A DNA stretch of 29,608 bases. It comes from a virus. The position numbers were made by a program, and so were the translations under genes. The notes beneath the pieces were generated by a model that was not told where the DNA came from, searched no databases, and saw only the letters and a program-made list of their open reading frames with translations. Below, one piece after another: positions 1 to 29,608 of this stretch; position 1 is the stretch's first letter, and each line of letters starts with the position of its first letter. The DNA lies in IMG/VR virus record IMGVR_UViG_3300014720_002390, positions 1 through 29,608 of that record. The stretch is one strand, 5' to 3'.

Positions 1-191
1 AATTTAGAAATAACTTTAGTATGGTATTTTTTCCATTTAGCACCTCTATTTAATGCCCAACCATCAATAATATCACCATTTAATATTAATAGCTCAGTAG
101 GATGATTTTCTATAAATTCAATAAATTCTTCTGCTTTACTATCTTTAGTACCTAAATGTAAATCAGATACAATTATTACTTGGTATTTCAT
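1..191 (-). CDS. LpxH-like metallophosphoesterase, N-terminal part (cut by window edge)
   Basis: The first 63 residues of a calcineurin-like metallophosphoesterase are visible. The first metal-binding motif, SDLHLG, is at residues 9-14 and the second, NGDIIDGW, at about 38-45, followed by a basic AKWKKYHTKVI stretch. This GD-I-I-DGW form is typical of the UDP-2,3-diacylglucosamine pyrophosphatase (LpxH-like) branch, whose cellular members hydrolyse a lipid A precursor. Related phage enzymes have mostly unproven substrates, so only the fold and metal-dependent hydrolysis are well supported. The ATG at 189-191 lies one base after the stop of the small membrane peptide upstream, with no Shine-Dalgarno sequence. 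The neighbouring GT2 gene suggests envelope or glycan chemistry, but this is inference. The C-terminus, with the remaining metal-binding histidines, lies outside the window. Confidence 0.8.
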   Translation of the reverse strand, partial: MKYQVIIVSDLHLGTKDSKAEEFIEFIENHPTELLILNGDIIDGWALNRGAKWKKYHTKVISK

Positions 192-192
192 A

Positions 193-273
193 TTAGCAAA
201 CTAAAAGAGTTAATAATGTCATTCCTAAAAAAGTTAAAACAAGTATTAATTCAAATTTAATTTTCTTTTTCAT
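193..273 (-). CDS. 26-aa hydrophobic membrane peptide (hypothetical)
   Basis: This short frame starts inside the last codons of the glycosyltransferase gene (17-nt overlap) and ends one base before the metallophosphoesterase start. It encodes a basic N-terminus (MKKKIK) followed by about 19 hydrophobic residues rich in Leu, Ile and Thr and a terminal Cys, the profile of a single-pass membrane peptide. Its exact fit between two genes argues that it is translated by coupling. No family is recognised. Such peptides in phages can be holin-like, superinfection-related or regulatory, and nothing here decides between these. The shortness leaves real doubt that it is a gene. Confidence 0.45.
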   Translation of the reverse strand: MKKKIKFELILVLTFLGMTLLTLLVC

Positions 274-958
274 TCCAATAATTTTGATCATTTTTAAAGA
301 ATTCATCATTATTTCTATTAATCCAAGATTTCCACATTAATTTAATCATATACCATACACCTTTTTTATCAAATCTTCTACTTGGAGTATATACATAACC
401 ATTAAACACCTTAAACTTTTTAGGTTTAATTTTCGAGCTGAGTCTGTAGTCTTCTGCAACTTTATCTTCTTCATTGAATCCTCCTAATTTATTAAATGTT
501 TCTGTTTTAAATAACATAAAACCACCTAAAGCAAAAGGTTTAGTTAAAGAACTAAACCATTGTACAACATCAAAAATACGAAATACCCAATTATAAGAAG
601 TATCTGTTTTAAATTTACAAGTAACTAAATCATATTTACCTTTTACAGCTGTTCTATAACAATCTTCTATTAAATAATGATCAAAAACATAGGTGTCAGC
701 ATCTAAAAATAATACATAAGGTGTTGTCACTAATTTAGCGCCATTATTACGAGCAACTGATGGTAATCCACCTTTAACAATTTGTATATTTGGATATATT
801 GAAGTGTATTTACGTAACAATAAAACAGACCCTTCATCATCTGAAGAGTCTGCTATTACTATTTTATAATCTGTTTGTTCTAATAATAACTTAACAACGT
901 CTATTATTCCTTTGCCTTCATTTTTACAGGGAATTACTATTGTTAAATTGCGGTTCAC
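257..958 (-). CDS. Family 2 glycosyltransferase (GT-A fold)
   Basis: A 233-aa GT2-type glycosyltransferase, which transfers a sugar from a nucleotide-sugar donor to an unknown acceptor. The N-terminal Rossmann-like strand reads TIVIPCKNEG (residues 6-15), the DxD metal/nucleotide motif is LDADTY (85-90, D86 and D88), and the acidic ED pair expected near the catalytic base is in AEDYRLSSK (169-170). An aromatic/basic C-terminal segment (about 202-212) could lie against a membrane. The start is GTG at 956-958: an overlapping ATG two bases upstream runs at once into a stop, and no later Met would keep the first strand. The gene lies between the PD-(D/E)XK nuclease and the LpxH-like gene. Substrates could be phage DNA, virion proteins or host surface glycans; the sequence does not say which. 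Confidence 0.88.
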   Translation of the reverse strand: MNRNLTIVIPCKNEGKGIIDVVKLLLEQTDYKIVIADSSDDEGSVLLLRKYTSIYPNIQIVKGGLPSVARNNGAKLVTTPYVLFLDADTYVFDHYLIEDCYRTAVKGKYDLVTCKFKTDTSYNWVFRIFDVVQWFSSLTKPFALGGFMLFKTETFNKLGGFNEEDKVAEDYRLSSKIKPKKFKVFNGYVYTPSRRFDKKGVWYMIKLMWKSWINRNNDEFFKNDQNYWNEKEN

Positions 959-969
959 ATAAATAAATA

Positions 970-1755
970 TTAAAAAGAAACTTTAACTGATGTAGGTAAT
1001 GTCTCAGTTGATGGCTTAAAGTTAGGATTTTCAAGTTTATATATCTCGTATATATTCATGAACATCTTAAAGTTAGTATCAATATCACTTATTACTTTTA
1101 ATTCCCATCCTTTACCTTGTATTTTATCTTTTTTACCTTCACTACGTGTATTAGCTTTTAACCATAAAATACCTGTTTCCTCTATTTTGTCAGTATGTGT
1201 TTCATTCCATGCTTTAGAGTAAGCAGCTAATTGTAAGTCATATGATGTATGAAGTGAATTAGATGTTTTAATATCTAATAACCATAACTTTTTATCCATC
1301 CTAACAATTAAGTCAGCTGTACCAGCATACTTATGCTCATCAGAAAATAAATGATATTCACCTACTATAAGTTCTGGTTTGTAAGTGTTCCAAAAGTCAG
1401 CAAACTTAAGAATCATTTTCCATACATCCATACTATATTCTGCTCTACCATTTTCATCTAACCAATTAATTTCTTCTCCATTTAAAAAACGATCAATAGC
1501 TGTGTGTACTTGAGTACCTTCAGCTGCTGCTTTAGAGGCAATAATATCACTATTATGTCCTACATCTTTTAACCAGTTATGAAAAAATTGATTTTTAGGA
1601 AAATAATTTAATACTGATGTCACTGATGGATAATATTCTTCTCCACGTCTATAAAAACGAGAGTCTAATACATTTATTTGCCTATCTTCCTCATTGTATT
1701 CTACAATGCGTTTGATTTTTGGGTCTTTAATGATGTTGACGTTTCTATCAATCAT
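970..1755 (-). CDS. PD-(D/E)XK nuclease (RecB/Cas4-like)
   Basis: A 261-aa single-domain nuclease of the PD-(D/E)XK superfamily, RecB/Cas4-like branch. The visible catalytic pattern in order is a helix with GTQVH (80-84), E133 in VGEYHLF, GTADLI with D148, LLDIKTS with D161 and K163, and QLAAY at 175-179, matching the H...E...D...DxK...Q arrangement. No four-cysteine cluster like that of Cas4 iron-sulphur proteins is present. Such enzymes in T4-type phages are thought to process DNA ends or take part in recombination and replication. The start codon overlaps the primase stop in an ATGA arrangement, so the two are probably translationally coupled and work in the same replication module. Confidence 0.9.
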   Translation of the reverse strand: MIDRNVNIIKDPKIKRIVEYNEEDRQINVLDSRFYRRGEEYYPSVTSVLNYFPKNQFFHNWLKDVGHNSDIIASKAAAEGTQVHTAIDRFLNGEEINWLDENGRAEYSMDVWKMILKFADFWNTYKPELIVGEYHLFSDEHKYAGTADLIVRMDKKLWLLDIKTSNSLHTSYDLQLAAYSKAWNETHTDKIEETGILWLKANTRSEGKKDKIQGKGWELKVISDIDTNFKMFMNIYEIYKLENPNFKPSTETLPTSVKVSF

Positions 1756-2687
1756 GCTAATTCTAGCTTTTTGTATATTAGTTCACCTAGAGATAATTGC
1801 TCGGCTTCATGAACTAATTTGGTGAATTTTTCGAAGCCCATTTCTGATGGATCTTTATCTTGTAAATCAACCAGGTAAACGTCTTTACCTAAGTTGAGGA
1901 GATCTTCGGCATATCTTAGAGCGTCTTTTAAAGCGTCCTTATCTAAAGACACATATACTGTTTTTACATTGTTTTGAACTAATTTCATCATTAATGCTGT
2001 AGGTATTGTTTTACCTAATAATGGTACTGCGTTACGTTTAATAGCAATAGCATCAAAAATACCTTCACACAATATGACAGGTACATTCCAATTAATAAAA
2101 TACTCTAGTCCTATAATTTCATTTTTGTTACATTTAGGAGCATCATATTTTTTCTTTGAGTCAGGATTAATATCTCTGGCTATGAAATAATTTAAGTCAC
2201 CATTAGCATCATATGATGGTATTATAACTCTTCCCTCATACCTGCCTTCTTCACAATAGCCTATATTATACTTAAGTATATCTGACTTATTAATACCTCG
2301 TTTTTTTAAATATGCTAAAACGTGTTTAGCCATAATATCAGTGCGGGCTATATTAATTAGTGGTTTATATTCTTTAGGTAATTCAACTTTAGTTTTATCA
2401 CTAACAGTTTCTTCTTTTTGTGTATAACCAAGTATTGATCTTAACTCAGCTAACTTCTCAGGAATAACTTTTATTTTCTTAAATAAACCAATCAGTGTTC
2501 TTCCTTTTTTATTACACACCCAACAATGCCATGGATTTTCTCCTTTCATGTTAGGCACCATGTTTACTTCTAGTTTTGGCTTATGATGGTTGCAAAAAGG
2601 ACACTTGTACGCGTAGTTATTACTACTTGTTTCTTTTCCTTTACCTAGTACACTATTTACAGTATGCAGTAGAGCCGCATTGATCAT
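1752..2687 (-). CDS. DNA primase (zinc finger plus Toprim, DnaG/gp61-like)
   Basis: A primase of about 311 aa that makes RNA primers for lagging-strand synthesis. Counting from the ATG, an N-terminal zinc-binding domain shows CPFCNHH (C29, C32) and WHCWVCNKKG (C55, C58). A Toprim domain follows, with VILCEGIFDAIA (E208) and VSLDKDA (D249, D251), then a KDPSE segment. Length and layout fit a stand-alone primase like T4 gp61 rather than a primase-helicase fusion. The frame is open two codons further to a TTG at 2691-2693, but the ATG at 2685-2687 is the more likely start. No replicative helicase is visible here. The stop overlaps the start of the PD-(D/E)XK nuclease (ATGA). Confidence 0.9.
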   Translation of the reverse strand: MINAALLHTVNSVLGKGKETSSNNYAYKCPFCNHHKPKLEVNMVPNMKGENPWHCWVCNKKGRTLIGLFKKIKVIPEKLAELRSILGYTQKEETVSDKTKVELPKEYKPLINIARTDIMAKHVLAYLKKRGINKSDILKYNIGYCEEGRYEGRVIIPSYDANGDLNYFIARDINPDSKKKYDAPKCNKNEIIGLEYFINWNVPVILCEGIFDAIAIKRNAVPLLGKTIPTALMMKLVQNNVKTVYVSLDKDALKDALRYAEDLLNLGKDVYLVDLQDKDPSEMGFEKFTKLVHEAEQLSLGELIYKKLELA

Positions 2688-2714
2688 AACCAATAATATA
2701 ATAAGATTATTTTA

Positions 2715-3143
2715 TTAGGCCAAGTCTTTAGTGAAGAACTTACCTAATATATTATCGTTGTAACTGTTAGTTCCTGGGATTAAACACTCATACTTACATT
2801 GATAATGCATTTCATAGTATGTGAGTTGTTTTTTGGTTTTGCAAGGCATAAGTATCATACACTCAAAAAACATTGGACTTAGTTCATTAACATCATTGAG
2901 TAATTCTTTTGATGAACCCCAATATGTTTTCCAGTCACTTTCAACACGAATAACTTCATGTGTTGGTTTGCGACCTGGAGTGACAGGTAATTCAGCTAAT
3001 TGTTTTTTGGTTAGTTTTTTCTTTTTGTTATACCAAAAATACTTCTTACCAATATAAAATCTACTGTCTGTTAAATTAGTGATTTTGTAAACAAAACCGA
3101 TGTAGTCTTCGGGATTTAATTTATCCCAGTAGTTCCATTTCAT
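2715..3143 (-). CDS. GIY-YIG family endonuclease (SegE-like)
   Basis: A 142-aa small protein with a divergent GIY-YIG nuclease core: GFVYKITNL at 16-24 supplies the GIY-like strand and RFYIGKK at 28-34 the YIG-like strand. A SDWKTYWGSS segment and a later YYEMHYQ helix probably provide the family's Arg and Glu positions. Similar FVYxITN...YIGKK proteins are frequent in T4-like phages and are usually annotated as Seg-type endonucleases; many lie between conserved genes and may be free-standing homing endonucleases. Here it sits at the junction between the virion block and the primase, a typical insertion point. Homing activity is not shown by the sequence. Confidence 0.72.
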   Translation of the reverse strand: MKWNYWDKLNPEDYIGFVYKITNLTDSRFYIGKKYFWYNKKKKLTKKQLAELPVTPGRKPTHEVIRVESDWKTYWGSSKELLNDVNELSPMFFECMILMPCKTKKQLTYYEMHYQCKYECLIPGTNSYNDNILGKFFTKDLA

Positions 3144-3155
3144 AACATTGTTTTA

Positions 3156-3164
3156 TATAAATAT
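3156..3164 (-). promoter_or_regulatory. ATATTTATA element
   Basis: Read in gene direction the sequence is ATATTTATA, 12 bases before the GIY-YIG start codon and touching the stop codon of the preceding gene. The opposite strand reads TATAAATAT, which contains the T4 late-promoter octamer but points away from the gene. It recurs before several other genes, so it is probably a regulatory or start-site signal. Confidence 0.4.
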
Positions 3165-4126
3165 TAACAAGAGTTTGTTCCATCTAAAGTTAAGTAAACA
3201 TAATTGGCTCCCCCACTAATATTAACAGTGTAATTACATCCAAATCCTGTTGTAGGACATGGACTTGAAGGACTACCAGCTATAGTTTGAGTTAAAGGAG
3301 TTGTAAATACTACTTGATCACCTGGTACTAAACCTGTTATAGTGTCAACAAAAGCACAAGTTAAACTACTTATAATACCTAATGAAACTGGACTACCTCC
3401 ATTTATTGAATATTGCAATTCAGCTGTACCATCAAACCATCTAGCGTAAACAGCTAATGTAGAAGATTCTGGTGATGGAGTTACACTAATACTAGGTGTG
3501 ATAGAAGGAGTCACACTAATAGTTGGTGTGACAGAAGGAGTAACACTAGTAGCTGGTGTTGAACTAGGAGATATACTAATTGATGGTGTAACAGAAGGAG
3601 TTACACTAGGTGTAGCTGTTATACTAATTGATGGTGTAACACTTGGAGTTACACTAATACTAGGTGTTGTTGATGGTGTTAAAGAAGGAGAAAATGATGG
3701 TGTAACAGAAGGAGTGAAATATGGTTTAGGAGACCATTTAGTATCCCACTTAATTAAAAATGTTTGGTCAGTGTTAGATGATAAAGGCATTGGAGCAGCC
3801 ATTTTACCAATAGCTAATAAATCATTAGAATCATTATATAAACCAACCATAGTGACATATGGTGAAAAATCTGAACCTGAAATAGAACCTGTTACAAAAT
3901 CTTTTAATGTACCATAATTTGCCTCAGCTGGAATATAAAATATTGATCCACTATTAGATGAACTGTATGGTGTTAATACAGCTTGAGAACCTGATAATAA
4001 TGTTGGATTATAAGATAAATTCATCTCATAATCTTTTATAGTACATTTTATAAAATTCTCATAAATAACAATACTGTTTTTGAATTTTACATTTGTAAGG
4101 TTAATATTTATTGTTCTACTATTCAT
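3164..4126 (-). CDS. Tail appendage/adhesin-like protein with VGLYN domain and TPS repeats
   Basis: A 320-aa protein with three parts. Residues 1-131 resemble the C-terminal domain of the protein at 5496-6572: both carry a xNPT turn, a (Y)xTxVGLYNxxxDLLA stretch and a closing run ending in K-x-D. Residues 138-220 are a linker of TPS-type repeats such as VTPSVTPSISVTPS. Residues 224-320 are a probable beta-rich domain with SINGGSPVSLG, GCNYTVN and a final Cys, related to the C-terminus of the next protein (4130-5485). This looks like a fibre-type virion component that places a terminal domain away from the particle, possibly for host binding; that role is inference. It is the last gene of the virion block and starts just after its paralogue. 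Confidence 0.72.
   Translation of the reverse strand: MNSRTININLTNVKFKNSIVIYENFIKCTIKDYEMNLSYNPTLLSGSQAVLTPYSSSNSGSIFYIPAEANYGTLKDFVTGSISGSDFSPYVTMVGLYNDSNDLLAIGKMAAPMPLSSNTDQTFLIKWDTKWSPKPYFTPSVTPSFSPSLTPSTTPSISVTPSVTPSISITATPSVTPSVTPSISISPSSTPATSVTPSVTPTISVTPSITPSISVTPSPESSTLAVYARWFDGTAELQYSINGGSPVSLGIISSLTCAFVDTITGLVPGDQVVFTTPLTQTIAGSPSSPCPTTGFGCNYTVNISGGANYVYLTLDGTNSC
3470..3715 (-). repeat. TPS-coding repeat array 1
   Basis: An in-frame, degenerate tandem array coding for T-P-S-[VI/TT] units inside the 3164-4126 gene. On the plus strand it shows as repeated GGTGTNACACTNGGNGT-like words. It is very similar to a second array about 0.9 kb away, so unequal recombination or slippage could change its length. 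Confidence 0.85.
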
Positions 4127-4129
4127 TTT

Positions 4130-5485
4130 TTAACAACCAAAAGTTGAATCATTAACTGGTGCATCAATTGTAGCTACACAAACACTATTTACTGAATAAT
4201 TACATCCTATATAAGCACCTCCTCCTAAACATGGATCACTATTATGTAAATTAGTTCCAGCTGGGATTATACCACCTGCTGTATATGTGTAAGTATATAT
4301 TCCTGATTGATATAAATCAATATTTAAACTATAATATGTGTCAACTAATACATTTTGATCTAATACAATATACCATCCTAAATAATCATCACAACTTCCT
4401 CCTATACAAGGTTGAGTATAAGCTTGAGCATTAATTACAACTGGAGCAAAGCTTGGTGTTGTAGAAGGTGTTACACTAGGTGTTACAGATATACTTACTG
4501 AAATACTTGGTGTTACACTAATTGATGGAGTTGATGATGGTGATACACTTATTGATGGTGTAATACTTGGTGTCACACTAATACTAGGTGTAACTGAAGG
4601 AGTAACAGTTGGTGTTACAGTTGGTGTTACAGAAATACTTGGTGTGACACTAATTGTTGGTGTTACACTAGGTGTAGCTGATGGTAATGGACAAAGTGTT
4701 AAATTTAAAGCTGGAGCTATATAATCAGGATCTCCAATATTATTAGATTTAGTGACACCTGTAGATGCTCCGTTATCTAAGTAATATAACTCAAGAGTTG
4801 TATATGTTATAATTCCTAAAACAGAACAAGTATAACTACCTCCTCTCCAAGCTGTTGCTCTTACACTGTTAGGTATAACAGTTACAATAGCTACGTTTTG
4901 CTCATAAAACACATTTCCAACATATGAACTTTGAGACAATACAGTGTTAATAGAAGAACTTATATTACTTCCACTATATAATAAATTATAATTTCCATCA
5001 TCATATAATTTACATGTTGATGAAGCACTAATAAAAGTTAATTCAAATGTTGTTGGTAATATACTATCTCCAGTTAGTGTTTTAGGGATGTTTATTACAT
5101 AAATAGTATCACCATTTCCTGTTGGAAAAAATTTAACAGTATCTAAATTACCTGGATTGTAAGCGTTAATGCCTTTCCAATATGATGATGTACTTAAAGT
5201 ACCATCATTATACACAGTGTTTTGTAGTGAAGATGTACTTACTACTTTAGAAAAAAATGTTGGGTAATAAGTGAAATTAGTAGACTCATAAACTAATCGA
5301 TCATATTGACTATTAGTAAAATACTCTGTTTCAGGATCAAAAGTTCCTGTATATTTAGTTCCTACATTAATTACAATACGTTGATCAGCAAATGAACTTG
5401 AGTCTATATCCCAGCTTTTATTCGCTGTATATGGTACTACAAAAGTATCAGATACATTAAGTCTTTTAAAAGTGTTTGCTGACAT
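4130..5485 (-). CDS. Tail appendage/adhesin-like protein with TPS repeats (paralogue)
   Basis: A 451-aa probable virion protein. The N-terminal region, about 1-265, is rich in Ser, Thr, Asn and Tyr, with a predicted beta-rich character and no signal peptide or membrane segment; conserved-looking words are SDTFVVPYTANKSW and QYDRLVYES. Residues 268-347 form a long linker of TPSVTP/ISVTPS repeats. The last 100 residues form a beta-rich domain with six cysteines, including PCIGGSC, the word GCNYSVN shared with the neighbouring protein, and a Cys as last residue. The same order (body, TPS stalk, Cys-terminated tip) in two adjacent genes points to duplication of the stalk and tip. A receptor-binding or accessory-fibre role is inferred from layout and position. 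Confidence 0.72.
   Translation of the reverse strand: MSANTFKRLNVSDTFVVPYTANKSWDIDSSSFADQRIVINVGTKYTGTFDPETEYFTNSQYDRLVYESTNFTYYPTFFSKVVSTSSLQNTVYNDGTLSTSSYWKGINAYNPGNLDTVKFFPTGNGDTIYVINIPKTLTGDSILPTTFELTFISASSTCKLYDDGNYNLLYSGSNISSSINTVLSQSSYVGNVFYEQNVAIVTVIPNSVRATAWRGGSYTCSVLGIITYTTLELYYLDNGASTGVTKSNNIGDPDYIAPALNLTLCPLPSATPSVTPTISVTPSISVTPTVTPTVTPSVTPSISVTPSITPSISVSPSSTPSISVTPSISVSISVTPSVTPSTTPSFAPVVINAQAYTQPCIGGSCDDYLGWYIVLDQNVLVDTYYSLNIDLYQSGIYTYTYTAGGIIPAGTNLHNSDPCLGGGAYIGCNYSVNSVCVATIDAPVNDSTFGC
4445..4684 (-). repeat. TPS-coding repeat array 2
   Basis: A second in-frame degenerate array coding for about eighty residues of TPS/ISVTPS units within the 4130-5485 gene. It shares many short identical words with the array at 3470-3715, in the same orientation. 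Confidence 0.85.
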
Positions 5486-5495
5486 GGGCGTAACA

Positions 5496-6572
5496 TTAGA
5501 AGTCTAATTTAACTCTTACTAATAATTCTTTAGTGAAATCCTTTACTAATGGTTTGTTTAATTTAGCTACAGCTAATAAATCACCTGTAGTGTTATATAA
5601 TCCAACAGTTGTAATATATGTCTGTGGGTTATAAATCATTTGAGTATATAACAAATTACCATTAGAATCAATTATAGTTGGATTTGATGTGTAATTGAAA
5701 TCAGCATTTTTAACACGTGTAAAGAAATAACGTGATGAAACAGTTTCATAATTTTGTAAACTGAATGTTGGATTCAAATTAATCATGTTATATAACATTC
5801 TGTTATTAACATTATATGTTATACCTTGAGCTGAGAAAGTTGCAGCTGTATCAGCTGAACTACCTGAATATACTAATAATCCAATACCACCTAAAGCACC
5901 TGGTGATAAAGCTAAAGCTCGAGGATTTAAAATTACTAATCCTTCATCAGGAATCATAATACCATAAGATCCACTAACTGTGTAGTTAGAAGAAGATGGT
6001 ACTGATACGTTTGTGCTAGTATTAATAGAACCACTTAATAATTGGTAAACACGAGATGTACCAACATAAGTTGATGTAGTTGTTACAGTAGAATCATCTA
6101 CTAAACCAATTGAGTTACTACCACTTGAAATATGTAAGAAGAAAGAACCAGGATTGAATGATTCTTTAAATTGAGCTCTGCTAACAGAGAGTACAATGAT
6201 ATCTGATGAAACATAAGATGAACCACCAAATTGAAATGATGTGTTTTCATCTCCATAAATTAAAGACCTAAATTGACCATAAACGTCTCTTGTAGGTGTT
6301 TTATCAGGAACAAGTGGGTTAAAGTAAGCTGATCCTGAACCACTTATATGTCCATAAGCGATTGAGAATTGAGGCTGCGCACTAGCACTAGCTGGTAAAT
6401 TGACATTATCTTTATAAATGTCTAAGAAAAATTTACCTGATGGGGTGTTTTGTTCTTGTAATGAATAACTGTAAAAGGTATTTATTGTAGTGACATCTCC
6501 ACTCCACATTGGTGCTACTAAAGCGTCTGAACTTAGTACCTGATCTTCAGGTTGGTATGCTCCAAAAGACAT
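5496..6572 (-). CDS. Virion structural protein with C-terminal VGLYN domain
   Basis: A 358-aa protein rich in Ser, Gly, Thr and Asn. It begins with MSFGAYQPEDQVLSSDALVAP and has beta-rich, GSGS-containing composition typical of tail or baseplate components. The last 80 residues contain FFTRVKNADFNYTSNPT, YITTVGLYNTTGDLLAVAK and a closing RVKLDF, a domain reused at the N-terminus of the TPS protein at 3164-4126. I have the impression that closely similar C-termini occur in large T4-like phages known mainly from aquatic metagenomes, but I cannot search. Position just after the 222-aa protein (7-base gap) and before the fibre-like genes suggests a tail or baseplate peripheral component. Exact function unknown. 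Confidence 0.7.
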   Translation of the reverse strand: MSFGAYQPEDQVLSSDALVAPMWSGDVTTINTFYSYSLQEQNTPSGKFFLDIYKDNVNLPASASAQPQFSIAYGHISGSGSAYFNPLVPDKTPTRDVYGQFRSLIYGDENTSFQFGGSSYVSSDIIVLSVSRAQFKESFNPGSFFLHISSGSNSIGLVDDSTVTTTSTYVGTSRVYQLLSGSINTSTNVSVPSSSNYTVSGSYGIMIPDEGLVILNPRALALSPGALGGIGLLVYSGSSADTAATFSAQGITYNVNNRMLYNMINLNPTFSLQNYETVSSRYFFTRVKNADFNYTSNPTIIDSNGNLLYTQMIYNPQTYITTVGLYNTTGDLLAVAKLNKPLVKDFTKELLVRVKLDF

Positions 6573-6579
6573 ATATTAA

Positions 6580-7248
6580 TTAGGTTTTAATTACGGTTAA
6601 AGGTATAGTAATTCTAGCACCACTATCTCTACCAATAGCTGTTATTGTAGTTGTGATAGTAGCTCCAGCTACTGAATTTGTTGGATATAAAGTATTTAAA
6701 GTAGTAGCTACAATAGTAAATGTAGTACCAATTTGACTTGCTGATAAACTAGCTCCACTTGAGTTTGGTGTTGGATTTGTAAGATTTAATCCAGTTGTAT
6801 CAATACCAGTACCTCTAAATGTGCTAACATATCTTGAATCTCCAATAGTCATTAAATAACCAGATGGTTCAAATGTTGAAACAGCACCTAAGTAATTTAA
6901 TGTTTGAGGAGTAATGTTGATAGAAGCAGCTTGACGTAATGAAATAGCTGTATATCCAAGGTTAAGAACTGGTAGTTTAGAAGTACCACGAGGTAAAGTT
7001 ACTAATTTGTACTTCATCATTTGTGTTTCATCAGTGAAAGCTTCCAAAAGCGGCATCGCCTCAATAGCCTCACCAAAGAAAGCAGAACCCGAAGGATGAT
7101 TAGGGTTGTATAAAGTATAATCAATCTCATCATCAGCTAATGCAAATTGTGTTACTTGAAATGACCCGTCATTACGAGCCAATAACTCACGGCCTTTTTT
7201 TGTTAAGACCGCGTCAATTGTTACATATTGGTTATTTAAATACGCCAT
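6580..7248 (-). CDS. Conserved T4-like virion structural protein
   Basis: A 222-aa protein whose N-terminus, with the words DAVLTKKGRELLA and FALADDEIDYTLYNP, has the pattern DAVLTxxGRxxLA...FALxDDEIDY found in a structural protein of marine and freshwater T4-like phages. The C-terminal half is Thr/Ser-rich and beta-prone (GTTFTIVATTLN, TITTTITAIG) and may be an immunoglobulin-like or decoration domain. There is no membrane segment. It lies between the 1634-aa protein and the VGLYN protein and is preceded by the ATATTTATA element, so it is probably a late virion gene. The precise place in the tail is unknown. Confidence 0.7.
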   Translation of the reverse strand: MAYLNNQYVTIDAVLTKKGRELLARNDGSFQVTQFALADDEIDYTLYNPNHPSGSAFFGEAIEAMPLLEAFTDETQMMKYKLVTLPRGTSKLPVLNLGYTAISLRQAASINITPQTLNYLGAVSTFEPSGYLMTIGDSRYVSTFRGTGIDTTGLNLTNPTPNSSGASLSASQIGTTFTIVATTLNTLYPTNSVAGATITTTITAIGRDSGARITIPLTVIKT

Positions 7249-7266
7249 TTTAAATATGTTGTTTTA

Positions 7267-7275
7267 TATAAATAT
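7267..7275 (-). promoter_or_regulatory. ATATTTATA element (palindromic context)
   Basis: The element lies in the 28-base gap before the 222-aa structural gene, 18 bases upstream of its ATG. The surrounding TATATTTATATA is an almost perfect palindrome, and TATAAAAC follows, as in the copy at 3156-3164. Confidence 0.4.
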
Positions 7276-7276
7276 A

Positions 7277-10200
7277 TTATGGAACAAGAACTGTACTAAA
7301 TATCTTGTTCTTTAAGTTACTAACAATATTTGCTAATTGTTGGTCTATATCAAGACTTAAATTAACATTTTTAATAATTCCACCTGATGTTTGTCCAGGT
7401 TTCTTAGTATGGATGATAATGATATTTGTTTCATCTTCCACCTTCTTTGAGAAAACATATCGCTCTACTCTATAAGGAGTACTAGCTGTGACAGCATCAT
7501 TAACCACCCTATCTAAAGTAAATGTTATAGGACTACCAGTTGAATTTACATTAATAATAACATATTCGTTTTCTGGCTTAAATAAAGATGTTGGGGATGT
7601 CGCTGTTTTTTCACCATCAAATCTTACAATATCACCAGGAGATAAAGCAAATGGATATTCTGTTGGTGTGTAAGTATTATATTGTTTTAATAAAGCATCT
7701 ATTGATGCTGAGTTTGAAGTTAAAGAACTTCCTGAATAGAATCCAATGTTGTAAATTTCAGTCATTTTAGCTGAACATGAAACTATTCTTTTATCAGCTG
7801 AATTCACTGTTAAATGTGAGTTAGCTAGTGGATCATTTGCTGTATAAACAAATCCTGGATCAACACCTGATGCTGGACGTACACTAACAATATCTACACC
7901 ATTAACAATAGCTAATCCTCTATCATGTCTATATGATCCAATAGTGTTTGGAGAACCATCTGGTTTTTTGGCTGGAATGAGACAATCAGTATAACTTGGG
8001 TTACCAAGAAATACTCTAATTTTAAGTGTTACTATAACATCAAAAGGTAAATTTTGTCCACCTGGGCTTGTCCAAGTAACATTACCAAATATACTAATCT
8101 CAGACCAAAATAAATGTATTATTATTCTAGTATCCACAGTACGAGTGTAATTACTAGTGTTATAAATAGCATTAGTTGATAAACCAGCTGGAATGAAATA
8201 GTTTTGTTGTAAATTAGCTATTCTCCAAGCTAATGGATAAAATTTAAATCCACTAGCCCAAACTATTTTATTACCCTCTAATGATTTTTGTTGTGATGGA
8301 TTCTGATTATCAAATAAAGATATATTTACTGATCCACTAGTTTGATAAGCATCCGCTCCTTTAAATGTGTTTTGAACTTGGTATAAATTCCAAAACTCAT
8401 TATTTCTAGTAGTTAAATAATCACGTTGAGTTAATTCTGTAAGTGATCCTGAAGCGTCAATTAAATATTTTAAATAGATATTAGTACGCTCAGGAGCAGC
8501 TATAGTTTGAGAACCAGTAGATACAGCCTCATTAAAGTAAGCAAATTTAATTGTGTTCTTATCTATGGCAGCACTTCTTCCAAGTGGTCCAACACCACCA
8601 ATCCAATAATTGTTATCATTAGTATTAAAGAAATTATATTCTAAACTATTTGTTTGAGAACCAAAATATCTTGGTCTAGCGTGACGTTGGTAATTATAAG
8701 TAAAGTCTTGAATTGATGCTGTAGATAATACTTCAACTAATCTACTTCCGCTAGTTATATAGTCAATTCTTTTTAATATGTAAGAGTCTCTAGACCCAGA
8801 CACATTATTTAATAAAGGATAATAATTATGATACCATATTGACTCAGAGTATGAGCAAGTATTTTCAACATTAAATACAGTGAATGGATTTGATTGAGTA
8901 ATAGTTACTTGTAAAGAACTACTTGGTAACTCACCTGTGAAAAAATCTCTAGCATCTGATGTAAATGTAACATCACCTAGTTTACCTGGAATTGTTATAG
9001 GATATAGTGATTGACTATAATCACCACCATTACTAGCACTAATAAAAGCTGTATCAATAGATTGACTATAATCAATATAAGTAAATTGAGGTTCTGGTCT
9101 TAATACAACTGGTCTTTCAAGTAAGTGTGGTTTGATAACAATACCTGTAGATAAATTAGTTCTACCTGGTGTGAAATCTTTTAGTGTTCTAAATAATGAA
9201 TTATGGAAAAAACTAATTAAACGAATATAATCTTTATAATCATATTTGTTGACAAATTTCTTAAAGAAATCAGCTTGTAAAGGTCTTATACCACTATATG
9301 ATCCTGTAGCTGGATTGCCTATAAAACTGTCTAAATCATAAGTAGAACCAAATTGAGCAATGATAGCTCTATCAATCTCGTCTTGTGGAGATAAACTCGC
9401 ATCAAGTATATGAATATCTTTAGTTAATGGAATTGTTGGTTGTAACTCAATACTCTTATTAGGTAATAATTGAGTACCATACTCACTACCACTTATAATC
9501 CTAACTTTATCAGTCACTGGATTAGCATATCCTGAGTTAGCAACATCAGCATAGTATGTTTCAGTAAATGATTCATAATTAACTGTGTTAGTAAAATTAG
9601 AGAATGAAGCTGTCCACTGCTGAATTGATTGATCAGGAGCTACAGAAGCGACACTAGCTGTTAAACTATGATTATATGTGTATAAATTACTACCTAAAGA
9701 AAATCTAGCAGCTAAATCACCAAATGAAGATGTGTAAAAATTACCTTCAATTGATTCAGGATTCAGTACATGAGAATCAAAAGCTGATTCTGATAAGTAA
9801 TTAGACCATAATCTAACATCTTGTAATGAACCTGAGAATGGATAAGAACCACCTCCAAATGTCATTGTGCCTTGACTATACCATAATGAGTTAGAAGCGG
9901 CAGTTGATGTAGTTAAACTAGCACTTGTTTGGTGTCCAACATCTCCCCAAACATTATTTTTAACATAAAAAGTATATGTTTGAGAAGTACTTGTTTGTCC
10001 TATTCTTAAATCAGGGTTTGTTCTTTGTATTAATACACTATACCAATCAGTGTCATTATCTGATCCAGTATGATAAACAGGTATAGTAGATGATGTGATT
10101 GATAATCCACCTAATTTAAATTGGAAATATCCAAAATCACCTGTACTGCCTGAATATATTGAATCATTAGATGCTGTGTTAGCATATAATACATTAAATT

Positions 10201-12181
10201 GAATATTAGAACCACTATAAAATAATGATTGTGTAGCAAAACTTGATGATAATAAATTTGATGCTGTTATAAATGATTTAAATCTAAATTCAATACCATT
10301 AGGAGCTATGTCTGTATAAGTTGTTCTAACAGCACTTTGTGAAGTATAAGTCCAAGGAACACTAACTGTGTTTGAACCAGATACTTGTAAAGTATAAGCA
10401 AATCTATCATATTCATATTCAAATGAAGATGTTACTTTATCAACACCACCATATTCTAAGTATCCCATTATTGTCTCAGGAATACCAAACACAGTATTTA
10501 AGTATTGAATAAAACGAGTTGTACCTTTAGCTTTAAGTAATAAAGGTAAATTATGATATAAACGTTTATAAACTCCTTTTTGTTGATCTTGTCCTGATAA
10601 TTGATAATTAGAAGCACTAATTAGAGTATCATATGAACCAGTCATTGGTAAGTAACTACCATCAGAACTAATACCATATAGATATCTAAATACATTAGCT
10701 CCATCTTCATCAGTATAAACATCAATACCCATTGACTGTAAAGCGAAGTATACTAAGTCTTTAGATATACCTTGGTCTAAAGCATTTTTAGCTTGATATA
10801 AGTCAGTTATAGCTTTAATATGGATCCAAATATCATCAAACATTTGTCCAATTGAAGCTACAAATTTAAATACTAACTCATTGTCAGTATTCTCAGTTAT
10901 ATAACCAGGCATAGCATAAAGCATATAATTCTGGTTATTATCATCATATAATGAAGCTGAATCGTAACTACCACTATACCAAACTTGGGCTTGGGAAGAT
11001 GATACTGAATAGTTTATATATGGTTTAGTTGAATTTTGTTTTGGCCAAGAATATGATCCACTTTCATAATAAAGATATTGTTCCCAACCATCAAAACTTT
11101 GAATAGTTGAGTTTATTTTATTTTGATAAGCTTGGGCATCTAATTGAGCTGTTGGAGAAGTACTAACTGAAGCAGAAGCACTAGCTTCTGTATTCACTTC
11201 TATAGTATCTAGTTTGTATTGAAATCCTTCTAATCTACGAGCAGCAGAAGAGAAATGAACCCAATCTGTATATTCAAAATTAGCATAATCAATATTAATA
11301 GCAAAGTTAGAAGCGCTTAATTGACCAAGTAATTGTTGTAATGGTCCAAAAGCAGCTTGTGAACTAGTAATTTGATTAAAATTATAATATGGTGTAGGTC
11401 CTACTCTTAAATTATCTAAATCTAAATCAAAATTAGCTCCGCGTAAAGTAGGGAAAGTAGCTGGAATTATATCAGGTGTTATTTCAGCACTAAATAATTG
11501 TGGGTTAGCTATCTTATCAACTACAGATAATAAATCATTTACCTTATATTTTATAGGTAATGGATTTAATAGTTTAATTAATACAGTTGGAGCACCTGAT
11601 AAAGCTGATGTTCCTACATTATTAATTGTTGTGATAGAAGATGGACCTAAATCTAATGCTATATTAATAGCTGGTATTAATTGATTTTTACCAAAGTTTA
11701 AATAAAATTCTTTAAAGTAAGGAGTTGATTGAAAATTTCTAATAAACTCATCAGTGTTACTAATAATATTATTATTAGATATATTATTGGTAGATAATCT
11801 AATTTCAGTTCTATTACCAGAAATTTCTTTAATAAATAAACTTGGACTAAAATCTTTAACTATAACAGGTCTTAAAATATTATAAGTTATTCTATAATCA
11901 CCAAATAATATATTAAGATTAGCTAAGTCTTGTTCAGGGCTAAAAACTAATTCCTGAATAGTAACTGGGTCAACTGATGGTTGAAAAATACCAGGAACTG
12001 AATAGTTTTTAAAAGGAACAATAGAGTAAATTATTTTACCAGATGGATCTGATAAATGCATTTCAACATAATCCTCAGGACTACCAAAGTTACGAACCAT
12101 GTCTCTTGTCACAACTAATGGAACCGCGGACCCAGTTAGTATATTGTTAGTAGTTGGTATACTATTTATTCTTATACTCAT
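7277..12181 (-). CDS. Very large tail/baseplate protein with LamG-like domain (1634 aa)
   Basis: The largest gene of the window. The N-terminal third is beta-rich, with DFSPSLFIKEIS and a CP-free Ser/Asn-rich composition. Near residues 530-570 there is the phrase YKRLYHNLPLLLKAKGTTR followed by FIQYLNTVFGIPETI, a helical segment seen in big tail proteins of T4-like phages. Residues roughly 625-815 look like a concanavalin-type LamG sandwich (NGIEFRFKSF at its start, GSLQDVRLWSNYLSESAF at its end), which may bind glycans. The rest is long, Ser/Tyr-rich and without membrane segments. It begins in an ATGA overlap with the 114-aa gene, four genes after the gp6-like wedge gene; by order it stands where T4 has gp7 to gp10, but no direct homology can be claimed. 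It may combine wedge-periphery and lectin functions. Confidence 0.75.
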   Translation of the reverse strand: MSIRINSIPTTNNILTGSAVPLVVTRDMVRNFGSPEDYVEMHLSDPSGKIIYSIVPFKNYSVPGIFQPSVDPVTIQELVFSPEQDLANLNILFGDYRITYNILRPVIVKDFSPSLFIKEISGNRTEIRLSTNNISNNNIISNTDEFIRNFQSTPYFKEFYLNFGKNQLIPAINIALDLGPSSITTINNVGTSALSGAPTVLIKLLNPLPIKYKVNDLLSVVDKIANPQLFSAEITPDIIPATFPTLRGANFDLDLDNLRVGPTPYYNFNQITSSQAAFGPLQQLLGQLSASNFAINIDYANFEYTDWVHFSSAARRLEGFQYKLDTIEVNTEASASASVSTSPTAQLDAQAYQNKINSTIQSFDGWEQYLYYESGSYSWPKQNSTKPYINYSVSSSQAQVWYSGSYDSASLYDDNNQNYMLYAMPGYITENTDNELVFKFVASIGQMFDDIWIHIKAITDLYQAKNALDQGISKDLVYFALQSMGIDVYTDEDGANVFRYLYGISSDGSYLPMTGSYDTLISASNYQLSGQDQQKGVYKRLYHNLPLLLKAKGTTRFIQYLNTVFGIPETIMGYLEYGGVDKVTSSFEYEYDRFAYTLQVSGSNTVSVPWTYTSQSAVRTTYTDIAPNGIEFRFKSFITASNLLSSSFATQSLFYSGSNIQFNVLYANTASNDSIYSGSTGDFGYFQFKLGGLSITSSTIPVYHTGSDNDTDWYSVLIQRTNPDLRIGQTSTSQTYTFYVKNNVWGDVGHQTSASLTTSTAASNSLWYSQGTMTFGGGSYPFSGSLQDVRLWSNYLSESAFDSHVLNPESIEGNFYTSSFGDLAARFSLGSNLYTYNHSLTASVASVAPDQSIQQWTASFSNFTNTVNYESFTETYYADVANSGYANPVTDKVRIISGSEYGTQLLPNKSIELQPTIPLTKDIHILDASLSPQDEIDRAIIAQFGSTYDLDSFIGNPATGSYSGIRPLQADFFKKFVNKYDYKDYIRLISFFHNSLFRTLKDFTPGRTNLSTGIVIKPHLLERPVVLRPEPQFTYIDYSQSIDTAFISASNGGDYSQSLYPITIPGKLGDVTFTSDARDFFTGELPSSSLQVTITQSNPFTVFNVENTCSYSESIWYHNYYPLLNNVSGSRDSYILKRIDYITSGSRLVEVLSTASIQDFTYNYQRHARPRYFGSQTNSLEYNFFNTNDNNYWIGGVGPLGRSAAIDKNTIKFAYFNEAVSTGSQTIAAPERTNIYLKYLIDASGSLTELTQRDYLTTRNNEFWNLYQVQNTFKGADAYQTSGSVNISLFDNQNPSQQKSLEGNKIVWASGFKFYPLAWRIANLQQNYFIPAGLSTNAIYNTSNYTRTVDTRIIIHLFWSEISIFGNVTWTSPGGQNLPFDVIVTLKIRVFLGNPSYTDCLIPAKKPDGSPNTIGSYRHDRGLAIVNGVDIVSVRPASGVDPGFVYTANDPLANSHLTVNSADKRIVSCSAKMTEIYNIGFYSGSSLTSNSASIDALLKQYNTYTPTEYPFALSPGDIVRFDGEKTATSPTSLFKPENEYVIINVNSTGSPITFTLDRVVNDAVTASTPYRVERYVFSKKVEDETNIIIIHTKKPGQTSGGIIKNVNLSLDIDQQLANIVSNLKNKIFSTVLVP

Positions 12182-12522
12182 ATTAATGATCCTGTGTCAA
12201 TTTGAGAAGCTAATAAAATTTGATTTTTTAAATCAATATTTTCTTGTCTTAAGTTAGAAATTTCTGTTGTTAAGTCTTCTAAAGATACACCTAAGTATTC
12301 TAAACTTCTAGTTGATAATCCTAAATGAGAATTATCTGAACCAGAAAGAGGAATATCGTAAAATAAAGTATCGTATAATTCAAAAAAATCAGTCACACTT
12401 GTCTCTGCCTCAGCTGGTTGGTCATTTCTAGATTGGGCTAGTTGAGAAAATTGGGTGTTAATAACATTTTCAAATTGGCCTCTAGAATAAATACGTTTTT
12501 GTATATTAACTTGTTCAGCCAT
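12178..12522 (-). CDS. Small virion-associated protein (hypothetical)
   Basis: A 114-aa protein with no recognised domain. It has a polar N-terminus (IQKRIYSRGQFENVIN), a central acidic/aromatic segment (TDFFELYDTLFYDIP), and a C-terminal helix with heptad-like spacing (LEDLTTEISNLRQENIDLK) that may form a coiled coil. Its start overlaps the stop of the DNRLRE-like gene by one base (TAATG) and its stop overlaps the start of the 1634-aa gene (ATGA). It is therefore co-translated with both and may be an assembly partner or small baseplate component. Function unknown. Confidence 0.6.
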   Translation of the reverse strand: MAEQVNIQKRIYSRGQFENVINTQFSQLAQSRNDQPAEAETSVTDFFELYDTLFYDIPLSGSDNSHLGLSTRSLEYLGVSLEDLTTEISNLRQENIDLKNQILLASQIDTGSLI

Positions 12523-13616
12523 TATTCAACTGTTTGTGAAATTTTAAAGTAATAATCATCATCAAAAATATAAGTACCACCATCAATAACAGATTTAACT
12601 TGTATTTTATAATAACGGTCTGGTTCTAAACCATTCATATATAGTCTAAAATAACTACTAGTCACATCAGCGCTTAATTTAGTAGCTACATCATCAAAAT
12701 CAATTACTTTAAGATTTGATTGTAAATCTATAATTGAATAGTAAGAAGCAGTTGGTAGTAATTTATTATATTTATAAAGAGTAGAAGTAGCATACACACG
12801 TTGAGGATATTTTTCTCTAGCATATACTCTAAATTTCACATACTCAGTATCATAAAATATATTCTTATTATTACCAATAGCTATATTAATTTCTTCATTA
12901 GGTATAAATGGGGTTGATCCAGTATTAAATGTACTATCATCCCATTTAAACTCCAAACAAGGAGGATAAATTGTGTTAGTATCTCTTGAAAAGAAATTAA
13001 ATGTGTAAATATAATTTGGATTAAATTCTAATGAACCTGATGTTCTAATCACAAATCCATAGTTAGGAATAGTACTACTATACCAATTTTGAACAAATGG
13101 TGTTACATTAACATTGATATCTTTGGTTGAAAAATAATCAAAAGATTGAGTAACAGCTGAAGATGTATACCAGTTAGCACCACCAATACTATCAGCAAAA
13201 TAAGATCCAGTCACACCAGCTGGAAAACCAGATGATGACCAAACGTTAGTTTGATTAGCGCCAGCATATTTCCATCCTGCTCCATCTGTAGATTCAGGGA
13301 CATTATTAAAACGTCCTGTACCCATATCCCAATTCTGATAAATTGGATTAAAAATTAATGAGAATTGAGTTGGAATACTTTCAATATTAGCGTTGTATAA
13401 TTTCAAAGATGCTGTATAACTATTACCTGATTTTGAAATAGCATCAGATATATCAGCATTATCAAATTGAATTAAAACACGACTTGTTGATGACGAGTCA
13501 TATAGATAAGGAGCATTTTTAGACAAATCCAATATGGAGTCTAATCCTGCGTTTAGATCACTATAATCTGTGTAGATTGTAGTATCTTTTGATGGAAATA
13601 TTTTGTAAACACCCAT
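12522..13616 (-). CDS. Virion protein with DNRLRE-like beta domain
   Basis: A 364-aa protein. The first 230 residues resemble the DNRLRE/TGF-propeptide-like beta-sandwich found in cell-surface and phage proteins: an early DTTIYTDYSD segment, RVLIQFD (about 66-72), a DINVNVTPFVQNWYSS strand-helix pair and a closing FFSRDTNTIYPPCLEFKWD. The remaining 130 residues are another beta-rich region ending in YYKIQVKSV...YYFKIS, perhaps an immunoglobulin-like fold. No signal peptide, so export is not by Sec and virion incorporation is the simplest reading. It precedes the 114-aa and 1634-aa genes, with which it overlaps, and follows the GH19 lysin. A baseplate-peripheral or adhesion role is likely but not proven. 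Confidence 0.68.
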   Translation of the reverse strand: MGVYKIFPSKDTTIYTDYSDLNAGLDSILDLSKNAPYLYDSSSTSRVLIQFDNADISDAISKSGNSYTASLKLYNANIESIPTQFSLIFNPIYQNWDMGTGRFNNVPESTDGAGWKYAGANQTNVWSSSGFPAGVTGSYFADSIGGANWYTSSAVTQSFDYFSTKDINVNVTPFVQNWYSSTIPNYGFVIRTSGSLEFNPNYIYTFNFFSRDTNTIYPPCLEFKWDDSTFNTGSTPFIPNEEINIAIGNNKNIFYDTEYVKFRVYAREKYPQRVYATSTLYKYNKLLPTASYYSIIDLQSNLKVIDFDDVATKLSADVTSSYFRLYMNGLEPDRYYKIQVKSVIDGGTYIFDDDYYFKISQTVE

Positions 13617-13636
13617 TTATAATAGTATTATTCTAG

Positions 13637-13645
13637 TATAAATAT
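13637..13645 (-). promoter_or_regulatory. ATATTTATA element
   Basis: Located in the 45-base gap between the GH19 lysin gene and the DNRLRE-like gene, 20 bases before the latter's ATG, in the context CCATATTTATA shared with the copy at 21620-21628. Confidence 0.4.
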
Positions 13646-13661
13646 GGGCTAAGTATAGAAA

Positions 13662-14255
13662 TTACTTCAATAAGTCGTAGTATTCCTTAAAGTGTTTCTG
13701 GCGATCAGCTAAACCAATTGTACCTCCATTAACACATTTAGTAACAGATAATACAGTTGCGTCAGAAGCATCAGCACATCTTTTTAAACAGTTCTTGCTA
13801 AAGAACCAAGCGGCTGATAATAATGGATATTTTGTAGCTACTAAATCTGGAGTAGTACAAATATCAACACCAATTGCTTTGCCAAAAGCTGTATAATTAT
13901 CTTTACCAGTTAATTGAATATAGCCACGGCCACGGAATTTAAAGCCATCACCTGATGCTTCATCACCATTTCCCATACGACCACCATAAACACGATTAGC
14001 GATTTTTTCTGGTTTACGTTGATATTGTTCAGCTAATACAGGGGTAGGAAAATATTTTTTAAATATACCTTGTAATCCTTTAGCACTATAATTTAAATTT
14101 TCATTTACAACTCTAAAACCACCTGATTCATGTCCACATTGGGCTAAGAAATGAGCTAACTTAGTAGCTGTATCAATTTTAAATTTTTCCATTACTTCAG
14201 GAATCTGAGTAATTACTGATTCTGGTATGTGTCCTTTTAATTTGCTTAAGTCCAT
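13662..14255 (-). CDS. GH19 endolysin/muramidase (chitinase-type)
   Basis: A 197-aa protein that is a complete glycoside hydrolase family 19 domain and nothing else. HFLAQCGHESGGF (35-47) holds the probable catalytic Glu at 43, FRGRGYIQLTG is at 107-117, and a C-terminal NGG(T/x)xGLxDRxxHF pattern is near 175-190. In phages GH19 enzymes cleave the glycan strand of peptidoglycan, usually as endolysins. There is no signal peptide or anchor, so it would need a holin, or would act as a virion-borne lysin. It sits inside the baseplate gene run, between the gp6-like gene and the DNRLRE-like gene, which would suit late expression. No obvious holin is adjacent. Confidence 0.92.
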   Translation of the reverse strand: MDLSKLKGHIPESVITQIPEVMEKFKIDTATKLAHFLAQCGHESGGFRVVNENLNYSAKGLQGIFKKYFPTPVLAEQYQRKPEKIANRVYGGRMGNGDEASGDGFKFRGRGYIQLTGKDNYTAFGKAIGVDICTTPDLVATKYPLLSAAWFFSKNCLKRCADASDATVLSVTKCVNGGTIGLADRQKHFKEYYDLLK

Positions 14256-14265
14256 ATTTTTTAGT

Positions 14266-16137
14266 TTAATAAGTTGTTACTTTACCATAAATATCAGTGT
14301 TAGGATATCTTACTTCAAATATACATGGATCAAGTGAAGGATAAATAACACCTTGTTTTGTAGCGGAAACTATATTATATGAATAAGGAGAGTAATTACC
14401 TCCTGATAAATTTTCTACATCAACATCTAATACAGATTGTACTCCTTTAACAGCGCCAATAGTATTATAAATGTCTGATAATATAATTGGTTGGTTAATT
14501 TGCCATTTAGAAGTATCAAAATAATCTTTTAATATGTTAATACATTTAGTTAATACTTCTTGTGAATTATAAGCTGGTAAAACTGAGATGTCAAAGTTAA
14601 TTTTAATATTAACATAATAAGCATCTTTAATTAAAACAGCATCACTCATCATTTTATTATATGATAAGTATGTTTTTAAGTTTTGTTTAACAACATTAGA
14701 CGCTCTAGTTAATTTACCATCAATATTAGTTGATAGAACATAAACTGATAAAGCTAATGGGTTATTATTTATAAAATTCTGTTTATCAGTATCATTGGCT
14801 ACTAAATAATCTTGTGTCACATAAGCTTTACTTATATAACCAAACTTAGCAGGCATAGATAAAGTACGAACTAAATAGTCAGCTTTAGTAACATTTCTAT
14901 TTTGAGTTGGAAAATTAGCTAATGCTTGTAAACGAATTTGTTCTGTTGATTCACCTGGTCCACCACCTGATGATGGTTGATCATTATTGAATCTAATAGA
15001 ACCTGACACTACATTAACTATTGATTGATTTAAGTTATATGTGTCAATAGATGTTACAACAATATCTGTTAAACCAATATCATCTGTTGGTAAGTTAGCT
15101 TCAATACCTCCACCTACTAAATACTGAACTGTTAAAGTAGTATTTGAAGGGGCGACACCATATTGATTTGTATATTGGAAGTTAGATGGATCATAAGACA
15201 TAAACATTTTATCAATACCATCTACTATTCCTAAACCAACATTATCAGGATTTGGAATAATAACTTCATCTGGGGATGATGTTACACCACTACCAAATTC
15301 TAAAGTTAAATTATTATCATCATCAAAACGAGTAACAAAACGTCTATCTACTTTTTTAGTGCGTAATAAGAAACGAGCACTATCATCACTATAATAATTA
15401 GGTTCATTTATAGGTAAATTAAGTGACTCATCAAATATTGTATCTTGAGCTAAATAAGGTACTTCGTACCATGTATTATCATCACTATCTATTACTTGAA
15501 CTACTTCAATAATATTTGAATCACTAATTGTCACAGTTGGAAACTGTTCTGGAGTTGTAAATGAAAATTGAGTTGTTTTGATTTGTCCTGATATTGCTTC
15601 TACTTGTTTTTTAAGTAAATAATATTGAACATTATTAGTTCCTGTATAGTATTGATACACAGTAATATCAGTTGGATCAAATGAAGATGAGAAAGAGAAA
15701 TCAACTACATCTTGAGTAATAAATGTTATACCTGGATTTGATATAGATTTAACAGAGGCATTTTTTTCAACTCGTAATGTATAACGCCAATCTGGGTTGT
15801 AGTTTGGAGCTCCATCAGATGGTACTAATTGATAAACACTCAATACAGCTGAAGACGCTGTTGTTATTTTAGGTCTATAACCTAAAGCATAAGCTAGAGC
15901 AATAATATTTTTTCTTTCTTGAGCGTATAATAATAATGTTTCTTGTAACTGAGTGTCAGTGTAAAATGATAAAATATCTCCTACATAAGCAGCCATTTCA
16001 ATGAACATATTACCAGGAGCAGATGGACTGAAATCCATATAACTGTTCTGGAAGTAAGTTCTAGCATAATTGATTAAGTCCTGTTTTAAGGTACTAAAAT
16101 CTTTATCATAATATTTTATATCAGGTACGTTTGCCAT
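14266..16137 (-). CDS. 6: Baseplate wedge protein, gp6/baseplate-J family
   Basis: A 623-aa protein close in length to T4 gp6 (about 660 aa). The N-terminus is characteristic: a DxKYYDKDFSTLKQDLINY segment, then DFSPSAPGNMFIEMAAYVGD and ILSFYTDTQLQETLL, then YALGYRPKITTAS. The C-terminal third has the J-type pattern with ADYLVRTLSMP and KINFDISVLPAYNSQEVL. gp6 dimers form the inner ring of the baseplate that joins the wedges and holds the structure before sheath contraction. The gp25 gene lies immediately upstream, as in T4-like phages. Four bases separate them, so they are probably produced together. Confidence 0.93.
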   Translation of the reverse strand: MANVPDIKYYDKDFSTLKQDLINYARTYFQNSYMDFSPSAPGNMFIEMAAYVGDILSFYTDTQLQETLLLYAQERKNIIALAYALGYRPKITTASSAVLSVYQLVPSDGAPNYNPDWRYTLRVEKNASVKSISNPGITFITQDVVDFSFSSSFDPTDITVYQYYTGTNNVQYYLLKKQVEAISGQIKTTQFSFTTPEQFPTVTISDSNIIEVVQVIDSDDNTWYEVPYLAQDTIFDESLNLPINEPNYYSDDSARFLLRTKKVDRRFVTRFDDDNNLTLEFGSGVTSSPDEVIIPNPDNVGLGIVDGIDKMFMSYDPSNFQYTNQYGVAPSNTTLTVQYLVGGGIEANLPTDDIGLTDIVVTSIDTYNLNQSIVNVVSGSIRFNNDQPSSGGGPGESTEQIRLQALANFPTQNRNVTKADYLVRTLSMPAKFGYISKAYVTQDYLVANDTDKQNFINNNPLALSVYVLSTNIDGKLTRASNVVKQNLKTYLSYNKMMSDAVLIKDAYYVNIKINFDISVLPAYNSQEVLTKCINILKDYFDTSKWQINQPIILSDIYNTIGAVKGVQSVLDVDVENLSGGNYSPYSYNIVSATKQGVIYPSLDPCIFEVRYPNTDIYGKVTTY

Positions 16138-16140
16138 TTA

Positions 16141-16560
16141 TTATTGAGTTAGATCTTGAGTTGAAACATTTATTACTAGGTTATCATCTTGATTATTTAT
16201 TGAATAATCTAAAACTATATTCACTACATTTTGATCAGAAAATTTTTTAACAGTTATGTTTCTAATAATAATATTAGGTACATAAGCATATATTTCTTGT
16301 TCTAATCTAGCGGCTATAGAATCAAAAGTTGTGTCTGGTTCAAATAAAGAAGCCCTTAAATTCCCACCAAATGTTGGATCAAAAAAACGCTCACCTTTAT
16401 CTGTTAATATATAATTAACTAAGTTAGATTTAACTTGTTCTTTAGTTGTTGTTGTAGTATTAAAAACACTAGTATCATTATTAAATAAGATACTAATTCC
16501 AATACCTCGTTTTTGTCCGACGTCTAAAGGATTAAGAGTATATGTTGGTCTTCTTAACAT
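16141..16560 (-). CDS. 25: Baseplate wedge protein gp25 (GPW/gp25 family)
   Basis: A 139-aa member of the GPW/gp25 family. The family hallmark NYILTDKGERFFDPTFGGNL lies at about 50-69, where the acidic/Arg and FG positions are kept, and the tail has a beta strand with VVNIVLDYSINN. gp25 forms part of the wedge core together with gp6 and gp53 and is the nucleation point of the sheath in contractile systems. The start overlaps the stop of the 150-aa gene upstream (TAATG) and the gp6-like gene follows directly, so gene order supports the call. Confidence 0.95.
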   Translation of the reverse strand: MLRRPTYTLNPLDVGQKRGIGISILFNNDTSVFNTTTTTKEQVKSNLVNYILTDKGERFFDPTFGGNLRASLFEPDTTFDSIAARLEQEIYAYVPNIIIRNITVKKFSDQNVVNIVLDYSINNQDDNLVINVSTQDLTQ

Positions 16561-17012
16561 TAGATTTTACCGTCTTGTTTTAATTTTCCCATTAACGCAC
16601 TAAAATCAGGTACAACATCAATCCTAACAGCATTAATGTCTCCAGCTGGTCTAGTATTAGCTAACATAGCATCAACACTATCAACTACAACTGGTTGAGC
16701 ACCTCCAAAGCCTATGGCGTTACCTGAAGTCATCTCGGCTACTGAGCGCCATTCACCTGATTGGGCTGTTTGGTTTAAAATCTCGTTCAAAACATTATCG
16801 CTAGTGAACACAGTTGATTTAACAGGCTGTGTAGGTTTGGCAGGTTTTATAGATTCAACCATGGAATTTTTCACAGTAGTTTTTTTGGCCTCTGCCACCA
16901 CTGGCTTAGGGTCTGGTGCCTCAAGCAATATTCCAAGCTCTTCCCTTACAACAGCTTGTACCTCTTCGCGTATAACCTTGCGTAATAATTTTATAAATGT
17001 ATCGGCTTTCAT
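16560..17012 (-). CDS. Hypothetical coiled-coil/disordered virion-block protein
   Basis: A 150-aa protein of unknown function. The first 30 residues form a charged amphipathic helix (FIKLLRKVIREEVQAVVREE), followed by a Lys/Pro/Val/Thr-rich probably disordered linker (35-67) and a C-terminal part with SVAEMTSGNAIGFGG and DFSALMGKLKQ. It lies directly before gp25 and its stop overlaps the gp25 start. Layout, a helix plus flexible arm, suggests an assembly or connector role, but I recognise no family by name. Confidence 0.6.
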   Translation of the reverse strand: MKADTFIKLLRKVIREEVQAVVREELGILLEAPDPKPVVAEAKKTTVKNSMVESIKPAKPTQPVKSTVFTSDNVLNEILNQTAQSGEWRSVAEMTSGNAIGFGGAQPVVVDSVDAMLANTRPAGDINAVRIDVVPDFSALMGKLKQDGKI

Positions 17013-17015
17013 GTC

Positions 17016-17024
17016 TATAAATAT
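17016..17024 (-). promoter_or_regulatory. ATATTTATA element close to start codon
   Basis: The element ends only three bases before the ATG of the 150-aa gene. A promoter with a normal start point would not leave room for a leader here, so this copy favours a translation-initiation role or a leaderless transcript. Confidence 0.3.
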
Positions 17025-17028
17025 TTTA

Positions 17029-18051
17029 TTATCCTAATATTTGTTTAAGTTCATTAATTAATTCCTCAGCTTTACGTATTTTACTAGGAGCTGTTTGTGT
17101 TATTTTTAATTTACTAAAAGTATCATAAGCGACTGCTTGTAAATCTCCAGCAGGGGTTGTGATTACCTCTATAATATAATTACGTATTCCATCACTATAT
17201 TCAGTTGGTCCAGCATCATCTATCTCATTAGGATTTAAAGATGTATTATTACTAGTTACTGGATTTTGATTAATTGTAAAACTTAATAATTCAATTTTAA
17301 TTTTTAATGAGTTAATCATTTTTTGAAATATCTGTAATATTGATTGAATTACAGTTATCATTAAAATATAATTATTGATTTTATCCTCTAATTCTTTAGT
17401 GACTTGGTCATTAATTTCTTTATTAAGTGGATACTGAGCTGCTATTGGTTTAACTGGAGATGGACTATTTAAATCTGGTCCTGATGATGCTGCTATAGCT
17501 AGTAATTTTTTCTTTTTTATTTGTAATTGTAATTTAAGAGCTATTAAAGCTACTTTAAGTATTTTAAGTATAGTAACTAAAGAATCAATAATTGTTTTAA
17601 GTATTTTAACAGTTTTCTTTAAATTAGCTATCTTATTATCAAAGTCTTTTTTAAAACGAGAATAATCACCAGGATTTTTAGGATAAAAAACAATTGATCC
17701 TCCATTCACCTCAACACGACCTTTATCTTTAAGTCTTTTTTTAGTTGTTCTTATCAATTTATTAATAATAGAACTAGCTATTTTTTCAGTGTTAATAAAC
17801 TTAGTCAGTAAAGGTAATACTAATCCTATAATAGCTGTTTTAGCTGTGGATGGATCTATATTAGCTTGATCTTGAATAAATTGTTGTTTATTTTCTAATA
17901 CTTTTTTAGCATTTTCAAATTTTTCCTTTTGTTCTTGAGATATTTGATTAACTTTACTTTTATTATTCTCAAGATTTTGTTGTACATTACCAGCTGAGCC
18001 TGATGCAGCTGTGAAAGCATTATTTGTTATATTTGGTTGATTAACATTCAT
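17029..18051 (-). CDS. Long helical virion-block protein (hypothetical)
   Basis: A 340-aa protein of mostly helical character. After a Gln/Asn-rich coiled-coil-like start (about 25-65) there is a hydrophobic stretch around 70-85 (TAIIGLVLPLLTKF), a small beta insertion with GRVEVNGGSIVFYPKNPGDY (about 111-130), then two long amphipathic/hydrophobic helices (LKTIIDSLVTILKILKVALI near 150-170 and MITVIQSILQIFQKMINSLK near 230-250). The C-terminus contains SDGIRNYIIEVITTPAGDLQAVAYD. The hydrophobic segments could insert in membranes or pack in a helical bundle. It overlaps the 150-aa beta-rich gene by one base. A role at the baseplate hub or tube end is a guess; no family recognised. Confidence 0.6.
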   Translation of the reverse strand: MNVNQPNITNNAFTAASGSAGNVQQNLENNKSKVNQISQEQKEKFENAKKVLENKQQFIQDQANIDPSTAKTAIIGLVLPLLTKFINTEKIASSIINKLIRTTKKRLKDKGRVEVNGGSIVFYPKNPGDYSRFKKDFDNKIANLKKTVKILKTIIDSLVTILKILKVALIALKLQLQIKKKKLLAIAASSGPDLNSPSPVKPIAAQYPLNKEINDQVTKELEDKINNYILMITVIQSILQIFQKMINSLKIKIELLSFTINQNPVTSNNTSLNPNEIDDAGPTEYSDGIRNYIIEVITTPAGDLQAVAYDTFSKLKITQTAPSKIRKAEELINELKQILG

Positions 18052-18503
18052 TATATTGTAAATGATTTAGTTGACTTAAAATTAACCATATCAAATTTCA
18101 CTTGTTGTAATCTACCTTTTAAAAATGAAGTAGCGGGTATTAACATAGCGGACATAAGTGGGCCAGGAACAATAGCTGCTGTTTGAACCATATCACTATA
18201 AGTTGATATAGCTTCTATTAAATCAGTTAACACATTTTCTAATTCATCAGCTTTAGTTATTGGCTCTACAACACCATATCTTTCTAAACCCAATTGCATT
18301 TTAGGAGCATTAACTAAAAACATATTTTCTTCATTATCACTATCTACAGGTCCAACATCAAGTGTTATTTTATCACCTGCTGATAAGTTAATATAACGGC
18401 TAGCATTAACATAAGTATCATTACTACGTGAGTTAAAAACTAAACGTCCTGATGATATTACTACTTGTTCACCACTATATGTTTTTATGTCATTAGTTGC
18501 CAT
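18051..18503 (-). CDS. Beta-rich baseplate/spike-associated protein (hypothetical)
   Basis: A 150-aa protein. The first half has regular short beta repeats (GEQVVISSGRLVFNSRSND, YINLSAGDKITLDVGP, NMFLVNAPKMQLGLE) like the repeating strands of phage spike beta-helices and DUF2345-type tips. The second half is helical (ADELENVLTDLIEAISTY) and ends in FLKGRLQQVKFDMVNF. Position after the peptidase-containing hub-like gene suggests a puncturing-device or hub component. The assignment rests on pattern and position, not on a firm family match. Confidence 0.6.
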   Translation of the reverse strand: MATNDIKTYSGEQVVISSGRLVFNSRSNDTYVNASRYINLSAGDKITLDVGPVDSDNEENMFLVNAPKMQLGLERYGVVEPITKADELENVLTDLIEAISTYSDMVQTAAIVPGPLMSAMLIPATSFLKGRLQQVKFDMVNFKSTKSFTI

Positions 18504-18508
18504 TTATA

Positions 18509-20464
18509 TTATTTTATATAAACTATATTATTTAATCCGGCTTTAATAGAAGAAGCAGTGACATTACTTCTTATTTTAGCACCATTAGGATCAAATATAG
18601 TATAAGTTCCATCTGTATTTTTACCAACTATAACCATCCAATGTTGTTTATCAGCAGCGTATGACTCTCCTTTATATCTGTTTCTTATAGCTTTTGATTT
18701 AACCCACTCAAATTCTACTGGTTTTGTTTTTAATATTTCATCAATTGTATCCATGGTTCCTAATTCTCTAGCGGCGGATAATCCAGCGGCTTTAGCTAAA
18801 GTATTCCATTTAGTTTCAACACTTTTTGAAGCATGCTCCCACATCCACTCAGGAGTATATCCAGCATTATTTTTATGATGAGTAATTAACATACAAAAAC
18901 TAACATAAGCACATCCTGCTGCTCTTAAAGTATATTTTCCATCATTAAGTGGTCCCCATGTAGGATCTCCCTGATTAAATAGAGCTGTTGGGTAATAAAC
19001 TTGATTACCTAAATTATCTTTTACATCAGTAATTTGAACTAATTTAAATAATGATCCATATTTTTTAAATCCAGCCCCATCTTTAGGTATTTTACCATTA
19101 TTACTTTTTTTAATTCCATTAACTTCAGTCTTTGCTGTTCCTGAATTAATAACAGATGGAGACCATGTTGTTGGAGGATTTTGCCTAACATCATCTGGAT
19201 TTTGGACTAGAATTTCATCAAGTAATTGAGCTCCTTCATCTTCACTAGCTGGTAAGAAATTAGCCTCATAAATACCTTCTTCTATTTCTTGAGCTGTTAA
19301 TGAGACAGGAGGAGTAGGTTGAGGTTGAGTTGATCCAGTTGATTTATTAGGATCAGGTAAAACAGTAGTAGCAGACATTTGATTGTCAAAAGGACAATCT
19401 ATATATTTTAAAGCTAAATCATAAGCTTTTTCTACATATTTTTTATGGAAATTAAGTAAAGCAGTATTAGATCCGTCTAATGCTATATAATATCTAATAG
19501 TTTCATCTTTTAATGATGATAAAAATTTAGTTTTATCATTATTATATAAATCTATAATTTGATCATATTGATCTACAAAAAGTTGAATACGTTGATCTCC
19601 TTTAAGTGTGAATTCTTTATTTGGGTCTGGAGGTATTTTATATGGATTATAAACATATTTTCCACTTTTAGTAACACCATCAATTAATAAATACTCATAT
19701 GAATCTACTGATGTTGAGCTTAAATTAGCTGTTAATCTATAAGGTACACCTATACCACCTTTTAACCAATCTTCACCAACAGTAGCTAATATTCTAGTCC
19801 ACCATTGTTTAGCATTATAATTGAATTGGGCAGCCATAATACGTAAACCTGGGGGTAGATTTTTTATTAGTAATTTTGGATTATCTTTATTTGAACCAGC
19901 ATCAGATGTTATACTAAAATCTCTTGTATTTTTATTATTTGTATTCCAAAAATTATCTAAAAAATATTTTTTAGCTTCATCAATTTGTCCATTTTGAATT
20001 GAAGAATCATTAGCTCCATAAGCAGCCCATAAGCCATTATAAACTGCTGGATCATCTTTTCTATTTTTGGCTATGTTGTAATCTCCCTTAGATGTATTAT
20101 CATTTTCCCATGTTAATAAAACAGTAGCAGCATCATTAAACTCATTAGCGCAATCATCTTTAGGAGGATTAGGCTCTATAATTACATTTTCTGGAGGTGT
20201 AAAAAGAGAATATTGATTAATACTAGGTATATCAACATCAATAGGCTCACTTTGAGCATTCATTATACCAATAAATGAAGAGTTAGTGTTTGGATTAACA
20301 TCTACATTACCTTGATAAAATTCTTCATTTAATTGTTCATTAATTTCTGGTAGTTTAGCTCCAAATAAAAATTTACCTTGTTTTGTAAAAATCATTCCCC
20401 CACCATCCTCAGATTGGATAGCTATATCGTTTGGATTTTGATTAGCAAAATAATTACTTGCCAT
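18509..20464 (-). CDS. Baseplate hub-like protein with C-terminal C39-type peptidase domain
   Basis: A 651-aa multidomain protein. The N-terminus (1-90) is a virion-type segment (IAIQSEDGGGMIFTKQGKF). The middle (about 100-360) is a globular region rich in Trp and Asn with a WENDNTSKGDYN segment, of unrecognised fold. A Pro/Gln/Ser/Thr linker follows at about 370-390. The C-terminal 180 residues look like a papain-fold C39-like cysteine peptidase: FNQGDPTWG, then AAGCAYVSFCM with the probable nucleophile near 517, TPEWMW, QHWMVIVG with the His near 608, and YTIFDPNG with the Asp near 622. Such domains cut peptides and would here attack peptidoglycan cross-links or another cell-wall peptide during injection. 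It is translated just before the spike-like gene's neighbour set. Confidence 0.75.
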   Translation of the reverse strand: MASNYFANQNPNDIAIQSEDGGGMIFTKQGKFLFGAKLPEINEQLNEEFYQGNVDVNPNTNSSFIGIMNAQSEPIDVDIPSINQYSLFTPPENVIIEPNPPKDDCANEFNDAATVLLTWENDNTSKGDYNIAKNRKDDPAVYNGLWAAYGANDSSIQNGQIDEAKKYFLDNFWNTNNKNTRDFSITSDAGSNKDNPKLLIKNLPPGLRIMAAQFNYNAKQWWTRILATVGEDWLKGGIGVPYRLTANLSSTSVDSYEYLLIDGVTKSGKYVYNPYKIPPDPNKEFTLKGDQRIQLFVDQYDQIIDLYNNDKTKFLSSLKDETIRYYIALDGSNTALLNFHKKYVEKAYDLALKYIDCPFDNQMSATTVLPDPNKSTGSTQPQPTPPVSLTAQEIEEGIYEANFLPASEDEGAQLLDEILVQNPDDVRQNPPTTWSPSVINSGTAKTEVNGIKKSNNGKIPKDGAGFKKYGSLFKLVQITDVKDNLGNQVYYPTALFNQGDPTWGPLNDGKYTLRAAGCAYVSFCMLITHHKNNAGYTPEWMWEHASKSVETKWNTLAKAAGLSAARELGTMDTIDEILKTKPVEFEWVKSKAIRNRYKGESYAADKQHWMVIVGKNTDGTYTIFDPNGAKIRSNVTASSIKAGLNNIVYIK

Positions 20465-20465
20465 G

Positions 20466-21257
20466 TTATACTATATTAGGTTGGGGAGGATAGAAGTTAT
20501 TATTAATAAAAAATCCAAAATATTTAGCCTCTTGTGTTAATAATTCTCTTATACTTGCCTCAGTAAAATTAATAAAAACATATTGTTTAGTACCTATTAA
20601 AACATTATTATTATATATATCTGCTATCCAAGTTTCATAATTTAAACTAATTCTAAAAGTAAAATTAGAAGAAGGAGGTGAAGCAGCAGCAACTGAAGGA
20701 GATGGAGCTACATTTAATGATGGTGATGGTGGTGGTGATGGTAATGGTCTTTGAGTAGCGTTAACTGTTGTTTTATCTAGCTCTGGAGAGTTATTAGGTA
20801 TTCCTATTTCAGCTCCTTTAATACTTAATTTATTCACATTTACCTCATTAGTTGGTGGAGATAATGAAACTGTTCTCACAATTGTGTTATTATCCACAGT
20901 TTGCCAAATACCTATTGGATCTAAATAATAAGTAGTTTTATCATATTCATGACTAAGAATTCCAACATTTGTATTTGGTCCTCTTAATAACGGAACTATA
21001 GATCCTGTATTTGGTAATTGTATTTTATTTTTATATAATGGAATAGCAGGTATAGATTTTTGACTACTCATATTATCCTCAATAGCATTACATATAATTT
21101 CCTTAGTGATAGGATTGACAGCTGTCACTACTCCAAATTGATAAGTTGAACTTGGTAACAGACTAGAGGTATTACCAATATTAATTGATGTATTGGTACT
21201 TAAACTTCTAGGTGTTTTAACAATAGTACCTGTTTTTATACTATTTTCTTTACCCAT
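20466..21257 (-). CDS. Baseplate spike/hub-like protein with probable OB-type domain
   Basis: A 263-aa protein. Residues about 38-100 (FGVVTAVNPITKEIICNAIE, AIPLYKNKIQLPNTGSIVPL, GPNTNVG) resemble the OB-like domain of tail spikes of T4-like phages, where a P-L-x-P-N-x...L-x-N-x-x-V-P-L-L pattern precedes the spike. A Pro/Ser-rich linker (RPLPSPPPSPSLNVAPSPS, about 171-189) leads to a C-terminal domain of about 65 residues (FRISLNYETWIADIYNNN). The start overlaps the previous gene's end by 8 bases. It is followed at once by the C39-peptidase gene, so a hub/spike assembly is plausible. Moderate confidence only. Confidence 0.55.
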   Translation of the reverse strand: MGKENSIKTGTIVKTPRSLSTNTSINIGNTSSLLPSSTYQFGVVTAVNPITKEIICNAIEDNMSSQKSIPAIPLYKNKIQLPNTGSIVPLLRGPNTNVGILSHEYDKTTYYLDPIGIWQTVDNNTIVRTVSLSPPTNEVNVNKLSIKGAEIGIPNNSPELDKTTVNATQRPLPSPPPSPSLNVAPSPSVAAASPPSSNFTFRISLNYETWIADIYNNNVLIGTKQYVFINFTEASIRELLTQEAKYFGFFINNNFYPPQPNIV

Positions 21258-21606
21258 TACTTAATTGTTTTGGTTCTTCAATTTTAACACCACTAATTTC
21301 TTGGAATAATAATTCTTTATCACGTTCACTTAATACACTTCCATCACCTTCACCTGTTGTATTAGACATAGCACGTTGAACAATACCAGCCATTTTGATT
21401 AAGGCCTCATCGTTCTTAACAGCGATTTCCATATATTCTTTAAGTAATGGAACAAGCATCATAGCATCACCTGGCTCTTGAATCATTGGTTTGAGCTGGT
21501 CAATTAATGATTTAATTTCCTTTTCTTTACGGTTAGCGTTCTTGTATATATCTTCAAGAAGACTTGAAAAGGTTTTGTCCTTAAATATAACTTGATTAAA
21601 ATCCAT
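21250..21606 (-). CDS. Hypothetical helical protein at head of virion block
   Basis: A 118-aa, mostly helical protein with charged helices (SLLEDIYKNANRKEKEIKSL) and a middle segment with MLVPLLKEYMEIAVKNDEAL, then a Gly/Asp loop (TGEGDGSVLSERDKELL). No membrane segment. It opens the virion block directly after the late sigma factor gene, with the ATATTTATA element in front, and overlaps the spike-like gene. It could be a tail chaperone or small hub component. Function unknown. Confidence 0.6.
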   Translation of the reverse strand: MDFNQVIFKDKTFSSLLEDIYKNANRKEKEIKSLIDQLKPMIQEPGDAMMLVPLLKEYMEIAVKNDEALIKMAGIVQRAMSNTTGEGDGSVLSERDKELLFQEISGVKIEEPKQLSNG

Positions 21607-21619
21607 CGTTCCTATTTAA

Positions 21620-21628
21620 TATAAATAT
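21620..21628 (-). promoter_or_regulatory. ATATTTATA element before virion block
   Basis: Lies in the 37-base gap after the sigma-factor gene, 13 bases before the ATG of the 118-aa gene that opens the virion block, in the context CCATATTTATATTAAAT. It is a candidate late-class signal because of this position. Confidence 0.45.
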
Positions 21629-21643
21629 GGAAGATGCAAAGAG

Positions 21644-22393
21644 TTATAATGCCATAGTAATACGTCCATGTTCATAAAACTCATTATACTTACGAATATA
21701 TATTACTTTTAGGCGTTTAATTATTTTAGTAATTTGAGGTGTTGATGCCTCAGTCATTTCCTTAATATAGATGTATAAGGCCTTTTTATTAAAAATATCA
21801 ATATTTTCACTTTTACGGAATAACTCAACAATAGCATCAGCTATTTGAGCATCACGTTGTTTAGGAAATAAAATGAATATATTATGGTCAATATATTTAG
21901 TGAATTGTTTTAAAAATGAGACAGGTTCAATATTGTGGCTTGCCTCACTAATATTTACTAAGTCAATTAAAATTGATTTGTCTTCATCAACAGCTTCAAC
22001 AGGTGCTTTATCTTTTAGCTTCTTATAATTTGCATTATTATATAGAATAAGATAGCGTTTAGCAATAGTACCAAAGTAAGAATAAGCCTTTCCTTTACTT
22101 TGATCATATAAGTGTAACTTTTCAAGAAGAAAGGCGACAACCTCATGTTGGAGTTCAGGGATTGTATCCACCTCTGTATAGTAAAACTTAAAAGTATGAA
22201 TGATATTTTCAGCCAGTTTATGAAAGGCATAATTAATTTTTTCGTTAAAAAGTTTATTTCGTTTCTTAGGACTTCTTAATTTCAAATATTCAATGATAGC
22301 ATTCTCAGTTTCCTGAGTGAAATAATTAATTGATTGTTTTGGTTTGCGTTTACGGACAGTCCCCTTCTTGGTTAATAATACCTCTTCACTCAT
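21644..22393 (-). CDS. 55: Late-transcription sigma factor, T4 gp55-like
   Basis: A 249-aa protein resembling the divergent sigma factors of T4-like phages. INYFTQETENAIIEYL (22-37) opens the helical domain. The central region (about 60-128) with ENIIHTFKFYYTE, LQHEVVAFLLEKLHLYDQSK, GKAYSYFGTIAKRYLI and NNANYKKLKD matches the sigma region-2-like core of gp55 relatives. A C-terminal helix-turn-helix-like part (STPQITKIIKRLKVIYIRKY) follows. gp55 replaces the host sigma and, with sliding clamp and coactivator, directs late transcription. The gene sits right before the virion block it would serve. T4 gp55 is somewhat shorter (about 185 aa). Confidence 0.82.
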   Translation of the reverse strand: MSEEVLLTKKGTVRKRKPKQSINYFTQETENAIIEYLKLRSPKKRNKLFNEKINYAFHKLAENIIHTFKFYYTEVDTIPELQHEVVAFLLEKLHLYDQSKGKAYSYFGTIAKRYLILYNNANYKKLKDKAPVEAVDEDKSILIDLVNISEASHNIEPVSFLKQFTKYIDHNIFILFPKQRDAQIADAIVELFRKSENIDIFNKKALYIYIKEMTEASTPQITKIIKRLKVIYIRKYNEFYEHGRITMAL

Positions 22394-22394
22394 C

Positions 22395-22667
22395 TTAGCT
22401 TCTTAAATAGTGGTTTAATGAGTCTTGAATATTTTGTAAATTACGGAAGAAGAAACCAATTTGATCATCTGATTTAAATGCTTCTGTTAATTCAACTTGA
22501 GCAAGTTGTTTATTTGATTCCTCAACTATAGAGGACACACTATCAATAATAATTTTTTGTTTAGCAGCAATTTGCTCTAATTTAATCACTTTAGTATTTA
22601 AGTTCCAAATAATGTACCCAAATATTGTGAGTACCCAAAGTACGATTGAAATAATTCCTAGTATCAT
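22395..22667 (-). CDS. Membrane-anchored coiled-coil protein (hypothetical)
   Basis: A 90-aa protein. Residues 1-23 form one hydrophobic N-terminal segment (MILGIISIVLWVLTIFGYII), followed by a charged coiled-coil-like region (KVIKLEQIAAKQKIIIDSVS) and a short polar tail with FFRNLQNIQDSLNHYL. This fits a type II-like anchor with the helix exposed on one side of the membrane. Its start overlaps the HD-hydrolase stop (ATGA) and the late sigma gene follows with a one-base gap, so it is made with both. Possible roles are spanin-like, antiholin or membrane tether for its neighbours; none is supported by a motif. Confidence 0.65.
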   Translation of the reverse strand: MILGIISIVLWVLTIFGYIIWNLNTKVIKLEQIAAKQKIIIDSVSSIVEESNKQLAQVELTEAFKSDDQIGFFFRNLQNIQDSLNHYLRS

Positions 22668-23443
22668 ATATTTTTCATTATGTCGGCTAAAGCTGGATTA
22701 ACCATTGTTTTAAGGGCCTTCTGTTTAACAGCCGAATTATTTTTATTTAATTTAAAATTGTCTTTTTTAGGTTGGTTAGGGGTTGATTGACGTGGTCCAA
22801 TTAGTTTAGGTAACCACTCCTTCTCAAATTCAATTCTGGCGGCTAACAAATCCGCTTGATGAACTACATACATAATAGAGGTTCGAGGTTTAGTTTCAGG
22901 TGTAAAACCCATTAAGTAGGCTTTATTTGACTCTTCATATAAACCATCATGTGTTCTGATAGCTAATAATTCATTTTTAGTATATTCAATACCATTGGTC
23001 ATTAGTAAGTATAAACCACGATCAGGTACAGTCATGTATTCTAGTCTATCATTAAACATATAAGTTTCATTCAACTTATCTCGTCTCCATTGGTCTGTTT
23101 GTTCAATGTATGAAGCGTTCTGTTCATCTCCAAACTTACCTAAGTCATGATTAAGAGCTGAGAATACTAATTCCTCGGTTGTATAAGTGTCTACCATTCC
23201 AAACTCACGCCATACAGCATCTATTTTAAGAGCAGCGTCTACAACTCGATTCACATGGTCAATATAACCACCTGGAAAACAGTTGTGATATTGTGACTTG
23301 TGAGAAGCAGGCATCATAACAAAACGCTCTTCATACTTAAGATAGAACTGTTTAAGTTTTTCACCTCGTTCACCTGAGATGTAAGTGTCAATAGTGTTTA
23401 GGAACTTATCCCAATTAGATTTGATTTGTTCTGGAGTTAACAT
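22664..23443 (-). CDS. HD-domain phosphohydrolase
   Basis: A 259-aa HD-superfamily metal-dependent phosphohydrolase. Visible metal ligands are H63 in GGYIDHVNRVV, the H99-D100 pair in SALNHDLGKFGDE, probably H in RTHDGLYEE (about 174), and a late D in VVHQADLLAARIE (about 208). The CFPGGYIDHV segment resembles the HD domain of YhaM-type nucleases and related HD phosphodiesterases. Residues 215-259 are a Lys/Asn/Pro-rich tail. The family acts on nucleotides, (p)ppGpp, cyclic nucleotides or RNA, and the substrate cannot be read from the sequence. It is coupled to a membrane-anchored protein and to the late sigma factor. Confidence 0.85.
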   Translation of the reverse strand: MLTPEQIKSNWDKFLNTIDTYISGERGEKLKQFYLKYEERFVMMPASHKSQYHNCFPGGYIDHVNRVVDAALKIDAVWREFGMVDTYTTEELVFSALNHDLGKFGDEQNASYIEQTDQWRRDKLNETYMFNDRLEYMTVPDRGLYLLMTNGIEYTKNELLAIRTHDGLYEESNKAYLMGFTPETKPRTSIMYVVHQADLLAARIEFEKEWLPKLIGPRQSTPNQPKKDNFKLNKNNSAVKQKALKTMVNPALADIMKNI

Positions 23444-23452
23444 GACTTATTA

Positions 23453-23629
23453 TTATTCAGTTTCTGAGTTGATTAAAGTGCGAATTTCTTCTATTTTATC
23501 TTTCATTTGACTAACCATATCTTTGGCTGTCATAATTGTAAAACTAGGATTAGAAAATTGAGCTTGAAAACCAATAAGCATATTTTCAAGTTGATCCAAT
23601 TTTTGTTCTACTGGTTGTTTATATCTCAT
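23453..23629 (-). CDS. 58-aa helical protein (hypothetical)
   Basis: A short gene between the glutaredoxin-like gene and the HD gene. Its ATG overlaps the upstream stop (ATGA) and the TAA at 23453-23455 lies ten bases before the HD start. It encodes two amphipathic helices (VEQKLDQLENMLIGFQAQF and KDMVSQMKDKIEEIRTLI) joined by SNPSFTIMTA, with an acidic end. The exact ATGA junction and the filling of an otherwise empty 180-base gap make it a real gene in my reading. No family is recognised; a small helical-hairpin partner protein is possible. Confidence 0.7.
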   Translation of the reverse strand: MRYKQPVEQKLDQLENMLIGFQAQFSNPSFTIMTAKDMVSQMKDKIEEIRTLINSETE

Positions 23630-23931
23630 ATATATTCTTTTATAATATTTACTAATTCAGGTATAGTATCAAATGTACGTAAAATATCTGATGTTTCCAA
23701 CTTTGTCTCAGGGACAATAGTGATTACTTTATCTCCTAAATCAATAAACACAATTGGATATGTTTCTGTTTTAAACTTATCCTCAATTTGATCAGCAAAA
23801 TCAGAAAATTGATGAGCATTAATATTAGTATAGGTTATTCCGCAACTGTCTAGCTCACTCTTTAACCAAGTGCAATAATCACAGTCACTTAATGTCAATA
23901 ACCTAACTCCTATTTCTCCATTATTACTCAT
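23626..23931 (-). CDS. Glutaredoxin/thioredoxin-like protein
   Basis: A 101-aa thioredoxin-fold protein. The redox motif is C17-D-Y-C20 in SDCDYCTWLK, and the cis-proline is P59 in TYPIVFID. Length fits a single glutaredoxin domain. Phage glutaredoxins commonly donate electrons to ribonucleotide reductase, but no reductase gene is in this window. It is the first gene after the structured intergenic region at 23932-24060 and its stop overlaps the start of the 58-aa gene. Its leader has AGTAAATAATTT before the ATG and no Shine-Dalgarno sequence. Confidence 0.85.
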   Translation of the reverse strand: MSNNGEIGVRLLTLSDCDYCTWLKSELDSCGITYTNINAHQFSDFADQIEDKFKTETYPIVFIDLGDKVITIVPETKLETSDILRTFDTIPELVNIIKEYI

Positions 23932-23951
23932 AAATTATTTACTAGTGTTCT

Positions 23952-23990
23952 AAAAAAATATGGAAAATTCCTTGGGGAGCCAAATTTTTC
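23952..23990 (-). terminator. Weak hairpin followed by seven T's
   Basis: In minus-strand RNA the arms TTGG and CCAA enclose a four-base CUCC loop, and outer AAAA/UUUU arms add a second helix across an asymmetric internal loop. The bases CCAUA and then seven U's (23952-23958) follow. The layout resembles an intrinsic terminator or attenuator in the leader of the glutaredoxin gene, but the stem is not strong. Confidence 0.35.
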
Positions 23991-24000
23991 TTAATGTGTG

Positions 24001-24014
24001 TATATAAATATATA
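24001..24014 (-). promoter_or_regulatory. Palindromic TATATAAATATATA box
   Basis: A near-perfect palindrome that holds the ATATTTATA element (24003-24011). It lies directly after the strong hairpin and about 70 bases before the glutaredoxin start, so it may be the promoter for the 23931-21644 gene run. Being palindromic, its direction cannot be read. Confidence 0.4.
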
Positions 24015-24015
24015 A

Positions 24016-24041
24016 GAGGGATGAGCTCACGCCCACCCCTC
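24016..24041 (-). terminator. 11-bp hairpin with GUGA (GNRA) tetraloop
   Basis: In minus-strand RNA, GAGGGGUGGGC pairs with GCUCAUCCCUC over all 11 positions around a GUGA loop. Two of the pairs are G-U wobbles, which on the plus strand would be A-C mismatches, so the structure is complete only in RNA made in the gene direction. An A/U-rich stretch follows. It closes the accessory block (24061-29504) and is best read as a terminator or 3'-end stabilising hairpin. GC content is strikingly above its surroundings. Confidence 0.65.
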
Positions 24042-24060
24042 AGGCTAACTAACACCAACA

Positions 24061-24366
24061 TTATTTGGTAATTTCAATAATTCCATTTCTTAACATTTTA
24101 TCAATTTTTTCTCTAACAGCATTAGGATGTGTATTAAGATATGTTTGTTGATATTCCATAGGACCCACAATTGTGCACCATTCATTCAAATCATCAAACT
24201 TATTTTCCTCATAAGCTCCATCAACATATAATCCAGCGTCTGTTATTAATACTTCTTGTTCAGACATTTTATCCCAATAATCATATTCGGGAGAATTTTC
24301 ATCTCCATATAGATCATTAAGACGTTCAAGTTCTAATGCAGCTGTTTCTGTTAATTTGAATTTCAT
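24061..24366 (-). CDS. Acidic hypothetical protein
   Basis: A 101-aa, strongly acidic protein (many Glu and Asp, for example YGDENSPEYDYWDKMSEQE) with no recognised domain. A middle strand-like part LITDAGLYVDGAYEE and a helix with NAVREKIDKMLRNGIIEI end the chain. Two bases separate it from the MoxR-like ATPase gene upstream, and it is the last gene before the strong hairpin. Close spacing suggests it is co-produced with the ATPase/VWA pair and might be a partner or a DNA-mimic-like inhibitor. That is speculation from composition and position. Confidence 0.55.
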   Translation of the reverse strand: MKFKLTETAALELERLNDLYGDENSPEYDYWDKMSEQEVLITDAGLYVDGAYEENKFDDLNEWCTIVGPMEYQQTYLNTHPNAVREKIDKMLRNGIIEITK

Positions 24367-24368
24367 GA

Positions 24369-25565
24369 TTATTTAGTTATATATTTAACAAGTTCTTTAT
24401 TTAACATCATCAACTTAAATTTGCCTGGATTACTGTTGTAAATTGACTTAATCATATTATAACAAACGTCAGTTGCAAATATTTTCTCGGTTACAATCTT
24501 ACCAATACGTTCAATAATTGGTTTTTCAACTGTATTTTCTTTTGCAAAATACTCTAAATAGTTAGCAACCCTTGTACTTAATGTAGCGGCAATATCTGCG
24601 CGGTATGCTTTGTCTTTACCAACTAGGCTCTTAAGTGTGTTCATAACATACTGTTCATCTTGGCCTATGATGTTTTCTGGTGAAATCATCTTATCCAATT
24701 TATTATTAATGAACATAGTAAATAAAGTACTAAACTCACTACCAACTGAACCCTCTCCAATCATTTGAATTAATGGTAATGAATCCTCAAATGATTTAAG
24801 TGAACTAATACTATTAAAGAACATACTAACACTTCTACTGTTAGTTTCCTTAGTAACTAACTCTGGATGCATCAATAAAAAGTTAATACATCTACCATCC
24901 AAACGATTTTCTTCAGCCCACTTACCCCAACATTTAAGATCAAATTTTAAGTCAACTGTGATGAATCTTGTTTTCTGAGCATTGTCAATACTATTAACTA
25001 AATAATCTCCATTATCAGGATTACTTGTTAATACAATATGCCAATCCTGAGGTAACTTCCAACTAATATATTGTTGACGATCAATTAGCTCCATTACAGC
25101 TTGAATGAACCTCATATCAGCACGATTCCAGTCATCCAATAATAGAATACCACCATTTTCTTTACCACTAATCCATTCTGGTGGACAATAACTCATACGG
25201 TTTAAACCTGTTGTTGCAAAACCTTCCTTACGATAGTCCTCAACAGCATTCTCATCTACCCATACTCGTTCTTTATTATCAGTCATTTCAAACTGACGAA
25301 TTGGAAAACCAACCAAGTCTCCTATTTCTTCAATCTGTGCAAGGTTCAATTTAACAAAGTTCAAATTCAACTCATTAGCCAACTGAAGAATAGATGATGT
25401 TTTACCAATACCTGAATCACCTACAACCTCAATACTAACTGGTTGTTTATTGTTTTCTTGTAGATAACGGTTGTTATCAATAATGTGTTTAAGGAAATCT
25501 TTTAGTTCCTTAACATTTACTGCTACTTTAGCATTTGCTTTTTTTGTTGTTGATGTTTTAACCAT
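24369..25565 (-). CDS. MoxR-like AAA+ ATPase
   Basis: A 398-aa AAA+ ATPase of the MoxR type. Walker A is GDSGIGKT (49-56), Walker B GGILLLDDWNRAD (138-150), sensor 1 SNPDNGDY (181-188) and a probable arginine finger is R200 in AQKTRFI. The helical lid and C-terminal part extend to the end. MoxR proteins act as chaperone-like remodellers together with a VWA protein, and here the VWA-metallopeptidase gene lies directly upstream with a 41-base gap. The leader has AAAATAAATAACA before the ATG. Confidence 0.88.
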   Translation of the reverse strand: MVKTSTTKKANAKVAVNVKELKDFLKHIIDNNRYLQENNKQPVSIEVVGDSGIGKTSSILQLANELNLNFVKLNLAQIEEIGDLVGFPIRQFEMTDNKERVWVDENAVEDYRKEGFATTGLNRMSYCPPEWISGKENGGILLLDDWNRADMRFIQAVMELIDRQQYISWKLPQDWHIVLTSNPDNGDYLVNSIDNAQKTRFITVDLKFDLKCWGKWAEENRLDGRCINFLLMHPELVTKETNSRSVSMFFNSISSLKSFEDSLPLIQMIGEGSVGSEFSTLFTMFINNKLDKMISPENIIGQDEQYVMNTLKSLVGKDKAYRADIAATLSTRVANYLEYFAKENTVEKPIIERIGKIVTEKIFATDVCYNMIKSIYNSNPGKFKLMMLNKELVKYITK

Positions 25566-25606
25566 TGTTATTTATTTTATATTATAATTTAACTCAATAA
25601 TTAAGG

Positions 25607-26848
25607 TCATACAATTTGTACTTTAGCACCTGGTAACTCATTATTAATATGTCTTCCTGAACAATGAACCCATAAAACAGGTTTACATGGTTGTGTTTGT
25701 TCAATACTACATTCACCATCAGTTAAGTAAATTAAGTTCTGAAATTTATCTTTATGTTGTAAAAGATATCTCATCACTGGTTCATAACTAGTACCTCCAC
25801 GGCCAGTTACTTCTTTAGCCTCTTCAGCTTTACCTTTATACTCATAGACACGTCCAATTGTAGCATCACATTCAATAACAGTCACTTCAGTACCTGTTTT
25901 CCATATATGATGAATTTCACTTAAAAACTCCTTTAAATCGTCTTTACTAACTGATCCTGATGTGTCAACAGCTACAAGTGTATTTTTACGTTGTTTAATT
26001 TTAAGGGCAGGATTACCATAGAAACGTTTATTTGGTTTACGTCTTGTTTTCTTAGTGAACACTTTACTAGCCATACCATTAAAACGTCTTAGATATGCTC
26101 TCCAATCAATAACTGGCTCTTCACTAACATATAAACTATCAATTAATTCTTTTAACTCACCAGGTATAATACCTCTTTGTTTTAGTACTTGTTCAGCAGT
26201 GTCTTTAAGTTGATGTTCAATTTGTTTTTCCATCAATTTCTTTTCTGCCTCATCCATGTTCTCATATTGTTTCCAAAACTCATGAGATGCTTTTACTTCA
26301 ACTTGAGTACCATCACCTAATGTGATAGTTCTTGACTCACCATCACCATTAGCACCTTTCATTGCTTGAACAAACTTAGCAACATCACCATCTGGATTAT
26401 TTTGTATTTCCTGTTGAATTAACTCATAATACTTTCTAGTACCTGCTTTAATAGGCAAATTAAAAGTATTCCAAGGTGCATTAGTAATTTCTAATCCTTC
26501 CCATGTTTCATCTTTATAAGAATCTTCAATGTATTGATTAATTTCCAAATCAGCAGCTATATTCAATAACTCCTTTTCTAAATATGAATCATACATTTGT
26601 AAGTGTTTAAATGCAATATGTAATAGTTCATGTTTCAAAACTGCTACTTTACAATTATCACTTATTGTTTCCCAAAACTTAGGACTAATAACTAATTTAG
26701 TGTTAATACCATCTTTAGCTACACAAGCGGTTGAGACAGCATCATTTAATTCTTTATTCAAACTAATCAAAAATAAACCATAAAACGGTTCCTTAAACAT
26801 TAATGTTTTTGAGTGTTTGGCAATGTCGGCATGTATATTATCTATCAT
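25607..26848 (-). CDS. Putative zinc metallopeptidase fused to VWA domain (DUF2201 type)
   Basis: A 413-aa two-domain protein. The N-terminal domain has LKHELLHIAFKH with the HExxH zinc signature (H73, E74, H77) and a downstream LLNIAADLEIN (about 94-104) that probably gives the third ligand. This matches the putative metallopeptidase part of the DUF2201 family. A Glu/Lys-rich helical linker (about 190-250) leads to a VWA-like domain with the MIDAS motif AVDTSGSV (D295, S297, S299), T353 in GGTSYEPV and D377 in YLTDGEC. MIDAS residues are intact. In bacteria such proteins are encoded beside a MoxR ATPase, as here. The cellular target is unknown. Confidence 0.88.
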   Translation of the reverse strand: MIDNIHADIAKHSKTLMFKEPFYGLFLISLNKELNDAVSTACVAKDGINTKLVISPKFWETISDNCKVAVLKHELLHIAFKHLQMYDSYLEKELLNIAADLEINQYIEDSYKDETWEGLEITNAPWNTFNLPIKAGTRKYYELIQQEIQNNPDGDVAKFVQAMKGANGDGESRTITLGDGTQVEVKASHEFWKQYENMDEAEKKLMEKQIEHQLKDTAEQVLKQRGIIPGELKELIDSLYVSEEPVIDWRAYLRRFNGMASKVFTKKTRRKPNKRFYGNPALKIKQRKNTLVAVDTSGSVSKDDLKEFLSEIHHIWKTGTEVTVIECDATIGRVYEYKGKAEEAKEVTGRGGTSYEPVMRYLLQHKDKFQNLIYLTDGECSIEQTQPCKPVLWVHCSGRHINNELPGAKVQIV

Positions 26849-26872
26849 ATAATTTATTTTTAATTAATTTAC

Positions 26873-27991
26873 TTACTTAGCCTCGGTCGTAAAAACAATA
26901 TCAACTAATGATTCAGCTGCTGAGTTACTTATTTTAAACTCACGGTTAATATTATCCAATAAGAACTTCTTAACAATACCACCCTCTTTACCCACTTTAA
27001 AGTTATTTCTCAACCCAGTACCAAATGTTTTCCAATCACGTTCCCAATATATGCCTTTAGTTCTTAGTAGTTTAAATAGACTTTTTAAGTTGGTATTTGA
27101 ATTAGTATAATAACTAGGTCTAAAATTAGTTGTATGTATTAGTTCATTTAGTAGAAATGATATTGATAATATTGTTGGTTGACTCATAACTAAATTAGAC
27201 ATCATTTCAAATCCTAATTTAATGTTGGCTGTATCTTTACTAAACAACATATCACGAAGTGTTTTCAAATATTCCTCATCCAACTCAATTCCCTCCTTAT
27301 TCAACTCAACAAATAAATCTTCATCAAATGTAATTTTAATTTTACCTGATTTAATATCATTTTTTAACTCATAAAATATAGTCAATAAATTCTTTAAACG
27401 ATCATTACGATATAAATCAATAAATGTACCTTTTACTTGATAAGTATTATCTTCATATTTTTGTATTTCGGCTGGATATTTAGTTAGATTTTTATGAATA
27501 TCTCTAATTGTATATTCATCAATCATGGCTATTGAATTCATATCTGTATCTTCTTCTATCATACTAGATATATATTGTCTATCTTTAGTCCATTTTTTAA
27601 TATTAGCTTTAACAAAATCTTCTTTAACAAAACGGTAATCACCAAATTTAAATGCTTGGATCAATAACATGATATAACCCTTATTAACAATAATATAATT
27701 TGAGTGGTTATAACGAGATGTTTTTTTCAATCCTTTATCTTTAATATATTCTTTAAGTTTGAATCGTGGTATTTCACTTGCTTTAGAAGCATAAATAATA
27801 TCTCCTTTATTAGGTGTGTTTTGAGGTGATGTAAGAATTAATTTAAACAGGTCTTGAATTTCCTTACTAATTGTAGCATTAATAAAATAATGGTTACTAC
27901 CACCCCAATAGTTAGCCACAGTCCATTCAACACCATTATTTCCACTCCCAAAAGAAGTACCAACACGTACTTGAAAAATTCTATTTAACAT
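26873..27991 (-). CDS. Unknown 372-aa protein next to MoxR/VWA pair
   Basis: I recognise no family. The N-terminal 110 residues contain mixed alpha/beta segments with SFGSGNNGVEWTVANYWGG, a NHYFINATI strand, GDIIYASKASEIPRFKLKEY and SNYIIVNKGYIMLLIQ. The remainder is helical, with charged segments (LLTIFYELKNDIKSGKIKI, LNKEGIELDEEYLKTLRDM) and a C-terminal GLRNNFKVGKEGGIVKKFLL. It has no clear membrane segment, zinc site or P-loop. It is transcribed immediately before the metallopeptidase-VWA gene, with 24 bases between them and the same AAAAATAAA leader, so it may be the substrate-adaptor or third component of that complex. Confidence 0.7.
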   Translation of the reverse strand: MLNRIFQVRVGTSFGSGNNGVEWTVANYWGGSNHYFINATISKEIQDLFKLILTSPQNTPNKGDIIYASKASEIPRFKLKEYIKDKGLKKTSRYNHSNYIIVNKGYIMLLIQAFKFGDYRFVKEDFVKANIKKWTKDRQYISSMIEEDTDMNSIAMIDEYTIRDIHKNLTKYPAEIQKYEDNTYQVKGTFIDLYRNDRLKNLLTIFYELKNDIKSGKIKITFDEDLFVELNKEGIELDEEYLKTLRDMLFSKDTANIKLGFEMMSNLVMSQPTILSISFLLNELIHTTNFRPSYYTNSNTNLKSLFKLLRTKGIYWERDWKTFGTGLRNNFKVGKEGGIVKKFLLDNINREFKISNSAAESLVDIVFTTEAK

Positions 27992-28012
27992 AACTTTTAT
28001 TTTTAAGATAGA

Positions 28013-28504
28013 TTAAGAGTTGAGGTTAGGGACAGAGTATTTTTCTCCTAATTTTTCCATAATTCGAATAGCATCAATTGATTTCATATAAAACATTTCA
28101 CGATTATTCGCTACACGAACTGCGTCTAAATGTTCATGAAGTTCTTGTTCTAATTTATGTGAATTAAAACATTTAAATGAATAAATCGGAACCCATGGAG
28201 TTGGAACACCAGTTGCACCTGAAATCTCCTTTGCTCTAGTATCCACATCACGAACTGTCATCCCTATCTTAACCATACCTGGACATGAACTGTTTACTAA
28301 TACATAAACAAATTCAGTTGGTACTAATGAACCATCTTGAGCAAATGGTGATTCTTGATAGTAAGTAACATCCTCCCAACCCTCATATCCTGGTTCATTA
28401 CTGGGTGTTAATGTATAAGCAACTGCTTTTGAAACATCCCCATTCAAAATAGGCTTATAATAATGGGCTTGCTCAGGAGTTATTTTTACAAAATCTCTTC
28501 CCAT
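28013..28504 (-). CDS. T5orf172-type GIY-YIG domain protein
   Basis: A 163-aa protein. Residues about 64-142 match the T5orf172/MUG113 branch of the GIY-YIG nuclease superfamily: EFVYVLVNSS for the first strand, MVKIGMTVRDVDTRAKEIS with the K-I-G-x-T motif (79-83) and R90, then TGVPTPWVPIYSF, KLEQELHEHL with the probable catalytic Glu near 119-121, and REMFYM. The first 60 residues are a unique N-terminal part (NGDVSKAVAYTLTPSNEPGY). The domain is a predicted nuclease and is found in phages as a free-standing protein or fused to DNA-binding modules. Here no extra DNA-binding domain is evident. It stands before the 372-aa/VWA/MoxR run. Confidence 0.82.
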   Translation of the reverse strand: MGRDFVKITPEQAHYYKPILNGDVSKAVAYTLTPSNEPGYEGWEDVTYYQESPFAQDGSLVPTEFVYVLVNSSCPGMVKIGMTVRDVDTRAKEISGATGVPTPWVPIYSFKCFNSHKLEQELHEHLDAVRVANNREMFYMKSIDAIRIMEKLGEKYSVPNLNS

Positions 28505-28510
28505 AATTTT

Positions 28511-28726
28511 TTATTTATCAAAATAAATGTTTTGTTGAACATTATGTAATGAACTTACTCTAAACATTCTATACCACTCATGTTCATCAGGTTGATTAAC
28601 AGGATATGTGGTTGTAAAACTAGTTAATTTACCTTTTTCTAGGTTAATAGGTTCACCTGTCATAGTACGCTCACCAAATAAAGTGAGTGAAATAAGGTCT
28701 ACAATAGCTTCAAAATACTCTTTCAT
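28511..28726 (-). CDS. Small hypothetical protein (71 aa)
   Basis: A 71-aa protein without recognisable domain. It starts with a hydrophobic/amphipathic helix (MKEYFEAIVDLISLTLFGE), then a polar beta-like part (KLTSFTTTYPVNQPDEHEWY) and a short tail. The helix is too charged for a sure membrane span. It has the AAAAATAAATAGTT leader common to the genes of this block and lies six bases before the T5orf172 gene. Confidence 0.5.
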   Translation of the reverse strand: MKEYFEAIVDLISLTLFGERTMTGEPINLEKGKLTSFTTTYPVNQPDEHEWYRMFRVSSLHNVQQNIYFDK

Positions 28727-28752
28727 AACTATTTATTTTTAAGGTTTAAAGT

Positions 28753-28968
28753 TCAGTACCATCTATTTTCCCAATCAAAATCACACATTTCAATTAGTTG
28801 TTGCCCTAACTCAGAGTGAGTATCAATCTCACCTTCTTCATCACTACGGATACACCAACTATTATCAAAATCATTTTCTTGACATTGAACATAATAAGTA
28901 TCTCCTTCAGACTCAATTGTCCAATTAGTTGTTTTATAAACAACACGGTCTGTAATTTCAAATTTCAT
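28753..28968 (-). CDS. Small acidic hypothetical protein (71 aa)
   Basis: A 71-aa, acidic protein rich in Asp, Glu and Trp, with alternating strand-like segments (VVYKTTNWTIESEGDTYYVQ, CQENDFDNSWCIRSDEEGE) and a helical end with LGQQLIEMCDFDWENRWY. Composition and size resemble small phage host-takeover proteins, but no family is recognised. Leader: AAAATAAAGGTT before the ATG. Confidence 0.55.
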   Translation of the reverse strand: MKFEITDRVVYKTTNWTIESEGDTYYVQCQENDFDNSWCIRSDEEGEIDTHSELGQQLIEMCDFDWENRWY

Positions 28969-28985
28969 AACCTTTATTTTAATTA

Positions 28986-29210
28986 TTAATCAATTCCTAA
29001 ACCTTCATACTTAAACATAGCATTGGTAGCATACTGTTGAATTTGTCTCAATGTAGTCATATTTTCTACCTCAGTCAACATTTTCTTTTTATCTGTATCT
29101 TTAATTTTAGTTGCGTCAACAAACTTGGTGAACAACTCTTTTGCTTCTTTTACATTACGGGAAGAATAGATATCTGTTATAATCCCGTTTAATACAGATT
29201 TAATTTCCAT
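28986..29210 (-). CDS. Small helical hypothetical protein (74 aa)
   Basis: A 74-aa helical protein: IKSVLNGIITDIYSSRNVKE, AKELFTKFVDATKIKDTDKK, MLTEVENMTTLRQIQQYATN, ending in MFKYEGLGID. Charged and soluble. Its start lies inside the end of the small membrane protein gene (11-base overlap), which suggests coupled translation. I cannot name a family. Confidence 0.55.
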   Translation of the reverse strand: MEIKSVLNGIITDIYSSRNVKEAKELFTKFVDATKIKDTDKKKMLTEVENMTTLRQIQQYATNAMFKYEGLGID

Positions 29211-29310
29211 ATATTAGTTTTAAAATTATAAATATCACTTGTATTGATATTGCAAAAAAAGCAATACACAATGTCAAAAAATATAATATATTGTCTATTT
29301 TATCTCTCAT
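29200..29310 (-). CDS. 36-aa single-pass membrane protein (hypothetical)
   Basis: A small frame that joins two neighbours: its ATG overlaps the stop of the 65-aa gene (ATGA), and its TAA overlaps the first codons of the 74-aa gene. It encodes a short charged start (MRDKIDNI) followed by about 24 hydrophobic residues (LYFLTLCIAFFAISIQVIFI and a little more) and a small polar end (KLIYGN), a clear single transmembrane span. The two-sided overlap is strong evidence that it is translated. Function unknown; a T7 run interrupts the coding sequence within an inverted repeat at 29248-29266. Confidence 0.62.
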   Translation of the reverse strand: MRDKIDNILYFLTLCIAFFAISIQVIFIILKLIYGN

Positions 29311-29504
29311 TTTTTAGGAATGATTATTTCACTATTACCTTCACCTATTTCTTTTTCTAATTCTTCCCTCACATAGTCCATTACTTTTTCTACTACATTG
29401 TACTTGGCCAATTTATAAGGTTTATCAAGGTATGTTTTTGCAAATACATAGTACACCTCATTTAACTCTTCTAAGCTCAGCTCAATTCGAATTTTCTTTT
29501 TCAT
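29307..29504 (-). CDS. Small charged hypothetical protein (65 aa)
   Basis: A 65-aa, highly charged protein: KKKIRIELSLEELNEVYYVF then AKTYLDKPYKLAKYNVVEK and a Glu-rich helix (DYVREELEKEIGEGN), ending in IIIPKK. It looks like one beta strand followed by helices. The TATAAATA word seven bases before the ATG (29512-29519) matches the T4 late-promoter octamer in sense but lies too near the start to be a promoter with a leader, so it is more likely part of the A-rich leader. No family recognised. Confidence 0.55.
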   Translation of the reverse strand: MKKKIRIELSLEELNEVYYVFAKTYLDKPYKLAKYNVVEKVMDYVREELEKEIGEGNSEIIIPKK

Positions 29505-29548
29505 GTTTTCTTATTTATATATGAATATACTTAATTAGTTAAGGTCAA

Positions 29549-29608
29549 TTAATCCAACAACCCACTATCATAAGCATTAGTTGCTTTAAATTTAGCACCC
29601 ATATTCAT
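29549..29608 (-). CDS. C-terminal end of a gene running out of the window
   Basis: The frame reads MNMGAKFKATNAYDSGLLD and a TAA stop at 29549-29551. It is open up to the window edge, so it is probably the last 19 residues of a larger protein whose body is outside. A free 19-aa peptide starting at the edge ATG cannot be excluded. Nothing can be said of its function. Confidence 0.35.
   Translation of the reverse strand: MNMGAKFKATNAYDSGLLD

Follow-up and report, generated by a model that had tools for sequence, protein, structure and literature searches.

The 129 bases that precede the glutaredoxin gene (grx) in a 29,608-nt stretch of viral DNA, referred to here as the window, very probably represent a compact transcriptional junction, in which a putative terminator is followed by a predicted late promoter of a variant T4 type and then by a predicted early promoter of the Bacteroidetes type for an operon with a likely late sigma gene. 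The evidence comprises a folded and covarying hairpin, the enrichment and direction of an AT-rich motif, an invariant 20-nt spacing between two further motifs, the gene order and a remote homology to gp55. The features of the junction and its surroundings are as follows.

24061-24366, minus strand: gene of 101 aa, the upstream flank of the gap; the upstream transcript would be that of the 101-aa gene/MoxR-like ATPase operon
24016-24041, minus strand: predicted terminator hairpin, 11 bp with a GUGA tetraloop (fold, covariation, terminator scan)
24001-24014, minus strand: predicted late promoter TATATATTTATATA, with the core TATTTATA at 24010-24003 (upstream 8-mer enrichment)
23953-23984, minus strand: predicted early promoter, TTTG at 23984-23981 (-33), a 20-nt spacer and TATTTTTT at 23960-23953 (-7) (45 of 45 leaders)
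23972-23983, minus strand: dyad TTGG-N4-CCAR overlapping the -33 element (arms invariant in 25 of 25)
23626-23931, minus strand: grx, which opens the operon (match to PF00462, Glutaredoxin, in Pfam; E 2e-8)
21644-22393, minus strand: gene for the likely gp55-like late sigma, same operon (profile-profile match to gp55)
21620-21627, minus strand: next TATTTATA, directly downstream of the gp55-like gene and before a gene of 118 aa (same position in phage immuto and in the relatives G001, G004 and G007)

Source of the window and types of leader

The window comes from a viral metagenome and is part of the genome of a T4-type phage. Its closest named relative by protein is Flavobacterium phage immuto (44-48% identity), and protein comparison identified Microcystis phage Mel-JY01 as a weaker one. 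An SD-like 4-mer was found before just two of 33 window genes, a scarcity that resembles the translation signals of Bacteroidetes and is in keeping with the phage probably having its host among them. All predicted genes of the window are on the minus strand, and the gap at 23932-24060 is exactly what separates the ORFs 24061-24366 and 23626-23931 on that strand. An earlier note, made from the sequence of the window, had remarked that these 129 bases stand out among nearly touching genes, and the gap is indeed the widest among the predicted genes, the runner-up being 96 nt.

Searches of IMG/VR with the glutaredoxin protein gave 23 loci with the protein alone and 66 with an alignment, all of which were picked independently of their leaders. 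On contigs that lacked characterisation, genes were predicted with a simple rule for ORFs. A separate search with a DNA pattern gave 49 contigs, in which the pattern stood before glutaredoxin except for one chance match, L052. The distinct leaders are of two types. Type I, to which the window belongs, has the hairpin and the AT box, followed after 10-22 nt by the TTGG element, whereas type II has the AT box, ~70 nt and the TTGG element, and no terminator hairpin before the box. The ~70 nt of type II (as in L128, L149 and L168), between late box and early promoter, contain in most members a near-invariant CCGTTAAATCCCCGGTAAAGGCCG followed by TTTGGATGACC, a stretch that is absent from the window. 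A nucleotide search of named phages did not reveal a homologous leader, and comparison with the immuto genome showed that immuto has neither grx nor the exact junction of the window. In a scan of the whole window no Rfam family was above the gathering threshold.

The conserved unit before grx

The unit TTG-N20-TATTTTTT was exact in all 45 distinct leaders from the protein search that had enough sequence, a count that, as with all counts across relatives given here, consists of non-independent events since several of the sequences share ancestry. The flanks of the unit in these 45 leaders vary in length, from 10 to 74 nt on the side of the late box and from 20 to 31 nt, once 59, on the side of the start codon. 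Matching TTG-N20-TAnnTTT units occur before many other early genes. In immuto, whose early-region genes have TTG-N20-TATATTTAGGTA in common, the spacing of TTG and TAnnTTT upstream of genes peaks at 20 with 29 cases, any other spacing having at most two. The same spacing is the main peak in G004 (13 cases), which has a second peak at 16 (nine cases), and G001 has six cases each at 20 and 16.

Promoters of the primary sigma factor of Bacteroidetes consist of TTTG at -33 and TANNTTTG at -7, although F. johnsoniae as a whole shows a weak -33 motif (PMC6847099). The window unit resembles these promoters in its TTTG, its 20-nt spacer and its TAnnTTT, and TATTTTTT matches TANNTTTG at five of the six near-invariant positions. 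It differs in that the phage -7 element has T in place of the last G, the near-invariant one at -5, as it does in 25 of 25 distinct sequences, and in having the additional TTGG-N4-CCAR dyad. Based on this resemblance, TTTG-N20-TATTTTTT is best considered a putative early promoter of host type (Bacteroidetes-type -33/-7), presumably active and read by a sigma factor of that kind. Transcripts from Bacteroidetes primary-sigma promoters start 4-5 nt past the -7 element, and the predicted start in the window is at ~23948.

The TTGG and CCA arms of the dyad are invariant in 25 of 25 distinct sequences, whereas the first three of its four central bases vary. Changes in the outer pair are mostly uncompensated, so pairing in RNA is unsupported, and the dyad may instead be an operator.

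This part of the gap had initially been described as a second hairpin with seven U's, and the gap as a whole as perhaps a terminator, promoter and attenuator in series. The run of T's is present (23958-23952, minus strand) but the hairpin is at the level of chance (z ~-0.5), as ~50 of 200 shuffles fold equally well, and its outer pair is broken and uncompensated in five of 25 distinct relatives. It was therefore rejected as an RNA structure that folds like shuffles and does not covary. Strong sequence conservation, the invariant TTGG/CCA arms and the T run might all be expected of an attenuator or leader riboregulator, in which transcripts from an upstream promoter would fold AAAAAUUUGG..CCA..UUUUUUU and then stop or continue. 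Such an element is nevertheless very unlikely here, since in addition to its shuffle-level fold the inner T run is replaced by A in two of the 25 distinct sequences, and what is conserved is a pair of boxes with fixed spacing, of a kind also found before many other early genes. The exact 20-nt spacing in all leaders, the variable flanks and the lack of excess folding or covariation favor a promoter, and of the proposed series the terminator and the promoter were retained while the attenuator is better explained as the host-type promoter.

Two sets of observations in the relatives also concern early promoters. In the early regions of G001 and G004, TTGACC(CGG)-N13-TAnnTTTA occurs before many early genes, in some cases with an extra TTG that gives N20, and diverged copies are present in the window upstream of 25565 and 29504. 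This N16 arrangement (TTGACC-N13-TAnnTTTA) initially suggested a separate middle promoter, but it may or may not be one, as several of the sites have a further TTG, 4 nt upstream, with which the spacing is again N20 (TTGnTTGACC). In immuto (NC_055915), five of 20 early promoters have a strong terminator-like hairpin between TTG and TATATTTAG, usually followed by T's (sites 22092, 25512, 64522, 67985 and 69590; z -2.8 to -4.8), and these nested hairpins can be read as an upstream terminator inside the promoter.

Hairpin and AT-rich box

On the minus strand, 24041-24016 has a folding energy of -19.8 kcal/mol (z -5.2), which none of 200 shuffles equalled, and the fold bears out the 11 pairs and GUGA loop proposed in the earlier note. 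RNA of the plus strand reaches just -10.9 kcal/mol with interrupted pairing, because two G-U pairs turn into C-A, and the two wobble pairs are thus specific to minus-strand RNA, as had also been claimed. The check that had been suggested for this structure, compensatory stem changes in relatives, gave a positive result. Among 15 distinct type I hairpins, 6 of the 11 pairs have two-sided changes and 91.5% of pair cells are standard; none of 500 shuffles reached the covariation score, and the signal was lost when the partner strand was slid. The loop always has four bases in these 15 hairpins and is mostly of the GNRA class (GUGA, GUAA, GAAA), with UACG once. In a terminator scan covering half of the window, this hairpin was the strongest, and the scan found nine sites versus 4.0 +/- 2.2 expected.

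The hairpin has the G+C-rich stem, the tetraloop and the T-rich tail after an operon's last gene that are typical of an intrinsic (rho-independent) terminator. It is also kept in relatives in which the upstream gene differs (the 101-aa gene, an ATPase and others), as expected for the end of an operon. Where it departs from such terminators is in its tail, which is broken by A's. The U tract after the stem is UUAUAUAUUU (DNA TTATATATTT), which qualifies under the scan's 5-of-8 rule and is weaker than the UUUUUUU of relatives such as L004 and L056. The A's are there because the tail would double as the late promoter, TATATATTTATATA (24014-24001) sitting within it. We interpret the hairpin as a probable intrinsic terminator, at which the upstream transcript would have its 3' end. 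A fusion of terminator and late promoter as a genome-wide rule was rejected, as terminators were found at 11 of 68 late promoters versus 12 of 134 gene starts, an enrichment that is not significant (p 0.16).

A small RNA processed from the leader had also been proposed as a possibility. A reading in which the hairpin marks one end, 5' or 3', of such an RNA from the grx leader would suit a stable, conserved hairpin of GNRA type, but we consider it highly improbable. Both predicted promoters lie downstream of the hairpin, so the transcript with its 3' end there would be that of the upstream genes. Moreover, an entire group of relatives, those of the long leader type, is devoid of the hairpin yet retains both promoters and grx, and there is no Rfam match.

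Downstream of the putative terminator, the AT-rich core TATTTATA ties for first among the window's 8-mers upstream of predicted genes (seven genes versus 0.05 expected). The same 8-mer ranks top in immuto (26 genes versus 0.2 expected) and is strongly enriched upstream of genes in G004, G007 and G001 as well. In the window it lies within 32 nt before six gene starts versus 0.22 under rotation, with 7 of 20,000 rotations as good, and in five genomes it is found mostly 9-41 nt before gene starts on the gene strand. The genes that it precedes in immuto, usually at a distance of 18-30 nt from the start codon, include those for terminase (terL), gp20, tail sheath, tail tube, baseplate hub and tape measure. 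In G007, the gene for the major capsid protein has no TATTTATA of its own.

Late promoters are TATAAATA at -13 to -6 in T4 (PMC1524935) and NATAAATA in S-PM2 (PMC2984593). The box on the gene strand of the window is not the canonical TATAAATA but its reverse complement, TATTTATA, and the two differ at two central positions (A to T changes), making TATTTATA a variant outside the canonical T4 late class. Otherwise there are parallels to the T4 system, namely one AT box of 8 bp a short distance ahead of late genes and a likely gp55-like sigma that is encoded by the phage. These parallels, and the enrichment before genes, suggest that the TATTTATA box is a late promoter of a variant T4 type, for which both activity and sigma factor are predicted. 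Its start would be at ~23997 if T4 geometry holds, the spacing being assumed from T4. The late promoter of Aeh1 is CTAAATA, and transcription from T4 late promoters depends on gp33 and the gp45 clamp. The literature searched, which lay largely outside the subscription journals, contained no description of late promoters with TATTTATA.

The 14-nt box at 24001-24014 had been described as palindromic, and it is present, but as an imperfect palindrome that departs from its reverse complement at 2 of 14 positions. The plus strand has an exact TATAAATA at 24003-24010, but its reading as a canonical late promoter of T4 type, from which antisense RNA would run across the terminator, can hardly be correct. 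It was rejected by the direction counts, the gene-strand TATTTATA being the enriched form upstream of genes (7 versus 1 in the window, 26 versus 8 in immuto). Nor does the plus strand have a plausible gene downstream.

The gp55-like protein and the proposed junction

The operon downstream of the gap consists of nearly touching genes in the order grx, 58 aa, HD phosphohydrolase, 90 aa and the 249-aa gp55-like protein. T4 likewise has a glutaredoxin gene, nrdH, upstream of its gene 55, both being on one strand. Among the tests of gp55 identity, a single one was informative, a comparison of two profiles. The profile built from 12 homologues and that of gp55 of T4, Aeromonas, pelagiphage, cyanophage and Stenotrophomonas origin aligned over 109 columns (E 4.8e-6, probability 86%). 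Single-sequence searches of Pfam and PHROG gave a hint of a sigma factor at most, the PHROG late sigma family being matched in one relative (E 0.0024), and a PDB sequence profile did not settle gp55 identity. The AlphaFold model had a low pLDDT of 61, and a Foldseek search with it gave no significant sigma structure. The 249-aa protein is likely a gp55-like late sigma, remotely homologous and strongly diverged.

From these features we infer termination, promoter activity, the assignment of sigma factors to boxes, timing and feedback. RNA of the upstream genes would end at the hairpin 24041-24016, and the terminator would isolate the junction by keeping upstream transcripts out. Early in infection, host polymerase with the Bacteroidetes primary sigma would start at TTTG-N20-TATTTTTT, ~19 nt past the late box, and the grx-58aa-HD-90aa-gp55-like operon would be expressed soon after infection. 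Later, polymerase with the gp55-like sigma would start at TATTTATA, adding late expression of its own operon and potentially establishing positive feedback on the sigma factor. With early and late boxes before it, the sigma operon probably has both an early and a self-activated late promoter. Early and late promoters before one gene have been described for RB49, S-PM2 and Syn9 (PMC2984593), and these phages resemble the window in having a host-type early and a late promoter for one operon. Unlike them, the window has a late box that would at the same time be the tail of the terminator before it, and its operon itself carries a likely late sigma.

The model predicts a positive feedback loop on a late sigma. 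For a group of aquatic T4-type phages that are known almost exclusively from metagenomes, it potentially offers a testable set of promoter rules (early TTG-N20-TAnnTTT, late TATTTATA), which would allow early and late genes to be called from sequence. It would also point to a drift of late-promoter specificity in a branch whose gp55 has strongly diverged. A broader proposal, which we put forward tentatively and with more doubt than conviction, is that a Bacteroidetes-infecting branch of T4-type phages has its own late consensus, (A)TATTTATA, a sigma operon that activates itself through a terminator-fused late promoter, and an early promoter under the control of a regulator that binds the TTGG-N4-CCAR dyad. 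Genes for gp55-like proteins were additionally observed on contigs (L108-L111) in archaeal, gammaproteobacterial and Bacteroidetes MAGs, which are probably mis-binned phage contigs.
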